Source of the DNA: Acidobacteriota bacterium
Lineage (GTDB): Bacteria > Acidobacteriota > Holophagae > Holophagales > Holophagaceae
Reading direction: 5' to 3'
DNA length: 64,000 nucleotides
Assembly (NCBI GenBank): GCA_016192145.1
Contig: JACPUT010000006.1
Span: 248,001-312,000 of the forward strand
The position numbers and the translations under genes are program-made. Numbering within the stretch: the first letter of the stretch is position 1; each line of letters opens with the position of its first letter. Below are positions 1 through 64,000 of the stretch, piece by piece. The notes below the pieces were generated by a model. The model did not search any database, was not told the origin of the DNA, and saw only the letters and a list, made by a program, of their open reading frames with translations.

Positions 1-2
1 AC

Positions 3-1106
3 GCCCATCACCACCGCACGGGCGATGCCTGGTGCATCTACCCCATGTACGACTTCGCCCACCCCGTGAGCGACGCCATCGAGGGCATCACGCACTCCAT
101 CTGCACCCTGGAATTCGAGGACCACAAACCCCTCTACGACTGGTTCCTGGAGCAGGATGTCGAGGCCAAGTTCTTCCAGAAGCCCCTGCCGCGCCAGTAC
201 GAGTTCGCCCGCCTCAACGTCACCACCACCATGATGAGCAAGCGGCGCCTGCTGCTCCTCGTGGAGGAAGGCCACGTGACGGGCTGGGATGATCCCCGCA
301 TGCCCACCCTCTCCGGCCTGCGCCGCCGCGGCGTCACCCCCGAGGCCGTGCGCGCCTTCGCGGAGCGCGTGGGCGTGGCCCGGCGCGACGCCACCGTGGA
401 CATGGGCCTGCTGGACCTCAGCATCCGCGAGGATCTCGAGGCTCGCTGCGACCGCCGCATGGCCGTGATCCGCCCGTTGAAGGTCACGGTGACGAATCTC
501 GCCGAGGGCGAAATTCACTGGATCGAGCTGCCCAACCATCCCGATGCCGGCCGCGGCACCCGCAAGGTGCCCTTCGGCCGCGAGCTGTACGTCGACCGCG
601 AGGACTTCATGGAGGTCCCCGCCAAGAAGTGGTTCCGCCTGGCCCCGGGTGCCGAGGTGCGACTCCGCGGTGCCTGCTACCTCCGCTGCGAGAAGGTGGT
701 GAAGGATGCGTCGGGCGAGGTCGTCGAGCTCCGCTGCACCTGGGACCCCGCCACCCTGGGGGGCGAGGCCCCCGACGGCCGCAAGGTGAAGGGCACCCTC
801 CACTGGGTGAGCGCCACTCACGCCGTGCGTGCCGAAGTGCGCCTCTACGATCGCCTCTTCACCGTGGACGATCCCATGGATGTGCCCGAAGGCGGCGACT
901 GGCGGGGAACCCTGAACCCGGCCTCACTGGACGTGGTGCAGGCCGCCCTGGAACCCAGCCTCGGCGAGGCCAAGGCGGGCGAGCGCTTCCAGTTCGAGCG
1001 CACGGGCTACTTCGCCGTGGATGCCGATTCGAAGCCGGGGGCCTTGGTGTTCAACCGCACCGTGGGGCTCAAGGACAGTTGGGCCAAGGTGGAAGCCAAG
1101 GCCTGA
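3..1106 (+). CDS. glnS: Glutaminyl-tRNA synthetase, 3' part (5' end outside window)
   Basis: This class I aminoacyl-tRNA synthetase charges tRNA-Gln with glutamine in the cytosol. The reading frame is open from base 3, upstream of the first ATG at 45. The residues there (HHRTGDAWCIYPMYDFAHP) match the conserved catalytic core of GlnRS/GluRS-type enzymes, so the gene begins outside the window. The variant KMSKS signature appears as MMSKRRL, near residues 76-82 of the visible part. The C-terminal half looks like the two GlnRS anticodon-binding beta barrels, ending near FERTGYFAVDADS. A hairpin repeat follows the stop by about 30 bases. Presence of GlnRS suggests direct tRNA-Gln charging; a tRNA-Gln(CTG) gene lies at 29954-30028. 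Identification is firm; only the N-terminus is missing. Confidence 0.96.
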   Translation, partial: AHHHRTGDAWCIYPMYDFAHPVSDAIEGITHSICTLEFEDHKPLYDWFLEQDVEAKFFQKPLPRQYEFARLNVTTTMMSKRRLLLLVEEGHVTGWDDPRMPTLSGLRRRGVTPEAVRAFAERVGVARRDATVDMGLLDLSIREDLEARCDRRMAVIRPLKVTVTNLAEGEIHWIELPNHPDAGRGTRKVPFGRELYVDREDFMEVPAKKWFRLAPGAEVRLRGACYLRCEKVVKDASGEVVELRCTWDPATLGGEAPDGRKVKGTLHWVSATHAVRAEVRLYDRLFTVDDPMDVPEGGDWRGTLNPASLDVVQAALEPSLGEAKAGERFQFERTGYFAVDADSKPGALVFNRTVGLKDSWAKVEAKA

Positions 1107-1136
1107 TCCTGCTGCCTTCGAACCGAAAATACTTAA

Positions 1137-1204
1137 CCAGTGATGAACAGTGATGGGCCTCGGAATGCCGGCTTTTATCACCGTTCATCACTGTTCATCA
1201 CCGG
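1137..1204. repeat. Intergenic hairpin of short tandem words (glnS / ERCC4 gap)
   Basis: The left arm 1137-1155 and right arm 1186-1204 are reverse complements over 19 bases with one mismatch; the inner 15 are perfect. Within each arm the word TGATGAACAG / TGATGG is repeated at about 10-base spacing. Almost the same arm sequence recurs in the hairpin at 50428-50589. It sits between convergent genes and could act as a bidirectional terminator, but no clean T-tract follows. Confidence 0.85.
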
Positions 1205-1259
1205 CTGATTTTTTTCTTTGGCCAATCCCCGCTGCTTCTACCGTCCCACCTTCCACGGC

Positions 1260-1937
1260 TTAGGCGCCCTCAGCCGTATAGGGAATCGCCTCCTCGTTCA
1301 CGGCCCATCTGATCTTTCCGGCCTTCCGCGGACCGATGCCCACGACATCTCGAAGGGTCGCTTCTGGAGCTTGGAGGACGTTTCCCACGGTGCCGAATCG
1401 ATCCAAGAGCCGAAGGGCCAGGTTGGGTCCCACACCGGGAAGGCCCTGGAGGATATGCGATTGCAGGCCCCGCTTCGACCCCCTCCGGAGACCGGGGCGG
1501 TAGATGAATCCATGAACAGCCGCAGCCAGCTGCCGCCCAGCAAAGACCATCAACTGGGCCGTTTCCTCCCCATCTCTGGCTCGTAGGAGCGGCACGCCCC
1601 ACAAAAGGGAAGTGGTGATGAGGGCGCCTTGGATGGCCTGACGCGAAAAGCGGCGTCCCTGCAGGTCAGCGGCGGTCCCTTCCAGGAGCAGGAGGGAGGG
1701 TACACGGGAGGTGGCGAGCCTCCGGGCCTGCCGAAAGAGTCGGCCATCTTCGATGGACTGCAGCAGATCGGGAAGGGTCTTCCGCTCCACAAGGAGCCGA
1801 CCTCCTACGAGATAGTCCCCAACTTGGAGCCGACGAAAGCTGCAAGCTACGCCCGGGGCTGCCTCCAACGCAATCGCTGCACAGCATCCCCGTTCCCGAT
1901 CATCGATGGTGATATGAAGGGGCGAAGGCGAATCCAT
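1260..1937 (-). CDS. ERCC4-domain nuclease with helix-hairpin-helix tail
   Basis: A 225-residue protein resembling the short XPF/Mus81-type structure-specific nucleases. The N-terminal domain has the ERCC4 catalytic signature: DDRER at residues 12-16, GDY at 40-42 and VERKTLPD at 50-57, which supplies the metal-binding D, E and K residues. The C-terminal 55 residues read as a tandem helix-hairpin-helix domain (LPGVGPNLALRLLDRFG, then VVGIGPRKAGKIR), the DNA-binding half of XPF. No helicase domain is attached. Archaeal XPF has the same layout; in bacteria such stand-alone proteins are uncommon. The likely role is cleavage of branched or flap DNA in repair. The start is preceded by AGGG at good spacing. 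Biochemical specificity is not visible from sequence. Confidence 0.85.
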   Translation of the reverse strand: MDSPSPLHITIDDRERGCCAAIALEAAPGVACSFRRLQVGDYLVGGRLLVERKTLPDLLQSIEDGRLFRQARRLATSRVPSLLLLEGTAADLQGRRFSRQAIQGALITTSLLWGVPLLRARDGEETAQLMVFAGRQLAAAVHGFIYRPGLRRGSKRGLQSHILQGLPGVGPNLALRLLDRFGTVGNVLQAPEATLRDVVGIGPRKAGKIRWAVNEEAIPYTAEGA

Positions 1938-2010
1938 GGACCCTCCTGAACTGGGGCCCAGCTTAGCCGACCGCCCAAATTCTTCGGATGGTTTTCCATC
2001 GCGCCCTTGT

Positions 2011-2883
2011 TTATCTCCGCCGCTTCCGCCGCGCCACTTTCACCGGCGTCGGCCCCTCCAGCCACTGACGGATCCGGGCCGCGTCCCCCAGGCGGGTGTA
2101 CTTGCCCCAGGAGTCGAGCAGGATGATCACCAGGGCGCGCCCGGCCAGGTTCGTCTGCATCACGAGGCACTTACCGGCCTCCTCGAGGTAGCCGGTCTTG
2201 GATAGGCCGATGTCCCAGCGGTGGTTCCGGGTGAGGCCGTTGGTGTTCAGGAAGGCGATGCGGCGGTGGCCGGAGCCGATCTCGGCTTCGCCCCGGGTGC
2301 TGAAGTCGCGGATCGTCGGGTAGCGGTGGGCCGCGTCCACGAGGGTGGCCAGCTCCCGCGCGGTGGCGACGTTCCCGCCGTCCAGGCCCGTGGGGTCCTC
2401 GAAGTGGGTGCGCTTGAGGCCGAGCTCTCCCGCCTTGGCGTTCATGGCGGCCACGCAGGCCTCGAGGCCACCCGGGTAGGTGCGTCCCAGGGCATGGGCG
2501 GCCCGGTTCTCGGAGGCCAGCAGGGCCAGGAGCAGGGCCTCCCCCCGGGTGAGGTGGGTGCCCACGGGGAGGCGGGATTTGCTGTGGCGCAGGGTGTCGA
2601 CGTCCGCCTTCTCGATGCGGATCCCTTCCTGGAGATCCAGCTTCGCGTCCAGCACCACCATGGCGGTCATGAGCTTGGTGAGGGAGGCCATGGGGGCCAC
2701 GGTCGCGCCCCCCTTGTCATAGAGCACCTCCCCGGTGCGCTGATCCAGGATCAGGGCCTCGGCGGAGCGGAGCCTCAGGGCCGTCCGCTTGTGGGCGGCG
2801 CCCGCCGTGCCACCGGCTTGCAGGGCCGCGGAAAGGAGACTCAAGGCACAACCCATCAGAACTGCCTGGAATCCCTTGCTCAT
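2011..2883 (-). CDS. pbpG: D-alanyl-D-alanine endopeptidase, PBP7 type (peptidase S11)
   Basis: A periplasmic serine peptidase of the low-molecular-weight penicillin-binding protein class that cleaves peptidoglycan cross-links. All three S11 motifs are present: SLTK near residues 67-70, SEN near 124-126 and KTG near 229-231. The surrounding text (LMTAMVVLDAKLDLQEG, ASENRAAHALGRTYPGG) follows E. coli PBP7 closely. A signal peptide covers about the first 25 residues. The start chosen at 2883 has GGAGG four bases upstream; an upstream GTG at 2901 would add six residues and lacks a better site. The protein ends in a basic tail (VKVARRKRRR). It is monocistronic and divergent from the nuo operon. 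Confidence 0.92.
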   Translation of the reverse strand: MSKGFQAVLMGCALSLLSAALQAGGTAGAAHKRTALRLRSAEALILDQRTGEVLYDKGGATVAPMASLTKLMTAMVVLDAKLDLQEGIRIEKADVDTLRHSKSRLPVGTHLTRGEALLLALLASENRAAHALGRTYPGGLEACVAAMNAKAGELGLKRTHFEDPTGLDGGNVATARELATLVDAAHRYPTIRDFSTRGEAEIGSGHRRIAFLNTNGLTRNHRWDIGLSKTGYLEEAGKCLVMQTNLAGRALVIILLDSWGKYTRLGDAARIRQWLEGPTPVKVARRKRRR

Positions 2884-3150
2884 GCCGCCTCCCGCCTCCA
2901 CCCTATCGGCAAAAGGGCCATTGCCGGGAGCGCCTGGGGCGGGCCGTCATTCCAGCTCCGGGAATGGGGGATCCCTCTGGGCGAATGCGGGGGGTCGCCC
3001 CTAGGGCCCACGCGGGTTGTGCCACGGGCTCTTGAGACCTTCGTCGCCTAGATAGATGCCCGTTGGGCTGGTAGATTCAATGGGTTGGACTGCGGCGCAA
3101 GCCCTGCCTTTCGTCTGCCGACGATCTTGACTGTCTTCCCGGGACGGCCC

Positions 3151-4227
3151 ATGGAAACCCTTGCCAGCCTGCTGCACACCTCGCCCGCCACCGCCTGGAT
3201 GGCGGTGAAGGTCCTCATGGCCTTCGGGCTGATCATGGGCATCGCGCCGCCGCTCACCTGGGCGGAGCGCCGCGGCAGCGCCATGATCCAAGATCGCATC
3301 GGCCCCAACCGGGCCGCCCTCTTCGGCAAGATCCGCATCCTGGGCCTCGTGCAAGCCCTGGCCGATGGCGTGAAGTTCTTCTTCAAGGAAGACCTCGTGC
3401 CCCCCCACGCCAACAAGCGCCTCTTCTGGCTGGCGCCCCTCCTCGCCTTCGTGCCCGCCATGCTCGGCTTCGCCGTGATCCCCATGGGCCGCAGCTTCCT
3501 GAGCGGCGGCACCGAGTACCACCTGAGCCTGCTCGATCCCGGCAATGGCATGGGCATGCTCTTTCCCATGGCCGTGGGCGCCATGGCCGTGTACGGCATC
3601 CTCGTGGCGGCCTGGTCCAGCAACAACAAGTGGGCCATCCTCGGCGGCATGCGGGCCTCCGCGCAGATGGTGAGCTACGAGGTGGGCCTCTCCCTCGCCG
3701 TGATCGCCATCTTCATGGTGACGGGCGGCTACGATCCCCACGAGATCGTGAAGGCGCAGCAGGGCACCTTCCTCGGCGTGCTTCCCAACTGGTACGTGTT
3801 CCGCCAGCCCTTCGGCTTCCTCGTCTTTTTCGTCTGCATGTTCGCCGAGGCCAACCGCCTCCCCTTCGACTTCGCCGAGGGTGAGAGCGAAATCGTGGCG
3901 GGCTTCCACATCGAGTACGGCTCCATGAAGTTCGCCCTCATCGGCCTCGCGGAGTACGGGCACATCCTGGGGGCCTCCGCCCTCATCACCACCATGTACC
4001 TGGGCGGCTGGGGTATCCCCTTCGTGGCCGACCACGGCCAGATCCCCGTGATCGTGACCTTCCTCGTGTTCCTCACGAAGGTGATCGCCCTCTGCCTCGT
4101 CTTCATCTGGGTCCGGTGGACCCTGCCGCGCTTCCGCTATGACCAGCTCATGAACCTGGGCTGGAAGAAGCTGTTGCCCATCTCCATGGCGAACTTGCTC
4201 TACTTCGCCTACCGCATGAGGGGCTGA
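3151..4227 (+). CDS. nuoH: NADH-quinone oxidoreductase subunit H
   Basis: The heel subunit of complex I, an eight-helix membrane protein that forms the quinone channel next to NuoB/D. Characteristic strings are seen: AERRGSAMIQDRIGPNR near residue 35, FFFKEDLVPP, and the acidic loop RLPFDFAEGESEIVAGFHIEYG. The start at 3151 is chosen because METLASLLHT leads directly into the first helix; a TTG further upstream at 3085 would add an unrelated 22 residues. It opens a tight operon, nuoHIJKLMN, all in one direction. nuoA-G are not upstream: pbpG on the other strand is the neighbour. Length (358 residues) is normal for the family. Confidence 0.96.
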   Translation: METLASLLHTSPATAWMAVKVLMAFGLIMGIAPPLTWAERRGSAMIQDRIGPNRAALFGKIRILGLVQALADGVKFFFKEDLVPPHANKRLFWLAPLLAFVPAMLGFAVIPMGRSFLSGGTEYHLSLLDPGNGMGMLFPMAVGAMAVYGILVAAWSSNNKWAILGGMRASAQMVSYEVGLSLAVIAIFMVTGGYDPHEIVKAQQGTFLGVLPNWYVFRQPFGFLVFFVCMFAEANRLPFDFAEGESEIVAGFHIEYGSMKFALIGLAEYGHILGASALITTMYLGGWGIPFVADHGQIPVIVTFLVFLTKVIALCLVFIWVRWTLPRFRYDQLMNLGWKKLLPISMANLLYFAYRMRG

Positions 4228-4229
4228 CC

Positions 4230-4799
4230 ATGGGTGTCCTCGTCAAGAAAGTCGAACTGACCTGGTGGGAACGCCTCTACGTGGTGAGCGTCGCCATCGG
4301 CATGGGCGTCACCTTCAAGCACTTCATCAAGCAGCTCCTCACCCCCACGTCGAAGCGGTACACCATCCAGTACCCCGACATGAAGAAGGAGATGCCCAAG
4401 GGCTACCGCGGCCTCCACGAGCTCAAGCGCTTCGAGGATGGCGCCATCAAGTGCGTGGCCTGCTTCATGTGCCAGGAGGCCTGCCCGGCCCGCTGCATCA
4501 GCATCGAAGCCGAGGAGTTCAGCGAGCTGAACTTCACCCAGGGCTTCGAGGAGAAGCGCCCGGCCACCTTCAAGATCGACATGCTCCGCTGCATTTTCTG
4601 CGGCATGTGCGAAGAGGCCTGCCCGAAGGATGCGATCTGGCTCCGCGACAACTACGAGCTGGCCGCCTACGATCGCCTCTCCATGAACTTCGGCAAGTGG
4701 GACCTCATCAACACCTACGCCGAGCCGGACGGGAAAGCCCGCCTCACGCAGGCCGAAGAGAGCCCCATGACCCCCAGCCGCCGCACTGTGGCCCTCTAG
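4230..4799 (+). CDS. nuoI: NADH-quinone oxidoreductase subunit I (2x 4Fe-4S)
   Basis: A ferredoxin-like subunit at the base of the complex I peripheral arm that passes electrons to the terminal cluster N2. Two classical 4Fe-4S motifs are present: CVACFMCQEACPARC near residues 72-86 and CIFCGMCEEACPKDA near 118-132. It begins two bases after nuoH ends, so translation is probably coupled. The 189-residue length is typical. Because its physical partners NuoB, C, D and G are not encoded nearby, at least one further nuo locus must exist elsewhere if the complex is complete. Confidence 0.96.
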   Translation: MGVLVKKVELTWWERLYVVSVAIGMGVTFKHFIKQLLTPTSKRYTIQYPDMKKEMPKGYRGLHELKRFEDGAIKCVACFMCQEACPARCISIEAEEFSELNFTQGFEEKRPATFKIDMLRCIFCGMCEEACPKDAIWLRDNYELAAYDRLSMNFGKWDLINTYAEPDGKARLTQAEESPMTPSRRTVAL

Positions 4800-4809
4800 G
4801 AGACCGGAG

Positions 4810-5301
4810 ATGTTCCTCACCTTCGCCATCCTTGCCCTGGCCGGCGCCCTGGCCCTCCTGCTGCAGAAGAACGCCATCGAGGCGGGTCTCTGCATGGCCC
4901 TCAGCTTCCTGGGCGTGTCGGGCCTCTTCGTGCTGCTCGGCAACCCCGTGGCCGCCGCCCTGCAGATCATCGTCTACGCCGGCGCCATCCTGATCCTCGT
5001 GCTCTTCGTGATCATGCTGCTCAACAGCCACGAAGAGGAGCCCGCCGAAGTCTCCCGGCCCATCCAGCGCTGGGGCTCCGTGGCCCTGGTGGCCGTGCTC
5101 GGCCTCGGCGCCTTCCGGCTCCTGAACGGCAGCCCGGCCCTGGCCGAGCTGGCCGCCAAGCCCGTGACGGGCGCCTCCACGAACCTGCACAGCCTGGGCG
5201 ACATGCTCTTCAGCCAGCACCTGCTGGGCTTCGAAGTGGCGGGCTTCCTCCTGCTGGCCGCCATGATCGGGGCCGTCGCCCTGGTTAAAAAGAACCTTTA
5301 G
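4810..5301 (+). CDS. nuoJ: NADH-quinone oxidoreductase subunit J
   Basis: A membrane subunit with five predicted helices that helps build the quinone-proximal proton path. The family signature is visible as NPVAAALQIIVYAGAILILVLFVIMLL around residues 38-66. It is 163 residues, within the normal range. An AGGAGA-like ribosome-binding site overlaps the end of nuoI (TAGGAGACCGGAG before the ATG). It sits in conserved order between nuoI and nuoK. Confidence 0.94.
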   Translation: MFLTFAILALAGALALLLQKNAIEAGLCMALSFLGVSGLFVLLGNPVAAALQIIVYAGAILILVLFVIMLLNSHEEEPAEVSRPIQRWGSVALVAVLGLGAFRLLNGSPALAELAAKPVTGASTNLHSLGDMLFSQHLLGFEVAGFLLLAAMIGAVALVKKNL

Positions 5302-5310
5302 GGAGCCGCG

Positions 5311-5628
5311 ATGGACCTGCTTTCCGGAACCCTCCAAGGCTACCTGCTGGTCGCCTTCCTCCTGTTCCTCATCGGGCTCGCCACCGTGTTGCTGCGGCGC
5401 ACCTTGCTCCTGCAGTTCATGGGCATCGAGCTGATGCTCAACGCGGCGAACGTGGCCCTGCTGGCCTTCGCCCGCTGGCGCGGGAGCGATCTCCAGGGCA
5501 CCGTGTTCTACCTCTTCATCATCGCCGTCGCCGCGTGCGAAGCCGCCGTGGGCCTGGCCCTCGTCATCGGCCTGCACCGCCACCGCGCCACCACCGATGC
5601 CGATAAGGCCTCGAGCCTGAAGCAGTGA
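5311..5628 (+). CDS. nuoK: NADH-quinone oxidoreductase subunit K
   Basis: A small three-helix Mrp-type membrane subunit. The conserved stretch LLQFMGIELMLNAANVALLAF (residues about 33-53) carries the glutamate (GIE) used in proton transfer, and a second glutamate follows in AACEAAVGLAL. Length is 105 residues. GGGAGCC precedes the start, nine bases after nuoJ. Standard operon position before nuoL. Confidence 0.95.
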   Translation: MDLLSGTLQGYLLVAFLLFLIGLATVLLRRTLLLQFMGIELMLNAANVALLAFARWRGSDLQGTVFYLFIIAVAACEAAVGLALVIGLHRHRATTDADKASSLKQ

Positions 5629-5635
5629 GGAACCA

Positions 5636-7537
5636 ATGACCTACGCTTGGCTCATTCCCGTCCTCCCCCTCCTCGGCTTCCTGGTGAACCTCCTCGTCGG
5701 CAAGAAGGTCGGCAAGGGCTTCGTCACGGCCGTGGCCGTGGGCTCCGTGACCCTCAGCTTCATCCTGGCCGTGCGCCTCTTCCTCGCCATGAAGGGCGCC
5801 GACGGTCACCGGCTCGACCTCGCCTATTTCACCTGGATGCAGACCGGGGCCCTTACGGTGCCCTTCGGCTTCACCGTGGATCCCCTCAGCGGCACCATGA
5901 TGCTCGTCATCACGGGCATCGGCCTCCTCATCCACCTCTACTCCGTGGGCTACATGCACGAGGAGGAGGGCTACTACCGCTACTTCGCCTACCTCAACCT
6001 CTTCGTCTTCTTCATGCTGACGCTGGTGCTGGGCGACAGCCTGGTGCTGATGTTCGTGGGCTGGGAGGGCGTGGGCCTCTGCTCCTACCTGCTCATCGGC
6101 TACTACTTCGAGACGGACTACGCGCCCGACGCGGGCCTCAAGGCCTTCCTCACCAACCGCGTGGGCGACCTGGGCGTGGCCATCGGCATGATGGCGCTCT
6201 TCGCGGCTTTCGGCACGCTCACCGTGAGCGGCATCCTCACTCAGGCGGGCCACCTGGCCCCCGAAGTGGGCTTCGGCTTCCTCACCTTCGCCACCCTGAT
6301 GCTCTTCGTGGGCGCCACGGGCAAGAGCGCCCAGCTGCCCCTCTACCTCTGGCTGCCGGACGCCATGGCGGGCCCGACCCCCGTCAGCGCCCTGATCCAC
6401 GCGGCCACCATGGTCACCAGCGGCATCTACCTCATCTGCCGCCTGGCCCCCGTCTTCCAGCTCACGCCCACGACCCTCACGGTGGTGGCCTGGGTGGGCG
6501 GCCTCACGGCCCTCTTCGCGGCGACCATCGGCCTCTTCCAGCGCGATATCAAGAAGGTGCTGGCCTACTCCACCGTCTCCCAGCTGGGCTTCATGTTCCT
6601 GGGCCTCGGGGCCACGGGCTTCGCGGCGGGCTTCTTCCACGTGTTCACCCACGCCTGGTTCAAGGCCCTCCTCTTCCTCGGCGCGGGCAGCGTGATCCAC
6701 GCCCTGCACCACCAGCAGGACCTCTTCAAGATGGGCGGGCTGAAGTCCAAGACCCCCGTGACCTTTTGGACCATGCTCATCGCCACCTTCGCGATCATGG
6801 GCCTGCCCCCCTTCAGCGGTTTCTTCAGCAAGGACGAGATCCTCTACCTCGCCTACCTCAAGAGCCCTCTGCTGTGGGTGATCGGCGTCGTGGCCGCCTG
6901 CTGCACGAGCTTCTACATGTGGCGCCTCATGGCCCTCACCTTCTGGGGCGAGCCCCGCGATCACCACGCGTACGACCACGCGCATGAGAGCCCCAAGACC
7001 ATGACCGTGCCCCTGATGGTGCTGGCCGTGGGTTCCGCCCTCTTCGGCTTCTGGGGCGTCCCCGAGGCCTTCGGCGGCCATTTCGCCATCGGCGAGTGGC
7101 TGAAGCCGGCCCTCACCTTCGGGCAGCTGCACGGGGAGCACGGCCACCACGCCGGTCCCGCCATCGCCCTGGCCGCCACCTCCACGGTGCTGGGTGTGAT
7201 CTTCGGTCTCTTCGGCTGGTTCAAGTACAAGGACGGCCTCGCCTGGGAGGAGGGCTTCATCGCCAAGTTCCCCGCCGTGCATCGCGTCCTGCTCAACAAG
7301 TACTACGTGGATGAGGCCGTGGAACTCACGATCCTCGGCCCCCTGCGCTGGTTCGGCAACGTGTGCTGGAAGCTCTTCGACGTGATCCTCATCGACGGCG
7401 TGGGCGTGAACCTGCCCGCGGCGCTGACGAAGGTGGCCGGCGACTTCGTGGCCCTCTTCCAGACGGGCCGCGTGCGGAACTACGTCTTCACCATGGGCCT
7501 GGGCGTCGCCGCCCTCCTCTACATGCTGCTGAAGTAG
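5636..7537 (+). CDS. nuoL: NADH-quinone oxidoreductase subunit L (antiporter-like)
   Basis: The distal proton-pumping subunit of complex I, 633 residues with about 16 membrane helices. Diagnostic text includes GWEGVGLCSYLLIGYYF near residue 142, LPDAMAGPTPVSALIHAATM near 240, FQRDIKKVLAYSTVSQLGFM near 302 and GLPPFSGFFSKDEIL near 393. The C-terminus contains the long lateral amphipathic helix region and a final helix (FTMGLGVAALLYMLLK). A GAGGAACC site precedes the ATG seven bases after nuoK. No unusual features. Confidence 0.96.
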   Translation: MTYAWLIPVLPLLGFLVNLLVGKKVGKGFVTAVAVGSVTLSFILAVRLFLAMKGADGHRLDLAYFTWMQTGALTVPFGFTVDPLSGTMMLVITGIGLLIHLYSVGYMHEEEGYYRYFAYLNLFVFFMLTLVLGDSLVLMFVGWEGVGLCSYLLIGYYFETDYAPDAGLKAFLTNRVGDLGVAIGMMALFAAFGTLTVSGILTQAGHLAPEVGFGFLTFATLMLFVGATGKSAQLPLYLWLPDAMAGPTPVSALIHAATMVTSGIYLICRLAPVFQLTPTTLTVVAWVGGLTALFAATIGLFQRDIKKVLAYSTVSQLGFMFLGLGATGFAAGFFHVFTHAWFKALLFLGAGSVIHALHHQQDLFKMGGLKSKTPVTFWTMLIATFAIMGLPPFSGFFSKDEILYLAYLKSPLLWVIGVVAACCTSFYMWRLMALTFWGEPRDHHAYDHAHESPKTMTVPLMVLAVGSALFGFWGVPEAFGGHFAIGEWLKPALTFGQLHGEHGHHAGPAIALAATSTVLGVIFGLFGWFKYKDGLAWEEGFIAKFPAVHRVLLNKYYVDEAVELTILGPLRWFGNVCWKLFDVILIDGVGVNLPAALTKVAGDFVALFQTGRVRNYVFTMGLGVAALLYMLLK

Positions 7538-7545
7538 GAGCCAAA

Positions 7546-9135
7546 ATGAACACCTTGAGCCTCCTCGTCTTCGGCCCCGCCCTCCTGGGCCTCCTGCTGC
7601 TCTTCCTGCCCGAGAAGTTCGGGAAGGCGGGCAAGTCCATCGCCTTCCTGGGTGCCGTGGCCTTCTTCGTCATCGGCCTTCAGAAGCTGTGGGGCCTGCG
7701 CGCCGACCCCTCGGTGCTCGCCCCCGAGCGCTTCACCTGGTTCGCCGTGGCGGGCCTGCCCGTGGAATACCACCTGGCCCTGGATGGCCTGAATTACTGG
7801 TTGGTGCTCCTCACCCTCTTCCTCGTGCCCCTCACCATGGCGGCCACCTGGAACTCCCTCAAGCAGGGCGAGGGCCGCTTCAACGGCCTCTTCCTCATCC
7901 TCTCGACGGGCATGCTGGGCGCGCTGCTGGCCCAGGACCTCCTGTTCTTCTACCTCTTTTGGGAGGCCATGCTCATCCCCATGTACTTCATGATCGGGGT
8001 GTGGGGCGGCGATGATCGGCGCTACGCCGCCAACAAGTTCTTCCTCTTCACCCTGTCCGGTTCGCTGCTCTGGCTTGTGGCGCTGCTGATGGTGGCGGGC
8101 AAGGCGGGCTCCTTCAATCCGACGCTCATGGCCACCGCCGCCGCGGCGATGCCGTTCGGCACCCAGTGCTGGCTCTTCCTCGCCTTCGCCGTGGCCTTCG
8201 CCATCAAGGTGCCCCTCTTCCCCCTGCACACCTGGCTGCCGGACGCCCACACGCAGGCCCCCACGGCCGGTTCCGCCATCCTGGCGGGCGTGCTGCTGAA
8301 ACTGGGCGGGTACGGTCTCCTGAAGTTCGCCATCCCCATCTTCCCGGCGGCGGCCCAGCACTACGCCAAGCCCATGGCCCTGCTCGCCGTCATCGCCATC
8401 ATCTACGGCGCCCTCGTCGCCATGGTGCAGCGGGATATCAAGAAGCTGGTGGCCTACTCCTCCGTCTCCCACATGGGCTTCGTGGTGCTCGGCATCGCCA
8501 GCTTCACCGTGGTGGGCACTCAGGGCGCCATGCTCCAGATGCTGAACCACGGCATCTCCACGGGGGCGCTCTTCCTCCTCGTGGGCATGATCTACGACCG
8601 GGCCCACACGCGCATGATCGCGGACTTCGGCGGCGTGGCCGTGAAGATGCCCGTCTTCACCGCCTTCTTCTTCATCGTCACCCTCAGCTCCATCGGCCTG
8701 CCCCTCACCAACGGGTTCGTGGGCGAGTTCTGGATCCTCAACGGCGCCTTCACCTCCGGCTTCCAGTGGGGCCGCCTCTACGCCTGCCTCGCCACCTTCG
8801 GCGTGGTGCTGGGCGCGGCCTACATGCTGTGGATGTTCAAGCGCGTGTTCTGGGGCGCCGAGAACCCCGATCCCGAGAGCGGCACCCACCACCTGCATGA
8901 CGACCTGAACCTGCGCGAGATCGCCGTGATGCTGCCCCTGATCGGCCTCATCTTCTGGATGGGCCTGCGGCCCGGAACCTTCGTGGCCGCCTCCGAGGCA
9001 TCCGTCACCGCCCTCCTGAAGGAGGTCCAGGCTCCGGCCCCGAACATGATCACCCTGGCGCCCGCCGCGGCGGCACCGGCGCACGGTACGGAGGCTCCCA
9101 CTCCCGAGGCGGGCCACGTGGAGGAACACCGATGA
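7546..9135 (+). CDS. nuoM: NADH-quinone oxidoreductase subunit M (antiporter-like)
   Basis: The second antiporter-like proton-pumping subunit, 529 residues. It shows the family strings FLFWEAMLIPMYFMIGVWGG-like sequence near residue 142, FPLHTWLPDAHTQAPTAGS near 227 and QRDIKKLVAYSSVSHMGFV near 299. The start at 7546 follows GGAGCCAAA directly after the nuoL stop. The last four bases overlap the nuoN start (ATGA), which implies translational coupling. The C-terminus carries an alanine/proline-rich soluble tail of about 40 residues that looks poorly conserved. Confidence 0.95.
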   Translation: MNTLSLLVFGPALLGLLLLFLPEKFGKAGKSIAFLGAVAFFVIGLQKLWGLRADPSVLAPERFTWFAVAGLPVEYHLALDGLNYWLVLLTLFLVPLTMAATWNSLKQGEGRFNGLFLILSTGMLGALLAQDLLFFYLFWEAMLIPMYFMIGVWGGDDRRYAANKFFLFTLSGSLLWLVALLMVAGKAGSFNPTLMATAAAAMPFGTQCWLFLAFAVAFAIKVPLFPLHTWLPDAHTQAPTAGSAILAGVLLKLGGYGLLKFAIPIFPAAAQHYAKPMALLAVIAIIYGALVAMVQRDIKKLVAYSSVSHMGFVVLGIASFTVVGTQGAMLQMLNHGISTGALFLLVGMIYDRAHTRMIADFGGVAVKMPVFTAFFFIVTLSSIGLPLTNGFVGEFWILNGAFTSGFQWGRLYACLATFGVVLGAAYMLWMFKRVFWGAENPDPESGTHHLHDDLNLREIAVMLPLIGLIFWMGLRPGTFVAASEASVTALLKEVQAPAPNMITLAPAAAAPAHGTEAPTPEAGHVEEHR

Positions 9136-10631
9136 ACTCCGCCCTCCCCACCTCCGCCCAGTGGGCCGCCCTGATGCCGATCCTCTTCCCGGCCCTGGCC
9201 GCCGCGGTGATTCCATTGGCGCTGCTCGACAGGGATGCCGGAGTCCAGAAGTGGATCCGGGCCGGCGTCTACGCCGTGGCCCTCTTCGCCCTCGGCGCCA
9301 GCTTCATGTTCCTTGCGGAGTTGGGCAAACAAAGTTCCCAGCCCAGCTATCAGCAACTGCGCCTGGACTACCTCGCCCAGTTCACGGGCATCTTCATCGT
9401 CGTGGCGGCGGCGCTGGCCGTGCTGCAGTCCTGGGATCACTTCCACCAGGAAGGCTGGGTCAAGGGCGAGACCATCAGCCTGCTGCTCTTCTCCGTCAGC
9501 GGCATGATGGTGTTCGCCAGCACCACGAACCTGCTCGTGCTCTTCCTGGGCCTGGAGCTGTTCAGCATCCCCCTCTACGCCCTCACGGCCACCCTGCGCA
9601 GCCGCAGCAGCTCCTCCGAGGGCGGCCTCAAGTACTTCATCACCGGCGCCGTGGCGGCCGCCTGCTTCCTCATGGGCATCGTGATCCTCTACGGGCTCAC
9701 GGGCACCCTGGATATCTCGGTCATGCGCCTCCAGGCGGGCACGCCCCTGGCGGATCCCCTCTTCATCGTGGGCATCGGCCTCCTGCTCGTGGGCTTCCTC
9801 TTCAAGGTGAGCGCCGTCCCCTTCCACCAGTGGACGCCCGACGTCTACGTGGCCTCGCCCCATCCCATCGCGGGCTTCATGTCCGTGGCCACCAAGGGCG
9901 TCGCCATCGTGGCCCTCATCCGGGCCTTCCCCGGCCTCACCGCCTGGGGCCCCGTGCTCGGGCCCAAGGTGCAGGGCGTCTTCATGCTCGTGGCCGTGCT
10001 CACCCTCGTGGTGGCCAACCTCACGGCCCTGGTGCAGACGAGCGCCAAGCGCATGCTCGCCTACAGCTCCATCTCCCACGCGGGTTACCTCGTGCTGGGC
10101 CTCGTGGCGGGGACCCCCGGCGCACTCACGGGCATGCTGTTCTACCTGGCCATCTACCTGGCCATGAACATGGGCGCCTTCGGCCTCTTCACCGCCTTCG
10201 GCCTCGTGGGCGAGAAGGACACCTATGAGGATCTGCGCGGCCTGGGCTGGAAGCACCCCCTCATGGGCCTTTGCGCGGCGCTGATCCTCTTCAGCCTCGC
10301 CGGCGTGCCCCCCCTGGGTGGCTTCTACGGCAAGTACATGATCTTCAAGGAACTCGTGGCCACGGGCCACGTGAACCTGGCGATCCTGGGCGTGCTCGCC
10401 AGCCTGGTGAGCATGGGCTACTACCTGCGCTTCATCGTGGCCCTCTTCCTCCAGGCGCCGACCCAGGCCCAGGAGCGCGAAGCCACCGAGGCCCCCGTGA
10501 TCCAGGCCTCCCTGGCCCGGGGCACGGTGCTCGTGGGCGCCATCCTCGTGGTGGCGGGCGGTTTCATGCAGACGGTGCTGGTGGATGGGTTCGCCCATCG
10601 CGCCATCCAGGGGCTGCTGGGGCTCCGGTAG
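9132..10631 (+). CDS. nuoN: NADH-quinone oxidoreductase subunit N (antiporter-like)
   Basis: Third antiporter-like subunit of complex I, 499 residues and about 14 helices. Family text: FLGLELFSIPLYALTA near residue 135, VPFHQWTPDVYVASPHPIAG-like sequence near 225 and AKRMLAYSSISHAGYLVLG near 305, followed by GVPPLGGFYGKYMIF. Its ATG overlaps the nuoM stop. It is the last gene of the operon; a strong hairpin repeat at 10664-10729 lies 30 bases downstream and may end transcription. Confidence 0.95.
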   Translation: MNSALPTSAQWAALMPILFPALAAAVIPLALLDRDAGVQKWIRAGVYAVALFALGASFMFLAELGKQSSQPSYQQLRLDYLAQFTGIFIVVAAALAVLQSWDHFHQEGWVKGETISLLLFSVSGMMVFASTTNLLVLFLGLELFSIPLYALTATLRSRSSSSEGGLKYFITGAVAAACFLMGIVILYGLTGTLDISVMRLQAGTPLADPLFIVGIGLLLVGFLFKVSAVPFHQWTPDVYVASPHPIAGFMSVATKGVAIVALIRAFPGLTAWGPVLGPKVQGVFMLVAVLTLVVANLTALVQTSAKRMLAYSSISHAGYLVLGLVAGTPGALTGMLFYLAIYLAMNMGAFGLFTAFGLVGEKDTYEDLRGLGWKHPLMGLCAALILFSLAGVPPLGGFYGKYMIFKELVATGHVNLAILGVLASLVSMGYYLRFIVALFLQAPTQAQEREATEAPVIQASLARGTVLVGAILVVAGGFMQTVLVDGFAHRAIQGLLGLR

Positions 10632-10663
10632 GGCCCGGGGTTCACGATCACACCGAATCGAGA

Positions 10664-10729
10664 AGCCACGAAGTGACACGAACGGGCACGAAGGTAGAAC
10701 TTCGTGCCCGTTCGTGTCCCTTCGTGGCT
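10664..10729. repeat. Intergenic hairpin of CACGAA-type words
   Basis: Arms 10664-10693 and 10700-10729 are reverse complements over 30 bases with a single mismatch and a six-base loop. Each arm consists of near-repeats of (A)CACGAAG / CACGAACGGG. It is one of the strongest of the window's hairpin family. It lies between nuoN and the efflux adaptor and would be expected to form a very stable RNA stem. Confidence 0.92.
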
Positions 10730-10857
10730 CAAATCCACTTCGGGGAGGGCTGAGATCGCCCTTCAACCGCCCCTGTCGGCCATCCGCCTGCCCCAAGTCT
10801 TCGAATCGCCTTCAACCCCATGGGACACTCGAAGGTCGCTATGTCCTAGAGGTTGTG

Positions 10858-12402
10858 ATGTTCAACATGAAGAACAAGTGGGTCCTCGGCGGGGCCGCAG
10901 TCATGCTGGTGGCCGGCGGCATCTTCCTGGCGGTGAAGCCCTCCGCCAAGGGCCCCCAGTGGCGCATGGGCAAGGTGGAGAAGGGCAACCTCACCCAGCG
11001 CATCAGCGCCACGGGCACCCTCTCCCCCCTGGTGCAGGTCCCGGTGGGCACGCAGGTCTCCGGTGTCATCTCCGCCCTCTACGCCGACTACAACAGCCTG
11101 GTGAAGAAGGGGCAGCTCATCGCCCAGATCGATCCCACGCTGCCCGATACGCAGCTGCGCGATGCCGAGGCCTCCCTGGATCGCGCCCGGACGAACGCGG
11201 CGGATGCCAAGGTGCAGATGGAGCGCGCCCAGAAGCTGGCGAAAGCCCAGCTCCTCTCCGAGCAGGATCTGGATATGAAGGTGGTGGCCTACAAGACCGC
11301 CGCCGCCAACCTCGATACCGCCCGGGCCGCCCTGGATCGGGCCAAGGCCAACCGCGCCTACTGCGATATCACCGCCCCCGTGGATGGCGTCGTCATCTCC
11401 CGCATGGCGGACGTGGGCCAGACCGTGGCCGCCTCCTTCAGCACCCCCAACCTGTTCCAGATCGCCCGCGACCTCTCCAAGATGAAGGTGGAGATCTCCA
11501 TCGACGAGGCCGACATCGACGAGGTGAAGGTGGGCCAGCGCGCCTTCTTCACCGTGGACAGCCTGCCCGAGCGCCAGTTCGTGGCCACCGTCAGCCAGGT
11601 GCGCCTGGAGCCCATCACGAACCAGAACGTCGTCACCTACAAGGTGGTCATCGAAGTGCCCAACGAGGCCCTGGTCCGGGATGAGGGCGCGGCCAAGCCC
11701 GCCCCGGCCGAGGGTGGCCGCGCGGGAGGTGGCCTCGGCGACATGGATCCCGAGAAGGCCTGGGAGCGCATGAAGGACCGCCTGCCCGAGGGCACCACCA
11801 AGGAGGCCTTCATGAAGCGCTTCAAGGAGCGCATGGCCGAGCGGGCCGCCGCCCGGAAGGCCGCTTCCACGGGCGTGAAGCCCTCCGCCGCGCCCGCGGG
11901 CATGAGCCGCCAGGAGATCGCCCGCACCCCCGGTGGCGCCGCCCTGCTCGGTGGCCCCGTCTTCGCTGGCGATCTGGCCCTGCGCCCCGGCATGACCGCC
12001 AACATCACCATCGTCACCAACCAGCGCCAGGACGTGCTGAAGGTGCCCAACGCGGCCCTCCGCTTCAACGCCGCGCAGTTCATGAAGGACGAGAAGAAGG
12101 CCGAGCCCAAGGATGCCAAGGCCGCGCCCGCCCCCCAAGGCCGCCCTGCCGGCATGGGCGGGGGCGCCATGACCCGCGGCATGGTCACCCGCCGGGAGGA
12201 CCGGGTCTGGGTGCTGGAGAATGGCAAACCCAAGGCCCTGGCCGTGAAGGCCGGCATCAGCGATGGCCAATCCACGGAAGTCTCGGCGGAGGGCCTCACG
12301 GAGGGTCTCACCATCCTCGTGGGCGTGGAGGATCTCACCAAGAAGTCCGCGGGCACCCCCATCACCGGCGGCCCCGGCATGGGCGGCGGACGCCGCAACT
12401 AA
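10858..12402 (+). CDS. MacA-like periplasmic adaptor of an efflux transporter (HlyD/RND-MFP family)
   Basis: A periplasmic membrane-fusion protein linking an inner-membrane transporter to an outer-membrane channel. Residues 7-25 form the N-terminal anchor; lipoyl half-motifs (SATGTLSPLVQVPVG and CDITAPVDGVVISRM) flank a coiled-coil hairpin at about residues 95-165. Beta-barrel sequence follows. Unlike standard MacA (about 370 residues) this one has 514: a charged, alanine- and glycine-rich insertion occupies roughly residues 275-365 and a second low-complexity segment lies near 410-440. The start at 10858 has AGAGG eight bases upstream. The permease gene follows after nine bases, so the two form an operon. 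Substrate unknown. Confidence 0.88.
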   Translation: MFNMKNKWVLGGAAVMLVAGGIFLAVKPSAKGPQWRMGKVEKGNLTQRISATGTLSPLVQVPVGTQVSGVISALYADYNSLVKKGQLIAQIDPTLPDTQLRDAEASLDRARTNAADAKVQMERAQKLAKAQLLSEQDLDMKVVAYKTAAANLDTARAALDRAKANRAYCDITAPVDGVVISRMADVGQTVAASFSTPNLFQIARDLSKMKVEISIDEADIDEVKVGQRAFFTVDSLPERQFVATVSQVRLEPITNQNVVTYKVVIEVPNEALVRDEGAAKPAPAEGGRAGGGLGDMDPEKAWERMKDRLPEGTTKEAFMKRFKERMAERAAARKAASTGVKPSAAPAGMSRQEIARTPGGAALLGGPVFAGDLALRPGMTANITIVTNQRQDVLKVPNAALRFNAAQFMKDEKKAEPKDAKAAPAPQGRPAGMGGGAMTRGMVTRREDRVWVLENGKPKALAVKAGISDGQSTEVSAEGLTEGLTILVGVEDLTKKSAGTPITGGPGMGGGRRN

Positions 12403-12411
12403 GGCGGACCC

Positions 12412-13629
12412 ATGGCCATCCTGGAATTCCTCAAGCTCGCCTTCTTTGCCATCACGCGCAACAAGATGCGCGCCTTCCTGACCATGCTCGGCATCATCAT
12501 CGGCGTGGGGTCCGTCATCGCCATGATCGGCATCGGCGAGGGCTCCAAGCGGGCCTCCATCTCCATGATCCAGAGCATGGGCAGCAACATGATCATGATC
12601 TTCAACGGGGGGAGCAGCCGCAGCACCATGGGGCCCATGGCCATGGGCAGCGTGGAGGTGCTGCGGGATGAGGACGCCGCGGCCATCCAGCAGGAACTTC
12701 CCGATAGCGTGGCCGCCGCGACGCCCACCGTCCGCACGAATCGCCCCGTCATCTTCCAGAACAACAACTACCAGTGCAGCATCCAGGGCGCGGGCCCGGA
12801 ATTCCTCACCATCAAGGGCTGGGACACCGCCTCCGGCCGCTTCTTCAACGACTCCGAGGTGCGCAGCCAGGCCAAGGTCTGCGTCATCGGGAACACCGTG
12901 AAGGACAATCTCTTCCCCAACGGCGAGGATCCCGTGGGCCAGACCATCCGCATTGGCAAGATGCCCTTCCAGGTGCTGGGCGTGCTGGAGAAGAAGGGCG
13001 CCAGCATGATGGGCGACCAGGATGATGTGATCGTGGCTCCCTACACCACGGTGATGCGCAAGATCATGGGTCGGGATCGCATCCAGATGATCATGGTCAG
13101 CGCCCGGGATGGGAAGAGCGATCAGGCGGAAGCCGAGGTCACGGCCCTGATGCGCCAGCGCCTGAAGGTGGCCGCCAAGGACGACAACCCTTTCACCATC
13201 CGCAAGCAGGATGACTGGGTGAAGATGCAGGATCAGCAGGCCAGCGTCATCACCACCTTCCTCGCCGTGAGCGCCAGCATCAGCCTCATCGTGGGGGGCA
13301 TCGGCATCTCCAACATCATGCTCGTGAGCGTCACCGAGCGCACCCGCGAGATCGGCGTTCGCCGGGCCCTGGGCGCCACCCAGCGCAGCATCATGCTGCA
13401 GTTCCTCGTGGAGGCCATGGTGCTCTCCATCTTCGGCGGCCTCATCGGCGTGGGCATGGCCTGGAGCGCCATCGCCATCCTGCAGGCCGTGGGCGTCCCC
13501 GCCGTCACCGAGAGCTGGGCCATCATCCTCGGCCTGGGCTTCAGCGGCGTGGTGGGCATCGCGGCGGGCTTCCTCCCGGCCATCAAGGCGGCGAAGCTCG
13601 ACGTCATCGATGCGCTGCGGTACGAGTAG
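12412..13629 (+). CDS. MacB-like ABC transporter permease (MacB_PCD + FtsX domains)
   Basis: An inner-membrane protein of the MacB/LolC family, 405 residues. The first helix is at about residues 18-40 (AFLTMLGIIIGVGSVIAMIG), followed by a large periplasmic domain, then three helices from about residue 282 (VSASISLIVGGIGISNIMLV). The cytoplasmic coupling loop TERTREIGVRRALGATQRSI is typical of FtsX permeases. It has no nucleotide-binding domain, and no separate ATPase gene lies beside it, although the adaptor gene is directly upstream. It therefore probably borrows an ATPase encoded elsewhere. The function is likely extrusion of a small peptide, antibiotic or lipid. Confidence 0.9.
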   Translation: MAILEFLKLAFFAITRNKMRAFLTMLGIIIGVGSVIAMIGIGEGSKRASISMIQSMGSNMIMIFNGGSSRSTMGPMAMGSVEVLRDEDAAAIQQELPDSVAAATPTVRTNRPVIFQNNNYQCSIQGAGPEFLTIKGWDTASGRFFNDSEVRSQAKVCVIGNTVKDNLFPNGEDPVGQTIRIGKMPFQVLGVLEKKGASMMGDQDDVIVAPYTTVMRKIMGRDRIQMIMVSARDGKSDQAEAEVTALMRQRLKVAAKDDNPFTIRKQDDWVKMQDQQASVITTFLAVSASISLIVGGIGISNIMLVSVTERTREIGVRRALGATQRSIMLQFLVEAMVLSIFGGLIGVGMAWSAIAILQAVGVPAVTESWAIILGLGFSGVVGIAAGFLPAIKAAKLDVIDALRYE

Positions 13630-13652
13630 GGGTGCTGAGGCATCAGGTCTTG

Positions 13653-13740
13653 AAACAGGATGCACAGGATAGACAGGATGGGCTCCGGACCTAGCCCAGG
13701 GTTGGCTTTTCCCATCCTGTTCATCCTGTACATCCTGTTG
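13653..13740. repeat. Intergenic hairpin of ACAGGAT-type words
   Basis: Left arm 13653-13682 and right arm 13711-13740 are complementary at 26 of 30 positions. Each arm is three copies of the word ACAGGAT(G) at 10-base spacing. The loop is 28 bases. It lies between the permease and the MFS gene. Confidence 0.88.
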
Positions 13741-13789
13741 AATGAATCCATGACGACTCGACCGGCCTGATTCGTCATCCTGTGAACCC

Positions 13790-15034
13790 ATGACCGAACC
13801 CTCCTCCGACTCCCTCGCCGCCCTCCGCGTCCCCGAGTACCGCACCTTCATGGGCGGCATGTTCGGAGTCTTCCTCGCAACGCAGATCCAGACGACGGTG
13901 CTGGGGCTGCAGGTGTATGAGCTGGCCCGCGCCACGCGGGGAGTGGCCGACGCCGCCTGGGCCGTGGGTCTCATCGGGTTGGCCGAAGCGTTGCCCTTCC
14001 TCGCCCTCACGCTCTTCGGGGGCTGGGCGTCGGACCACTACGACCGCCGCGCCCTGAGCCTGTGGGGTCTCCTGGGCCTGCTGCTGGGGGCCGTCTGGCT
14101 CGTGCAGCTGAACCTGGGGGGCGCGCACCACCTCTGGCCCTTCTACGCCGTGCAGGCCCTGGCCGGGGTCGCCCGCGCCCTCTTCCGGCCCGCCTCCGTG
14201 GCTCTGGGGACGGAGCTGATCCCCAAGGAGCTCTACGCCAACGCCGCCACCTGGCGCAGCACCCTCTTCCACATCGCCACGGTGGCGGGGCCCGCCCTGG
14301 GCGCCCTGCTCTACGCCTGGAAGGGGCCCCTCTGGACCTACGGCGTGATGACCTTCGGCTACCTGGGCGGCTTCGCGGCCCTGCTCTCCCTCGCGCCGCG
14401 GCCCCGGCCCGCGGCTCCCGCCACGGCCATCCTCGACAGCCTCAAGGAGGGCGTGGCCTTCGTCTTCTCCCAGCAGGTGGTGCTCGCGGCCCTGAGCCTC
14501 GACCTCTTCGCGGTGCTCTTCGGCGGGGCCGTGGCCATGATCCCCGCCTTCGCCCTGGACGTGCTCCACGCGGGGCCCCAGAGCGTGGGCTGGCTGCGGG
14601 CGGCCCCGGCCGCGGGCGCCGTGCTCATGGGCCTCTGGCTGGCACGCCACGGCATGTTCAAAAGGGCGGGCCTCACCCTCATCGCCTGCGTGGCGGGCTT
14701 CGGGCTCACCTGGATCCTCTTCGCCACGTCCAAGTCCCTGGGCTTCAGCCTGCTGCTGCTCGCCCTCGGCGGGGCCCTCGACAACGTCAGCGTCGTCCTC
14801 CGCGCCACCCTCGTGCAGACCTACACGCCCCAGGCCCTCATGGGCCGCGTGTCCGCCGTGAACAGTTTCTTCATCGGCAGCTCCAACGAGCTGGGGGCCT
14901 TCGAAAGCGGCCTCGCCGCTAAGCTGTTCGGCCTTGTGCCCAGCGTCGTCTTTGGCGGCTGCATGACCTTGTTGACCGTGGGTGCCACGGCCTGGCGATC
15001 GCCCCAGCTCCGGAAACTGAAACATATTCGTTAG
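13790..15034 (+). CDS. MFS transporter, EntS-like (MFS_3)
   Basis: A 12-helix major facilitator of 414 residues, most similar in layout to EntS-type siderophore exporters and related drug exporters. Visible features: an N-terminal stretch EYRTFMGGMFGVFLATQIQTTVLGLQVYEL, the A-motif-like loop GGWASDHYDRRALSLWG after helix 2, and the central ARALFRPASVALGTELIPKE segment typical of this branch. Substrate cannot be read from sequence. It is transcribed alone; a hairpin repeat precedes it by 50 bases. Confidence 0.85.
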   Translation: MTEPSSDSLAALRVPEYRTFMGGMFGVFLATQIQTTVLGLQVYELARATRGVADAAWAVGLIGLAEALPFLALTLFGGWASDHYDRRALSLWGLLGLLLGAVWLVQLNLGGAHHLWPFYAVQALAGVARALFRPASVALGTELIPKELYANAATWRSTLFHIATVAGPALGALLYAWKGPLWTYGVMTFGYLGGFAALLSLAPRPRPAAPATAILDSLKEGVAFVFSQQVVLAALSLDLFAVLFGGAVAMIPAFALDVLHAGPQSVGWLRAAPAAGAVLMGLWLARHGMFKRAGLTLIACVAGFGLTWILFATSKSLGFSLLLLALGGALDNVSVVLRATLVQTYTPQALMGRVSAVNSFFIGSSNELGAFESGLAAKLFGLVPSVVFGGCMTLLTVGATAWRSPQLRKLKHIR

Positions 15035-15085
15035 ACGAGGTTTGCGCGGGTTCAAGCGCGACATCAGGTTGCCGAAACCCTGCCC

Positions 15086-16657
15086 ATGGATCTCGATCAC
15101 CTGACCCGACTCCTCCAGGAGCGCCAGAACCTCACCGTGGAAACCCCGGGCGGGGTGGAAATGGATGCCTGGGTGGAGGCCCTGGATCACCCCCGACACC
15201 GGCTCACCCTCCGCCTCCGCCACCCATCGCCGCCGATCTCCCCCGGGGATGCGCTCCGGATGGCCTTCACCTTCGCGGGGCAGCGCTGGATGGCCACGGC
15301 CCAGCTGCATCACTACCCCGACCGGAGCACCTACGTTTCCAGCCTTCCGAGGAGGTTCGAGGCCGCGGATCGCCGGACCCACGCCCGCTGGGCGGTCCCT
15401 CCGCCCGGGGGGAGGGTGGAGGTCCGGGTGAGCCTGGGCGAGGGGCTCGTATTCCGGGGCCCCTTGGAATCCCTGTCCGAAGGGGGGCTCAGCCTCCGGG
15501 TGGAAGAACTCGTGGGGGCGGAGGGCGCCGTTCCCTGGCGGGAGGGGCTCCTGGAGGAGGGGCACGCCTTCGAGGCCGTTCTTCTCCAGGGAGTGGAGGG
15601 TCTGCCGGATCTCGAGGCCGAAGGGCGCTTGGCCTGGGCAGGGGACCTGAACGGCGGCCTGCGCCTTGGGCTGCGGCTCCGGGGACTGACGGAATCCTCT
15701 CGGGAAGCCCTGCGGGCGTTCCTGGCGACCCGGCTCCAACCGTTGCCGGAGGCGCTGCCACCGGCACCCTCTTCCGGGCTCGCCCAGCCGGAGGGCGATG
15801 GGCCTCCCGCCCCTGACCGGAGCCAGGCTTTGCTGCGCTTGAAGAAACGGGGGCGCACGGTGGTGGTGGCCATGAAGCCGGGGCTCGTCCGCGAGGCGGT
15901 GGTGGACTTCATGGTGAAGGATGGCTTCGGGAAGGTGTTCACCGTCGACACGCTCGGGCAGTGGCTGGAACTCTCCTCCACGAAGAACGTCGACCTCGTG
16001 TTCATCGATGGCGGCGTGAAGGAACTGCACGATCTGGAACTCGCCAGCTTCCTCCACCAGAGCCGCGGACATCAGGCCTTCGCCATCGTGTTGGCGATCT
16101 CCACCCTGGGCACTTCCCTGGGCCTCCTCACGAAGAAGGCGGGGGTGAACCACCTGCTCTCGAAGCCCTACACCCTGGACGTGAGCCTCACGCGGGCCCT
16201 CGAATTGGCGTTGGATCTGCGCACCCAGGAGGGCCCCCCGCCCGTGCCTTCCCATCAAGGGCTGCTCAAACGGAAGCCCCTGGCCCTCGCCATGCCGCCG
16301 AGCCCGGAACGGGAGGCCCTGCAGGCCTTCCTGCTGGGGGAGGGGTTTGCGCGGGTGCTGCCCGCGGGCACCCTCGGGGAACTGATCCGAACGCTCCACA
16401 GCCCCACCTTGGGCCTCATCTTCGTGGATTGGGAGGAGCCGAGCCTCTCGGGCCTGGAGGTGGCCTCCTTCCTGGCCGACCGATCCGAGGATGCGCGCTT
16501 CGCTTTGGTGCTCGCCTGCACCCAGGCGGGTCCCCGCCTCATCCGGGAGGCCACGGAACTGGGCGTGGCCAAGGTGATCCTGAAGCCCTACGAACTGAAG
16601 GGTCCCCTGGTGGAGACCCTTCTGAAGGCCCTTGAGTCGAAGGCCACCGAATCCTGA
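15086..16657 (+). CDS. PilZ protein with two receiver-like domains
   Basis: A 523-residue cytoplasmic protein. The N-terminal 240 residues resemble a YcgR-type unit, with the c-di-GMP-binding PilZ motifs as RRTHARW near residue 97 and SLSEGGL near residue 132. Two response-regulator-like domains follow, at about 252-375 and 393-515. The first has FIDGG at the phosphorylation position and SKPY at the conserved lysine; the second has FVDWE and LKPY. Both lack the usual N-terminal acidic pair (DD/ED), so phosphorylation is doubtful. It is likely a c-di-GMP effector controlling motility or surface behaviour. The gene converges on tpx. Confidence 0.82.
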   Translation: MDLDHLTRLLQERQNLTVETPGGVEMDAWVEALDHPRHRLTLRLRHPSPPISPGDALRMAFTFAGQRWMATAQLHHYPDRSTYVSSLPRRFEAADRRTHARWAVPPPGGRVEVRVSLGEGLVFRGPLESLSEGGLSLRVEELVGAEGAVPWREGLLEEGHAFEAVLLQGVEGLPDLEAEGRLAWAGDLNGGLRLGLRLRGLTESSREALRAFLATRLQPLPEALPPAPSSGLAQPEGDGPPAPDRSQALLRLKKRGRTVVVAMKPGLVREAVVDFMVKDGFGKVFTVDTLGQWLELSSTKNVDLVFIDGGVKELHDLELASFLHQSRGHQAFAIVLAISTLGTSLGLLTKKAGVNHLLSKPYTLDVSLTRALELALDLRTQEGPPPVPSHQGLLKRKPLALAMPPSPEREALQAFLLGEGFARVLPAGTLGELIRTLHSPTLGLIFVDWEEPSLSGLEVASFLADRSEDARFALVLACTQAGPRLIREATELGVAKVILKPYELKGPLVETLLKALESKATES

Positions 16658-16664
16658 AGAGGGT

Positions 16665-17162
16665 TCAGAGCTTGGCCAGCGCCGCGTCGTAATCGGGTTC
16701 GTTGCCCGTCTCGGGCACGAGCTCCGTGTGCACCACCTTCCCCTGCTCGTCCACCACCACCACGGATCGCGCGCAGAGGCCCTTGAGGGGGCTGTCCGTG
16801 ATGTCCACGCCGAAGGCCTCCTGGAAGTCCCGGTTGCGGAAGGTGCTCACCGGCACCACGGCCTCGAGGCCCTCGGCCCCGCAAAAGCGTTTTTGCGCGA
16901 AGGGCAGGTCGGCGCTGATGCAGAGGATGGCCGTGTTGGCCTTCTCGGAAGCGCGCTTGTTGAACGTGCGCACGCTGGTGGCGCAGGTGGGCGTGTCGAT
17001 GCTGGGGAAGATGTTCAGCACCACGCGCTTCCCGGCGTAATCCCGGAGGCTCGTCTCGGAGAGGTCGCCCTTCGTGAGGGTGAAGGCGGGGCAGGCGGAT
17101 CCCACCTTCGGCAGCTCGCCGGAGGTGTGGATGGGGTTGCCCTTGAGGGTGATCTGGGCCAT
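16665..17162 (-). CDS. tpx: Thiol peroxidase (atypical 2-Cys peroxiredoxin)
   Basis: Reduces hydroperoxides using thioredoxin. The peroxidatic cysteine sits in PSIDTPTCATSVRTFN and the resolving cysteine in ADLPFAQKRFCGAEG, the Tpx arrangement. Length is 165 residues, as in E. coli Tpx. The start at 17162 (MAQITLKGNPIH) is preceded by AGGAG six bases upstream; the frame continues open further upstream only because it runs into a hairpin repeat. Stand-alone gene. Confidence 0.95.
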   Translation of the reverse strand: MAQITLKGNPIHTSGELPKVGSACPAFTLTKGDLSETSLRDYAGKRVVLNIFPSIDTPTCATSVRTFNKRASEKANTAILCISADLPFAQKRFCGAEGLEAVVPVSTFRNRDFQEAFGVDITDSPLKGLCARSVVVVDEQGKVVHTELVPETGNEPDYDAALAKL

Positions 17163-17224
17163 GGAAGCTCCTTCAGAGGGAGGACAGGATGCCATGGGGC
17201 CCAGGCCGGATGGGTGAAAATGCT

Positions 17225-17352
17225 GGAACGCGAAGGGCGCTAAGAAAAGCGCGAAGAGCGCGAAGGAAAAGCTGGAAAGCCGCAATGACTAAGCCCCCTT
17301 CTAGCTCTTGCTTTGGCGCTCTTCGCGCTTTTCTTCGCGCTCTTCGCGTTCC
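17225..17352. repeat. Intergenic hairpin of GCGAAGAGC-type words
   Basis: Arms 17225-17262 and 17315-17352 are complementary at 35 of 38 positions. The arms consist of GCGAAGA / GCGCGAAG words. The element separates tpx from the DUF4136 gene. Its left-arm word (GGAACGCGAAGGGCGCT) is nearly the same as the border of the 312-bp repeats at 33509 and 38082. Confidence 0.9.
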
Positions 17353-17368
17353 CGAAGCTCAACGGTTT

Positions 17369-17923
17369 CTACTTCTTCGGCGGGAACTCCTCCAGCAGAT
17401 CCCTCACCGCTCGGCCGATGGCTTCCTCCGCCCCCTGCGGATCGCCGGCGAGGCCCGTGAGGGCGCCCTCGGCCACGCCCTCCCACACGAGCTTGTTCGT
17501 CTTGAAATCCACCATCTGCAGGACGATGGTGCCTTCCTTGTAGGTGTGGCGGCGGCTGGAGCCGATGGACGTGCGCATGCCCCAGCCCCGCCCGCCCGTG
17601 CCGAAGCCCACGCGCGTGTGGGTGGAGTAATGGCGGTTCTGGTAGACGGGGTAGTAGTCCAGCAGCACATCCGGATCCGCGGCGGTCTCCCGCGCCAGGT
17701 GTTTGGCGGCCAGTTCCCGCTCCACGGCGGCCCGCACCCGGGCGTCGTTGAAGGCGCCCATGCGGGGGGTGGCATCGCCCACCTTCTCGGGTTTGGGCCT
17801 GTACCAGTCGTAGGTGCGGTAGGCCGCCAGGGGCGCCGTGGCATCGAAGTCGCGGCGGATCGTATAGGGGGCGCAGGCCGTCAGGGCGAGCAGCAGGGTG
17901 GGGGCGGATCGGGACAGGCGCAT
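17369..17923 (-). CDS. DUF4136 lipoprotein
   Basis: A 184-residue predicted lipoprotein. The signal peptide ends in a lipobox (LLLALTAC, Cys near residue 17). The DUF4136 pattern is seen: early DFDATAPLAAYRTYDW, central DPDVLLDYYPVYQNR, then VLQMVDFKTNKLVWEGVAEGAL and a final AIGRAVRDLLEEFPPK. The start at 17923 has GGAGG nine bases upstream; an ATG at 17932 abuts that site and is less likely. Function of the family is unknown; members are periplasmic or outer-membrane attached. Confidence 0.88.
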   Translation of the reverse strand: MRLSRSAPTLLLALTACAPYTIRRDFDATAPLAAYRTYDWYRPKPEKVGDATPRMGAFNDARVRAAVERELAAKHLARETAADPDVLLDYYPVYQNRHYSTHTRVGFGTGGRGWGMRTSIGSSRRHTYKEGTIVLQMVDFKTNKLVWEGVAEGALTGLAGDPQGAEEAIGRAVRDLLEEFPPKK

Positions 17924-17960
17924 GGATGGCATCCTCCGGAGATTCGACCGCCCGATGCGC

Positions 17961-19037
17961 TCAGGGGTTGAGGGGTTTCACGGCGCCCATTTCCCACACC
18001 CAGAACCGGCCCTCGAAGGCCCAGGGCAGGGCGAGGCCGTTGGCCACGTGTTGCTCCGTGTGGAAGTGCCCCGTGAGGAAGGTGGCGGGCGCCGCCTCCC
18101 GGGCGGCCTCCGTGAAGGCGGCCTCCGGGAAGGCGAGCTTGTATTCCCGGTTCGTGGTGCGGAGCTTCCGTTCGATGCCCGTGGCCAGGCTGTGGGCCCA
18201 AGCCCCGGGCAGGAGGCGGAAGCAGGCCCACAGGGGGCCGCTGCGGCTCAGGAGGTTCCAGGTGCGGTAGGCGCGATCCGAGGCGTTGATGAGGTCGCCG
18301 TGCTCGAAGGCGAGGGCCTCGCCTTCGAGGCGCCCGCCGATGCCTTCCCCGATGAGGTCGAAGTGGGGGGCGTGCCGATCCAGGAAGTACTCGCGGTTGC
18401 CCAGCCACAGGCCCACCCAGGCCCCGGCGGCGCGCCGCTCGTCCACCCAGGTGAGGAAGGCCGCCTGGGCCGGGGTCTCCATGGCGGGAATGCCCACCCA
18501 CACGTCGAACACGTCGCCCAGGAAGAGCCAATCCGCGTCGGGGCGCGCGGCGGCGGCCTCGCGCAGGCCCGGGAAGGATTCATCCCGCCAATGGGGATCC
18601 GCCACGAGGATGAGGGGGCGCGAGGGTTCCTTCCGCTTCAGCTCGCCCCGGTGCCAGCCGAAGGCCGAAAGGCGCCGGGAGCCCAGCATGGGCAGGCTCG
18701 CGAGGCCCAGGCCGAGCAGCGTGCCGAACGCATCCGCCAGCCAATCGAGGGCCGACGCCTCGCGGCCCGGCACGTAGCTCTGGTGCACCTCATCGCTGGC
18801 CCCGAAGGCCGCGAGCAGCAGGAAAACCAGCCCATGGCGGCGGTACACGGGCCAGCCCGTCCGCCCCTGGAGGCCCCAGTCCAGCAGGAGGGCGAGCAGG
18901 CCATAGACCGAGGCGTGGACGACCTTGTCCAGCGGCGGCGGCAGGGAGATGCCCATGGGCAGGCGCGCCTGGTGGCTGAGGATGATGATGAGGCTCGCGA
19001 GGGCCAGGGCCGGCAGCAGGCGGAGGAACGTCTTCAT
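17961..19037 (-). CDS. VanZ-like membrane domain fused to LpxH-like metallophosphohydrolase
   Basis: A single 358-residue frame with two recognisable halves. Residues 1-125 form a VanZ-like unit with about four helices and the ASDEVHQSYVPGREASALDWLADAFG motif typical of that family. From about 140 a calcineurin-like phosphoesterase follows, with VADPHW, FLGDVFDVWVG, GNRE, EHGD and TGHFHTE as the metal-binding blocks. Their order and the FDVW text resemble UDP-2,3-diacylglucosamine pyrophosphatase LpxH, an early lipid A enzyme. The frame is uninterrupted through the junction, so it is a true fusion and not two overlapping genes. The start at 19037 opens the first helix. LpxH activity is an inference. 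Confidence 0.82.
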   Translation of the reverse strand: MKTFLRLLPALALASLIIILSHQARLPMGISLPPPLDKVVHASVYGLLALLLDWGLQGRTGWPVYRRHGLVFLLLAAFGASDEVHQSYVPGREASALDWLADAFGTLLGLGLASLPMLGSRRLSAFGWHRGELKRKEPSRPLILVADPHWRDESFPGLREAAAARPDADWLFLGDVFDVWVGIPAMETPAQAAFLTWVDERRAAGAWVGLWLGNREYFLDRHAPHFDLIGEGIGGRLEGEALAFEHGDLINASDRAYRTWNLLSRSGPLWACFRLLPGAWAHSLATGIERKLRTTNREYKLAFPEAAFTEAAREAAPATFLTGHFHTEQHVANGLALPWAFEGRFWVWEMGAVKPLNP

Positions 19038-19123
19038 CCCATCACTATCGCACCGCGCCCGGGGGGCGTGCGCCCCGTGATAGGCTCCAGTCACTTTCAA
19101 ACCGACCTGCCCGAGGAGTATCC

Positions 19124-20455
19124 ATGCGAGGCGCCCTGGTTCTTGGCCTGCTCACCCTTCCGACGCTGGCGCCGCTGGCCGCTCCCCTGTCCGCGCAGAC
19201 GCGTCCAGGGACCGATGGGCAGGAGCCCGTGGAGGCCCTGGCCGCCGCCGTGGACGCGAGGATCCTCGCCTGGCGCCGCGACTTCCATCAGCATCCGGAG
19301 CTGGGGAACCGCGAGTTCCGAACTTCAAAGATCGTCATCGAGCACCTGAAGGCCTTGGGCCTGGAAGTGCGCACGGGCGTGGCCCACACGGGCGTGGTCG
19401 CCATCCTGCGCGGCGGCCGCCCCGGCCCCCGCATCGCCCTGCGGGCCGACATGGACGCGCTCCCCGTGAAGGAGCAGGCGAACGTGCCCTTCGCCTCCAG
19501 GGAAGTCACCGAGTACAACGGCGAGAAGGTGGGCGTGATGCACGCCTGCGGCCACGACACCCACACCGCCATCCTCATGGGCGTGGTCCAGGCCCTGGCC
19601 TCGAAAAAGGCCACCCTGGCGGGCGAGGTGATGTTCATCTTCCAACCGGCGGAGGAGGGCGCGCCCACGGGCGAAACGGGTGGCGCGCAGCAGATGCTCG
19701 CCGAGGGCCTCTTCCAGGAATTCAAGCCCTCCGCCGTGATGGGCCTTCACGTCACCTCCGGGCTCAACGCGGGCCAGGTGGGCTACCGCAGCGGCCCGGC
19801 CATGGCCGCCGTGGATGATTTCCGCATCGTGGTGACGGGCCGGCAAACCCACGGCGCGCGGCCCTGGGGCGGCGTGGATCCCATCGTCGCCGCCGCCGAA
19901 CTCATCGGCTCCGCCCAGACCATCGTCTCCCGGCGCCTCGCCCTCACCCACCAGCCGGTGGTGCTCACCTTCGGCGCCATCCGCGGCGGCAACCGCTCCA
20001 ACATCATCCCCGAGCAGGTGGAGATGCTGGGCACCCTGCGCACCTTCGATCCCGCCATGCGGGAAAAGGCCATCGAGCAGCTCCGCCTCGTGGCCACCAA
20101 GGTGGCCGAAGCCCACGGCGCCACCGCCGAGGTGAAGGCCCCCAACACCCACTCCTACCCCGTCACCGCCAACGATCCCGCCCTCACCGCCCGCGTGCTC
20201 CCCAGCCTCCAGCGGGCCGCGGGCGCCGCCAACGTCGTGGCCATGGACGCCATGACGGGCGCCGAGGACTTCGCCTTCTACGCCCAGCAGGTGCCCGGCT
20301 TTTATTTCTTCGTGGGCGTCACCCCGAAAGGGCAGGACGCCGAAAAGGCCCCCAGCAACCACTCCCAGCACTTCTTCGTGGACGAGTCCGCGCTACCCGT
20401 CGGCACCCGCGCCATGCTGCAGGCGGCGCTGGATCTGCTGAACGCGAAGCGATGA
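19124..20455 (+). CDS. M20 family amidohydrolase, secreted
   Basis: A zinc-dependent amidohydrolase of the hippurate/IAA-amino-acid hydrolase group, 443 residues. A signal peptide covers about the first 25 residues (ending near LSAQ), so it acts in the periplasm. The metal-site motifs are MHACGHDTHTAILMG and FQPAEEGAPTGETGGAQ, and the dimerisation domain contains GRQTHGARPWGGVDPI. A late TGAEDFAFYAQQVPG supplies the last ligand. AGGAG lies upstream of the ATG. Substrate probably N-acyl amino acids. The VOC gene follows after 34 bases. Confidence 0.9.
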   Translation: MRGALVLGLLTLPTLAPLAAPLSAQTRPGTDGQEPVEALAAAVDARILAWRRDFHQHPELGNREFRTSKIVIEHLKALGLEVRTGVAHTGVVAILRGGRPGPRIALRADMDALPVKEQANVPFASREVTEYNGEKVGVMHACGHDTHTAILMGVVQALASKKATLAGEVMFIFQPAEEGAPTGETGGAQQMLAEGLFQEFKPSAVMGLHVTSGLNAGQVGYRSGPAMAAVDDFRIVVTGRQTHGARPWGGVDPIVAAAELIGSAQTIVSRRLALTHQPVVLTFGAIRGGNRSNIIPEQVEMLGTLRTFDPAMREKAIEQLRLVATKVAEAHGATAEVKAPNTHSYPVTANDPALTARVLPSLQRAAGAANVVAMDAMTGAEDFAFYAQQVPGFYFFVGVTPKGQDAEKAPSNHSQHFFVDESALPVGTRAMLQAALDLLNAKR

Positions 20456-20489
20456 GGCGCTCCTTCGATTTCACAACCAGGAGATGAAC

Positions 20490-20873
20490 ATGCGACGAGT
20501 CACCGGTATCGGAGGCATCTTCTTCAAGGCCGCGGATCCGAAGGCCTTAGCGGATTGGTACAGGGTCCACCTGGGATTGAAGGTGGAGGATTGGGGGGGC
20601 GTCGCATTCCAGTGGGCTGAGGACAACGCTTCCGGGAATGGCACGACCATCTGGAGCCCCTTCAAAGCCGATACGACCTACTTCGCGCCCAGTACCGCCG
20701 CGTTCATGGTCAATTTCAGGGTGGAGGATCTGCATGGGCTTCTCGCGGTCCTTCGGGAGGAAGGCTGCGAGGTGGATGAAAAGGTGGACGAGTCGGAGTT
20801 CGGGAAATTCGGCTGGGTCATGGATCCGGAAGGAAACCGCATCGAGCTTTGGCAGCCCCCCAGCGGGAAGTGA
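20490..20873 (+). CDS. VOC (glyoxalase/bleomycin-resistance) family protein
   Basis: A small vicinal-oxygen-chelate protein of about 127 residues. It has the two beta-alpha-beta-beta-beta modules, starting RVTGIGGIFFKAADPKALADWY and ending WVMDPEGNRIELWQPP, which carries the conserved C-terminal glutamate metal ligand. Either ATG (20484 or 20490) is possible; 20490 has AGGAG at better spacing. Substrate unknown. Confidence 0.85.
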   Translation: MRRVTGIGGIFFKAADPKALADWYRVHLGLKVEDWGGVAFQWAEDNASGNGTTIWSPFKADTTYFAPSTAAFMVNFRVEDLHGLLAVLREEGCEVDEKVDESEFGKFGWVMDPEGNRIELWQPPSGK

Positions 20874-20880
20874 AGGGCAA

Positions 20881-20909
20881 AGCCGCCGGGTCATGGAACC
20901 CGCGCGGCT
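20881..20909 (+). terminator. Possible terminator after VOC gene
   Basis: A GC-rich stem pairs 20881-20891 with 20898-20909 with one bulged base and a six-base loop, seven bases after the stop codon. Only two T follow, so Rho-independent termination is uncertain. Confidence 0.4.
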
Positions 20910-20990
20910 TACCCATTTAATGAACGCGAAGGCAGCTGCTACTCGCGCGATATCCCGCTCAGGCGCCAGAGCCTTCCGGTCCCACCTAGG

Positions 20991-22184
20991 TCAGAGCCCT
21001 TCCACGCTCTCCGCTCCCAGCCAGGCGGCCAGCCCTTCCACGGAATCCCGGAGGGCTCGCACGCGGGCCTTCGTCGCCTTCACGCCGGGCTCCCACCACA
21101 GCCCCTTGATCTCCAGCACCCCGCGATCGCGGTGCAGCTTGGGATCCAGGCGTCCCACGAGCCGTTCCCCCTCCAGGATCGGCAGCACGTAGTAGCCGTA
21201 CTGCCGCTTGGGCTCCGGCGTGAAGGCCTCGAAGCGGTAGTCGAAGCCGAAGCGGCGCAGGGCCCGATCGCGATCCCGGATGATCGGATCGAAGGGGGCC
21301 AGCAGCCGGGTGCCCTCCGGAGCCGCCGGCGCCTGCTTCAGCCGGGCCTCCCAATCCGCCACGGCATAGGCGCGCTGGGGCTCCCTCCCATCCGCCGATT
21401 CCAGATGCACCGGTACCAGGGCCCCGCGCTTCACCTGCGCCTCGCACCAGGCCCTGGCCTCGGCCATGCCGATGGCGCCCCAGAACTGCGCCAGCTCCCG
21501 GGGCGTGAAGCAGGCGAGCCGGGGTGCCGCCTCGCCGCAGGCCCAGGCCACGTGGGCCTCCGCATCCGGCTCCGGGAGCCCGTGGGCCTCGGGGTGCACG
21601 CGCTCCGCGAGGTCGTAGATCTTGTGGAAGTTCCTCCGGCCCCGGATGGCCAGCACGCCGCTGCGCCACAGGAAATCCAGCGCTGCCTTCTGGGGCTTCC
21701 ACCCCCACCACGGCCCCCGCTTCTCCTCGTGCTCGAAGTCCGCGCTCATGAGCGGGCCCTCCTCCGTGATGCGCCGCTGGACGAGCGCCAGCACCTCGTC
21801 CGCCTCGGTGCCGCGGAAGTGGTGGTTCCACCACGCGTGGGCCCGCATGCGGGCCTCGTCCTCGCGAAAGCGGGGCCGCCAGTGCGCGTAGTGCGCCACG
21901 GGGATGGCCGAGGCATCGTGGGTCCAGTGCTCGAAGCAGACGCGGTCCTTCTCCAGCAGCCCCTGCAGCTGCTCAGGGCGATAGCCTTCCAGCCGCGCAT
22001 GCAGGGTCAGATCATGGGCCCGGGCCACCGTCGCGATGCTGTCCAGCTGCACGAAGCCCAGCGCCTCCACGACCTTCCGCACCACGGACTTCGTCGCTTT
22101 GCGGGTGGGGTCGTCGAGCAACCCCTGGGCGCCGAGGAAGAGGCGGGCGGCGTCGGTGGCGGAGATCGTGGGGTGTGATGCCAT
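20991..22184 (-). CDS. YcaQ/AlkZ-like winged-helix DNA glycosylase
   Basis: A 397-residue member of the HTH_42 family, which includes E. coli YcaQ (AlkX) and Streptomyces AlkZ, glycosylases that unhook interstrand crosslinks. The catalytic Q-x-D/Q motif is present as FVQLDSI near residue 49. Tandem winged-helix text follows, with ALDFLWRSGVLAIRGRRNFHKIYDLAERV and LLAPFDPIIRDRDRALRRFGFDYRFEAF as family hallmarks. The start at 22184 leads into the domain; upstream codons derive from a hairpin repeat. Probable role: repair of alkylated or crosslinked DNA. Confidence 0.88.
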   Translation of the reverse strand: MASHPTISATDAARLFLGAQGLLDDPTRKATKSVVRKVVEALGFVQLDSIATVARAHDLTLHARLEGYRPEQLQGLLEKDRVCFEHWTHDASAIPVAHYAHWRPRFREDEARMRAHAWWNHHFRGTEADEVLALVQRRITEEGPLMSADFEHEEKRGPWWGWKPQKAALDFLWRSGVLAIRGRRNFHKIYDLAERVHPEAHGLPEPDAEAHVAWACGEAAPRLACFTPRELAQFWGAIGMAEARAWCEAQVKRGALVPVHLESADGREPQRAYAVADWEARLKQAPAAPEGTRLLAPFDPIIRDRDRALRRFGFDYRFEAFTPEPKRQYGYYVLPILEGERLVGRLDPKLHRDRGVLEIKGLWWEPGVKATKARVRALRDSVEGLAAWLGAESVEGL

Positions 22185-22196
22185 GGAAAAACTATC

Positions 22197-22278
22197 AACC
22201 ACAGAGGTCACAGAGGACACAAAGAAATGCCGAAAGGCGGCCTCGCTTTTCTCTGTGTCCTCTGTGACCTCTGTGGTT
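22197..22278. repeat. Intergenic hairpin of CACAGAGG-type words
   Basis: Arms 22197-22221 and 22254-22278 are perfectly complementary over 25 bases and are made of CACAGAGG(T/A) words. It lies 12 bases upstream of the ycaQ-like start, so it could overlap that gene's promoter or leader. Confidence 0.93.
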
Positions 22279-22315
22279 AACCCCTTTTTTCGCTCGAAGT
22301 CGGGGCTTTCGAATG

Positions 22316-23944
22316 TCAGCTGTGCACGCCCGGCGCCTCATGGCCGGTGCTCGCCACGTACTCCACGTAGGTGCCCGGGAAGGCGAGCGGCGTCTCGTGC
22401 TCTTCCACGGCCAGCTCCAGCACGCGGTTCGCGAGGCCGCGCAGGAAGGTGCGGTCGTGGCTCACGAAGAGCATGGTGCCCTCGTAGTTCTTGAGGGCCG
22501 TGACGAGCATCTCCTTGGTGGCGAGGTCCAGGTGGTTCGTGGGCTCGTCCAGCACGAGGAAGTTGGGGGGATCGAAGAGCATCTGGGCCATGACGAGGCG
22601 GCTCTTCTCGCCGCCGCTGAGGCTGCGGATGCGCTTGTCCACGTCGTCGCCGCTGAACTGGAAGACGCCGAGCATGGTGCGCAGGGGGGCCAGGCCCTCG
22701 CGCGGATAGGCGGCCTGCAGCTGCTCCAGCACCGTGAGGTCGGGATCGAGGAGATCCAGGGCCTGCTGGGCGAAGTAGCCCACGCGCAGGCTGGCGCCCA
22801 GCTTCACTTCGCCGCTGTCCGGCGGGAAGGCGCCCACCACCATCTTCAGCAGCGTGGACTTGCCGGCGCCGTTCTTGCCCATGATGCACCAGCGCTCGCC
22901 GCGGCGGATGTGCAGGTCGAAGCCCCGGTAGAGCTTCTTCTCGCCGAAGCTCTTGTAGACCTGATTCAGCATCAGCACGTCGTCGCCGGAGCGGGGCGGC
23001 ACGCGGAAGTCCCACTTCACCACCTGGCGCTTCTTGGGCAGCTCGATGCGATCCTGCTTCTCCAGCGCCTTCACGCGGCTCTGTACCTGGGCGGCCTTGG
23101 CGGCGTGGGCCTTGAATCGGTCGATGAAGCGCTGTTCCTTGGCGAGCTTGGCCTGCTGGCGCTCGTAGGCGGCCTCCAGGTTCGTCTCGCGGATCTCCCG
23201 CTCCTTCACGTAGAAGTCGTAGTTGCCCGAGTAGGTGATGATGTCGCCCGCATCGATCTCGATCACCTTGGTGACGATGCGGTTCATGAAGTCCTTGTCG
23301 TGGCTCGTCATCAGGAGCGTGGCGGGCACGTTCTTGAGATAGTTCTCCAGCCAGAGGATGGATTCGATATCCAGGTGGTTGGTGGGCTCGTCCATGAGCA
23401 GCACATCGAAGTTGCCGAGCAGCACCTTGGCCATGGACACGCGCATCTTCCAGCCGCCGGACAGCGCGCCCACGTCGCCATCGATCTGATCGTCCTCGAA
23501 GCCGAGGCCCAGCAGGCAGACGCGGGCCTTGGCCTCCAGCTCATAGCCGCCCAAGTGCTGGTACTCCTCCTGCACGTGGCCGAAGCGCTCGATCACCGCT
23601 TCCAGATCCTCCGTGTCGGGGTTGCACATGGCGTGCTCCAGCTCCGCCAGCTCGTGGTGCAGGTCGCCTAGGCGGCCGCTGCCGGCGATGGCCTCGTCCA
23701 GCACGGGGCGGCCCTTCATCTCATCCACCTCCTGGCGGAAGTAGCCGACCGTGAGCTTCTTGGGGATGCTCACCACGCCGTCGTCGGGGCTCTCCTCGCC
23801 CACGATCATGCGGAACAGGGTGGATTTTCCCGCGCCGTTGGGGCCCACGAGGCCCACCTTCTCACCGGGGTTGAGCTGGAAGCTCGCGTCGATGAGGAGG
23901 ACTTGCTTGCCGTACTGCTTGTTCACATCGGAGAACGAGATCAT
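22316..23944 (-). CDS. ABC-F family ATPase
   Basis: A soluble protein of 542 residues with two ABC ATPase domains and no membrane segment, of the ABC-F translation-factor class (YbiT/YkpA-like subgroup). Walker A boxes are GPNGAGKST near residue 35 and GKNGAGKST near residue 361. Signatures LSGGWKMR and LSGGEKSR and Walker B strings LLMDEPTNHLD and LVLDEPTNHLD are all intact. Between the domains is the charged linker rich in K/E (around residues 245-300) that in this family reaches the ribosomal tRNA sites. It probably tunes or rescues translation; antibiotic resistance is possible but not shown. Confidence 0.92.
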   Translation of the reverse strand: MISFSDVNKQYGKQVLLIDASFQLNPGEKVGLVGPNGAGKSTLFRMIVGEESPDDGVVSIPKKLTVGYFRQEVDEMKGRPVLDEAIAGSGRLGDLHHELAELEHAMCNPDTEDLEAVIERFGHVQEEYQHLGGYELEAKARVCLLGLGFEDDQIDGDVGALSGGWKMRVSMAKVLLGNFDVLLMDEPTNHLDIESILWLENYLKNVPATLLMTSHDKDFMNRIVTKVIEIDAGDIITYSGNYDFYVKEREIRETNLEAAYERQQAKLAKEQRFIDRFKAHAAKAAQVQSRVKALEKQDRIELPKKRQVVKWDFRVPPRSGDDVLMLNQVYKSFGEKKLYRGFDLHIRRGERWCIMGKNGAGKSTLLKMVVGAFPPDSGEVKLGASLRVGYFAQQALDLLDPDLTVLEQLQAAYPREGLAPLRTMLGVFQFSGDDVDKRIRSLSGGEKSRLVMAQMLFDPPNFLVLDEPTNHLDLATKEMLVTALKNYEGTMLFVSHDRTFLRGLANRVLELAVEEHETPLAFPGTYVEYVASTGHEAPGVHS

Positions 23945-24106
23945 GGGGCCTCAAATCTGCAATCTGCCAGTTTACCTCGGATGGGCGGAATAGCCTTGTG
24001 GGATCTGGTGAATTCAAGGCGCCCCACCACATTTGGCTTCCCCGGGTCTCGAGACCTGCTGACAATGGGCCAGCCTTTCCAACCCAACCCACCCTTCGGA
24101 GGACCC

Positions 24107-24670
24107 ATGGTCACTCTCAACCAGCTATGGCCGCCCATCATCCTGGCGGCCGTGTTCGTCTTCGTGGTCAGTTCCCTGATCCACATGGTCTTCAAGTGGC
24201 ATAACAGCGACTACCAGGCCCTCCCCCAGGAGGATGCGATTCGCGCCGCCTTCAAGGCCGCGAACGCCGCCCCCGGCATGTACGTGGTGCCCCACTGCAA
24301 GGACATGAAGGACATGGGCAACCCCGACATGATGGCCAAGTTCAAGGATGGCCCCGTGGGGATGATCTTCCTGCGCGAGGCCTGCGATCCCAACATCGGC
24401 AAGTCCCTGGGCCAGTGGTTCGTGCTCTCGCTCTTCGTCGCCTTCAGCACCGCCTACGTGGCCTGCCACTCGCTCCAGGTCGGCGCCCACTACCTCACCG
24501 TCTTCCGCATCACGGGCACCATCACCTTCCTCGCCTACGGCACGGGCAGCCTGATCAACGGCGTGTGGATGGGCCAGCCCTGGAAGGCCGTGATGAAGGA
24601 CCTCCTCGACGCCTTCCTCTACGCCCTCGTCACCGGCGGCGCCTTCGGCTGGCGCTGGCCCCACGTCTAG
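24107..24670 (+). CDS. Conserved hypothetical membrane protein
   Basis: A 187-residue protein with a first membrane helix at about residues 9-30 (PPIILAAVFVFVVSSLIHMV) and probably three more between residues 105 and 180. Between them lies a soluble segment with a methionine-rich stretch, VPHCKDMKDMGNPDMMAKF. The start follows GGAGGACCC. I do not recognise a named family. The single Cys/His and Met-rich loop might suggest metal contact, but this is speculation. A hairpin repeat follows 54 bases downstream. Confidence 0.75.
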   Translation: MVTLNQLWPPIILAAVFVFVVSSLIHMVFKWHNSDYQALPQEDAIRAAFKAANAAPGMYVVPHCKDMKDMGNPDMMAKFKDGPVGMIFLREACDPNIGKSLGQWFVLSLFVAFSTAYVACHSLQVGAHYLTVFRITGTITFLAYGTGSLINGVWMGQPWKAVMKDLLDAFLYALVTGGAFGWRWPHV

Positions 24671-24723
24671 GCCAGGAAGGAACTCCCCGGGAAAACCAAA
24701 CCCAAAAAGCAAAAAGCTCTTTT

Positions 24724-24795
24724 GCCGGGGATGAACGGGGATTGACGGGGTGAAATGCGGTCTTTCATCCCCATTTATCCCCGTTCATCCCCGGC
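24724..24795. repeat. Intergenic hairpin of GGGGATGAAC-type words
   Basis: Arms 24724-24755 and 24763-24795 pair with a few mismatches; the words are GGGGATGAAC / GGGGATTGAC at about 10-base spacing. It lies between convergent genes. Confidence 0.88.
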
Positions 24796-24881
24796 CATTT
24801 TCTTTGTCTTTGGTCTTTGAACAGCTCAGCCACTGGCGAGGGGTTGAAGCTGCCACGCCAAGCTCCAAGCGTATTCACCGG

Positions 24882-26033
24882 TTATTTCCCCGGCGCCAAT
24901 GGCCGCCCGTTCGCCGCCATCACGACCCGCAATCGATCCAGCGGCAACGCCTGGGCCACGTGCCCGTCCCGCCCGGTGGTTGTCTCCGCCGCCAGCAGCG
25001 AATGGATGACGGCGGCCTCCGTGGCCTCCGCCGCCGCCTCGAAGAGGGGATCCGCGGCCTCGTCCGTGAGCCGCGAGATGGTTTCCAGCGCCCCCATGGC
25101 CTTCAGGCGGGTCGCCGTGGAGAAGGCGATGACGAAGTCGCCGGACGAATGGTGCGCGTTGCTTCCCGTGCGGGCGAGGCCCAGGGCCGCCCGCTTGGCC
25201 AGGCGCCCCAGCTGCCGGTGATCCAGGGGCGCGTCCGTGGCGAGCACGATGATGATGGAGTGCGCGCCCGGCGGCACGAGGCGCTCGGGGATCTCGCGGC
25301 CCACGGGCACGCCCGCGATGAGGAGCTCGGGGCGGCGGCCGTGGTTGGCGTTCACGAGGGCGCCCACGGTGAAGGTGCCGCCCGGGGTCTCCGCCCTTCG
25401 GGACGCGGTGCCGATGCCGCCCTTGAACTGGTAGCAGATCATGCCCGTGCCCGCGCCCACGGCGCCTTCCCGCACGGGGCCTTCCGCCGCACCATCCAGC
25501 GCCGCCAGCGTATCGGCTTCCGTGACGTGGCGGCCCCGGGCGTCGTTCAGGGCGGAGTCGTCGCACTCGCCCACCACGGGCAGCACCACGTCCTCCGTGA
25601 TGCCGATGGCTGGGTGCTTCCGCAGCATCCACGTGATCGCCGCGTCCGCCACCCGCGGCACGTTCATCGTGCTCGTGAGGAGGATGGGCACCTCCAGCAG
25701 ACCGGACTCGTTCACCCAGTGCAGCCCCGTCACCTCGCCATTGCCGTTGAGCACGAAGGCCGCCGCCGGCACCTTGTCGTGCCACAGGTCGCCGCCGTGG
25801 GGAAGGATGGCCGTCACCCCCGTGCGCACGGGCCCCTGGCCCGGAACGAGCGGGCCCTCGCCGCGATTGAGCGTCGTGTGTCCCACGCGCACGCCCTTCA
25901 CATCCGTGATGGCGTCCAGCGGTCCGGGCGCCAGGCGCCCGATGCGCAGGCCCAGCTCCCGGGCGCGGGGTCGGGAGTGCGCGCCCAGCGGCAGGAGCGA
26001 GAGCATCAGGGACAGGGCCTCCGCGCGCCGCAT
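24882..26033 (-). CDS. P1 family peptidase (DmpA/BapF-like), secreted
   Basis: An N-terminal-nucleophile hydrolase of family S58 (383 residues), related to D-aminopeptidase DmpA and beta-peptidyl aminopeptidases. A signal peptide spans about residues 1-20. The start of the mature domain, GPLDAITDVKGVRVGHTTL, is characteristic. The self-cleavage/catalytic region reads RTGSNAHHSSGDFVIAFST near residue 290. It begins one base after the stop of the upstream unknown gene, so the two are co-transcribed. Substrate class is uncertain. Confidence 0.9.
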   Translation of the reverse strand: MRRAEALSLMLSLLPLGAHSRPRARELGLRIGRLAPGPLDAITDVKGVRVGHTTLNRGEGPLVPGQGPVRTGVTAILPHGGDLWHDKVPAAAFVLNGNGEVTGLHWVNESGLLEVPILLTSTMNVPRVADAAITWMLRKHPAIGITEDVVLPVVGECDDSALNDARGRHVTEADTLAALDGAAEGPVREGAVGAGTGMICYQFKGGIGTASRRAETPGGTFTVGALVNANHGRRPELLIAGVPVGREIPERLVPPGAHSIIIVLATDAPLDHRQLGRLAKRAALGLARTGSNAHHSSGDFVIAFSTATRLKAMGALETISRLTDEAADPLFEAAAEATEAAVIHSLLAAETTTGRDGHVAQALPLDRLRVVMAANGRPLAPGK

Positions 26034-26034
26034 C

Positions 26035-26562
26035 TCACTTCCCCTTCGGAATCTTCGCGGCGCCCACGAGCCGGTAGAGGCGGGGCAGGGTGCTGAGGCT
26101 GCGCACCGTGCGCGGCGCGTCCTTCCAGGGCTCCGACTGGCTGCGGCGCGTGAGCACCGCCGCGATGGCGCGATTCACTTCGAGCACGAGGATCTCGTAG
26201 CCCGCCATGCGCCCGTCGCGCAGCGCCCACACCTGGCCCGAGGCCACCTTGCGCTCCTCCTCGGGCAATCCCGCCCACGTGGCGTCCGCCTTCGCTTTCT
26301 CGGCGGCGGCCTTCTCCGCCACGGCCTCCGCCTTCACCGCCGCCTTGGCCTCATGCTCCTCCCGCCAGGGCGCCTCCGCCCAGGCCTGCGCCTGATTGCG
26401 CGTGCGGAAGGGCCCCTGGATGCCCTCGTGCCCCTCGCGGGAAGCCCACCAACCCTTGCCCCCCTTCCAGGTGGCGGCCCGCTTGCCCCACTGGTAGCAT
26501 GGCATCGCCTCGTTCGTGCACGTCCAGTCCGCCTGGAATTTCGCGACGCGAAGTGGGGGCAT
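26035..26562 (-). CDS. Hypothetical protein with Trp-rich N-terminus and coiled coil
   Basis: A 175-residue soluble protein. The first 60 residues are rich in tryptophan and contain two cysteines (WTCTNEAMPCYQWG). Residues about 65-105 form an alanine/glutamate/lysine helix likely to be a coiled coil. The C-terminus is basic. I do not recognise the family. It overlaps the control region of the P1 peptidase gene, stopping one base before that start, which indicates an operon. Codon use resembles neighbours, so it looks like a real gene. Confidence 0.65.
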   Translation of the reverse strand: MPPLRVAKFQADWTCTNEAMPCYQWGKRAATWKGGKGWWASREGHEGIQGPFRTRNQAQAWAEAPWREEHEAKAAVKAEAVAEKAAAEKAKADATWAGLPEEERKVASGQVWALRDGRMAGYEILVLEVNRAIAAVLTRRSQSEPWKDAPRTVRSLSTLPRLYRLVGAAKIPKGK

Positions 26563-26620
26563 GGGGGAGTCTCCATCGCCAGCTTAGCAAAGCGGGCCGA
26601 GGCCCCCTTGGAGAGGGGGC

Positions 26621-27652
26621 TCAGCGCTGCGCGGGAAAGGCCTGCCGTATTCCGCCCCCGGCCCCGTAGAAGGTGTCGCCTGAGAACTTGTAGAGGGCGA
26701 GGCCCACCTCGTAATCCGCCTGGGGGGCCTCGGCGGCCTCGCCGCAGGCTTCCCGCAACATGGCCTCGAAGAAGTGGCCGCCCGTGGCCTGGTTGGAAAG
26801 GGTGGCGCCCCCAGCCCCCAGGCGCAGGTTCACATCGAAGAGGGCGGGATCTTCGGAGAGGAAGAACTGGAGGTTGGCGGGTCCGTGGAAGCCCGCTCCC
26901 GCGAGGGCCCTCAGGGCCCGCTCGGCGGCCCCCGCGATGGGGCCCAGTTTCACCGTGTGCGTGCGCACGGCTTCACCGCCCACCACCTTGTCGCGCACCC
27001 GCTGGACGGCGTGGAGGATGCGGCCGTCCCGCGACAGGAGCGCATCCACGCTGATCTCGGGGCCGATGAGGCGCTCCATGAAAATCAGATCCGGATCCTG
27101 CGTCAACGCCTTCCACGCTTCGGCGGCGGAGGCGACGGCTTCCGCGCCGCGGGATCCGAAACCTCGGCGGGGTTTGCGGAAGAGGGGGTAGGGGGCCGAA
27201 TCCAGTTCCTGAGGGGCGTACAGACGCGGGGTGCGGAGGCCGTGGGCCCGGGCGAACGCGTCGAAGTCCACCTTGTCGAAGCAGGTCTGCATGAGCTGGG
27301 GTGTGGGGGCCATCAGCGTGACACCGGCCGCGGCGAAGGCCGCGTGGTGAGGCGCCAGTTGGGCCATGTCCAGGTCGATCAGGGGCAGGAGCACGCGGAT
27401 CTGCTGCTCCCCGCATAGGCTCAGCAAAGCGGGCACGTAGCCAGGATCATCCAAGGGCGGCACCGCCACGGTGGCATCGGCGAAGTAGCCCGCCGGCGCC
27501 ACGATCTCCAGATCGGCCACGATGAGCCTTCCCGACGCCAGCGCGGGCACCCGGGGCAGGGTGGCCCGAACTTGGGCGATCATGCCGGCCCAGCGTCCTC
27601 CACAGGTGATGAGGACGTTGCGGCTCGGGCGCGTCTCGAAGGCGGGGTTCAT
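26621..27652 (-). CDS. ATP-grasp family ligase
   Basis: A 343-residue protein of the CarB-like ATP-grasp branch. The N-terminal domain (to about 105) starts VLITCGGRWAG and contains a PreATP-grasp fold pattern. The ATP-grasp part has PLFRKPRRGFGSRG (substrate/ATP loop), IFMERLIGPEISVDALLSRDG and the metal-binding LFDVNLRLGAGG, which corresponds to the DxNxR motif. The product would be a carboxylate-amine or similar ligation; the substrate is unknown. Its ATG overlaps the stop of the upstream membrane-protein gene by four bases. Confidence 0.83.
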   Translation of the reverse strand: MNPAFETRPSRNVLITCGGRWAGMIAQVRATLPRVPALASGRLIVADLEIVAPAGYFADATVAVPPLDDPGYVPALLSLCGEQQIRVLLPLIDLDMAQLAPHHAAFAAAGVTLMAPTPQLMQTCFDKVDFDAFARAHGLRTPRLYAPQELDSAPYPLFRKPRRGFGSRGAEAVASAAEAWKALTQDPDLIFMERLIGPEISVDALLSRDGRILHAVQRVRDKVVGGEAVRTHTVKLGPIAGAAERALRALAGAGFHGPANLQFFLSEDPALFDVNLRLGAGGATLSNQATGGHFFEAMLREACGEAAEAPQADYEVGLALYKFSGDTFYGAGGGIRQAFPAQR

Positions 27653-28302
27653 GGATTCCCTGGGTGCGGGGTTCCGACGGACGCCTTGAGGGGAGTCAGG
27701 GATTCAGCCGTGAGTTCATAGGCCATGCGGGCCCAATTGAGGATGCCCAGGAGCTTGAATCCGTCTTCCAGGAGGTGGTGCGCCGAATGGCCCCACTTCG
27801 GCCGCTGGTCGAAGAGCACCGAGAGGGTGAAGCAGGCGATGGCCAGGCCCAGGGAGACTGGCGCGCGGGCCCATAGGATGCGCGAGTAGCGGCGCAGCCA
27901 CAGCAGGGCGAGCAGGCCGTAGATCGGGATGACGATCTTTTCGGGGAGGTGGAGGCGCGGCAACCACTCGTCGTGGAGCAGGGCGATATCGTCGAGCCCC
28001 AGGAGGCCCGTGAACAGGGCCAGGTGCAGGAGCAGCCGTGCGAGCTCCGCCTGGGTGGGCTCGTGGCGCAACCGCGCCCAACCGAAGGCCGCCAGGGTCA
28101 CCGCGCATCCCCACCCCACCCCGCCCAGGTTGGACAGCAATCCCACGTAAGCGGGGCCCTTGAGCTCCACGGCCGGATCCCGCACCAGGGCGGCGAAGGG
28201 GACGCCCTGAGCCGCGCAGATCATCTGCAGGAGCACGAGGATGGCGAGGGCGATGGCGGTGAGGAGAACCGGAAACTTCCAGGTGGTGGGCTGGGAATTC
28301 AT
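27649..28302 (-). CDS. Hypothetical six-helix membrane protein
   Basis: A 217-residue protein with about six hydrophobic segments, the first at residues 10-30. Histidine- and aspartate-containing strings (LGLDDIALLHDEWLPRLHLPEK, GHSAHHLLEDGFK) sit between helices and look like potential metal or active sites. I do not recognise the family by name. Its stop overlaps the start of the ATP-grasp gene (ATGA), so the two proteins are likely translated together and may act in one pathway, for example modification of a lipid or membrane-bound substrate. Confidence 0.72.
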   Translation of the reverse strand: MNSQPTTWKFPVLLTAIALAILVLLQMICAAQGVPFAALVRDPAVELKGPAYVGLLSNLGGVGWGCAVTLAAFGWARLRHEPTQAELARLLLHLALFTGLLGLDDIALLHDEWLPRLHLPEKIVIPIYGLLALLWLRRYSRILWARAPVSLGLAIACFTLSVLFDQRPKWGHSAHHLLEDGFKLLGILNWARMAYELTAESLTPLKASVGTPHPGNP

Positions 28303-28570
28303 AGCCTCATTACATGAGAGTCGAATGAAATTTACAAATACTTCCTATGAGGTATTTCTGAGGTTTCCCCGGAGAGGGCCTGGTAGTGGCCGCTGGCGCG
28401 GCACCAATTCGATCAATACCGATCGCCTTCCGAGGTGGACGTATGGTGCCGGATTCCAAGGCGATGAATGAGGTGGGGCTGTTTGGGGATCCGTATTCGG
28501 TGTGCCAGCCAACGACGTGGAAATGGCGATATGCGGTGGATCGGTTGAAGACCTTTTTCCGGAAGTGGGA

Positions 28571-29404
28571 TCAGTAGGGCAGGGCCGGCAGGCGATCCAC
28601 GTTTTGCCGCCAGTAGTCGAGGGTGAGGGTTTGGCGATCCCGGGCCCGCAGTTCGGCCTGCTCCAGGAAGATCACGACGAGGCGGTTCAGGGTGTCCACT
28701 TCCTCGGCGCTGAGGTAGTTCTTGGCGATGAGGACGTCGTGCTTGCGGACGCGGGGGCCGCTCCAGGTGGTGAGGGCCATGTTGGGGGCGTCGGGGTTGG
28801 CGCGGGCCACCACGAGCTCGGCGGCGGTCTTCTGCGCCACGGCGTAGAGGAGTTTGTTTTGGACTTCCGCGAAGAAGAGCTGTGCGGCCGAGTCGTCGGC
28901 GCGGTAATCGGTGCTGAGGGCGAAGAGGTCGCGGACCTTTTGGTAGAAGCGTTTTTCGGAGGCCCGGATCTCGCGGATGCGGGTGAGCAGCTCGTCGAAG
29001 TAATCCCAGCCGCCGGGGTTCTTGAGGCGTTCGTCGTCCATGACGAAGCCTTTGACGAGGTATTCGGTGAGGTGGCCCGTGGCCCACTGGCGGAATTGGG
29101 TGCCCCGGGGGGAGCGGACGCGGTAGCCGATGGCTAGGATCATGGGGAGGCTGTAGAGCAAGGTCGGGCGTTGGACCTGGCGCTGGCCCTCGGTTTGAAC
29201 TGTCAAGGAATCCTTGACGGTTGCCTCGGCGGTTAACTCCCCTTCTTCCAGGATGTTTTTGGCGTGAAGGCTGACGTTCTGTTTTGTGGTGGCGAAGAGT
29301 TCGGCGATCTCGGTTTGGGAGAGCCAAACGGTGCCGTCCATAGCTCGCAGCTGGACGAGGGCTTTGCCGTCTTCGGTTCGGTAGAGGATGACTTCGGCGC
29401 TCAT
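28571..29404 (-). CDS. RhuM-family protein, C-terminally shortened
   Basis: A 277-residue protein of the RhuM (virulence RhuM) family, common on islands, prophages and defence loci; its molecular activity is not established. The N-terminal winged-helix-like segment includes VWLSQTEIAELFATTKQNVSLHAKNIL, followed by AIGYRVRSPRGTQFRQWAT, strong family hallmarks. Family members usually run to about 330 residues with a basic helical tail after DYWRxNVDRL; here the frame stops shortly after that point (LPALPY). The 268 bases beyond the stop hold no clear gene and no continuation of the tail in another frame that I can see. The gene stands alone, adjacent to two tRNA genes. Confidence 0.85.
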   Translation of the reverse strand: MSAEVILYRTEDGKALVQLRAMDGTVWLSQTEIAELFATTKQNVSLHAKNILEEGELTAEATVKDSLTVQTEGQRQVQRPTLLYSLPMILAIGYRVRSPRGTQFRQWATGHLTEYLVKGFVMDDERLKNPGGWDYFDELLTRIREIRASEKRFYQKVRDLFALSTDYRADDSAAQLFFAEVQNKLLYAVAQKTAAELVVARANPDAPNMALTTWSGPRVRKHDVLIAKNYLSAEEVDTLNRLVVIFLEQAELRARDRQTLTLDYWRQNVDRLPALPY

Positions 29405-29748
29405 GGGGTGGCGCCTTGTTGGGGAATGATCTGGGCTCTCATGGGGTGGGAGGGGCCGGTGAAGGGGAGGAGACGGCTCATTGTTATTTCACCCAGATGG
29501 GGGCTGGAAATAGATACGCGAAGGCGCGGCTAAATGAGCTGGGGAGGGGTGGTTTTCATAAGGTACCCCGGCTGGAGCGGGGTGGGGAGTTCGGGTGGGA
29601 ATGAAATATTTGGGTCTCCATCCGGCCCATGGCCCGTCCCAAGGGGCCCGCGCGTCGGCTCCGCACGGCCCTGCGTCCCTGGCGGGCCGCACCGGCTGCG
29701 GTCGCTCCCCGCGACCTTCGCCTGGGCCTACCTGCGGGCCGCCTGCGA
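29405..29748. other. Non-coding stretch between RhuM gene and tRNA-Glu
   Basis: No convincing gene is visible. The first 230 bases are unstructured. From 29637 to 29765 there is a GC-rich segment bounded by an 11-base inverted repeat (GTCCCAAGGGG at 29637-29647 and its complement at 29755-29765), with smaller internal stems such as the one around 29702-29713. Confidence 0.6.
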
Positions 29749-29826
29749 TTCGAGTCCCCTTGGGACTACCAATCAAAAAGCCCGCCGTGAGGCGGGCTTT
29801 GATTGGTAGTCCCAAGGGGACTCGAA
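29749..29826. repeat. Inverted partial duplicate of tRNA-Glu 3' end plus terminator
   Basis: 29749-29786 and 29791-29826 are near-perfect reverse complements (36 paired positions, a two-base length difference, loop GTGA). The right arm is the 3' end of the tRNA-Glu gene, including its CCA and the terminator stem. The left arm therefore is a second copy of the tRNA 3' end on the plus strand, without the rest of a tRNA. Confidence 0.9.
29776..29801 (-). terminator. Terminator after tRNA-Glu
   Basis: On the minus strand, GCCCGCC and GGCGGGC form a stem with loop TCAC, followed by TTTTTG. It lies immediately downstream of the tRNA 3' end. Confidence 0.75.
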
Positions 29827-29878
29827 CCCCTGCTGCCGCCGTGAGAGGGCGGTGTCCTAACCGCTAGACGATGGGACC
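29804..29878 (-). tRNA. tRNA-Glu (anticodon CTC)
   Basis: Read on the minus strand, the 75-nt gene begins GGTCCCATCGTCTAGCGG, has an anticodon stem CCGCC/GGCGG with loop CTCTCAC (anticodon CTC), T-arm GGGGTTCGAGTCCCC and an acceptor ending with an encoded CCA. All four arms pair well. Confidence 0.96.
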
Positions 29879-29926
29879 GTCTGCTGAACTTCCAAGCTTA
29901 CCAAGTGATGGGCGTTCTTGGAAGCG

Positions 29927-29945
29927 AAAAGCGCCCGAAGGCGCC
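29927..29945 (-). terminator. Terminator after tRNA-Gln
   Basis: On the minus strand GCGCC-TTCG-GGCGC forms a stem with a stable UUCG-type loop followed by TTTT, nine bases after the tRNA-Gln CCA end. Confidence 0.8.
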
Positions 29946-29953
29946 GTCCGTTT

Positions 29954-30028
29954 TGGTTGGGGAGGAAGGAGTCGAACCCTCACCTGACAGAATCAGAATC
30001 TGTTGTCCTACCATTAGACCACTCCCCA
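29954..30028 (-). tRNA. tRNA-Gln (anticodon CTG)
   Basis: Minus-strand 75-nt gene beginning TGGGGAGTGGTCTAATGG; anticodon stem ACAGA/TCTGT with loop TTCTGAT gives anticodon CTG. The acceptor stem TGGGGAG pairs with CTCCCCA and the CCA is encoded. It is upstream of tRNA-Glu on the same strand, 75 bases apart, each with its own terminator. Confidence 0.95.
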
Positions 30029-30143
30029 GTGGTGCCACCCAGTATGCCAAAGGATGGGCTTTCGGGCAAGCCGGGATTCCGGGGGAATGCCTTCCCGGGC
30101 CCCTTACAGGCTATCCTGCCAGCACTCCAGATTCGAGGCAGGC

Positions 30144-30686
30144 ATGGCGGACATCCGGTTGGCGTATTTCATGGCGACCAAGGAGGGGGCGAGCTACCTC
30201 GGGGGGCTGCTGGTGGTGGATGGGTCGGGGATCCCCATGGATTTCCGGTACACGGAGCCGATCACGCCGTCGAAGCTGCAGTCGATCCTCTACGGGAAGG
30301 CGCTGGAGCCGCACCTGAAGGAGGAGGTGATCCAGCGGACGCTGCTGAAGGAGCTGAAGGGACAGCCGGATCTGCTGATCCTGCCGGCTGCGGATCTGGC
30401 GGCGGGGCTGAAGGGGGAGGCCAAGTGCCCCGTGCTGGCCCTGCAGAAGAGTCAGGAGCAGGCGCTGCCTCGGCTGGGGGAGGTGTTCCGCGTGAATCCC
30501 CGGGAGCTGCTGCTCCAGCTGGCGGAAGGGGCCTCGCCGCTGCGGGTGATGTTCGCGGCGGGAGTGGAGGCGGCCACCCAGGAACAGGTGGCGCAAAAAC
30601 TGGTGGAGGCGGGCTGGCACATGGATCTGCTGGAGCCGCTGGAGCGGGTGACGGCGGCGCTGGGCAGCCTCGTGCAGAAGGACTGA
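30144..30686 (+). CDS. Hypothetical protein, first gene of FHA-GGDEF cluster
   Basis: A 180-residue soluble protein with no signal peptide. It opens MADIRLAYFMATKEGASYLGG and has a compact alpha/beta look (LVVDGSGIPMDFRYTEPI, then several amphipathic helices). I do not recognise the family. The start at 30144 fits the upstream GAGGCAGGC; the next gene starts one base after its stop, and the FHA-GGDEF genes follow, so it is probably part of one signalling operon. The segment DFRYTEPITPSKLQSILYG might be a binding motif. Confidence 0.7.
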   Translation: MADIRLAYFMATKEGASYLGGLLVVDGSGIPMDFRYTEPITPSKLQSILYGKALEPHLKEEVIQRTLLKELKGQPDLLILPAADLAAGLKGEAKCPVLALQKSQEQALPRLGEVFRVNPRELLLQLAEGASPLRVMFAAGVEAATQEQVAQKLVEAGWHMDLLEPLERVTAALGSLVQKD

Positions 30687-30687
30687 G

Positions 30688-31479
30688 ATGGTTTTTGGGA
30701 AGGCCTCCCGGGCCATTTCCGATGTGGCCCAATCGATCCGGCGGCTCTTCGGGGAGCCCCGGGTGGGAACGCTCAGGGCGTCGGGTTTCGAGGTGCGGGG
30801 CCAGGGGGCGGAGCTGTTGTGGACGAAGGTGGTGAACGGGCTGCCGCCCACCCGGGCGGAGGTTTCGGAGATGCCGCTGTTCCCGGAAGGGGCGGCGGGG
30901 ATGGGTGAACTGCCGCCCCTGGAGGCCGTCCTTCAGGAGGAGCATGGGTGGGCCGTCTGGGCCTCGGAGGCGCAGGCCCTGGTGGCGCCGCTCTTCGCCG
31001 CGGGGAAGGCCTCCCAGCTGGCGGTGCCGCCCCTGCCCCAGGTGACGCGGGTGCATGCGCCCCGGGAGCCGCTGCCCCGGCCAGAGACCCGAAGGCTGGA
31101 GGTGGCGGTGGCGATGCCGAAGGCCCGGGACCTGGAAGTGGATCGGGGGCTGGAGACGAAGTCCCACGGGGCCTTGGGACGGGTGCTCACCCAGCCCTTC
31201 GCGTTTCAAGGGGAGGATCTGGAGAAGCTGCCGAAAAACCTCTGGATGCGCTACAGCCTGGCCCTCGTGAAGGCCACGGGGGAGAACGTGCGGAACCTGG
31301 AGGTGGTGGGCCTCTACCGCCTGCCCCGCAAAGGGATTTCCGACCTCCGGCCCGATGGCCAGGGCCGGGTGTGGGTGCGGCTCACCCCCGAGGCGGTGAC
31401 GGCGAAACGCGCACCGTTCATGCTCGCGCGTCGGAAGGACGATCAGGCATTCGTGAGCGCGTGTGTCGATGAATCCTGA
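30688..31479 (+). CDS. Hypothetical protein, second gene of FHA-GGDEF cluster
   Basis: A 263-residue soluble protein rich in proline between residues 100 and 150, with an N-terminal DVAQSIRRLFGEPRVGTLRASGFEVRG and a C-terminal domain that ends LTPEAVTAKRAPFMLARRKDD. I recognise no family. It starts one base after the preceding gene and its last 11 bases overlap the FHA-GGDEF start, strong evidence of co-translation. Confidence 0.68.
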   Translation: MVFGKASRAISDVAQSIRRLFGEPRVGTLRASGFEVRGQGAELLWTKVVNGLPPTRAEVSEMPLFPEGAAGMGELPPLEAVLQEEHGWAVWASEAQALVAPLFAAGKASQLAVPPLPQVTRVHAPREPLPRPETRRLEVAVAMPKARDLEVDRGLETKSHGALGRVLTQPFAFQGEDLEKLPKNLWMRYSLALVKATGENVRNLEVVGLYRLPRKGISDLRPDGQGRVWVRLTPEAVTAKRAPFMLARRKDDQAFVSACVDES

Positions 31480-32428
31480 AGAACCCACCCGAAATCTGGA
31501 TGAGCCCCGGACCGAACCCTTCAAGCCCTTGAAGACGGACGAGCACACCCTCCTGCGCGAGCGTCGCACGTCGGATCAGGGCCTGCCGGAGGAGCCGGAG
31601 CTGGCCCTCGTGGCCTATGCGGGCGAGGCCCTGGGCCGGGTGTTCCCCCTGCGGGAGGGGCGCTACATCCTGGGCCGAAGCGCCCACTGCGAGATCCCCC
31701 TCATGGATGGGGAGGTGAGCCGCCAGCATGCGGTCCTCACCGTGAGCCCCGGTCCCGAGGGGTTGGGGGTCCAAGTGGAGGATCTCAAGAGCACCAACGG
31801 CACCCGGGTGAACGAGCTGGAACTGCAAGGGACGATGGTGCTGCGCCCGGAGGATCGCATCCACCTGGGCGGCCACGTCTTCAAGCTGGTGGTGCTGGAT
31901 GCCCTGGAGAAGGCCTTCCACCAGACGCTGCTGGAACAGGGCAGCAAGGACGGGCTCACGGGGCTCTCCAACCGCCGCGCCATCATGAGCGAGCTGGGCT
32001 CCCGCTTCCAGGTGGCGAACCGCTACGGCCGCCCCCTCGCGGTGATCCTCTGCGATCTGGACTTTTTCAAGAAGGTGAACGACACCCACGGGCATCCCGC
32101 GGGGGATGCGGTGCTCCGCATCTTCGCCGAGGTGACGGCGCAGACGTTCCGGGAGCCGGATCTCGTGGGCCGCATCGGGGGCGAGGAGTTCCTCGTGCTG
32201 CTGCCGGAAACGGAAATCGAAGGGGCCCTGGTCGGGGCCGAGCGCCTGCGCAGGGCCCTGGAAGCGACGCCGGTGGACATCGGCGGCGGCACGCTGCTGC
32301 GGGTGACCTGCAGCCTGGGGGTGGCCGCCCGCCGAGATGAGGATCCGGAACCCGGCGCCCTCGTGGGCCGGGCGGACGCGGCGTTGTATAAGGCAAAGGC
32401 TGCCGGTCGGAATCGCTCCGAAGCTTGA
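31469..32428 (+). CDS. FHA-domain diguanylate cyclase (GGDEF)
   Basis: A cytoplasmic 319-residue protein. An N-terminal FHA phosphothreonine-binding domain (about residues 45-135) shows ILGRSAHCEIPL, VSRQHAVL and STNGTRVNE. A GGDEF domain follows from about 155, with the catalytic variant GGEEF (RIGGEEFLVLLPE). An RxxD inhibitory site (REPD) stands five residues before it, so product feedback is expected. It should make c-di-GMP in response to a phosphorylated partner; the Ser/Thr kinase gene at 33856 is a candidate source. The ATG at 31469 overlaps the preceding gene; GTG codons lie just upstream. Confidence 0.92.
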   Translation: MNPEEPTRNLDEPRTEPFKPLKTDEHTLLRERRTSDQGLPEEPELALVAYAGEALGRVFPLREGRYILGRSAHCEIPLMDGEVSRQHAVLTVSPGPEGLGVQVEDLKSTNGTRVNELELQGTMVLRPEDRIHLGGHVFKLVVLDALEKAFHQTLLEQGSKDGLTGLSNRRAIMSELGSRFQVANRYGRPLAVILCDLDFFKKVNDTHGHPAGDAVLRIFAEVTAQTFREPDLVGRIGGEEFLVLLPETEIEGALVGAERLRRALEATPVDIGGGTLLRVTCSLGVAARRDEDPEPGALVGRADAALYKAKAAGRNRSEA

Positions 32429-32559
32429 ATGCGTGGATAAAATCGGTCGAATCCTCGGAACTGCCCGCCAGGGCGGGAGTCTTCCGTAGAAAGAGGGTGG
32501 AAAAGGGCTGGTGCTTTCCAATCGGCCCCTAAAATGGGGGATCCCCATCGAACCCACCC

Positions 32560-33483
32560 ATGCCCAACGCCCAACCCATCCCAGAGGATCTCCAGACGCT
32601 CGTGAGCCCCCCAACGGGGAGCCATGTGCCGGCGGTCTTCCACGATTGGGCGTTGATCCGCTACGTGGGGCAGCCCATCGGCGAGTTGGTGCCCATTCCC
32701 CTGGATGGCCTCATCATCGGCCGCTCCGCCGACTGCGGTCTGTCCCTGCCCGAGGCTGAGGTGAGCCGCAACCACTCCCGCATCTCCCTCGTCCTCAAGG
32801 GAGAAGCGGTCATCGTGCACCTGCAGGATCTGGGCAGCACCAACGGCACCTTCGTGAACGGGCGCCGGCTGGACGGCGCGATCCACCCGCTCATGGACGG
32901 CGACGTGGTGCGCGTGGGCGCCCACGCCTTCAAGCTGAAGAAGCTCGACGAAATGGAGCGGGTCTACCACCAGGCGGTGCTGGCGCAGACCACGGTGGAT
33001 CCCCTCACCGGCGTGAGCAACCGCGCCACGGTGCTGCACCACCTGGAGAAGCACTTCGAGCTGGCCCGCCGCCACCGGCGCCCCCTCTCCGTTATCCTGG
33101 CGGATCTCGACAACTTCAAACGCATCAACGACCACTACGGGCACCCCGCGGGCGACGCCGTGCTGCAGGCCTTCGGCATCCAGCTGCTGGGCCGCCTGCG
33201 CGGCAGCGATCACGTGGGTCGCATCGGAGGGGAGGAGTTCCTCGTGGTGCTGCCGGAGACGCAGGCGCGCGAGGCCATCAGCGTGGCCGATGACCTCCGC
33301 CTGGCCATGGAGGAGGACCCCGTCACCCTCCCGGGGTCCACCAACGTGGTGCAGGCCACGTGTTCCCTGGGCGTGGCCGAGCTGCGCGAATCGGATTCCG
33401 ACGCCGGCAGCCTGCTCGCCCGGGTCGACGTGGCCCTCTACCGCGCCAAGGCGGCGGGGCGGAACCGGGTGGAGCGGGACTAG
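32560..33483 (+). CDS. FHA-domain diguanylate cyclase (GGDEF), paralogue
   Basis: A 307-residue protein with the same layout as its upstream neighbour: FHA at about residues 48-125 (IIGRSADCGLSL, VSRNHSRI, STNGTFVNG) and GGDEF from about 145 with RIGGEEFLVVLPE. The RxxD site (RGSD) lies five residues before GGEEF. The two genes share family, order and spacing and look like a tandem duplication followed by divergence. It ends just before the 312-bp repeat copy A. Confidence 0.92.
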   Translation: MPNAQPIPEDLQTLVSPPTGSHVPAVFHDWALIRYVGQPIGELVPIPLDGLIIGRSADCGLSLPEAEVSRNHSRISLVLKGEAVIVHLQDLGSTNGTFVNGRRLDGAIHPLMDGDVVRVGAHAFKLKKLDEMERVYHQAVLAQTTVDPLTGVSNRATVLHHLEKHFELARRHRRPLSVILADLDNFKRINDHYGHPAGDAVLQAFGIQLLGRLRGSDHVGRIGGEEFLVVLPETQAREAISVADDLRLAMEEDPVTLPGSTNVVQATCSLGVAELRESDSDAGSLLARVDVALYRAKAAGRNRVERD

Positions 33484-33508
33484 CGAATCCCTTTGTTGGG
33501 CGGCCTTG

Positions 33509-33820
33509 GGAACGCGAAGGGCGCTGTGCGCCTCGCGAATGCGCCATCGAGCAAGGCCCTCCGGCCTTCGGCCCGCGCCGCGATAGTGGCGCGCTTCCCT
33601 GGGCGTCCCCAGTGCGGCCTTCAAGGGCCGCTCAGGGGACGCTCAGGGAAGGGAGGGCCGGGATGGGTCGGAGGAGAACGGACGCTTCAGCCCGCCAATC
33701 CGCACGGCCCTTGGCATCGATGCGGTTCAAGATGCCCGCGAAGCCATATTCGAAGCGCTCGCTTTGAACTCACTTCGCGCTCTTCGCGCCCCGAAGGGGC
33801 CTTCGCGCCATTCGCGTTCC
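33509..33820. repeat. 312-bp structured repeat, copy A
   Basis: This stretch fills most of the 370-base gap between the FHA-GGDEF and kinase genes. It matches 38082-38394 along its whole length at roughly 85% by eye, with almost identical length (312 and 313). Its ends are inverted: GGAACGCGAAGG at the left and TTCGCGTTCC at the right. Internally, TTCCCTGGGCGTCCCC pairs with GGGGACGCTCAGGGAA. Open frames inside it are non-specific. Confidence 0.88.
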
Positions 33821-33855
33821 AGGTAGGTACACCTTGAATGGGCTAGGCTGGAGCC

Positions 33856-35280
33856 ATGGCCCTGCTGATCCCCCAGACCCTCGGCGCCGTGCGCGTGAAG
33901 GAGCGCCTCGGGGAAGGCGGCATGGCCTATGTGCACCGCTGTGAGGATCCCTTCCGGCCCGAGCGGCGGCTGGCGGTGAAGCTGCTGAAACCCGAGGTGC
34001 ACGGCGATGTGGATCTGGTGAAGCGCTTCCAGCGCGAGGGGGAGCTCCTCAAGGAACTGCGCCATCCCAACCTCGTGGAGGTCTTCGCCTACGGGCGATC
34101 CGGCAGCTGGCCCTACCTGATCATGGAACTGCTGGCCGGTGGCAGCCTCAAGGCCTGCATGGGGGAGTCGCCCGCGAACCTCATCACCCGCCTCGCGCCG
34201 GTGACGGGCGCCCTCCAGGTGGCCCACGAGGCGGGCATCGTGCACCGCGATCTCAAGCCCAGCAACCTGCTCTTCGCTGAGGACGGCACGCTGAAGGTGA
34301 CGGATTTCGGCGTGTGCATGTGGGAGGGCGACGACGCCACGCGCTACACCAAGAGCTCCATGGTGGTGGGCACCGTGGGCTACATGGCGCCGGAGCAGCA
34401 CGGCGACCCCCGCGCCGTGGATCGCCGCACGGACATCTACGCCCTGGGCGCCATCCTCTACGAGTTCTGCACGGGGCAGCCCTGGGCGCTGATGATGGTG
34501 CCGCCCGCCTCCACGCGCCCCGGCTTCCCGCCGCGCCTCGCCTCGATCATCATGCGGTGCCTGCAGCCGGCGCCCGCCAAGCGCCCTCCCACCATGGAGG
34601 CCCTCGGCGCCGAGCTGATGGAGTGGCTGGAGGGGGCCGAGGCCGCGGGTTGGGGCGGGGAGCCGCTCCCGGGCTGGAACCGCGAGGCGCAGGAGGCGCC
34701 CACCGTGGCCGCCGTGCGCGCGCGCGTGCTCGAAGGCGAAGCCCCCGAGGGCCGCCTGGGACCCTACCTCGATCCCCTGGGGGCCGCCAGCGTGGGCCAG
34801 CGCCGCCAGGCGGCCGAGGCCCTGCGCGATGCCGCCCGCGCGGGCGATGGCCCCTGGCTGGCGCAGGCCCTCGGGGCGGTGCCGCCCAGCGCCCGCTTCG
34901 GCCCCTGCCTCGCCTTGGAACGGGTGGGCGGCGAGGACGCCATCGAGCCCCTCCTGGCCCTGCTGGAAGATCCCTACTGCGGTCGGGAAGCCGCCGAAGC
35001 CGTCGCCGCCATCGCCCGCCGGGTGGGCCGGGAGGATGAGGTGCGTCGCCGTCTGCGCGAGGTGGGGCTCGGCCACCCGGGCCGCTGGCTCGCCCGCTGC
35101 CGCCTGGGCGATGGCACCTGGGCCGAAGCCCTCGCCCGCGACTGGCCCACCCTCTCCGAAAGCCACCGCCTCCAAGCCCTCGCCGCCGCGAAGGAGCTGC
35201 CCACGGGCGTGCGCCTGGCCCTGAAGGGGCGGCTGGGCTACGCCCTGGGCAGCGTGGGCGAGGCGCTGGCGGGGCTTTGA
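33856..35280 (+). CDS. Ser/Thr protein kinase with HEAT-like C-terminal region
   Basis: A 474-residue Hanks-type kinase. Glycine loop GEGGMAYV at 19-26, catalytic lysine in AVKLL near 42, HRDLKPSN at 130-137, DFG at 150-152 and APE near 178-180 are intact, so it should be active. After about residue 300 there is an alpha-helical repeat region (AIEPLLALLEDPYCGREAAEAVAAIAR) resembling HEAT/PBS-lyase repeats. No membrane helix is seen, unlike many bacterial STPKs. GGAG precedes the ATG. The FHA proteins upstream are plausible readers of its phosphorylation. Confidence 0.92.
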   Translation: MALLIPQTLGAVRVKERLGEGGMAYVHRCEDPFRPERRLAVKLLKPEVHGDVDLVKRFQREGELLKELRHPNLVEVFAYGRSGSWPYLIMELLAGGSLKACMGESPANLITRLAPVTGALQVAHEAGIVHRDLKPSNLLFAEDGTLKVTDFGVCMWEGDDATRYTKSSMVVGTVGYMAPEQHGDPRAVDRRTDIYALGAILYEFCTGQPWALMMVPPASTRPGFPPRLASIIMRCLQPAPAKRPPTMEALGAELMEWLEGAEAAGWGGEPLPGWNREAQEAPTVAAVRARVLEGEAPEGRLGPYLDPLGAASVGQRRQAAEALRDAARAGDGPWLAQALGAVPPSARFGPCLALERVGGEDAIEPLLALLEDPYCGREAAEAVAAIARRVGREDEVRRRLREVGLGHPGRWLARCRLGDGTWAEALARDWPTLSESHRLQALAAAKELPTGVRLALKGRLGYALGSVGEALAGL

Positions 35281-35297
35281 CTTTCAAAAGCGGGTTT

Positions 35298-35514
35298 AAC
35301 AGGGATGAAGGGGATGAAGGGGATAAAAGCAGCATGCGGCCGGGGCCTGGGGCCGCGCCTTGCGCGGCGCCGTCGCAATGCGACGGCGGTTCAGCGGGCG
35401 GCCTTGGGCGCCCCTGAAGGCGCCCCGGGCCGCCCGCTGAACCTGACCCCAGGCCCTGGATGGGTCGGCGCTGAATCCCGCTAACCCATCCCCTGTATCC
35501 CCTTCATCCCTGTT
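35298..35514. repeat. Nested multi-stem palindrome with tandem-word outer arms
   Basis: The outer arms 35298-35324 and 35488-35514 pair at 25 of 27 bases and consist of GGGGATGAA / AGGGATGAA words. Inside are separate GC-rich stems: GCCGTCGCA-TGCGACGGC, and a longer one where GTTCAGCGGGCGGCC near 35390 pairs with its complement near 35442, itself holding an inner stem GGGCGCC / GGCGCCC. A wider stem GGGGCCTGGGG / CCCCAGGCCC encloses both. It lies between convergent genes. Confidence 0.88.
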
Positions 35515-35528
35515 GATCACCCGCCCGA

Positions 35529-36137
35529 TCAAAGCCCAAGACCCCCGAATCGGGCGAGATCATCCACGGGCTCGGGCTTCGGCGTGAACCAGCTTCCAAA
35601 TCCCTTTTCGACCTCGGATGCTTCGACGAGCACCGCATGGGCCCCCGCGTAGAGCGCGCTCCACAGGGCACCGCGCAGCGCGGGCGTGCCCCAGGCGGCG
35701 CGGGGCAGGCGGGCCACGGTGTCGTGGTCCCAGCCCAGCCGCTGATTCAGGCGCGCGAGGCGCTGGAGGAAATCGCCTTGAGTGAGGCCGGTCGTGAAGG
35801 GGGTGTCGGTTGTGACGAGGGCTTCCCGATCGTGGAAGAGGCCGCGGCCCCTTTCATCGTTGAAGGCGGCACCCCCCAGGACCGCCTCCGGCACCGTGAG
35901 GGCCGTGGGATCCCAGCGCAGGCCCGAGGCCGCGGCGGCCACCTCCGCCGCCCAGTCCCAGGGCGTGCCCGTGTCCGCGTGGCAGGCTCCGAGGCCCGCC
36001 GCCAACAGCCCGAAGGCCGTGCCCTCCACGCGATTGCGGAAGGCGGCGTAATCCAGGGTCGGCCAGGGCGCGCAGCTGAAGGCTGGCCGCTGCTGCAGCC
36101 GGGCCGCGCGCTGGATGAGGAGGAGTCGCAGGGTCAT
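35529..36137 (-). CDS. Truncated acyl-CoA-synthetase-like protein (N-terminal part only)
   Basis: A 202-residue protein. It reads like the front part of an AMP-binding enzyme: LLLIQRAARLQQRPAFSCAP, LDYAAFRNRVEGTAFGLLAAG, and later LNQRLGWDHDTVARLPRAAW with ALYAGAHAVLVEASEVEKGFG. The expected phosphate loop (TSGTTGxPKG) is not recognisable; VTTDTPFTTGLTQGDF occupies its place. The catalytic core and C-terminal domain are missing. The frame is intact, so it may be an expressed remnant or a repurposed domain. Start at 36137 chosen where homology-like text begins. Assignment is tentative. Confidence 0.6.
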   Translation of the reverse strand: MTLRLLLIQRAARLQQRPAFSCAPWPTLDYAAFRNRVEGTAFGLLAAGLGACHADTGTPWDWAAEVAAAASGLRWDPTALTVPEAVLGGAAFNDERGRGLFHDREALVTTDTPFTTGLTQGDFLQRLARLNQRLGWDHDTVARLPRAAWGTPALRGALWSALYAGAHAVLVEASEVEKGFGSWFTPKPEPVDDLARFGGLGL

Positions 36138-36286
36138 GGCTTCACAGTGTCGGAGGAGCCTGGACTTGCCAAGGGTGGGTTGCCTTTTGCCTGCCTCGGA
36201 ACAAAATTTGGCCCCGGCGTAAACCCCGTCGGCCCCGGCCGGGTCCAATCCCCACGTCCCCCTCATGGACATCCCAGGAGCCCGCC

Positions 36287-37999
36287 ATGAATCGATTCCG
36301 CTTTGGCACCGCCACCGCCTTCGCCGTGGCGTCCATCACGCTCTTCACCGCCTGCGGCGGGAACAAGTCCTCCGACGGGACCCCGGCCGCCACGGGGCAG
36401 GTGGACTTCCTCGTTTCCGACGCGCCCGCGGATAGCTGGTCCGCCGTAAATGTCGTGCTGCAGAAGGTGGCGCTGGTGCCTCAGGGAGGCGGCGCGCCGG
36501 TGGTGGCCTACGATTCAACCGCCGGAGGTGCCCCCACCTCGCTCAACCTCGTGCAGCTGGATGATCTGGCGGATCTGCTCACCAGCGCCCACGTGCCCGC
36601 GGGCACCTACACCAAGGTGCTCGTGCAGATCGATCCGGCCTCCGTCTCCCTCACGGATAGCCAGACCCCCAGCCACACCTACGACGTGGCCGGCGGCAAT
36701 GTGAAGGTGGTGGGGCTCCCGGGCTTCCTCGTGGATCTGAGCGCGCCCCTGGTGGTCACCGAAGGGCAGAACGCGCAGGTGCAGCTGGACTTCGACCTGG
36801 GCCACCCCCTCTTCATCCTGGATCGCCCGGGCATGGGCCCCGGCGGCACGGATCTCTACCTCGTGAACTTCGAGCGCTGCGTGCGCCACCGCCCCATCCC
36901 CGTCCTGGGGAGCTTCCTCCTCCGGCACCTGCGGGGCCAGGTCACGGCCGTGTCCGGCACGTCCATCGCCGTGGCCACCGAGCACCGGGGCAGCAAGGTG
37001 ATCGATGTGGACACCGGCAACGGCAGCCTCTTCTACGATCTCGATCAGTCCCCCGTGACGCCCGTGGTGAGCCCTTCAGTTCCCGCCAGCCTCACGGTCT
37101 CCAAGTACGTGCGGGTGGCCTCCCGGTTCCAGGGCAGCGGCAAGCTCACGGCCGTGCGCGTGTGGTACACCTCCGACAGGGCGAAGCTGCACCGCTTCAG
37201 CCCTGAGGGCCACGTGGTGGCCGTGGACACGGCCGCCAACACGATGAAGGTGCTGTGGAATCCCGCCGGGCCCGGCACGCCCCTGGCCCTCACCACCGTG
37301 AACGTGGATGGCGGCACGAGCTTCTTCTTCCGCGGTGGCGCTTCCGCCATCGGGACGGGCCCGGCCTTCCTCGGCAACGTGGCTCCGGGCTTCAAGGTGC
37401 AGATGACGGTGGCCGACCCGGCCGCGGCCACCCTCACCGCCGCCTCCGTGGATATCGAGCGCGCCCACTACGAGGGCACCCTCGCCCTGACGGCGGGTGA
37501 CGCGGGCCTCACCTTCACGAACCCACGCTACACCAAGTCCGCGGACTTCGCGGCCTCCGGCTTCACTTGGTGGAACTTCACCTATCCCACCTTGGCGAAC
37601 AGCGGCTCCGCGGGGCTCGTCTCCCTGCTCTCCGGCTTGCCGGCCAATACGGCCCGGGGCGCCAGCGGGCTCACGTGGAACGCAGGGAGCGGGAGCTGGA
37701 ACGCCCAGAACGCCATCCTCCTGCCCATCGCCCAGCGGGGCCAGATCACCGGCGGCCTGAGCGGCAACACCTTCACCTTCACGCCCACCGGCGGCAGCGC
37801 CGAGGCCGTGGACGTGAGCAGCACCCTGGGCAGCGCCACGCTCGTTTTCCAGATCACCAACCAGGGCGGGATCATCACCGTCACGCCCCTCGCCAGTAGC
37901 CAATGGGCCGCCGCCTTCACCGCCGGCACCACCGCCCGCATCTTCGCCGTGCCCACGGCGGGCAATCTCAGGGCTTACGTCGTCACGCTGGGCATCTGA
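36287..37999 (+). CDS. DUF4382 lipoprotein with DUF5666-like repeats
   Basis: A 570-residue predicted surface or periplasmic lipoprotein. The signal peptide ends in a lipobox (LFTAC, Cys23). Residues about 37-195 follow the DUF4382 pattern: GQVDFLVSDAPADSWSAVNVV, then LDDLADLLTSAHVPAGTYTKVLVQI, and QVQLDFDLGHPLFIL. The remainder contains beta-rich segments repeating RGQVTAVSGTSIAVATE-like and GHVVAVDTAANTMKVLW text, similar to DUF5666. Function unknown. A terminator follows the stop. Confidence 0.85.
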   Translation: MNRFRFGTATAFAVASITLFTACGGNKSSDGTPAATGQVDFLVSDAPADSWSAVNVVLQKVALVPQGGGAPVVAYDSTAGGAPTSLNLVQLDDLADLLTSAHVPAGTYTKVLVQIDPASVSLTDSQTPSHTYDVAGGNVKVVGLPGFLVDLSAPLVVTEGQNAQVQLDFDLGHPLFILDRPGMGPGGTDLYLVNFERCVRHRPIPVLGSFLLRHLRGQVTAVSGTSIAVATEHRGSKVIDVDTGNGSLFYDLDQSPVTPVVSPSVPASLTVSKYVRVASRFQGSGKLTAVRVWYTSDRAKLHRFSPEGHVVAVDTAANTMKVLWNPAGPGTPLALTTVNVDGGTSFFFRGGASAIGTGPAFLGNVAPGFKVQMTVADPAAATLTAASVDIERAHYEGTLALTAGDAGLTFTNPRYTKSADFAASGFTWWNFTYPTLANSGSAGLVSLLSGLPANTARGASGLTWNAGSGSWNAQNAILLPIAQRGQITGGLSGNTFTFTPTGGSAEAVDVSSTLGSATLVFQITNQGGIITVTPLASSQWAAAFTAGTTARIFAVPTAGNLRAYVVTLGI

Positions 38000-38018
38000 C
38001 CCGAATCCGCTTCCACCG

Positions 38019-38048
38019 CGCGGGCGCCCTTGGGTGCCCGCGTTTTCT
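38019..38048 (+). terminator. Terminator after DUF4382 lipoprotein gene
   Basis: CGCGGGC (38019-38025) pairs with GCCCGCG (38036-38042), with further inner pairing GCCC/GGGT, followed by TTTTCTTT. Confidence 0.8.
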
Positions 38049-38081
38049 TTCCGGGGGAATCAACCTTGGGTTTTGGGAAGG

Positions 38082-38394
38082 GGAACGCGAAGGGCGCTGC
38101 GCGCCTCGCGAATGCGCCTTCCCGCTGGGCCCTCCGGCCTTCGGCCCGCGCCGCGATGGCGGCGCGCTTCCCTGAGCGTCCCCCGTGCGGCCTTCGAGGG
38201 CCGCTTAGGGGACGCTCAGGGAAGGGAGGGCCGGGCTGGGCCCGAAGGGCACGGACGCTTCGGCCCGCCAAGCCGCTCGGCCCATGGCATCGATGCGGTT
38301 CAAGATGCCCGCGAAGGCATTGATCGGAGGGTGGGATTCGAATTCCATTCGCGCTCTTCGCGCCCCGAAGGGGCCTTCGCGCCATTCGCGTTCC
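38082..38394. repeat. 313-bp structured repeat, copy B
   Basis: The second copy of the element at 33509-33820, same orientation. It has the same inverted ends (GGAACGCGAAGG / TTCGCGTTCC) and the same central pairing TTCCCTGAGCGTCCCC with GGGGACGCTCAGGGAA. Most differences cluster in one 40-base segment near the right end. With the preceding terminator it explains the 440-base gap between the lipoprotein and methyltransferase genes. Confidence 0.88.
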
Positions 38395-38438
38395 ATTCGC
38401 CTGCCCGCCTTGGACGAGCTCCCCGGGCCTCTGCCCTT

Positions 38439-39653
38439 TCAGGCCATGGCCGAGAACGCCCCCACGTTGAAGCCCGGGAAGTGGTCCATGAGCTGGCGGG
38501 TGGGGGGGAACTCCTGCACGTCCGTGAAGCCGGCGGCTTCCAGGGCGGCCACCCAGCACTCGGGGGTGAGGAAGCCGTGGCGGGGCCGCCAGTCGGGATT
38601 CAGCTCCACGTCCGTGAAGGCGTGGAGGTAGTTGAAGAGGAATTCGATGTAGATGGGGTGGTCGAGGTCCGGCTTGAGGCACTCGCCCACGATGAGGCGG
38701 CCGCCGGGGGCCAGCAGGCCCATGAGGTGGCCCAGGGTGGCGCCCAGATCCTTGGCCACGTGCAACACGTTCACGCCGAGGATGGCGTCGAAGCGGGCCT
38801 CGCCCACCTTCTGATCGGCGGGAGCCCGGTTGAGGTCGAAGGGCTGGAAGGTGAAGTGCAGCCCCGGGAGCTCGGCGGGCAGCTCGCGCTGGGCCTTGCG
38901 GAGGAAGTTGGGGGCCACGTCGGTGAAGCGGTACTCGGCCACGTCGCCCAGGCGGCCTTCGGCCCCCCAGCGCTGGCCCAGGAGGCGCGCGAAGGAGCCT
39001 GCGCCGCCCCCCAGCTCGAGAATCCGCATCCCGGGCTTGCGGGCGTGCTCCAGCGCGAGTATAGGCAGGAGGTTGTTGGGGCGGTACACGGCGTTGTCGT
39101 TGTGGAAGTAGGCCTGCCAGAGGGGCAGCAGCGCGAGGCTGAAGAGCAGGGGCTCGCCGGGCTTTCCTTCCGTGAAGAAGGGCGGGATCTGGCGACGTAC
39201 GGCGTCCAGGAGGTCCAGGTTGATGCCCTGCCCGGGGGCCACGGTCTCGGCGAAGGCGCGGAGGGCCTCCAGCTGGGGCTCGGCGGGGCCCTGGAGGCGG
39301 TAGGCCTCACCCTCCTTCAGGAGCATCTCCTCGTCCACGAGGAGGTCGAGCATCCAGGCCAGGGGGAGGCGGCCCTGGGCGGCGAAGCCCGTCATCAGGC
39401 CTTCCAGGCTGGCGCCTTCCCGCAGGCGGGCCTCCAGGCCCAGATCCAGCAACAGCGCCAGGGCGCAGTGGGAGGCGTAGACCTCGGCGGTGAGGTGCAT
39501 GCCCCGGAGGGCCGCGGAAAACAGGTCGCGGGCTTCCGTGCCCGCGGGGCCGAAGGCCTCGGGCAGGGGACGACCGGACTGCGCCTCCAGCCGCGCCTGG
39601 AGGCGTTGCAGGGCAGGGTGGGCGCTGGATCCGGGCTGGGTGGAACCGCTCAA
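38439..39653 (-). CDS. SAM-dependent class I methyltransferase
   Basis: A 404-residue protein. The N-terminal third is helical, of the kind seen in O-methyltransferase or polyketide-associated enzymes. The SAM-binding fold begins near residue 210 with MRILELGGGAGSFARLLG (motif I), then FTDVAP, FDAILGVNVLHVAKD (motif II) and LLAPGGRLIVGE (motif III). The start is a TTG that overlaps the prs stop codon (TTGA); an internal ATG at about codon 52 is the alternative. Overlap with prs implies co-expression. Substrate unknown. Confidence 0.85.
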   Translation of the reverse strand: MSGSTQPGSSAHPALQRLQARLEAQSGRPLPEAFGPAGTEARDLFSAALRGMHLTAEVYASHCALALLLDLGLEARLREGASLEGLMTGFAAQGRLPLAWMLDLLVDEEMLLKEGEAYRLQGPAEPQLEALRAFAETVAPGQGINLDLLDAVRRQIPPFFTEGKPGEPLLFSLALLPLWQAYFHNDNAVYRPNNLLPILALEHARKPGMRILELGGGAGSFARLLGQRWGAEGRLGDVAEYRFTDVAPNFLRKAQRELPAELPGLHFTFQPFDLNRAPADQKVGEARFDAILGVNVLHVAKDLGATLGHLMGLLAPGGRLIVGECLKPDLDHPIYIEFLFNYLHAFTDVELNPDWRPRHGFLTPECWVAALEAAGFTDVQEFPPTRQLMDHFPGFNVGAFSAMA

Positions 39654-40597
39654 TCCATCATCTCGCTGATGCTGCGGCCGCCATGGATGCGGAGGACGGC
39701 ATCCCCGAACATCCCGCTCGTGCTGAGCACGCGGAGGAAGGGCATGGCCTTGCGCTTCTCGTCGGAGACGGGGATGGAGTCGGTGACCACCAGCTCGTCG
39801 AGGCCCGCGGCGCTGAGGGTCTCGATGGCGGAGCCGCTGAACACGGGGTGCGTGACGCCCACGCAGACGGTCTTGGCGCCGAACTCGCGGAGGATGCGGC
39901 TGGCCTCCTTGATGGAACCGCCCGTCGCGATCTCGTCGTCGTAGATGATGGCGTCCTTGCCCGTCACGTCGCCGATGAGGGCCACGCTCTGGGCCTTTTC
40001 GCTATCGTCGAAACGGCGCTTGTCGATGATGGCCATGGGCACGGAAAGGCGCTTGGCGAAGTGCCCCGCGAACTTGGCGGCGCCGGCGTCGGTGGCCACC
40101 ACCACGGTGTTGCTGAGGTCCTTGTTCTTGAAGTACTGGGTGAGGATGGGGGTCGCCAGCAGCTGATCCGCGGGCTTGCGGAAGAAGCCGAGGATCTGGG
40201 GGGCGTGCAGGGTCATGGTGAGCACGCGATCGGCGCCGGCCGTCTCCAGCAGGTCCGCCACGAGGCGGGCCGTGATGGAAATGCGCGCCTCGTCCTTCTT
40301 ATCGGAGCGGGCGTAGGGGAAGTAGGGCAGCACGGCCGTGATGCGGGCGGCGCTGGCGAATTTCAGCGCGTCGATCATGATGAGCAGCTCCAGGAGGCTG
40401 TCACTCACGGGCGGGCAGGAACTCTGCACGACGAAGACGTCCGCCTCGCGGACGTTCTCCTCGATCTTCACCTTGATGTTCTCATTGCTGAAGCGGGTGA
40501 TCTTCACCTTGCCCAGGGGCAGGCCGATGTGCGACGCGATGCCTCGGGCCAGCTCGGGATGGCTGGTGCCAGAGAAGATCTTCATCTCGCCGAACAT
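39650..40597 (-). CDS. prs: Ribose-phosphate pyrophosphokinase
   Basis: Makes PRPP from ribose 5-phosphate and ATP for purine, pyrimidine, NAD, His and Trp synthesis. At 315 residues it is a normal class I enzyme. Seen: KIFSGTSHPELA, SRPSCP-type string VQSSCPPVSDSLLELL, PYFPYARSDKKDEAR-type flexible loop and the PRPP-binding DAIIYDDEIATGGS. The start at 40597 has AGGGG upstream. A 267-bp inverted-repeat element lies 43 bases upstream and may contain or displace its promoter. Confidence 0.95.
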   Translation of the reverse strand: MFGEMKIFSGTSHPELARGIASHIGLPLGKVKITRFSNENIKVKIEENVREADVFVVQSSCPPVSDSLLELLIMIDALKFASAARITAVLPYFPYARSDKKDEARISITARLVADLLETAGADRVLTMTLHAPQILGFFRKPADQLLATPILTQYFKNKDLSNTVVVATDAGAAKFAGHFAKRLSVPMAIIDKRRFDDSEKAQSVALIGDVTGKDAIIYDDEIATGGSIKEASRILREFGAKTVCVGVTHPVFSGSAIETLSAAGLDELVVTDSIPVSDEKRKAMPFLRVLSTSGMFGDAVLRIHGGRSISEMMD

Positions 40598-40640
40598 GGG
40601 AACCCCTATGAGGATGCCTTCCCAGTTTAAGGGATATTGA

Positions 40641-40907
40641 GAGCCTGTTGCACAATCCCCATGGGCCGCGCTGGGAGCGCTGGCCGAGCCTGGGTAGGAG
40701 GGGGCACGCAGGCATGGTGGTTCCACGTCAAGGGCCCCCGACGACGCCAGGCGACGGCCGCTGCCCCAGCCCTCCGGGACGGCGGCCAGCCGCGCGCCTG
40801 GCTGCGTCAGTGGGCTTGGCCGATGGCCTGCATCGGCCTGCGCCCCCTTCCTTGCCAGACACGCGGCTGACCACCGTCGCGGCCCATGGGGGTTGTGCAA
40901 CAGGCTC
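40641..40907. mobile_element. 267-bp MITE-like element with 30-bp terminal inverted repeats
   Basis: 40641-40670 and 40878-40907 are reverse complements at 29 of 30 positions, starting GAGCCTGTTGCACAA. The interior is GC-rich with nested stems (for example CCGATGGCCTGCATCGG near 40821) and no transposase frame. No clear target-site duplication is visible at the borders. This pattern suits a non-autonomous transposon relic. It lies directly upstream of prs; the remaining 126 bases to the next gene show nothing recognisable. Confidence 0.75.
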
Positions 40908-41033
40908 TATACCCCCGGTCGGAGGTCCGCAGCCTGACGGATGGGGCGAGATCCAGCCCCCAGGCGGCTCGGAGGGTGATTATTTTTTCCGGGCGGAGCG
41001 CCTTCCCTGGGGATTCCGGCGGCCAGGATGGCC

Positions 41034-41414
41034 TCAGCTTTCCAACGGGCCTTGGCCGAGGTGCTTCAAATCCTCGCAGGCCTTTTGGAACTCCGGCACC
41101 CGGAAGGGCTTGTGGATGAGCAGCGTGCGGCTGTGGCCCTGGACCAGGGCCGCGAGGGCTTCATCCCGGTATCCGGTGGCCACGAAGATGGGCAGCTCCG
41201 GCAGGAATTCCCGGACCCTTGAAAGCGTCTCGACCCCGGAGAGGCCCGGCATGTTCTGGTCCAGGATCAGGAGCTCCACGGAAAGGCCTTCGAGCAGGAG
41301 CTGCAGGGCCTCATCGCCGCTGGCGGCCAGGGAGACCTGGTGTCCCTGGCTTTCCAGTAGCCAAGCCACCGCCTCCAAGATCAGCTCGTCATCGTCTACC
41401 AGGAGGATTTTCAT
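41034..41414 (-). CDS. Single-domain response regulator
   Basis: A 126-residue CheY-like receiver. It begins MKILLVDDDELILEAVAWLL, with the acidic pair, phospho-acceptor Asp in LLILDQNMPGLSG near residue 52, and the conserved lysine in LLIHKPFRVPEF. No output domain is attached. It is divergent from the hybrid-kinase operon (258-base gap), so it may be a phosphotransfer target of that kinase's Hpt domain. The large frame that continues upstream of the chosen ATG is not coding. Confidence 0.9.
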   Translation of the reverse strand: MKILLVDDDELILEAVAWLLESQGHQVSLAASGDEALQLLLEGLSVELLILDQNMPGLSGVETLSRVREFLPELPIFVATGYRDEALAALVQGHSRTLLIHKPFRVPEFQKACEDLKHLGQGPLES

Positions 41415-41672
41415 GGGCTGGGCCAAGAGCGTGTCCCTGAGGATGGGCCGGCCGGGGTCTCCCGGTCCATGGAAATGATGGCCCAAGGGATGGAGGGCCG
41501 CCTCTGATTTCAACTTTCCGGGCCTCCGGACGATGGAATTGGGACATTCCCCATCCAGGGGGACGAAGGTGGGCCAGGTGAACCGCCCGACAGGGGTGCC
41601 CGTTGCTCCTTCCCCGGGCCGGGGGGGTGGGATCGGTGCGGCCTCGAGCCCCGCTGCAGGGTGGCCCATTCC

Positions 41673-44600
41673 ATGAGGTTGGCCCGCCCACTGTTCCGCC
41701 CGATCAGATCCCTCAGCTTGCGGTTCAAGCTGCTGATCGTGATTACGACCTTCCTGACCCTGCTCCTGGGGTTCCTGGCGATGCTCCTGTTCGAGCGGGG
41801 CCAGATCCGGAAGGCCATGGTCTCGGAGGTACAGACCTTGGGCGAGATCGTGGCCGGGCGCACCGGATATGCCCTGACCTTCAACGATCCCGAAGTGGCG
41901 CGGGGCCACCTGGAGGCCCTCGCCGCGTACCGATCCATCGAAGTGACCGCCATCTCCGATGCCAACCGGAAGCTCTTCGCGGAATGCCGGTTCAAGGGCG
42001 CGGAAGGGCCCCTGCTCCCGCCGGGGCAATGGCCCGAGCGGCCCATCTTCCGGGGCGGGAAGCTCGAGCTGACCTCCCCCATCCTGGTGGATGGCAAGGT
42101 CCAGGGATACGTGTACCTGAGGGCCAACCTGAACCTCCTGGACCGGAGGATCGCCACCTTCGGCACCATCCTCCTCGCCGTGCTCCTGGCGTCCATCCTC
42201 CTCGCTGGCTTCGGCGTGGACCGCTTCCAGAAGCCCATCACGGATCCCATCCTGCAGCTCGCCACGGTCGCGAAACGCATCTCCCAGGCCAATGCGGATT
42301 ATGGCGAGCGGGCCGTGAAGACCACGGAGGACGAGATCGGCATCCTGGTCGAGGCCTTCAACGCCATGCTCTCCCAGATCCAGGCCCGGGACGCGAACCT
42401 GGAGCGGAGGGTCAACGAACGGACGGCGGAGCTCCGCGCCAGCGAGCAGAGGCTCCAGCACATCCTGGAGGTGTCGCCGGTTCCCATGGTGATGAGCCGG
42501 GTGGTCACGGGCGAGATCGTCCTCGCGAACCGGGAGGTGGAGAGCCTCTTCGGGCTGCCCCCTGAGCAGATGATCGGCCGCTTCGGGAGCGACTTCTACA
42601 TGGATCCCACGGAGCGGGAGAAGGTGATCCTGCCCTCCCTCGGGGCGCGGGGCCAGGCCAAGAACATCTCCCTCCGCATCCGCCGGGTGGATGGCACCTG
42701 CCGCTGGGCCTCGGTCTCCCTGGGGCGGGCCCACGTCGACGGCGAGGATTACCTGATCACCGGCCTGGTGGATTTCACGGACCGCAAGCGGCTCGAGGAT
42801 GATCTCTCCGCGGCCAAGGAGGCGGCCGAGGCGGCGACCCAGGCCAAGAGCGAGTTCCTCGCCAACATGAGCCATGAGATCCGCACGCCCATGAACGCCG
42901 TGCTGGGCATGACCCACCTGGCACTCCAGACGGACCTCTCCGCCAAACAACGGGATTACCTGCTCAAGACCCGCTCCGCGGCGGAGTCACTGCTGGGGAT
43001 CATCAACGACATCTTGGATTTCTCCAAGATCGAGGCAGGCAAGCTGGACATGGACTCGCAGGAGTTCCAGCTCGAGGAGGTGCTCGATACCACGAGCCTC
43101 CTCATCAATCTGAAGGCTTCCGAAAAGGGGCTCGAATTCATGCTGGATACCGCCTCGGATGTGCCGGCATCCCTCGTGGGAGACCCGCTGCGCCTGGGGC
43201 AGGTGCTCGTCAACCTCTGCAACAACGCCGTGAAATTCACGGATTCCGGGGAGATCATCCTCGTCACGGTCAAGCTTGAAGGGGCTTCCGAGGGCCAGGT
43301 GAAGCTCCGCTTCTCGGTGAAGGACACCGGGATTGGCATGGATGCGGAACAGCTGGCGCTCCTGTTCAAGCCCTTCAGCCAGGTGGATGCCTCCAGCACT
43401 CGGAAGTTCGCGGGCACGGGCCTGGGCCTCGCCATCAGCCGGAGGCTGGTGGCCTTGATGGGCGGCGAGATCTGGGTGGAGAGCGAGCCGGGGAAGGGGA
43501 GCGAGTTCTTTTTCACCGCGACGTTCGGGTTGGGCAGCACTCCGGTGCAGAGCCGCATCGATCCCAGCTCCAGCCCCCAGGGATTGAAGGCACTGGTGGT
43601 AGATGACAGCCCGCAATCGAGGGAGATCCTCCGTTCCCTGTTGGTGGGGCTGGGTCATGCCACCACCGTGGCGGCCTCGGCGGAGGAGGGATTGGCCCTG
43701 CTCCAGAAAGCAGGTCCGAGGCCCTTCGATCTCGTGCTCATGGATTGGCGGATGCCGGGCGTGGATGGGTTCGAGGCGGCCATCCAGATCCAGGAGCTGG
43801 CCCACGCCATCACCCTGCCCCGGGTCATCCTGGTGACGGCCTACGGGGATGACGACGTACGGAACCGGGCCAAAGAGGCGGGCCTTGCCGGATACCTCAC
43901 GAAGCCCGTGACGGCCTCCACCCTGTTCGAAGCCATCATGGCCGCCTTCGGGCGGGAGATCCTCCGGCCCGCGGCGCGCCCATTCCGCGGCCGGGTGAAC
44001 TCCGAGGAACTGGCCTCCCTCAGCGGCGCCCGGGTGCTCCTCGTGGAGGACAATGACTTCAACCAGCAAGTGGCCACGGAACTCCTGGGCATGGTCGGCA
44101 TCGAAGTGGGGATCGCGGGCGATGGCCAGGAGGCCCTGGAGCGGATCCGGACGGAAGCCTACGATGCGGTGCTGATGGACCTCCAGATGCCTGTGATGGA
44201 TGGGTACGAGGCCACCCTCCAGCTTCGCCGGCAATGGGATCAGGCCGCCCTGCCCGTCATCGCCATGACGGCCCACGCCCTGGTCCACGAACGCGAGCGG
44301 TGCGCGACCATCGGCATGAACGACTACATCACGAAACCCGTGGATCCCGCGGAGCTCTACGCTGTCCTCGCGCGCTGGATCGGGCCCCGGGATCCGGGGC
44401 GGCCTGCCGCGTCCGCCAAGCAGCCTGAGCCGCCGCGCGCGGCGGAAGGGGCAGGTGAGATCCCGGTGCTGCCTGGGATCAGCCGGGAGGAAGGGCTCGC
44501 GAACCTGATGGGCAACCAGGATCGATACCGGAAGTTGCTGGCGCGCTTCCTGGAACTGAAGGCGGGTGTGGGCCAGGAGATCCGGGCCGCCCTGGGGCGA

Positions 44601-44816
44601 GGGGAACGGGATGCCGCCGCCCGAATCGCCCACTCGATGATCAGCGGGGCGGGGACCATCGGGGCCATTGCCCTCTCGGATGGGGCGCGCGACCTCCAGG
44701 ACGTGCTTGAGCGGGGGGGGGCCGAGGACATGGAACCGCACCTGGCGGCCTTGGAGGCGGAGTTGAATCTCGTCATCGAGGGGCTCCGGGCCTTCCTTTC
44801 AGGGGGGACCGCGTGA
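41673..44816 (+). CDS. Hybrid sensor histidine kinase (CHASE8-HAMP-PAS-HK-REC-REC-Hpt)
   Basis: A 1047-residue membrane kinase. Helices at about 20-40 and 165-185 enclose a periplasmic CHASE8-like sensor ([19 protein letters not shown]). HAMP and PAS segments follow. The phosphorylated histidine is in [18 protein letters not shown] near residue 401, and the ATPase part has FTDSG, DTGIGM and [12 protein letters not shown]. Two receivers (Asp in [10 protein letters not shown] near 689 and [10 protein letters not shown] near 835) and a C-terminal Hpt (His in [12 protein letters not shown] near 985) complete the relay. Its stop overlaps the YfiR gene start. Confidence 0.92.
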
Positions 44817-45352
44817 GATTCCCTGCCGGGCTGGTGGGCCCCACCCTCCTCCGCGCCGCCCTCATGGGCGCGATGGTGGCGCCGGGGCAATCCGGGGCGG
44901 ACCCCATCAGCGATTCCGCATTGAAGGTGGCCTACGTCTACCACTTCCTCAACCTCACGCGCTGGCCCGATCAAAGCGGCACCCTGGTGTTCGGCATCTA
45001 TGGGGACTCCGAGGTGGGCCGCCAGCTCCAGGCCACGCTGCCGAAGAAGGTGGGGACCCGGGAAGTCGTGTTCCAGCGGATCCAGGTCAACGATCCCCAC
45101 CCGAAGCCCTGCCACGCCGTGTTCATTCCCGCGGCGTACCAGCGGGACATTCCCGACATCCTCGGAAGGATCGCCTCCCATCCCACGGTGTCCATCAGCG
45201 ATGCGCCGGAGTTCGCGCGGGGGGGTGGAGCGATCGGTTTCGTGGTGGTGGGCGACAAGCTCCGCTTCGACGTGAACCAACGCGCTTCCGCCAGCAAGGG
45301 CCTCCAGTTCAGCGCCAAGCTGCTCGAGCTCGCCCGGGCCATCAATCCATGA
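44813..45352 (+). CDS. YfiR-family periplasmic protein (DUF4154)
   Basis: A 179-residue secreted protein with a signal peptide of about 28 residues. It follows the YfiR pattern: VAYVYHFLNLTRWPDQSG, GIYGDSEVG, CHAVFIPAAYQRD and ISDAPEFARGGGAIGFVVVGDKLRFDVN. In Pseudomonas YfiR restrains a membrane diguanylate cyclase; here the partner is more likely the adjacent kinase. Translation begins at a GTG overlapping the kinase stop (GTGA). Confidence 0.88.
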   Translation: MRFPAGLVGPTLLRAALMGAMVAPGQSGADPISDSALKVAYVYHFLNLTRWPDQSGTLVFGIYGDSEVGRQLQATLPKKVGTREVVFQRIQVNDPHPKPCHAVFIPAAYQRDIPDILGRIASHPTVSISDAPEFARGGGAIGFVVVGDKLRFDVNQRASASKGLQFSAKLLELARAINP

Positions 45353-45377
45353 GACGGCGAAGCGCCGGGTGGTGACG

Positions 45378-47666
45378 ATGATGAACCGATTCAAAGCGGG
45401 ATCCCCCCTTTCAGCCTGGCGTCGACCGGTCATCTTCGGCCTGGTGGCGGCCTTTGGTGGCCCCGCCTCCGCCCAAGAGGCGCAGGTCGGATCGCTCTTC
45501 GAGCGGAGCCTCTCGGAACTCATGGATCTGCGCATCACCTCCACGGCCCGCAAGCGGGAGGAGCCCCTCGGGGTGGTGCCCGTTTCCGTAACCGCCTTCT
45601 CCGGGGAGGACATGCGGGACTTCGGGATCCGCTCCTTCTCGGATTTCGCCGGCCTGACCCCCACCCTGTCCTTCGCCTACGGCAACGGCTTCACCGTGGG
45701 CAATCCCTCCACGGGCCTCAGCACTTCCCGCAGCGTCGCCATCCGGGGTCTCGGAGGGGCGCGCACCACGGGCTTCTACCTGGACGACACGCCGCTGCCC
45801 AGCTCCATCGACGTACGGATCACGGATCTCGCTCGCATCGAGGTGTTGAAGGGCCCCCAAGGCACCCTCTACGGCGAGAGTTCCCTGGGCGGCAGCGTGC
45901 GGTTCATCACCCCGCCGCCGGATCTGGAGCGCGGCAGCTTCCGCGGCATGGTGGAGGCGGGCGTCACGGAGCAGGGCGGCTCCCTCGACCGCGGCGTGGA
46001 GGGCATCGGAAACCTTGTGCTGGTCCCGGGGAAGGCGGCCCTGCGCCTGTCCGTCTTCGGCTCCGAGTCCGCGGGCTGGATCTCCCGTTCCTTCCCCTCC
46101 AATCCCGGTGACCCGAACTCGCCCCGGACGGAAGTGGACGACCAGGGAGCCCAGCGCGTCTTCGCGGGCTCGATCACGGGCCTCCTCCGGCCCACGGAGG
46201 CCTTCACGGTCTCCCTCCGTTTCATGCGCCAGGAACTCCACGCGGCGGGCTTCCCCGCGAGCTGGGCGCCCCTGCCGGGCTTCGAACCCGTGGGCAAGAT
46301 GGCGCGGACGCAGGACGTGCAACCCCTCGCCGACGACACCTGGACCCTGCCTTCGGTGACCATGAGCTACCGAGGGCGGGGTTGGACCCTCACCTCCGCC
46401 ACGAGCTATTTCGATCGCCGAACCCGCGACGAGGAGGACACCAGCGAGGGGACGGACCAGATTTACGCCGGGGCCTATCCCCCCCAGCCCTTCCGCTGGA
46501 TCGGCGCCTCCAGCGCCCGCCAGGTGGCTCATGAGACCCGAGTGGCCCTCGATCCCAAAGGGCCCTTCTGCGCCACCTTCGGGGCCTTCTATGGGCGATA
46601 TGAAACGGAGTACGCCATCCTGCCGATGCGCGAGGCCTCCACCAACTTCCTCCTATGGAAGGAGAACGAGACGAACACCCAGCTGGATCGAGCCCTCTTC
46701 GGGGAGTTCTACTACCAGCTGCGGCCGGCGCTCACCCTCACACTGGGGGCCCGGCAGTACTGGTTGAGCCAGGATGATGTCCACACGGTGCTGCTGGGGG
46801 CCATCGACGACACCATCCGCGGATCCAGCGGGTCCAGCGGGATCAGCCCGAAGGTGGCCCTCTCCTGGAACCCGGAGCCCACCTCCCTCTTCTACGCTTC
46901 CGCCTCCAAGGGCTTCCGCCAGGGCAACGCCCAGCTGGATCCGGAGTTGCTCGGCGGCGGCCCCGAGCTGGCGGCCCACGGGAAGTCGGGAGCCACCTTC
47001 CTGAAGATCCGCCCGGATTCCCTCTGGAGTTATGAGGTGGGGGCCAAGCTCCTCTTTCCAGAGGCGAGCCTGCAGCTCACGTCGAGCCTCTTCCGGATCG
47101 AGGTGAAGGACTTCCAGCAGCAGGTGCTCCTGAAGAGCATCGGGCTCCTCCTCCAGGGCAACGCGGGGGGCGCCACCATCACGGGCGGCGAGGTGGAAGT
47201 CGCGGGCCACCCCACCCCGGACCTCCGGTTCCGGCTGGGCCTCGGCTACGTGTCCGCCCACCTCACGGCGCCAGGCAACACCTTCCAGGCCGAGGGCGCG
47301 CGCATCTACCATGTGCCGGAGTGGACCGCCTCCGCTGCCGTGGCCTACACGCGTTCCCTCACCGCCCGGACGAGGGGCTTCCTGAGCCTCACGGGCAGCT
47401 ACACGGGAAGGAGCCTCTCCGGGAACAGCGGTGTGGATCTGGAGCGCCCGGCTTACACCCTCGTGCACCTCCACACGGGAATCAGCCGGGCGAGGTGGGA
47501 GCTCGCCCTGGGGATTGAGAACGTCACCAACGCCCGACCCAATTTGGGGGATCTCACCTACGTGGGCTATGGGTTCTACACCGATGCCTCGCGCACCTTC
47601 CCCAGGCCCCAGGCGGCCACCCTGCCGACGCGGACGTGGATGCTGCGGTTCACGACGCGGTTCTGA
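45378..47666 (+). CDS. TonB-dependent outer-membrane receptor
   Basis: A 762-residue receptor. Signal peptide to about residue 32 (ending near ASAQ). The plug domain starts SLSELMDLRITSTARKREEPLG, has VPVSVTAFSGEDM and the RIEVLKGPQGTLYGESSLGG signature. The rest is a 22-strand barrel that ends in an aromatic residue (LRFTTRF), as expected for Bam insertion. It lies 25 bases after the YfiR gene. The GxxxLYG-type plug and VxVTAF text resemble receptors for siderophores or organic ligands; the ligand is unknown. Confidence 0.92.
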   Translation: MMNRFKAGSPLSAWRRPVIFGLVAAFGGPASAQEAQVGSLFERSLSELMDLRITSTARKREEPLGVVPVSVTAFSGEDMRDFGIRSFSDFAGLTPTLSFAYGNGFTVGNPSTGLSTSRSVAIRGLGGARTTGFYLDDTPLPSSIDVRITDLARIEVLKGPQGTLYGESSLGGSVRFITPPPDLERGSFRGMVEAGVTEQGGSLDRGVEGIGNLVLVPGKAALRLSVFGSESAGWISRSFPSNPGDPNSPRTEVDDQGAQRVFAGSITGLLRPTEAFTVSLRFMRQELHAAGFPASWAPLPGFEPVGKMARTQDVQPLADDTWTLPSVTMSYRGRGWTLTSATSYFDRRTRDEEDTSEGTDQIYAGAYPPQPFRWIGASSARQVAHETRVALDPKGPFCATFGAFYGRYETEYAILPMREASTNFLLWKENETNTQLDRALFGEFYYQLRPALTLTLGARQYWLSQDDVHTVLLGAIDDTIRGSSGSSGISPKVALSWNPEPTSLFYASASKGFRQGNAQLDPELLGGGPELAAHGKSGATFLKIRPDSLWSYEVGAKLLFPEASLQLTSSLFRIEVKDFQQQVLLKSIGLLLQGNAGGATITGGEVEVAGHPTPDLRFRLGLGYVSAHLTAPGNTFQAEGARIYHVPEWTASAAVAYTRSLTARTRGFLSLTGSYTGRSLSGNSGVDLERPAYTLVHLHTGISRARWELALGIENVTNARPNLGDLTYVGYGFYTDASRTFPRPQAATLPTRTWMLRFTTRF

Positions 47667-47667
47667 G

Positions 47668-48969
<1,302 letters not shown>

Positions 48970-49065
48970 GCGTACTCCTAGCCATCCAGGTTACTGGACT
49001 TTCCCTTGCTAACCGAGGCTGGGTGTTGAGAAGATTCCGAGACTTTCCCCCCATTGGTACAACCC

Positions 49066-50403
49066 ATGCCCCGGCTCTCCCTGGCGATGATCGTGAAGGA
49101 TGAGGCCCACTGCCTGGGCCGCGCCCTCTCCAGCGTCAAGGGACTATGGGATGAGCTGGTGGTGGTGGATACGGGGTCCACGGATCGCACGGTGGCCATC
49201 GCCGAGGGCTTCGGAGCCCAGGTGGCCCGCTTCCCCTGGACGGGCTCCTTCGCCGAGGCCCGCCACGCGAGCCTCGCCCAGTGCACGGGTGATTGGATCC
49301 TGTTGCTGGACGCGGACGAGGCCATCGATCCCCTGGATCACGCGGCGATCCGCGAGACCCTGGAGGCCGACGCGGCCGCCTTCAGGCTGATCCACCGCAA
49401 CTACTTCCGCAGCGGCACCTTCATCGGCCTCGAAGGCCCGGCCCAGCGCAATGAGAGCCGCTACACGGAAGGCTGCGCCTTTCCCCACTACAGCGACGCC
49501 CGCAGCCTGCGCCTCTTCCGCAACCTGCCGGGCCTCACCTTCGAGGGGCGCCTCCACGCCATGCCCGATCCCTGGCTGGAGCGGGGCGGCCACCCCATCG
49601 GGCTGCTGGACGCGGTGGTGCACCACTACGGGAAGACGGATCCCGGCCGGGAGCAGGCCAAGGTGCGCGCCTACTTCGAGATGGCGAAGGCCGACGCCGA
49701 GGGCGAACCCGCCAACAGCCAGTACCACTACGACCTCATCCAGCAGGCGCTGCTGGCGGAGGAGTGGGAGGTGGCGTTGAACGCCGTGGAGACGCATCAG
49801 CGGCTCCAGCCCAGGAGCCCCTTCGTGGTCATTTTCGGCGGGGGGCTCGCGCTGCAGCGCCTGGGCCGCCACGCCAGCGCCCTCGCCTACTTCGAGGGGA
49901 TCCTGCAGCAGGACCCCCGCAACGCCGCCGCCCTGGCCGCCGCGGGCGAGAGCCTCTGGCTGCTGGGACGCCTCGAGGAGGCCCAGGCGCGCTTCGCCGC
50001 GGGACTGGAGGCGGAGCCCGGCTACAGCCGCACCTACCTCAAGCTGGCGGAGCTCATCGAAGGCAGTGGCTTATGGGAGGACGCGCGCCTCGTGTTGGAG
50101 GCGGGCCTCGATCAGAACCCCAAGGATCTCGCCCTCTGGGAAGCCCTCGTGGGTCGCGGCGCCGCCCGCAAGGATGCCCGCGTGGTGCGCGACGCCTGGA
50201 ACGCCCTGCAGCAGGTCCCCGATGGCGGCCAGGGCATCTGGCACCAGCTCGTGATCCAGGCGCTCATCGCCCGCAACCAGATCTCCGACGCGCGGGAAGT
50301 GCTGCGCCGGGGCCTGCAGGCCATGCCGCAAAACGCCGAGCTGCTGGCCCTGCAGGTGCGCATGGGCGCGGGCTCGGGGCCGCACCGCATCGTGCGGGGA
50401 TGA
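49066..50403 (+). CDS. Family 2 glycosyltransferase with TPR tail
   Basis: A 445-residue cytoplasmic protein. The GT2 domain (to about 230) shows LAMIVKDEAHCLGRAL, LVVVDTGSTDRTV and the DxD motif LLLDADEA; FEGRLHAMP is the acceptor-side string of the WaaE-like subgroup. From about 240 there are several tetratricopeptide repeats (ASALAYFEGILQQDPRNAAA, EAQARFAAGLEAEPGYSRT). Proteins with this layout modify surface polysaccharide or glycoprotein. The ATG at 49066 is supported by the conserved opening. Confidence 0.88.
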   Translation: MPRLSLAMIVKDEAHCLGRALSSVKGLWDELVVVDTGSTDRTVAIAEGFGAQVARFPWTGSFAEARHASLAQCTGDWILLLDADEAIDPLDHAAIRETLEADAAAFRLIHRNYFRSGTFIGLEGPAQRNESRYTEGCAFPHYSDARSLRLFRNLPGLTFEGRLHAMPDPWLERGGHPIGLLDAVVHHYGKTDPGREQAKVRAYFEMAKADAEGEPANSQYHYDLIQQALLAEEWEVALNAVETHQRLQPRSPFVVIFGGGLALQRLGRHASALAYFEGILQQDPRNAAALAAAGESLWLLGRLEEAQARFAAGLEAEPGYSRTYLKLAELIEGSGLWEDARLVLEAGLDQNPKDLALWEALVGRGAARKDARVVRDAWNALQQVPDGGQGIWHQLVIQALIARNQISDAREVLRRGLQAMPQNAELLALQVRMGAGSGPHRIVRG

Positions 50404-50427
50404 GCCATTGATTCAAGGCCAAGGAAG

Positions 50428-50589
50428 CCGGAGATGAACCGAGGTGAACGAGGATGGGCCGTTCACCTCCCATCACTGTTCATCATTTTTAATCACTGTT
50501 CATCACCGGTTGATCTTTAAATGGCCAGGCATGATGCGGAATACGATGGATTCAAAGCGGAAAAGAACTCCAGTGATGAACAGTGATGG
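50428..50589. repeat. Intergenic compound hairpin of GATGAACAGT-type words
   Basis: Perfect 16-base arms are found at 50470-50485 and 50574-50589, and further copies of the same word occur at 50428-50439 (inverted at 50498-50509) and 50492-50507. The word CAGTGATGAACAGTGATGG is the same as in the element at 1137-1204. It lies between two convergent genes. Confidence 0.85.
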
Positions 50590-50636
50590 CCATTCGATGC
50601 GGCCGTCACCGACATCTCTGAGGTGCATTTCAACCC

Positions 50637-51074
50637 CTAAGGCCGGCTGACTCGCGCCAGGAAGGCGGCGCGCGGCAGCGGCCCCCAAACCCGCCCATCC
50701 CGGCTCAGGGGCCGGTTGTCGCCCAGCACCAGATAGCCCTCTCCGCAGTGCCACGGCCCCTGATCCTGCGGCTCCGGCCAGCGCACGTAGGGTTCGTCGA
50801 TCCAGCGGCCCTCCACGTAGAGGCGGGGGCCCTTCAGCTCCACCGTCTCACCGGGCAATCCCAGCACGCGCTTCACGGAGGGGCCATCGGGCCCCCGCAC
50901 CACCCACACCTCCCCCCGGGCGGGAGCGGCCACGGCCCAGGCGCGGAGGCCCCAGGCGATCCGGCCTTCGCGATGGGTGGGCGCCATGCTCTCGCCGCGC
51001 ACGGGGGAAGGCCGCAGGAGGAGGAAGGGGCTCAGGGCCAGGGCCAGCGCCGCCGCGGGCACCCAGGGCTTCAC
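50637..51074 (-). CDS. Signal peptidase I family protein (S26), short
   Basis: A compact 145-residue S26 peptidase. One N-terminal membrane helix (VPAAALALALSPFLLL) precedes the catalytic serine in RGESMAPT and lysine in PSVKRVLGLPGE; GDNRPLSRDGRVWGPL matches conserved box E. It is much smaller than E. coli LepB, so it may be a specialised second enzyme. Its GTG start overlaps the stop of the MauE-like gene (GTGA). It is the last gene of a four-gene operon. Confidence 0.88.
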   Translation of the reverse strand: MKPWVPAAALALALSPFLLLRPSPVRGESMAPTHREGRIAWGLRAWAVAAPARGEVWVVRGPDGPSVKRVLGLPGETVELKGPRLYVEGRWIDEPYVRWPEPQDQGPWHCGEGYLVLGDNRPLSRDGRVWGPLPRAAFLARVSRP

Positions 51075-51487
51075 GCGCGCGGCTTCAGCAGGGGCACCGC
51101 GAGCGCGGCGAAGGCGAGGTCCCGGAGGATCTCCCACCTCATGGCCATGAGCTTTTCGGCGGCGGTGCGCACGGGGCCTTCCCCGAAGCAGCCGCAGTCG
51201 ATGGGATTGCCGCGCAGCAGGTTGAGACCGATGGCCCCGGCGAAGCCGAGCATCAAGAGGAAGGCCCACCGGGCGGCGCCGGATTCACCCCGGCCGGTGA
51301 TCAGCGCCAGCCCGATCCAGAGTTCGAGCCAGGGCAGCACGAGGGCCACGGCATGGCGCAGGGACTCGGGAAGGATGCGGAAGGTGTAGAGGGTCTGCGC
51401 GAAGCTGGGCGGGTCGATCAGCTTGGGCCACGCGGCGGCGAGCATCACGAGGCCGAGGGCGAGGGCGAAGATGCGGCGGAGGGTCAC
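51071..51487 (-). CDS. MauE/DoxX family redox-associated membrane protein
   Basis: A 138-residue protein with four helices. It carries AAAWPKLIDPPSFAQTLYTFRILPE and the CGCFG motif (NPIDCGCFGE) typical of MauE-like proteins, which act in periplasmic thiol/disulfide maturation. The GTG start overlaps the stop of the rhodanese gene (GTGA). Contiguity with a rhodanese fits a sulfur or redox role. Confidence 0.87.
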   Translation of the reverse strand: MTLRRIFALALGLVMLAAAWPKLIDPPSFAQTLYTFRILPESLRHAVALVLPWLELWIGLALITGRGESGAARWAFLLMLGFAGAIGLNLLRGNPIDCGCFGEGPVRTAAEKLMAMRWEILRDLAFAALAVPLLKPRA

Positions 51488-52164
51488 TTCACCACCTCCC
51501 GGCCTTGGGCGGAGGGGCCTCCCATGGCCTTCCACGCGGGCCAGCCGCCCTTGAAGATGCGGAGGTTGCGGTAACCCAGGGGCCACATGCGATCCGCCAG
51601 CAGGTGCGAATCCCGGCAGTCGCCGCCGCTGCAGTAGATCACCACGGGGTCTTTGAAGTCGAAGGTGGCGTCGGCCAGCACCTGCAGCTTGGCGTCGAGG
51701 CCATCTTCCCAGTAGGAGAAGAGCCGGGCACTCGCGATGTGGCCCTCCTCGTAGATGGAAGTTCGGCGGGCATCCAGGAAGAGGGCGCCCGCCCGGTGGA
51801 GGGCCAGGGCTTCCGCATCCTCGATCTCGAAGGGGGCGCCATGGGCCGGCGCGGGATAGAGATCCTGGAGGGCGGGGGTCGAAGGCGCCGGGGAAAGGGG
51901 GGCCGCGGGATGGGGCGAGGCCTTGGCCACCGGGCCGGGCGCGGTGGCGGCAAGGGCTGGCGGCGCGGGTGCCGGGGGCGCGGCGGCGATGGGAGCGGGA
52001 TTCGTTGAAGGCCGTGGCGCAGGGTGGGTCGGGTACCAGGCGAGGCGCCGCGTGGGGCCCGCCAAGGCGTTGGAGACGAGGGCGCAGGCGAAAGCAAGCG
52101 CCAGCAGGGTCGCCATCTGGCGGCCGGGGCGTTCATTCGTGCGCATTCCCGGGGCAAGGCTCAT
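51484..52164 (-). CDS. Membrane-anchored rhodanese-domain protein
   Basis: A 226-residue protein with an N-terminal helix at about 20-36, a proline/alanine-rich linker to about 100, and a rhodanese domain. The domain has LFLDARRTSIYEEGHIASARLF and the active-site loop VIYCSGGDCRDSHLLA with the catalytic cysteine. The linker would place the domain in the periplasm. It is followed by MauE and signal peptidase genes with overlapping starts. Confidence 0.87.
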   Translation of the reverse strand: MSLAPGMRTNERPGRQMATLLALAFACALVSNALAGPTRRLAWYPTHPAPRPSTNPAPIAAAPPAPAPPALAATAPGPVAKASPHPAAPLSPAPSTPALQDLYPAPAHGAPFEIEDAEALALHRAGALFLDARRTSIYEEGHIASARLFSYWEDGLDAKLQVLADATFDFKDPVVIYCSGGDCRDSHLLADRMWPLGYRNLRIFKGGWPAWKAMGGPSAQGREVVK

Positions 52165-52174
52165 GGGGATGATT

Positions 52175-52534
52175 CTAGGGCCGAACCGCGAGGCGGCGGC
52201 CCCGCCCATCCGTCAGGGCCACTTCCTCGATGCGGGCCGGGGCGGGCACCGTGGGCGCCAGGTCTGCGGCCAGCCGCTGGGCCAGGGCCAGGGGCCCGGC
52301 GAGGCCGAGGTCCGAAAGCAGGCGGCCCTGCAGGGGCGCCAGCAGCGCGTCCATGGCCGCCTCCAGATCCCGGAAGTCCACCACCACGTCGAAGCCGTCC
52401 AGGCCCTGGCGCGAGGTGATCACTTCCACTCGGTAGTCGTGGCCCTCCCAAGCGCCGTGGGCGGTTCGAAAGACCACGGAGAGGGGCCGCTCGACGGCGG
52501 CTTGGAAGGTGTGGGAAGTGGAGGAATGGGGCAT
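52175..52534 (-). CDS. QueD/PTPS-like protein with degenerate active site
   Basis: A 119-residue protein with the tunnelling-fold look of 6-carboxytetrahydropterin synthase: [12 protein letters not shown] at the start, GHDYRVEVI and [18 protein letters not shown]. In active enzymes the first block ends AAH and the second reads HGH; here only one of these histidines remains, and the catalytic LDHxxLN is LQGRLLSDL. Zinc binding and queuosine-type catalysis are therefore unlikely. It could be a binding protein or a related T-fold enzyme. An ATG 27 bases upstream (52561) is possible. It stands ten bases ahead of the rhodanese gene. Confidence 0.65.
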
Positions 52535-52607
52535 GGGGGGACCGGACATCCAGTGTCCCATGGGGGGTGCTCCGGCGGTATGGTCGGGTCAGCGCTGTGG
52601 AGGAACC

Positions 52608-53069
52608 ATGAGCCTCGAACCCGCCCGGGGGCCCCGTCGGGGCATCGCCATGGTGGCCCACGACCACAAGAAACCCGACCTCCTGGCTTGGGCCCGGTGG
52701 AACCGCGACTTCCTCGCCCTCCATGACCTCTACGCCACGGGCACCACGGGGCGCCTGCTCCAGGAGGCTCTGGATGTGCCCGTGACCCGCTACCAGAGCG
52801 GCCCCCTGGGGGGCGACCTCCAGGTGGGGGCCAAGCTCTCGGAGGGCGGCATCGATCTGCTGGTCTTCTTCTGGGATCCCCTGGAGCCCCAGCCTCACGA
52901 TCCGGACGTGAAGGCCCTCCTGCGCATCGCCGTGGTCTGGAACATTCCCGTGGCCTGCAATCGGGCCACCGCGGACCTGCTCATCACCTCGCCCTTGCTC
53001 TTCTCCCCGGACTACCAGCCCGAGCGGCCGGACTTCGGGGCCTACCTGTCCCGGCCCACGGGGGCGTGA
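52608..53069 (+). CDS. mgsA: Methylglyoxal synthase
   Basis: Converts dihydroxyacetone phosphate to methylglyoxal, a bypass of lower glycolysis under phosphate limitation. The 153-residue protein has [43 protein letters not shown] with the catalytic Asp, and [29 protein letters not shown] precedes the ATG. Stand-alone. Confidence 0.95.
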
Positions 53070-53143
53070 CCGGGGTCAGGCCTTCGATGCGTGTCCTTGC
53101 GCCGACCCCGGGTTAAACTGGCGCCTTAGCTTGGGAGACGACC

Positions 53144-54907
53144 ATGCGCGATTTTTCCACCCAGTCGGCGCGGCCCGACGTGGAACGCGAGGACCTGGAC
53201 TTCGACGTCCTGTTTGTGGGCGCGGGCCCGAGCAATCTGGCGGGGCTGTGGCGCCTGCTGGATAGCATCGAGGCTCACAATAAAAAGCCCGGCGTGAAGA
53301 AGCTCGAAGGACTCACCATCGGCCTCATCGAGAAGGGCGACGAGATCGGCGATCACGCATTCAGCGGCGCGGTGCTGGATCCCCAGGCCCTGACGGAGCT
53401 GTGCCCCGACTTCATGGAGCGCGGCTTCCCCACGGAGGGCGAGGTCAAGGAGGAGGAGGTGTGGCTCTTCACCTCCGACCGCGGCGGCTTCAAGTTCCCT
53501 GTGCTGCCGCCCTTTCTCCACAACCACGGCAACCACATCGTGTCGCTCTCGAAGATGGTGCGCTGGATGGCGGCCCAGATCGAGGCCCGCGAGGTGCCCG
53601 GCGTGGATGTGATGCTGCTGCCCGGCTTCGCAGGCATCAACGTGCTGTGGGCCGACCAGCCCGATGGCACGAAGAAGGTGGTGGGCGTGCAGACCGCCGA
53701 CAAAGGCGTGAACCCCGACGGCTCCCCCAAGAACAACTTCGAGCCCGGCAACAACCTCCGCGCCAAGGTCACCGTCTTCGGCGAGGGCCCCCGCGGCCAC
53801 CTGTCGCGGGAACTGGAAGCGGTGCTGGGCCTCCAGGCCTCCGCCTCCAACCCCCAGGCCTACGAGATGGGCGTGAAGGAGATCTGGGAGGTGCCCGAAG
53901 GCCAGGTGCCGGATGGCTTCGTGCTGCACAGCACGGGCTTCCCCCAGCCCGATGGCGAGAGCGGCGGCTCCTTCGTGTACAAGATGGGCGGCAACAAGCT
54001 GGCCGTGGGCTTCGTGGTGTCCCTCGATACGAAGGATCCCTTCGTGGATGCCCACCTGCTGCTGCAGAAGTTCAAGAAGCACCCCCGCATCGCCTCCCTG
54101 ATCCAGGGCGGCAAAATGCTGCAGTACGGCGGCAAGGCGCTCGCCATCGGCGGCTGGTCCTCCATGCCCAAACTGGCCTTCGCCGGCGGCATGCTGGTGG
54201 GCGATAGCGCGCAGATGGTGAACGCGGCGCGCCTCAAGGGCATCCATCTGGGGATGAAGGCGGGGCTCGTGGCCGCCGACACCATCCTCGAGGCCCTCGT
54301 GGCCGATGACTTCAGCGATCAGCGCCTCATGGGGTACAGCCGCGCCTACATGGCCAGCTGGGCGGGCACCGAGCTGTACAAGAGCCGGAACTTCCACGCC
54401 ATCGTGGAGGAGGGCCTCACGCCCAAGGCCGGTTTGGAGCTGGGCATCTCCATGTTCACCAGCGGCTGGGTTCCCGGCGGCACCAAGACGATGCACGTGG
54501 ACGCGCACATGACGCAAACCACCGAGGCCTACTACGGCAAGAAGGGCATGAAGCTCAGTGACATCGACCTGGGCATCAAGTTCGATGGCAAGCGCGCCAT
54601 CCAGAAGCTGGATGACGTCTACGCCTCGGGCACCATGCACGACGAGCACCAGCCCGGCCACCTCAAGATCGTGAAGGGCGACCACGTCTGCGCCACCTGC
54701 TGGGACGAGAAGGGCGCGCCCTGCACCATCTTCTGCCCCGCCCAGGTGTACGAGATGCACCCCGACGCCAGCGGCAAGGTGGACAAGGTGGCCATCGCCT
54801 TCTCCAACTGCGTGCACTGCAAGACCTGCGATATCAAGTGCCCCGAGGAGAACGTCATCTGGACGCCCCCCGAAGGCGGCGGCGGGCCGAAGTACACGTT
54901 CTGCTGA
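53144..54907 (+). CDS. Electron-transfer-flavoprotein:ubiquinone oxidoreductase
   Basis: A 587-residue flavoprotein that passes electrons from ETF (fatty and amino acid oxidation) to quinone. The FAD site is VGAGPSNLAGLW near residue 27; the quinone-domain and second FAD stretch include GGMLVGDSAQMVNAARLKGIH. The C-terminus has a 4Fe-4S site: CATCWDEKGAPCTIFCP and NCVHCKTCDIKCPEENVIW. Full length. etfAB are not in the window. A terminator follows. Confidence 0.94.
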   Translation: MRDFSTQSARPDVEREDLDFDVLFVGAGPSNLAGLWRLLDSIEAHNKKPGVKKLEGLTIGLIEKGDEIGDHAFSGAVLDPQALTELCPDFMERGFPTEGEVKEEEVWLFTSDRGGFKFPVLPPFLHNHGNHIVSLSKMVRWMAAQIEAREVPGVDVMLLPGFAGINVLWADQPDGTKKVVGVQTADKGVNPDGSPKNNFEPGNNLRAKVTVFGEGPRGHLSRELEAVLGLQASASNPQAYEMGVKEIWEVPEGQVPDGFVLHSTGFPQPDGESGGSFVYKMGGNKLAVGFVVSLDTKDPFVDAHLLLQKFKKHPRIASLIQGGKMLQYGGKALAIGGWSSMPKLAFAGGMLVGDSAQMVNAARLKGIHLGMKAGLVAADTILEALVADDFSDQRLMGYSRAYMASWAGTELYKSRNFHAIVEEGLTPKAGLELGISMFTSGWVPGGTKTMHVDAHMTQTTEAYYGKKGMKLSDIDLGIKFDGKRAIQKLDDVYASGTMHDEHQPGHLKIVKGDHVCATCWDEKGAPCTIFCPAQVYEMHPDASGKVDKVAIAFSNCVHCKTCDIKCPEENVIWTPPEGGGGPKYTFC

Positions 54908-54914
54908 TGCGATG

Positions 54915-54944
54915 AGGGCCGGAGCGATCCGGCCCTTTGCTTTT
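54915..54944 (+). terminator. Terminator after ETF-QO gene
   Basis: AGGGCCGG (54915-54922) pairs with CCGGCCCT (54929-54936), followed by TTGCTTTT. Confidence 0.85.
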
Positions 54945-54981
54945 CGCCCCGTGGCGCTGATAGGAGAATTGGAGAACTGCC

Positions 54982-55350
54982 CTACAGCACCAGGTGCTCC
55001 GCCACGAAGGCGTTCAGGGCCGTCTGGAACTCAGGAGGGGAACTTACGAACTTGACCCCCAGGAGGGTGAACCCCTCGGTCTTGCCGTGCCGCTGGGCCA
55101 GCAGGTGGGTGATCTCGCCTTCCACCACATCGCCGGGCAGCTCGGGGTGATCGAAGCGGATGTTGGAGATGGCCTGCCCTGGCTCCATGCCCGCCGTCAC
55201 CGGTGCGGGCAGGCGCAGGCCGAAGCCACCGGTGGAGATGGTCGCCATCGGAAGGCTGGGGAAGGTCCGGCCTTCGTGGGTGAAGGAAACCGCATAGCCG
55301 GGCTCCAAGGTCACCCGTGCGTGGATCCGGCCGGAGGTGAAGGGGTCCAT
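54982..55350 (-). CDS. PilZ-domain protein
   Basis: A single-domain PilZ-like protein of 122 residues. It has ISTGGFGLRL as the second PilZ motif; the first (RxxxR) is weak (GRIHARVTLEP). LLAQRHGKTEGFTLLGVKF near the end fits the barrel. AGGAGA stands upstream of the ATG. It probably binds c-di-GMP, but the weak first motif makes this uncertain. It follows the tetR gene by 14 bases, so the two may be co-transcribed. Confidence 0.72.
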   Translation of the reverse strand: MDPFTSGRIHARVTLEPGYAVSFTHEGRTFPSLPMATISTGGFGLRLPAPVTAGMEPGQAISNIRFDHPELPGDVVEGEITHLLAQRHGKTEGFTLLGVKFVSSPPEFQTALNAFVAEHLVL

Positions 55351-55364
55351 GGAGTCTCCTGGTG

Positions 55365-55949
55365 TCAGGCCCGGGGCAGGGCGTCGTCCAGCACCCGCGC
55401 GGCCATGCGCCGGGCCAGCAGGCCGGGGCCGGGGCCGCCCCGTAGGCTGGCGGTGGTGATGGCGCCTTCGTAGAGAATCATCAATTCCTCGGCGAGGGCG
55501 TCGGGATCCGGGGCCATGCCCTCTTCGGCCAGGGCCCGCAGGAAGCGGGCCACTTCGAGCTTGTGGGAACGCACGCGCTCGCGGGTCTCCGCGCTCTCGC
55601 CCCCCATCTCCAGCCCCGCGTTGGTGAAGGCGCAGCCGCGGAAGTGCTCGGTGCCGAACCACACGTCCAGCAGCTCGAACACGGCGAGGATGCGGCCCCG
55701 GGGATCCCGGGCCAGCTGGCGGATGCCCTCGCCCAGCCGGCGCAGGGCCTCCACGTGCTGGTGCTCCAGGTAGGCGGCGATGAGGTCCTCCTTGGAGGGG
55801 AAGTGGGCGTAAAGGGTGGTCTTGGCCACGTCGCTCTCGGCCACCACGCGATCCACACCCACGGCCCGCACGCCCTCCCGGTAGAACAGGCGTTCCACCG
55901 TCTTGAGGATGCGCTCGCGGGCGCCGCGGCCTTTGCGGGGTTCGGACAT
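55365..55949 (-). CDS. TetR/AcrR family transcriptional regulator
   Basis: A 194-residue repressor. The helix-turn-helix is ERLFYREGVRAVGVDRVVAESDVAKTTLYAHFPSKEDLI-like text (about residues 18-55), then a helical ligand domain. A cysteine (GCAF) lies in the ligand pocket region. It is divergent from the gene at 56082; a perfect 6-2-6 palindrome at 56025-56038 sits between them and is a likely operator for both. Ligand unknown. Confidence 0.9.
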   Translation of the reverse strand: MSEPRKGRGARERILKTVERLFYREGVRAVGVDRVVAESDVAKTTLYAHFPSKEDLIAAYLEHQHVEALRRLGEGIRQLARDPRGRILAVFELLDVWFGTEHFRGCAFTNAGLEMGGESAETRERVRSHKLEVARFLRALAEEGMAPDPDALAEELMILYEGAITTASLRGGPGPGLLARRMAARVLDDALPRA

Positions 55950-56024
55950 GGGGGGGAGGCTCCTGAGAAGAGGTAGACCCAGGGTAAGGCCAGGGAGGGG
56001 TTGAATTTTCCATTTCAATAATAC

Positions 56025-56038
56025 CTACAGGTCTGTAG
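56025..56038. promoter_or_regulatory. Candidate TetR operator
   Basis: CTACAGGTCTGTAG is a perfect palindrome (6-bp arms, two-base centre) in the 132-base gap between the tetR gene and the divergent gene. It lies next to an AT-rich stretch (TTGAATTTTCC...AATAAT) that could hold the promoters. Confidence 0.65.
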
Positions 56039-56081
56039 CCTTTTGGAGTCCCAGACCCCACCCCCTTTCCAAGGAGCCCCC

Positions 56082-56735
56082 ATGTTGCCGCTGCCCCCCG
56101 CCCCCCCCGCCCTGGAAGCCCCCGCCCCCGCGCGGCCCAACAGCCTCAAGGTGGCCAACGGCCAGCTGCTGGAAGTGGCTTTCGCCACCGTGAAGCCCGG
56201 CAAGGAGGCCCTGCTATTGGCGGAGGGCTTCACCAAGATGCAGCCTCTGGTCGGCCGCCATGGCGGCGAACTGCAGGCGGGCCTTCGCATTCTCGCGGCC
56301 TTCGCGGACAAGGAGGCTCCGGCCTTCCAGGCCCTGCAGTTGTTGCGCTGGGCGGGCGAGTCCGAAGCCAAGAAGGGAGGCGAAGACGCGGAGGTCAAGG
56401 CCCTGCGGGCGGAGGGTGCCTCCGGCGTCAGCGAGGGCAACTTGCTGGGTGCCGAGAAGGCCGTGGACGTGGTGCTCGAACCCGGCATGGCCTACGCCGT
56501 GATCGTGGAGATCGCGGAAGGAGCCGCCTGGGATCGCATGCGCGGAGCCCTCGAAGGCCGCTACAAGGGCGTTGCCCGCTTCCAGGCGCCCAAGCCCCAA
56601 GGACCCCTGGGCGTTCGCCGCCTCACGCTGTTGAAGGTCGGCCCGGCGGAAGGGCTCGATGCCCAGAATTGGGGCCGTTTCCTGCCCGTGCCCGAGGGGG
56701 GATTCGTGGCGCTGGCGGTGGTGCCGAAGGGGTGA
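56082..56735 (+). CDS. Hypothetical protein, TetR-divergon target
   Basis: A 217-residue protein. After a proline-rich start, residues 30 onward show two similar alpha/beta halves (LLEVAFATVKPGKEALLLAEGF, then AYAVIVEIAEGAAWDRM), suggesting a duplicated ferredoxin-like dimeric alpha/beta barrel of the ABM or EthD type; I cannot confirm. AAGGAG stands at good spacing before the ATG. Divergent arrangement with tetR suggests it is the regulated gene and may handle a small ligand. Confidence 0.62.
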   Translation: MLPLPPAPPALEAPAPARPNSLKVANGQLLEVAFATVKPGKEALLLAEGFTKMQPLVGRHGGELQAGLRILAAFADKEAPAFQALQLLRWAGESEAKKGGEDAEVKALRAEGASGVSEGNLLGAEKAVDVVLEPGMAYAVIVEIAEGAAWDRMRGALEGRYKGVARFQAPKPQGPLGVRRLTLLKVGPAEGLDAQNWGRFLPVPEGGFVALAVVPKG

Positions 56736-56825
56736 GCAGGGTTAAGAAAGGGCTGAACGCGGAGGGCGCGGGGGTTCGCGGAGAACGCGTTCATCTTTTC
56801 CACCCGAGGCTGATATTTTGAATCC

Positions 56826-57005
56826 ATGCCCCTCGACCCCCGCCTTCTCGAGATCCTCTGCTGCCCCGCCTGCAAGGGGGACCTGGATCTGCGCAGGGAA
56901 GGCGAGGTCGAGCGGGATCTGAAGTGCCGGGCCTGCGGGCTCGCCTACCCCATCGAGGACGGCATCCCCGTGATGCTCGTGGACGCGGCGAAGAAGGAGG
57001 CCTGA
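56826..57005 (+). CDS. Trm112/YcaR-like zinc-ribbon protein
   Basis: A 59-residue protein. It reads MPLDPRLLEILCCPACKG, then LKCRACGLAYPIEDGIPVML, the short Trm112p-like family pattern in which two CxxC pairs make a zinc knuckle. Relatives act as activating partners for methyltransferases or are found beside LPS/kdsB genes. Its stop codon shares one base with the rfaE1 start (TGATG), so the two are translationally coupled. Confidence 0.88.
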   Translation: MPLDPRLLEILCCPACKGDLDLRREGEVERDLKCRACGLAYPIEDGIPVMLVDAAKKEA

Positions 57006-58009
57006 TGCGCCTCGACAAGGATCACGCGGCGGAGCTCCTCGGGCGCATCCAGGGCCGCAGGGTGCTCGTGCTGGGTGACCTCATGTTGGACGAGTACCTC
57101 TTCGGGGAGGTGAACCGCATCAGCCCCGAAGCCCCCGTGCCCATCGTGCGCGTGACCCGTGAGAACTGGGTGCTGGGCGGCGCCGCCAACGTGGCCGCCA
57201 ACCTCGTGGCCCTCGGCGCCGTGCCCCACGTGGTGGGTACCCTGCAAAAGGACGTGGCCGGCGAGCGCCTCATGGGCATCCTGGGACGCCTGGGCATCGC
57301 CCGGGATGGCCTCGTGCTCGATTCCAGCCGCCCCACCATCATCAAGACCCGCGTCATCGGGCAGACGCAGCAGATGCTCCGCATCGACCGCGAGGAGGCG
57401 GGCGCCCTGGAGGGCGACGTGATCGCCGATCTGGCCGAGCGCCTGGCGAAGCTCATCCCCGAGTGCGGCGCGCTCGTGGTGAGCGACTACGCCAAGGGCG
57501 TCATCGGGCCCGAGGTGATGGAGGTGGTGCACGGTCGCTGCAAGGCCCACGGCATCCCCTGGATCGTGGATCCCAAGCCCGTCCACAAGGCCCTCTACCA
57601 GGGCGCCACCCTGATGACGCCCAACACCAAGGAGACGGCGGAGCTCGCCGGGGTGCCCGCCAAGACCGACGCGGAGGTCACCCACGCGGGCCACGCCATC
57701 ATGCAGGCGCTGAACGTGCAGGGTGTGCTCATCACCCGCAGCGAGAAGGGCATGGCCCTCTTCACCCAGGATGAGGCCCACCGCGAACCCTGGATGATCC
57801 CCACGGAAGCCCGCGAGGTGTTCGACGTGAGCGGCGCCGGCGATACCGTCATCGCCACCTTCGCCGCCGCCGTGGCCGCGGGCGCCGACTGGAAGGACGC
57901 CGCCATGCTCGCCAACGCCGCCGCGGGGCACGTCGTCGCCAAGGTGGGCACGGCCACGGTCACGCCGGAGGAGATCCTCACGAAGTACCAGGAGCAGGAA
58001 GCGCGGTAG
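57005..58009 (+). CDS. rfaE1: D-glycero-beta-D-manno-heptose-7-phosphate kinase
   Basis: A PfkB-type kinase (334 residues) in ADP-heptose synthesis for the LPS core. It opens with RRVLVLGDLMLDEYLFGEVNRISPEAPVPI, contains VLGGAANVAANL and the PfkB signature FDVSGAGDTVIATF with the catalytic Asp. It holds only the kinase half; the adenylyltransferase domain fused in E. coli HldE is missing and should be encoded elsewhere. Coupled to the Trm112-like gene. Confidence 0.93.
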   Translation: MRLDKDHAAELLGRIQGRRVLVLGDLMLDEYLFGEVNRISPEAPVPIVRVTRENWVLGGAANVAANLVALGAVPHVVGTLQKDVAGERLMGILGRLGIARDGLVLDSSRPTIIKTRVIGQTQQMLRIDREEAGALEGDVIADLAERLAKLIPECGALVVSDYAKGVIGPEVMEVVHGRCKAHGIPWIVDPKPVHKALYQGATLMTPNTKETAELAGVPAKTDAEVTHAGHAIMQALNVQGVLITRSEKGMALFTQDEAHREPWMIPTEAREVFDVSGAGDTVIATFAAAVAAGADWKDAAMLANAAAGHVVAKVGTATVTPEEILTKYQEQEAR

Positions 58010-58217
58010 GGCCTCCCTCCGGAAGCAGGCCACCCGGCCCTCCAGGCCCTTGGCGCGCTCATCCAGATCCTCCACCCGAACGGCGGCTTCCTTCACGAGG
58101 GGGAAATCGCGGCGTCGGGGCCCGCCAACCGAATCCGAGGGACCCGTAGGAACCCATGGCCACCCGACCAGGGGTGCCTAAGCCATGAATCTCAGGTCCC
58201 GATTGGGATCGAGATCA

Positions 58218-58676
58218 CTACCGCAATTCCACGGTCAGCAGGAAGGTGGCGCCCTTGGGGATCCGGGCATTCACCTGATCGAAATTCAGATCGAAGGTCT
58301 CGGTCTCCCCGGGTTTGACGCCCGTGAGCTTGGAGCCACCCGTGGCGGCACCCAAGAGGCGGCCCTCCCCATCCAGGACGGCCACGGCGAATCCGGGGAC
58401 CTTGGTGACCTTGGAGGTGTTGATGACCTCCACCTGGGCCCGGGTGCCGAAGGTGGGGCCCTGGAAGAGCTTCACCTTGGATTCGCGCAGATTGAAGAAG
58501 ATGGAGTTCACCTTGAGGCCATCCACCGCGAGGTCCACCTTCATGAGGCGATCCCAGAGGTAGGGCTGCTGGAGGGTGCCGAAGCTGAGGCTCGTGGCCT
58601 CGACCTTGGGGGCTTCCTGGGGCACGGCGGCCGGCGCCTGCACCAGGGGCAGGGCCGCGAGGAGGATCGCTAGCAT
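58218..58676 (-). CDS. Secreted hypothetical protein
   Basis: A 152-residue protein with a signal peptide of about 20 residues. The rest is a beta-rich domain (VKLFQGPTFGTRAQVEVINTSKV, FAVAVLDGEGRLLGAATGG, KPGETETFDLNF) with the look of an immunoglobulin-like FxLYD or LEA-type fold. Its ATG overlaps the stop of the zinc-ribbon protein gene by one base. Function unknown. The 208 bases between it and rfaE1 hold no convincing gene. Confidence 0.75.
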   Translation of the reverse strand: MLAILLAALPLVQAPAAVPQEAPKVEATSLSFGTLQQPYLWDRLMKVDLAVDGLKVNSIFFNLRESKVKLFQGPTFGTRAQVEVINTSKVTKVPGFAVAVLDGEGRLLGAATGGSKLTGVKPGETETFDLNFDQVNARIPKGATFLLTVELR

Positions 58677-59881
58677 CAGTTGTCCTTTTTGCCGAAGAGG
58701 CCACCGAAGAGGCTCTTCTTCACGGGGGCGGTGGCTTCGGGGGAGGCCTCGGGGCCGCCGGCACGCAGGCGGCGCAGGCGCTCGAACACGGGGCGGAGGC
58801 CCGGCACCTTGTGGGCTTCGATCCAGTTCTCGCTGAACTGGCGGGCCACGAAGTGGGTCTCGATGACGCGGCCTTCCTCCACCCAGCGGATGAGCTGATC
58901 CATGGCGAGGTTGGGATAGACTTCCTCGCCGATCCTCAGCCTCAGGAGGTTGGGATCGTCGGAGGTCGCGCTGCTCTCGGCGGCGAAGGAGGGCACGGGG
59001 TTGGTGGCGCCGGGATCGGGCTGCTTGGCGAGCCGGGAGGCATCCATCATCTGCGTGACCTCGGAGGCCTCCAGCTCCTGGGGCGAGGGTACGTCCGGGG
59101 TGGATACCGCCGCGATGGCGGCCTGCATCTCCGCGAGGCTCATGCGCTGGGTGGCGCTGCTGGGGGCGGCGAACTCGGGCTCCAGGGGGGAGAGGGGCGC
59201 GGCTTCGACCGACGGCTTCGCCAGGGTCTCGGAGCCCCCGAGGGTGTGTTCCAGGGCTTCCAGGGTGGCCTCCACCTCGAAGGCGCCGTTGGTCGCATCC
59301 TTGCGGAGGCGAGGCGTGGCGGCCTCGCGAACGGGGGTCTCGCCGAAGAGCTGGCTGATGGCGTCCTTGGCGCTGCGGTAGGAGCCCGTGGAGCGTCCTT
59401 CGTTGGGGAGGGCTTCATCCTGGCCGGAGGCGGTGCGTTCCTCCGGGAGGGGTTCGGGCAGGAAGGCGCTCGTGCGGATCTCAGGCACGGGCTCCGGGCT
59501 GGTGACGAGGGTCTTCTCGAGGATCTCGCTATCGGATCCCAGCAGGTCATCGGCGCTCAGGCTCTGCGGGGCGGTGAAGGGCTCGGCCAGGGGCTCCAGC
59601 TCGGCTACGGCTTCCAGGAAGACGGGTTCCTCGGGCATCTCGGGCAGGGCGGGGGGCAGGGTGTGGAGCTGCTCCAGATCCTCCACCTTGAAGCCCATGG
59701 TGGCCGTGGCGTCATCGGGCTGCTCCTTGGGGGGCAGTTCCAGGAGGCGGGCGACCACGTCGTAGATGGGAAACACGCCTTGACAGCGGTGACACTGGGC
59801 ACGCGCGTGCACAGCCTTCACCCGCTCGCGCCGCAATCCGTAGCGGGTGGAGCACTTGGGGCACTGGACCGCTTCAAGCAC
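58676..59881 (-). CDS. MJ0042-type zinc-ribbon protein with GYF-like C-terminus
   Basis: A 401-residue protein. The N-terminal MJ0042 zinc finger has CPKCSTRYGLRRERVKAVHARAQCHRCQ-type spacing (CxxC...CxxC). A long low-complexity acidic linker follows (about residues 70-305). Residues 310-375 form a small domain, LLRLRIGEEVYPNLAMDQLIRWVEEGRV, that resembles GYF_2. A basic end (VKKSLFGGLFGKKDN) closes it. No membrane helix is seen. It starts with GTG after AGGAG. Role unknown, possibly a scaffold. Confidence 0.75.
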   Translation of the reverse strand: MLEAVQCPKCSTRYGLRRERVKAVHARAQCHRCQGVFPIYDVVARLLELPPKEQPDDATATMGFKVEDLEQLHTLPPALPEMPEEPVFLEAVAELEPLAEPFTAPQSLSADDLLGSDSEILEKTLVTSPEPVPEIRTSAFLPEPLPEERTASGQDEALPNEGRSTGSYRSAKDAISQLFGETPVREAATPRLRKDATNGAFEVEATLEALEHTLGGSETLAKPSVEAAPLSPLEPEFAAPSSATQRMSLAEMQAAIAAVSTPDVPSPQELEASEVTQMMDASRLAKQPDPGATNPVPSFAAESSATSDDPNLLRLRIGEEVYPNLAMDQLIRWVEEGRVIETHFVARQFSENWIEAHKVPGLRPVFERLRRLRAGGPEASPEATAPVKKSLFGGLFGKKDN

Positions 59882-60013
59882 CAGGGACTCCTAAGGATTT
59901 AGAGGAAGTCTAGCCCCTTCCGGGGTTTCGCTCAAACTTCCCCCATGGGGCCGGGGGTTCCGGGCTCATCGGGCCCTGCCCCGGTATGCTCAAGGATTCC
60001 ATCAGGAGCAGTC

Positions 60014-60739
60014 GTGGCGGGCGTATTCATCACCTTGGAGGGCGTGGAGGGGTCGGGGAAAAGCACCCAGCTCCTCCGCCTTTCCGAGCGCCTCCGCCAC
60101 TTGGGCCTTCCGCTGGTGGTCAGCAAGGAGCCCGGGGGCACGGCCTTGGGCCGGGAGCTGCGCCGCCTGCTCCTGGAACCCCACCCCGGGGGTGAATCCT
60201 GGGCCCCCGAGGCCGAACTGCTCCTCTTCTATGCCGATCGGGCCCAGCACCTCAAGGATGTGATCCGGCCCGCCCTGGAGGCGGGGAAGGTGGTGCTCCT
60301 GGATCGCTTCGAGGACAGCACCCGCGCTTACCAGGGCGCCAGCGGCGTGCCCGAGGAGGCGCTGGATGCCCTCAGCACCCTCGTCCTCCAGCGGCTGAAG
60401 CCCCACCTCACCCTCCTCCTGGATCTGGATCCCGAGGCCAGCCTCCAGCGGGTGGAGGTGCGCAACCTCGCCCTGGAGGATTTCAACGAAACCCGTTTCG
60501 ACAGCGCCCACCTGGATTTCCACCGCCGGGTCCGGGCCCGCTTCCTGGCCATCGCCGAGCGCGAACCCAACCGCGTGGCCATCATCCCCGCCCGGGAGGG
60601 GGAGGACGCGGTGGCCGCCGCCATCTGGGCCCGCGTGGCGCCGCTGCTGCGGACGGCCGGGTTCGCGGTGGACGTAGAAAGGGCGGAACGCGGAGGGCAC
60701 GGAGGGAACGCGGAGAACGCGGAGGAAGGAATAAAATGA
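60014..60739 (+). CDS. tmk: Thymidylate kinase with repeat-derived C-terminus
   Basis: Phosphorylates dTMP to dTDP. P-loop GVEGSGKST near residues 10-18, EPGGTALGRELR, and DRFEDSTRAYQGA with the DR(F/Y) motif are intact. It starts with GTG after AGGAG. At 241 residues it is about 25 longer than usual; the extra tail (from about DVERAERG to the stop) is encoded by the left arm of the hairpin at 60685-60790, whose sequence continues through the stop codon. The enzyme core is complete, so activity is expected. holB follows downstream, a common pairing. Confidence 0.93.
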   Translation: MAGVFITLEGVEGSGKSTQLLRLSERLRHLGLPLVVSKEPGGTALGRELRRLLLEPHPGGESWAPEAELLLFYADRAQHLKDVIRPALEAGKVVLLDRFEDSTRAYQGASGVPEEALDALSTLVLQRLKPHLTLLLDLDPEASLQRVEVRNLALEDFNETRFDSAHLDFHRRVRARFLAIAEREPNRVAIIPAREGEDAVAAAIWARVAPLLRTAGFAVDVERAERGGHGGNAENAEEGIK

Positions 60740-60790
60740 CCTTCTGCTTTTCTCCGCGTCCTCCGCGCATCTCCGCGTCCTCCGCGTTCC
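60685..60790. repeat. Hairpin of ACGCGGAG-type words overlapping tmk 3' end
   Basis: The left arm from 60685 (GGAACGCGGAGGGCACGG...) pairs imperfectly with the right arm 60751-60790. Both are repeats of ACGCGGAG(GA). The left arm encodes the last codons of tmk; the right arm ends 18 bases before holB. Confidence 0.88.
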
Positions 60791-60808
60791 TATTGCCCAT
60801 GAACGCCC

Positions 60809-61798
60809 ATGTTTGACCCCCGCATCCAAGGCCACCAGGCCATCCGCGCCAAGCTCCTGGAACGCCTCCAGGCGGGCAAGCTGCCGGGCACGCTGCTGTT
60901 CACGGGGCCCGAGGGCATCGGCAAACGGCGCGTGGCCCTGGAGATGGCCCAGCGGGAGCTCTGCTTCCGCAGGACCGCCTGCGGCGATTGCGAAGGGTGC
61001 CAACTCTTCCACTCGGATCCCCTGCCCATCGAATTGCCCAACCTCCTGCGCATCGCCCCCGAGGGCAAGGCGGGCCTCATCAAGGTGGGCATGATCCGGG
61101 AGGATGACCTGGTGGAGGGCGGCGTCATCAACTGGGCCAGTCTCAGCCCCGCCCTGGGCTGCCACCGTTGGATCCTCATCGAGGACGCCCACCGCCTCAA
61201 CGGGGCCTCGGCGAACATCCTGCTGAAGACATTGGAGGAGCCGCCTCCGGGCACCCGCTTTCTCCTCGTCACCCACCGCCCCGAGGCCGTGCTGCAGACC
61301 ATCCGCAGCCGCGCCCAGCGCATCGCCTTCGCCCCCTTGGCGCCCAAGGAGGCCTGGGCCGTCGCCTCGTCCAAGGGTTGGCACGAGGGTTCCAAACAGC
61401 GGTGGATGGCGCTTTCCGAAGGCACCCTGCGCTACCTGGAGGAGGATGCCTTCCAGCGCGCCCAGGCCCAGTTGGAGGCCTGGATGCTCCTCATGGAAGG
61501 CGGATCGTTTCCCTCCGCTTCGGAACCCCTGCTGCCGGAGAAGGACGCCGAGAAGGCCCAGAACGAGCAGCTGCGCGAAGCGCTGGAAGTGCTGCTGCGC
61601 CTCGTCACCGATGTCGCCCGCGTGCGCAGCGGCAAGGAACCCGCGCTCACCCCCTGGGCGGATCGCCTGCGCAAGCTGGCCGTGAGGCCCCTGGATCTCC
61701 GCGCCCCCCAGGACCTCATCCACGACGCCCTCCGCAATCTGGCCCGCAATCCCAGCGGGGAACCCCTGCTGCGGGAAGTGGCGCTGAGCCTCGTCTAG
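60809..61798 (+). CDS. holB: DNA polymerase III delta' subunit
   Basis: Clamp-loader AAA+ subunit of 329 residues. Walker A is GPEGIGK at 33-39; a zinc-type cluster CGDCEGCQLF follows near 58; LIEDAHRLNGASANILLKTLEEPPPGT is the conserved Walker B/sensor segment. The C-terminus has the clamp-loader collar helices. Start at 60809 lies just beyond the hairpin right arm. Order tmk-holB is typical. Confidence 0.92.
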   Translation: MFDPRIQGHQAIRAKLLERLQAGKLPGTLLFTGPEGIGKRRVALEMAQRELCFRRTACGDCEGCQLFHSDPLPIELPNLLRIAPEGKAGLIKVGMIREDDLVEGGVINWASLSPALGCHRWILIEDAHRLNGASANILLKTLEEPPPGTRFLLVTHRPEAVLQTIRSRAQRIAFAPLAPKEAWAVASSKGWHEGSKQRWMALSEGTLRYLEEDAFQRAQAQLEAWMLLMEGGSFPSASEPLLPEKDAEKAQNEQLREALEVLLRLVTDVARVRSGKEPALTPWADRLRKLAVRPLDLRAPQDLIHDALRNLARNPSGEPLLREVALSLV

Positions 61799-61799
61799 A

Positions 61800-62786
61800 T
61801 CAGATGGCGATGAGCTGGTCCCGCCCGGCCTGCTTGGCCCTGTAGAGGGCCTGGTCGGCGGCGGCCAGCACATCGTCGGGGTGGGTGTGCTCGACCTTCA
61901 GATCCGTGAGCCCCATGCTCGCGGTGAAACCGCGGAGGACGGTTCCATCCGCGAGGGGGAGCTCCAGCTCGCGCACTTGGGCCAACACCCGTTCCAGGCA
62001 GATGCGGGATTCTTCGGCGCCGACGTGGGCGAAGAGCACGCAGAACTCGTCGCCGCCGAAGCGGGCCGCGAGATCCTCCCGGCGCAGGGCGCCGGCCACC
62101 ACCCGCCCGAATGCGTGGATGGCCATGTCGCCGGCCGCGTGACCATGGGCATCGTTGAGCCTCTTCAGGTGATCGAGGTCGCAGAAGGCCACGGACATGG
62201 GATGGCCATGGCGCCGGGCGCTGTGGAAGGCCTTGGTGAGGTTCTCGAGGTAACAGCGGCGGTTGGCGAGCCCCGTGAGGGCGTCGCGGGTGACCTCGGC
62301 CTGCAGGCGCTCCTGGAGGTGTTTCAGGGGGGTGATGTCCACCAGGGAGCAGACCACCCCGCTCAGCTGGCCATCGGCGCCCCGCAGGGGCACGGCGTTG
62401 ACGCTGATCCAGAGCACGGTTTGATCCCCCCGGGGCAGCCCCTGCACCACCTCCAGGCAGGGCCTCCCCGTGCGCAGGGCCACCCGGCTGGGATGCTCCT
62501 CCTCGCTGAAGATGGAACCGTCCTCCTTCAGCGCGTAGAAGTAGCCCGGATCCGCTCCGGTGTGGCCCTGAAGCTCGGCGGCACTTACCCCGAGGATGCG
62601 CTCCGCGGCGGGATTGCATTGGAGGGTGTGACCCTGGGGGTCCATGAAGATGACGCCTTCATGGAGGTTCTCCAGCAGGATTTGGTACTGCATCTCGTCA
62701 AAGGGCGACAGGCGAACCCGGGCCACCGCCTTCCGGATGCGGGCGTGGGCCGCGTGGAGGCTGGACGTGGGGGGAAGGGAGGGCAC
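61800..62786 (-). CDS. PAS-GGDEF diguanylate cyclase
   Basis: A 328-residue cytoplasmic protein. A PAS domain lies at about 35-160 (ILLENLHEGVIFMDPQGHTLQCNPAAERILG) and a GGDEF domain from about 165. The active site is ARFGGDEFCVLF, and RRED five residues before it is an intact inhibitory RxxD site. It converges with holB, two bases apart. Start is a GTG at 62786; an internal ATG at MQYQILLEN is possible. Confidence 0.9.
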   Translation of the reverse strand: MPSLPPTSSLHAAHARIRKAVARVRLSPFDEMQYQILLENLHEGVIFMDPQGHTLQCNPAAERILGVSAAELQGHTGADPGYFYALKEDGSIFSEEEHPSRVALRTGRPCLEVVQGLPRGDQTVLWISVNAVPLRGADGQLSGVVCSLVDITPLKHLQERLQAEVTRDALTGLANRRCYLENLTKAFHSARRHGHPMSVAFCDLDHLKRLNDAHGHAAGDMAIHAFGRVVAGALRREDLAARFGGDEFCVLFAHVGAEESRICLERVLAQVRELELPLADGTVLRGFTASMGLTDLKVEHTHPDDVLAAADQALYRAKQAGRDQLIAI

Positions 62787-62919
62787 GCCAGCCCATCGGC
62801 CTCGGGATCCAAGGGCTTGAATGGCCGGTTCAGCTCAATGCCAGCTGCGATCAGGGTCTTAGGCGGAAGATGCCCGAGGAATCCGATCCAGGTGGGGAAG
62901 GGTGCGGGGCGCCGGGGGT

Positions 62920-64000
62920 TCAGATCCGTGCGGCCAGTTCCGCGCCTTGCCGGATGGCCCGCTTGGCGTCCAGTTCCGAAGCCAACTCCGCGCCGCCGAT
63001 GAGGTGCACGGGGCGGCCGGCGGCTTGAAGGGGTGCGAGCAGCTCGCGGTTGGAGAGCTGGCCGGCGCAGTTCACCACCGTATCCACCTCGAGGCAGCGG
63101 GATTCGTTGGCGCCGGATTCGCGGATCCAGAGTCCAGCGTCGTCCACGCGCTCGTAGGTGATGCCGCTGAGCATCTTCACCTTGAAGGCCTTGAGGCTGG
63201 CCCGGTGGATCCAGCCCGTCGTCTTGCCGAGGCCCCCGCCCATGCGCTCGGACTTGCGCTGGCACATGAAGACCTGGCGCGCGGGCAGGAGCAGTTCCGG
63301 CTTCTCCAGCAGGCCCCCGCGGGTGGAGTGGGTGGGATCCACCCCCCACTCCCGGAGGTAGGCTTCCGTGGAAGGCCCGTGCCCGCCCTGCACGAGGTAC
63401 TCCGCCACGTCGAAGCCGATGCCGCCCGCGCCGATGATGGCCACCTTGGCGCCGGCCTGCCTGCGCCCCAGCAGCAGATCGGGATAGCTCACCACCTTGG
63501 GGTGGTCGATGCCCGGCAGCTCAGGCACCCGGGGGGTGACGCCCGAAGCGAGCACCACCTCGTCGAAGGCCGCGAGGGCCTCCGCGGTGGCGCGGGAATT
63601 CACCCTCACATCCACGCCCGCCACAGCCAGGCGGCGCACGAAGTAACGCAGCGTTTCGAAGAACTCCTCCTTGCCCGGAACCTGCTTGGCGATGTTGAGC
63701 TGGCCGCCCAGTTCCGGCGCGGCTTCGAAGAGGGTCACGGCATGGCCCCGCTCCGCGGCGTGGGCCGCGAAGCTCATGCCCGCGGCGCCACCGCCCACCA
63801 CGGCGAGCTTCTTCGTCACGGCCGCCCTGGGGAAGTTCAGCTCCGTCTCGTAGCAGGCCCGCGGGTTCACGAGGCAGGTGGCGCGCTTCTGTTCGAAGAC
63901 GTGATCGAGGCAGGCCTGGTTGCAGGCGATGCAGGTGTTGATCTCCTCGGCGCGACCGGCCGCCGCCTTCGCCACGAAGTCCGCGTCCGCGAGCAGGGGG
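62920..64000 (-). CDS. fadH: 2,4-dienoyl-CoA reductase (NADPH), C-terminal part
   Basis: The window edge cuts this gene; the frame is open to base 64000. The visible 360 residues start PLLADADFVAKAAAGRAEEINTC, then CIACNQACLDHVF with the 4Fe-4S cysteines (a further one in ATCLVNPRAC). An FAD-binding VVGGGAAGMSFAAHAAERGH and an NADPH-binding IIGAGGIGFDVAEYL follow, as in E. coli FadH. The N-terminal Old Yellow Enzyme barrel lies outside. It acts in oxidation of unsaturated fatty acids, consistent with ETF-QO nearby. Confidence 0.92.
   Translation of the reverse strand, partial: PLLADADFVAKAAAGRAEEINTCIACNQACLDHVFEQKRATCLVNPRACYETELNFPRAAVTKKLAVVGGGAAGMSFAAHAAERGHAVTLFEAAPELGGQLNIAKQVPGKEEFFETLRYFVRRLAVAGVDVRVNSRATAEALAAFDEVVLASGVTPRVPELPGIDHPKVVSYPDLLLGRRQAGAKVAIIGAGGIGFDVAEYLVQGGHGPSTEAYLREWGVDPTHSTRGGLLEKPELLLPARQVFMCQRKSERMGGGLGKTTGWIHRASLKAFKVKMLSGITYERVDDAGLWIRESGANESRCLEVDTVVNCAGQLSNRELLAPLQAAGRPVHLIGGAELASELDAKRAIRQGAELAARI

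What the first reader, a model, noticed from the sequence alone, without database searches (positions are those of the whole stretch)
35298..35514. Composite element: tandem-word hairpin enclosing nested GC stems
The outer arms are of the tandem-word class, but the loop holds a multi-stem GC-rich structure like the 40641 element. This suggests that the word arms form a frame into which other palindromes are placed, or that both derive from one larger element.
Basis: seen in the sequence. Interest (0 to 1): 0.5.

Follow-up and report, generated by a model that had tools for sequence, protein, structure and literature searches.

The report
Word-armed hairpin cassette, gene-less copy
The hairpin is real and looks like a gene-less copy of a widespread kind of bacterial insertion element whose two ends are built of short repeated DNA words and whose full versions carry a small nuclease-like gene; the type of word goes with the type of gene, which hints that the protein recognises or makes its own ends.

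Summary
Confirmed: 27-nt arms of a 9-nt word (GGGATGAAG) enclose nested GC stems (fold z -14.6). Across phyla 50 of 74 scorable GxxExxY loci have inverted tandem-word arms above all 524 shifted controls. Word type follows protein: GFLE subfamily, GAT/AAT words of period 9-10; GLLE subfamily, AAG/GAG words. At one Geomonas site 7 genomes carry GFLE with GGGAT arms, 5 carry GLLE with GCAAAG arms, 5 carry no gene (17 of 19 genomes read). S23 (PF05635) genes have arms of period 7. Two Nostoc plasmids show S23 elements as discrete insertions at operon junctions. Best reading: a family of word-armed cassettes that move between gene junctions; the window element is a non-autonomous nested copy. How they move is inferred: a Cas4-like nuclease acting at word hairpins is my first choice. 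In the searches made, heptamer repeats are described but unexplained, and nothing was found on GxxExxY elements.

The parts
35298..35324 (+). left arm, AACAGGG + tandem 9-nt words
   Evidence: identical 27-mer in other frames of the genome
35488..35514 (-). right arm, inverted tandem words
35340..35459 (+). inner multi-stem structure closed by a 12-bp stem (35340-35351 with 35448-35459)
   Evidence: minimum free energy structure; interior z -8.4
35352..35368 (+). inner stem B (7 bp)
35369..35387 (+). inner stem C (8 bp)
35388..35443 (+). inner stem D, GGTTCAGCGGGCGGCC..GGCCGCCCGCTGAACC, 25-nt arms 92% complementary
35459..35471 (+). GATGGGTCGGCGC, half of an inner palindrome found in other frames of the genome
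33856..35280 (+). upstream neighbour gene, protein kinase domain (PF00069)
35529..36272 (-). convergent neighbour gene, no Pfam match

Best explanation
The element is a non-autonomous, nested member of a family of word-armed cassettes: a pair of inverted arms of two to five tandem words around an interior. In full members the interior is a small gene: GxxExxY (PF13366, PD-(D/E)XK nuclease fold) or, with 7-nt words, S23 (PF05635). Gene-less members hold a short loop, another palindrome or another frame, as here. SHOWN: the arms; their association with these genes; word type and period going with the protein subfamily; replacement of one cassette type by another at one site; cassettes as discrete insertions at gene junctions; the same frame with different interiors. 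INFERRED (about 40%): the protein acts on its own word arms, probably when they stand out as hairpins; the nuclease opens DNA at word hairpins or junctions and the cassette is copied in by repair or recombination, which would also swap interiors between frames with the same words. Gene loss and nesting of other palindromes would leave composites such as this one. The confidence below is for cassette family plus a role of the protein at the arms.
For: (1) Of 80 GxxExxY loci from named genomes 74 were scorable: 50 exceed the best (15.5) and 55 the 99th percentile of 524 shifted controls. Triple GAT upstream with triple ATC downstream: 40 of 73 loci, 0 of 539 controls, 0 of 135 gene-boundary controls. 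(2) Word class by subfamily: GFLE 70 of 104 GAT/AAT, 3 AAG/GAG-like; GLLE 15 of 18 AAG/GAG, 0 GAT/AAT; the rest no, short or unclear arms. On a tree of 87 proteins the two classes need 2 changes, shuffles 12 or more; words within the GAT/AAT class 23 against 32.5 (0 of 500 shuffles as low); phylum on the one-per-species subset 28 against 31.0 (7 of 300). (3) Period: S23 arms 7 nt in 26 of 28 periodic arms; GFLE 9 or 10 in 87 of 88, and 9 versus 10 tracks the tree (9 changes, 17.6 expected, 0 of 500); GLLE 8 in 11 of 12. (4) Geomonas site: 7 genomes GFLE with GGGAT arms, 5 GLLE with GCAAAG arms, 5 without gene. (5) Nostoc plasmids pNsp_a and pNsp_c: each has an S23 element with its own words at a gene junction that is empty in the other. 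(6) The window's gene pair abuts without the element in G005, G006 and G007. (7) glnS site: intact GxxExxY plus word hairpin in G001 and G011, internally deleted gene plus composite element in G000. (8) Predicted fold pLDDT 92.9; best PDB match 4ic1 (Z 9.7; a Cas4, recalled). (9) dN/dS 0.05-0.12 where dS is finite.
Against: No transposition, binding or cutting was seen. No clean target duplication: in Nostoc TTCTA stands on both sides but may be arm, and one G is missing. 24 of 74 loci do not exceed the controls, and L081 itself (glnS site) fails the test because its upstream arm is about 550 nt away. The ~50 copies in G006 ride inside an insertion sequence and say nothing of own mobility. Purifying selection at a fixed site suits a host function as well. 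Subfamily and word class largely coincide with one deep split, so the independent support is the within-class tests and the Geomonas swaps. 26 of 78 GFLE and 9 of 16 GLLE loci with arms fail the period filter, and most passing GLLE loci are Geomonas.
Confidence: 0.5

Rival explanations
1. IVS-like RNA element: the arms matter in the transcript, where they close a long stem that RNase III removes or that insulates the insert from its neighbours; the proteins are riders or RNA binders.
For: S23 is the 23S rRNA intervening-sequence protein family; the Coxiella IVS is a 428-nt element with a 28-bp terminal stem and the ORF in the loop, cut by RNase III (PMC4990558, passages). Same anatomy here. 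Insertions sit in operons (fabD/fabG, cas6/cas4).
Against: Says nothing on why word period and type follow the protein; the window element lies between convergent genes and no rRNA family matches in the window; GxxExxY has a nuclease fold of the Cas4 / lambda exonuclease kind.
Confidence: 0.2
2. REP-like elements moved by a trans-acting HUH (RAYT / Y1) or other transposase; GxxExxY and S23 are passengers.
For: Anatomy of gene plus dispersed gene-less palindromes resembles RAYT and REPIN; a Y1 gene with inverted palindromes turned up among my own controls (L101, score 41.5). G003 and G011, which carry GGGATGAAG arms, do have Y1 matches.
Against: No Y1 match in G000 (98% complete) or G001 (76%), both with GGGATGAAG elements; G013, G015 and G018 were not in that search. 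A passenger should not match arm type and period.
Confidence: 0.12
3. Stationary host feature: a bidirectional terminator or attenuator palindrome between convergent genes.
For: Lies between convergent genes; very stable fold.
Against: No U-run after either arm (by reading); absent from the same gene pair in G005, G006 and G007; relatives of it lie inside operons and beside glnS.
Confidence: 0.08
4. Host-kept nuclease gene (for example defence or repair) with fixed regulatory arms, spread by ordinary gene transfer.
For: dN/dS 0.05-0.12; weak PADLOC matches, Cas4 models in at most 5 of 30 proteins at E up to 0.01.
Against: Replacement of unrelated word/gene types at one site, gene-less frames in number, and insertion within essential operons look like cassettes, not fixed loci.
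Confidence: 0.1

Closest known systems
23S rRNA intervening sequences (IVS) with S23/IVP ORF (PF05635)
   Same: inverted arms of about 28 bp, small ORF in the loop; the S23 cassettes here carry the same protein family
   Different: here outside rRNA, arms are tandem words, and gene-less or GxxExxY versions exist; RNA processing not tested
RAYT (Y1/HUH) with REP and REPIN palindromes
   Same: a small protein gene between inverted palindromes, plus dispersed gene-less copies
   Different: no Y1 gene in G000; arms are tandem words without the GTAG tag; other protein families
GxxExxY / PDDEXK_3 proteins (TIGR04256, PF13366)
   Same: the gene in full cassettes
   Different: found in two papers of the library and in neither as a mobile element (one passage read, the other listing only)
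Intergenic heptamer repeats of Nostoc, Xanthomonas, Beggiatoaceae (and cyanobacterial STRR, recalled)
   Same: 7-nt tandem words in intergenic DNA, as in the S23 arms
   Different: described as direct repeats without known origin (PMC4692102, PMC4679880, passages); neither passage search found S23. That they are S23 arms is not tested

Membership tests
proposed word-armed GxxExxY cassette | inverted arms of tandem 9-10-nt words | tested here: met
proposed word-armed GxxExxY cassette | GxxExxY gene inside the arms | tested here: not met
   no such gene in the window element; the second copy follows an internally deleted GxxExxY gene
proposed word-armed GxxExxY cassette | same words beside intact GxxExxY in relatives | tested here: met
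   L081 in G011, L270 in G001
23S rRNA IVS | lies within the 23S rRNA gene | tested here: not met
23S rRNA IVS | terminal arms close a long stem | tested here: met
23S rRNA IVS | cut out by RNase III | not testable with these tools
   needs RNA mapping
REP / RAYT system | Y1 transposase in the genome | tested here: not met
   no PF01797 match in G000
REP / RAYT system | GTAG or CGTC tag at the palindrome | tested here: not met
   by reading; the tags are named in the abstract of PMC3733652 only in part (listing) and partly recalled
MITE of a DDE transposon | terminal repeats shared with a transposase gene, target duplication | tested here: inconclusive
   no transposase searched for; no clear duplication at 35298/35514
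intrinsic terminator | stem followed by a U-run | tested here: not met
   by reading, both strands
Cas4-like PD-(D/E)XK nuclease (GxxExxY protein) | E..D..ExK..QxxxY residues and fold | tested here: met
   invariant E29, D68, E78, K80, Q92, Y96 in 15 sequences; best fold match 4ic1; activity not tested

The most novel reading that the evidence does not exclude
The cassettes are a distinct class of mobile element whose ends are defined by the length of a repeated word and not by a fixed sequence: the encoded protein (S23: 7 nt; GLLE GxxExxY: about 8; GFLE GxxExxY: 9 or 10) measures, reads or even writes its own tandem-word arms, and the unexplained intergenic heptamer and 9-10-mer repeats of many bacteria are the scars and gene-less copies of such cassettes.
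Probability: 0.3. Interest if true: 0.9.

Novelty: new variant of a known kind. Interest (0 to 1): 0.72.

Why it matters
Two very common small protein families without a known role, GxxExxY and dispersed S23, would get a context and a testable substrate (their own word arms), and old puzzles, short tandem words in intergenic DNA, would get a source. A rule that ties repeat period to protein family is unexpected and easy to test in vitro.

Tried and rejected
Self-driven amplification in G006: 50 GxxExxY matches looked like it, but the 12 copies aligned lie inside a repeated element with a transposase-like reading frame on the left and a common right end (transposase by eye, not searched), so it was dropped as evidence.

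A fixed period of 8 for all GLLE arms: not held, 9 of 16 GLLE loci fail the filter and show 8 and 9 mixed.

Own-genome empty sites for the two hairpins of G001 (L271): only short flank matches in G000; no clean site was read.

Covariation of the inner stems: the two full copies were aligned, but two sequences are too few and no pair counts were made.

Solved relatives by sequence: one match at E 0.044, not used. Other families in the VIA-align list below Z 8 were not read as relatives.

Gene-boundary controls above the shifted controls: 5 of 135 at 14 or more, 3 above 15.5; one is a Y1 gene with palindromes, two have 7-nt-word arms around host genes.

Rows dropped: 14 loci without a passing reading frame; of the TIGR02436 loci I scored 10, and of 30 plasmid records I fetched 12.

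Full report
The element. Positions 35298-35514 hold two 27-nt arms, 93% complementary, made of AACAGGG and the 9-nt word GGGATGAAG, around a branched GC-rich interior. The strand folds at -175.8 kcal/mol, z -14.6 against 200 shuffles; the interior alone has z -8.4. It lies between a protein-kinase gene (33856-35280, +) and a convergent gene without Pfam match (35529-36272, -). Rfam shows two tRNAs in the window and nothing here.

Copies in the genome. G000 (3.8 Mb, 19 contigs) has one more whole copy, 89% identical. The arm words occur in three further inward-facing frames with other interiors and in five places in the opposite order with a tiny loop. Fold z of the five inward-facing interiors: -8.4, -7.2, -6.7, -2.6, +0.5. 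The inner half-palindrome GATGGGTCGGCGC (one mismatch allowed) occurs 41 times, its reversed control 11 times. Of 30 of these loci examined 2 have GGGAT words within 200 nt; in 7 of the 10 printed the palindrome stands inside or beside arms of 7-nt words such as GGCTCTA or AGTCCTT (by reading). So inner and outer parts are separable, and the same inner part is nested in frames of two word classes.

The gene. The second copy follows a GxxExxY gene that is deleted inside. At the same place, upstream of glnS (named by reading), G011 (L081) and G001 (L270) have an intact GxxExxY gene and a word hairpin with the same arms but a loop of about 27 nt, the right arm of G011 being partly decayed. Thus the frame stays and the interior differs. 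All five GxxExxY genes of G000 have tandem words close by (by reading); in the arm test L039 and L081 fail, L040 to L043 pass.

Test across phyla. Inverted alignment of 350 nt on both sides: 74 scorable, 50 above the best of 524 shifted controls, 55 above their 99th percentile. Triple GAT upstream with triple ATC downstream: 40 of 73 against 0 of 539; reverse order 7 of 73 against 2 of 539. Gene-boundary controls: 135, of which 5 score 14 or more and 3 above 15.5, none with the triple motif on both sides.

Word follows protein. Of 122 reading frames, GFLE 104: 70 with GAT/AAT words (4 of them in reversed order), 3 called AAG/GAG-like (L073 truly so; L315 misread by the script and recoded; L080 unclear), 5 unclear, 23 without arms, 3 too short. 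GLLE 18: 15 AAG/GAG, 0 GAT/AAT, 1 unclear, 2 without arms. On a tree of 87 proteins the two classes need 2 changes (200 shuffles: mean 14.9, least 12), words within the GAT/AAT class 23 (mean 32.5, least 26 of 500), GGAT against AGAT in 46 one-per-species loci 10 (mean 15.1, 1 of 500 as low), phylum in that subset 28 (mean 31.0, 7 of 300 as low). The tree is short of columns (118) and many forks are open.

Period. The best self-match period of arms that pass a 0.6 filter is 9 (44) or 10 (43) in 87 of 88 GFLE arms and 8 in 11 of 12 GLLE arms; per locus 51 of 52 and 6 of 7, while 26 of 78 and 9 of 16 loci fail the filter; 5 of 188 letter-shuffled arms pass it. Nine against ten follows the tree: 9 changes, mean 17.6, least 12 of 500 shuffles. 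S23 genes: 22 loci (10 from relatives, 12 plasmid records), 15 above the best (11.5) of 83 controls, period 7 in 26 of 28 passing arms, 13 of 14 loci.

One site, different cassettes. In Geomonas the same junction was read in 17 of 19 genomes (G047 and G049 were not): G031, G034, G038, G039, G040, G043, G044 carry a GFLE gene with GGGAT arms; G033, G035, G036, G042, G050 a GLLE gene with TCACGCAAAGCCGCAAAGACGCAAAG arms; G037, G041, G045, G046, G048 no gene, but (except G048) leftover arms or hairpins, with a GCAAAG arm still present in G045. So neither site nor host sets the word. L321 and L322 show GGGAT arms enclosing GCAAAG-type words, a nested composite as in the window.

Insertion. Nostoc sp. 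ATCC 53789 plasmids pNsp_a and pNsp_c share a three-gene stretch; pNsp_a has an S23 element with GTCAGAA/GTCAGGA words where pNsp_c reads GGTTCTAGGTTATG, and pNsp_c has another S23 element with GGGAAAA words at the next junction, empty in pNsp_a but with some 35 extra nt on one side. TTCTA stands on both sides of the first, one G is missing; whether this is a duplication or arm is open. Sphingomonas has GxxExxY between fabD and fabG, Pseudanabaena S23 between cas6 and cas4, Nostoc edaphicum S23 between the two ribonucleotide reductase genes. The window's own gene pair abuts without an element in G005, G006 and G007.

The protein. 15 of 15 sequences match PF13366; invariant E29, D68, E78, K80, Q92, Y96. 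The model of the Geomonas protein (30-row alignment) has pLDDT 92.9 and pTM 0.86. Best PDB match 4ic1, SSO0001 (a Cas4, recalled), Foldseek E 3.8e-4, VIA-align Z 9.7 over 99 residues; next 3ijm 8.5; lambda exonuclease and MGME1 follow in Foldseek. dN/dS is 0.05-0.12 for pairs with finite dS.

Mechanism. Shown: frames, genes, word-protein rule, swaps, discrete insertions. Inferred: that the protein works on its arms, and that hairpins are the substrate. Passenger models do not predict the word-protein rule. Y1 transposases are missing from G000 and G001, but G003 and G011 have them.

Literature. Nine searches of the library gave two papers with GxxExxY (one passage read; the other seen as listing), neither on elements; passages of PMC4990558 on the IVS, PMC4692102 and PMC4679880 on heptamers. 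Subscription journals and preprints were not searched.

Noticed in passing
window 33508-33821 and 38081-38395: Two copies (240 nt at 90%, then 72 nt at 86% identity), 4.57 kb apart, of another composite element with GCGAA-type words at its ends and inner GC palindromes.
   Followed up: partly
window 40640-40908: 31-nt terminal inverted repeat, 97% complementary, 207 nt between the arms; MITE-like, no tandem words.
   Followed up: no
window 35272-35280 and 35529-35537: GGGCTTTGA / TCAAAGCCC, a 9-bp outer pairing over the stop codons of both neighbour genes (by reading).
   Followed up: no
L325, L327, L336, L345, L350, L352, L354: TGGGTCGGCGC palindromes inside or beside arms of 7-nt words, the class that flanks S23 genes.
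   Followed up: partly
G006, L176-L187: GxxExxY fragments with GCGGAGG-type words inside a repeated transposon-like element, with internally shortened versions.
   Followed up: partly
L101 5209-5661: Y1 transposase gene (PF01797) between inverted palindromes, close to a GxxExxY gene.
   Followed up: partly
L122 4577-5644 and L165 1767-2459: Host-type genes (DHDPS-like; GDP-mannose dehydratase) between inverted arms of 7-nt words.
   Followed up: no
L365: S23 gene between cas6 and cas4 on a Pseudanabaena plasmid, flanked by AAAGCTA / AAAGCCA words in direct, not inverted, order.
   Followed up: no

Follow-up and report, generated by a model that had tools for sequence, protein, structure and literature searches.

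A probable insertion of a dispersed palindromic repeat at the tmk stop codon, extending thymidylate kinase by a tail predicted to be mostly disordered

How does the gene for thymidylate kinase (tmk), an essential gene, come to end inside a long DNA hairpin? We studied this question in the window, a stretch of 64,000 nucleotides from the genome of a Holophagaceae bacterium (phylum Acidobacteriota). An initial reading of the letters alone (the sequence-only reading) had proposed that a hairpin made of tandem short words replaced the 3' end of tmk. The features referred to throughout are as follows.

60014-60739, + strand: tmk open reading frame (sequence and ORF listing)
60014-60673, + strand: native coding part of tmk, 220 codons, C-terminal end ...RTAGFAVD (Pfam, comparison with relatives)
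60674-60736, + strand: C-terminal tail VERAERGGHGGNAENAEEGIK, 21 codons, from the insert (translation, relatives, codon usage, structure model)
60737-60739, + strand: new tmk stop TGA, within the hairpin loop (ORF and fold)
60674-60808, + strand: insert of 135 nt that separates tmk codon 220 from the holB ATG, replacing the TG of an ancestral TGATG (55 junctions compared)
60675-60684, + strand: left terminal motif TAGAAAGGGC, with GAAAGGRC-TGAACGCGG common to other copies in the genome (copy comparison)
60681-60729, + strand: 5' hairpin arm, purine-rich, tandem CGCGGAG words (repeat analysis and fold)
60730-60746, + strand: hairpin loop, containing the tmk stop (fold)
60747-60798, + strand: 3' hairpin arm, pyrimidine-rich, CTCCGCG words (repeat analysis and fold)
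60809-61798, + strand: holB, DNA polymerase III delta' subunit family; in most relatives its ATG overlaps the tmk stop
56741-56800, + strand: collapsed copy of the tmk hairpin subfamily, left arm kept and right arm mostly deleted

The native enzyme and its tail

The Pfam domain Thymidylate_kin was found intact at Tmk residues 8-204, covering all 185 profile positions (1-185), and the alignments to the best-matching thymidylate kinases in the PDB covered residues 1-212 and none further. Based on the alignment of relatives the native protein ends with ...GFAVD at codon 220 (60673). The sequence-only reading had expected a repeat-free protein to end near VDVE, but the V and E that follow GFAVD (Val221 and Glu222) are already encoded by the insert. 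Tmk is complete to Asp220 in the alignment, and the insert replaced the TG of TGATG alone. The proposed replacement of the 3' end must thus be corrected, since all 220 native codons were kept and only the overlapping stop was lost. We did confirm that the final 20 or so codons are made by the hairpin: the last 21 codons and the TGA fall within the insert.

The codon usage of the tail resembles that of non-coding sequence, with a mean log-odds of -0.23 compared to a minimum of +0.05 over all 21-codon windows of the native tmk. An AlphaFold2 model built from an alignment of 10 sequences (mean pLDDT 87.8) was confident in the core and gave a weak helix at residues 221-226 and pLDDT values below 50 at residues 230-241, and the tail is thus predicted to be mostly disordered. 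Only one tmk was detected in the genome, so the tail is carried by the sole copy. This agrees with the earlier claim that the element is tolerated in an essential gene, the essentiality itself being general knowledge.

The tmk-holB junction in relatives

We compared the tmk-holB junction in 55 genomes of the same family (Tmk identity 58-82%), one of them a congener. In 39 of these the tmk stop and the holB start share letters (TGATG or similar). Tmk stopped at the aligned end, position 217-220 and mostly ...GFxV[D/E], in 44 relatives and was 1-3 residues longer in another nine. The remaining two carried longer tails of +10 and +14 residues. The tail VERAERGGHGGNAENAEEGIK was observed in none of the 55 (0/55), in agreement with the earlier claim that normal thymidylate kinases lack it, and the comparison of C-termini gave no sign of a tail shared at the protein level. 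Its absence from all relatives including the congener indicates that the sequence entered the present lineage later. The nearest relative's junction reads gggttcgcggtggacTGATG, whereas the window has gggttcgcggtggac followed by 135 nt and the ATG. As even the closest relative compared shares only 82% Tmk identity, we infer the precise sequence before the insertion. A wider search of contigs returned distant tmk genes alone (39-48%). Compared with the 55 junctions we saw no target-site duplication at tmk, and none of these junctions contained a palindrome that could have served as a seed.

One of the two longer-tailed relatives (+14) is a second case. In this genome (G012), which belongs to another genus of the family, the junction holds 178 nt, of which ∼165 are a different dispersed repeat that extends Tmk ∼15 residues past the usual end. 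The repeat had 44 matches in its own genome including itself, with up to 96% identity for partial matches and 93% near full length. It thus resembles the tmk insert in using the same junction and in extending Tmk; unlike it, this 165-bp repeat (L029, G012:C6:42567-42744) has TTCAAAACCC-type terminal inverted repeats and no tandem words, and the two sequences are unrelated. The presence of two unrelated repeats at one junction suggests that the site is permissive rather than that a tail is useful.

Tandem-word hairpins in the genome

The hairpin at 60681-60798 folded with -83.5 kcal/mol compared to -47.9 ± 4.1 for shuffled sequences (z = -8.7). Sub-threshold Rfam matches were to microRNA models, which respond to any long stem, and were rejected as an identity. 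Homology of the 3' arm to other copies stops mostly at 60790. The ends of the tmk copy pair only through GGGC/GCCC, with the right end truncated, whereas other copies pair GAAARRGC with GCYYTTTC.

In 464 kb of the same contig we counted 43 tandem-word hairpins, an under-count as the ungapped search passed over two hairpins, that of tmk among them, which were added manually. At the same score threshold no hairpin was found in first-order Markov sequences of equal length. Markov resampling was used because reversal leaves a hairpin intact, which makes a reversed-sequence control invalid. The hairpins use many word families, among them CGCRGAG, CGCGAAG, CACAGAG, CACGAAG, CGCGAATGA, CRGTGATGA, GGCTNTN, GGAGRCT and GTCCTTR. 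With gene positions approximated by a codon-based caller trained on genes with homologues in the relative G004, they lie mostly just past gene 3' ends (median 17 nt), and divergent gaps hold only 1 of 41 compared to an expected 24% (p = 1.7e-4). We found no constraint at the RNA level: arm mismatches at co-directional sites were G-U and A-C in a ratio of 32 to 38. The outer flanks of the 43 hairpins share no tag, and the GTAG at tmk is not repeated among them. Within this genome, CRCRRAG-type hairpins have their purine-rich arm on the 5' side.

The window itself contains seven further hairpins with other words (1125-1216, 10664-10729, 13654-13739, 17225-17352, 22197-22278, 24724-24795 and 50492-50587); the words include AGTGATGA, CACGAAG, ACAGGATG, CGCGAAG, CACAGAG and GGGGATGA. 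Synteny with four relatives (G004, G021, G027 and G031) provided no usable empty site for these other window hairpins. The window-syntenic regions of G027 and G031 (L102, L107) contain similarly designed hairpins whose words differ (GGCTGTC, GCTATCAGCTGTCAG). At 29749-29826 we also observed a perfect inverted repeat of 29 bp that looks like a partial tRNA gene facing its own inverted copy and adjoins sequence conserved in relatives.

Proposed event and alternatives

The insert is lineage-specific, the native part of Tmk is intact, and both the tail and its stop come from the insert. The most probable explanation, in which we have good though not full confidence, is that a copy of a dispersed palindromic repeat was inserted at the tmk stop/holB start and extended Tmk with a tail predicted to be mostly disordered. 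The element would be a dispersed, non-autonomous palindrome of the CGCGGAG subfamily of tandem-word hairpins, MITE- or REPIN-like in its behaviour. Its insertion at the overlapping stop and start would have removed the TG of TGATG, and tmk would then be read through the 5' arm, which is free of stops in frame, to the TGA in the loop. The outcome would be a protein with its 220 native residues and a mostly disordered tail of 21 residues. The tmk copy probably arrived by a transposition-like movement, and the tail is probably neutral.

A minority reading, to which we give perhaps a quarter of our belief, divides the event into two steps and is also consistent with a moving hairpin. The hairpin would have been inserted 3' of an intact stop, and a later insertion of one base (GACTAG to GACGTAG) would have created the tail. 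The window indeed reads GAC G TAG AAA, tmk ends with GAC TAG a short gap before holB in four relatives (L002, L202, L203 and L204), and a TAG stop immediately precedes several other hairpins. However, the TAG also matches the left end of the element itself (TTAAGAAAGGGC at 56742), the nearest relatives (82%) terminate with GACTGATG or GACTGAATG, and the excess of TAG stops next to hairpins is weak (p = 0.036).

We consider it unlikely that a small seed palindrome was enlarged on site into the present hairpin by replication template switching and word slippage, instead of the hairpin arriving as a unit. The sequence-only reading had stated that such elements arise in or move into existing sequence; the later entry into the lineage supports this, and between arising and moving the homologous copies dispersed elsewhere tend to favour moving. 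Searched against its own genome with a loose E limit of 10, the insert gave 64 matches, mostly to the hairpin arms, and the best copies of similar overall layout were 77-79% identical to the tmk copy. The tmk loop had no match elsewhere in the genome, the copies differ in word number and spacers, and the many word families per genome would be odd for a single mobile element, all of which speaks for local growth. Against this, the left end GAAAGGRC-TGAACGCGG, which lies outside the word array, is shared by ∼8 copies in unrelated places, the collapsed copy at 56741-56800 being one of these, and the junctions of relatives lack a seed. Other subfamilies also have homologous loops between unrelated flanks: the copies at C7:340904 and C7:360111 align through arms and loop, the loops with 116 matches compared to 96 for the best of 200 shuffles. 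The GGCTTTG copies at C7:128243, 135238 and 465327 are 86-90% identical including their loops and share their ends. Judged from these sequence comparisons, movement appears distinctly likelier than growth in place. The ∼150-nt homologous loops of the first pair (G000:C7:340904-341128 and 360111-360343; L123, L124) contain nested GC-rich palindromes.

Inspection by eye revealed no target-site duplication beside other copies; a plasmid search gave one weak match (Gemmatirosa) and a phage search none. The Y1/RAYT family (Y1_Tnp, PF01797) is present in several relatives but had no match in the present genome (G000, 98% complete), and we rejected it as the mover here. There are two DDE_Tnp_1 matches in the genome.

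Selection of the tail for a function in Tmk regulation, interaction or stability is very improbable: a second genus did gain a Tmk tail from a different repeat, but the two tails are unrelated, and the tail in the window has non-genic codon usage, is predicted to be mostly disordered and occurs in no relative.

Relation to known repeats

C-terminal tails made by repeats are already known. The enterobacterial RU-1, a MITE-like element of 127 bp, is joined to the amidase gene ECA3499 at its 3' end (Delihas 2007, PMC2759123). As at tmk, a small mobile repeat removes the stop, adds a tail past the conserved domain and supplies a new stop; in contrast to the tmk element, RU-1 is unrelated in sequence, conserved and without tandem-word arms, and it affects another gene (PMC2759123). 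Among the GTAG-tagged REPs and REPINs, the REPs measure 20-40 bp, carry a GTAG or CGTC tag and have RAYT partners (Di Nocera 2013, PMC3733652). Like the tandem-word hairpins they are palindromic and cluster past gene ends, in gaps between co-directional or convergent genes, and like the tmk hairpin they frequently provide a flanking ORF with its stop codon (PMC3733652). The tandem-word hairpins differ from them in their ∼50-nt arms of tandem words, the lack of a conserved tag and the undetected Y1 transposase. Rickettsia palindromic elements (RPE, ∼150 bp) are reported to lie in frame within protein genes and to encode a conserved peptide (review, PMC10969869). The tmk insert is similarly a palindromic repeat tolerated in frame, but it lies at the stop codon, with words that vary from copy to copy. 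In being small, non-coding and dispersed (64 loose insert matches, many of them to the arms only, and, for the wider class, 43 hairpins in 464 kb) the element resembles MITEs, and in lying downstream of genes and avoiding divergent gaps the hairpins resemble REPs and REPINs.

We found no description of the tandem-word type in the mainly open-access literature searched, most subscription journals being outside its scope, and word strings of 15-16 bases returned unrelated animal papers only. The class looks little described. We tentatively suggest, as a possibility rather than an expectation, that tandem-word hairpins form a widespread undescribed class of bacterial palindromes, mobile or self-generating and without a detectable Y1 transposase, which repeatedly occur at stop codons and write disordered C-terminal tails, with a phylum-wide word grammar (CRCRRAG and others). 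The locus draws attention to a dense class of hairpins, its word pattern (CRCRRAG three times) being present in 47 of the 119 sampled genomes of the phylum. It also offers a well-polarised case of repeat DNA turned into protein sequence, in 56 genomes and one single-copy gene, together with another, independent case at that junction.

The downstream gene holB

The holB ATG was kept and now lies 69 nt past the tmk stop; by eye, no clear Shine-Dalgarno sequence precedes it. The old coupling of the tmk stop and the holB start has probably been lost, and the insert may alter holB; the junction is a natural test site for hairpin movement and operon coupling. In other copies of the subfamily the end is a T-rich tract, e.g. 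GCCCTTTTTC, whereas the tmk copy continues after its stem with TATTGCCCATGA, and a scan that counted only loops of 3-8 nt identified no intrinsic terminator at the tmk locus. The missing T-tract might reflect selection against termination ahead of holB, which is suggestive only. At 60800-60817 the insert creates a short ORF, ATG AAC GCC CAT GTT TGA, that overlaps the holB start in another frame.
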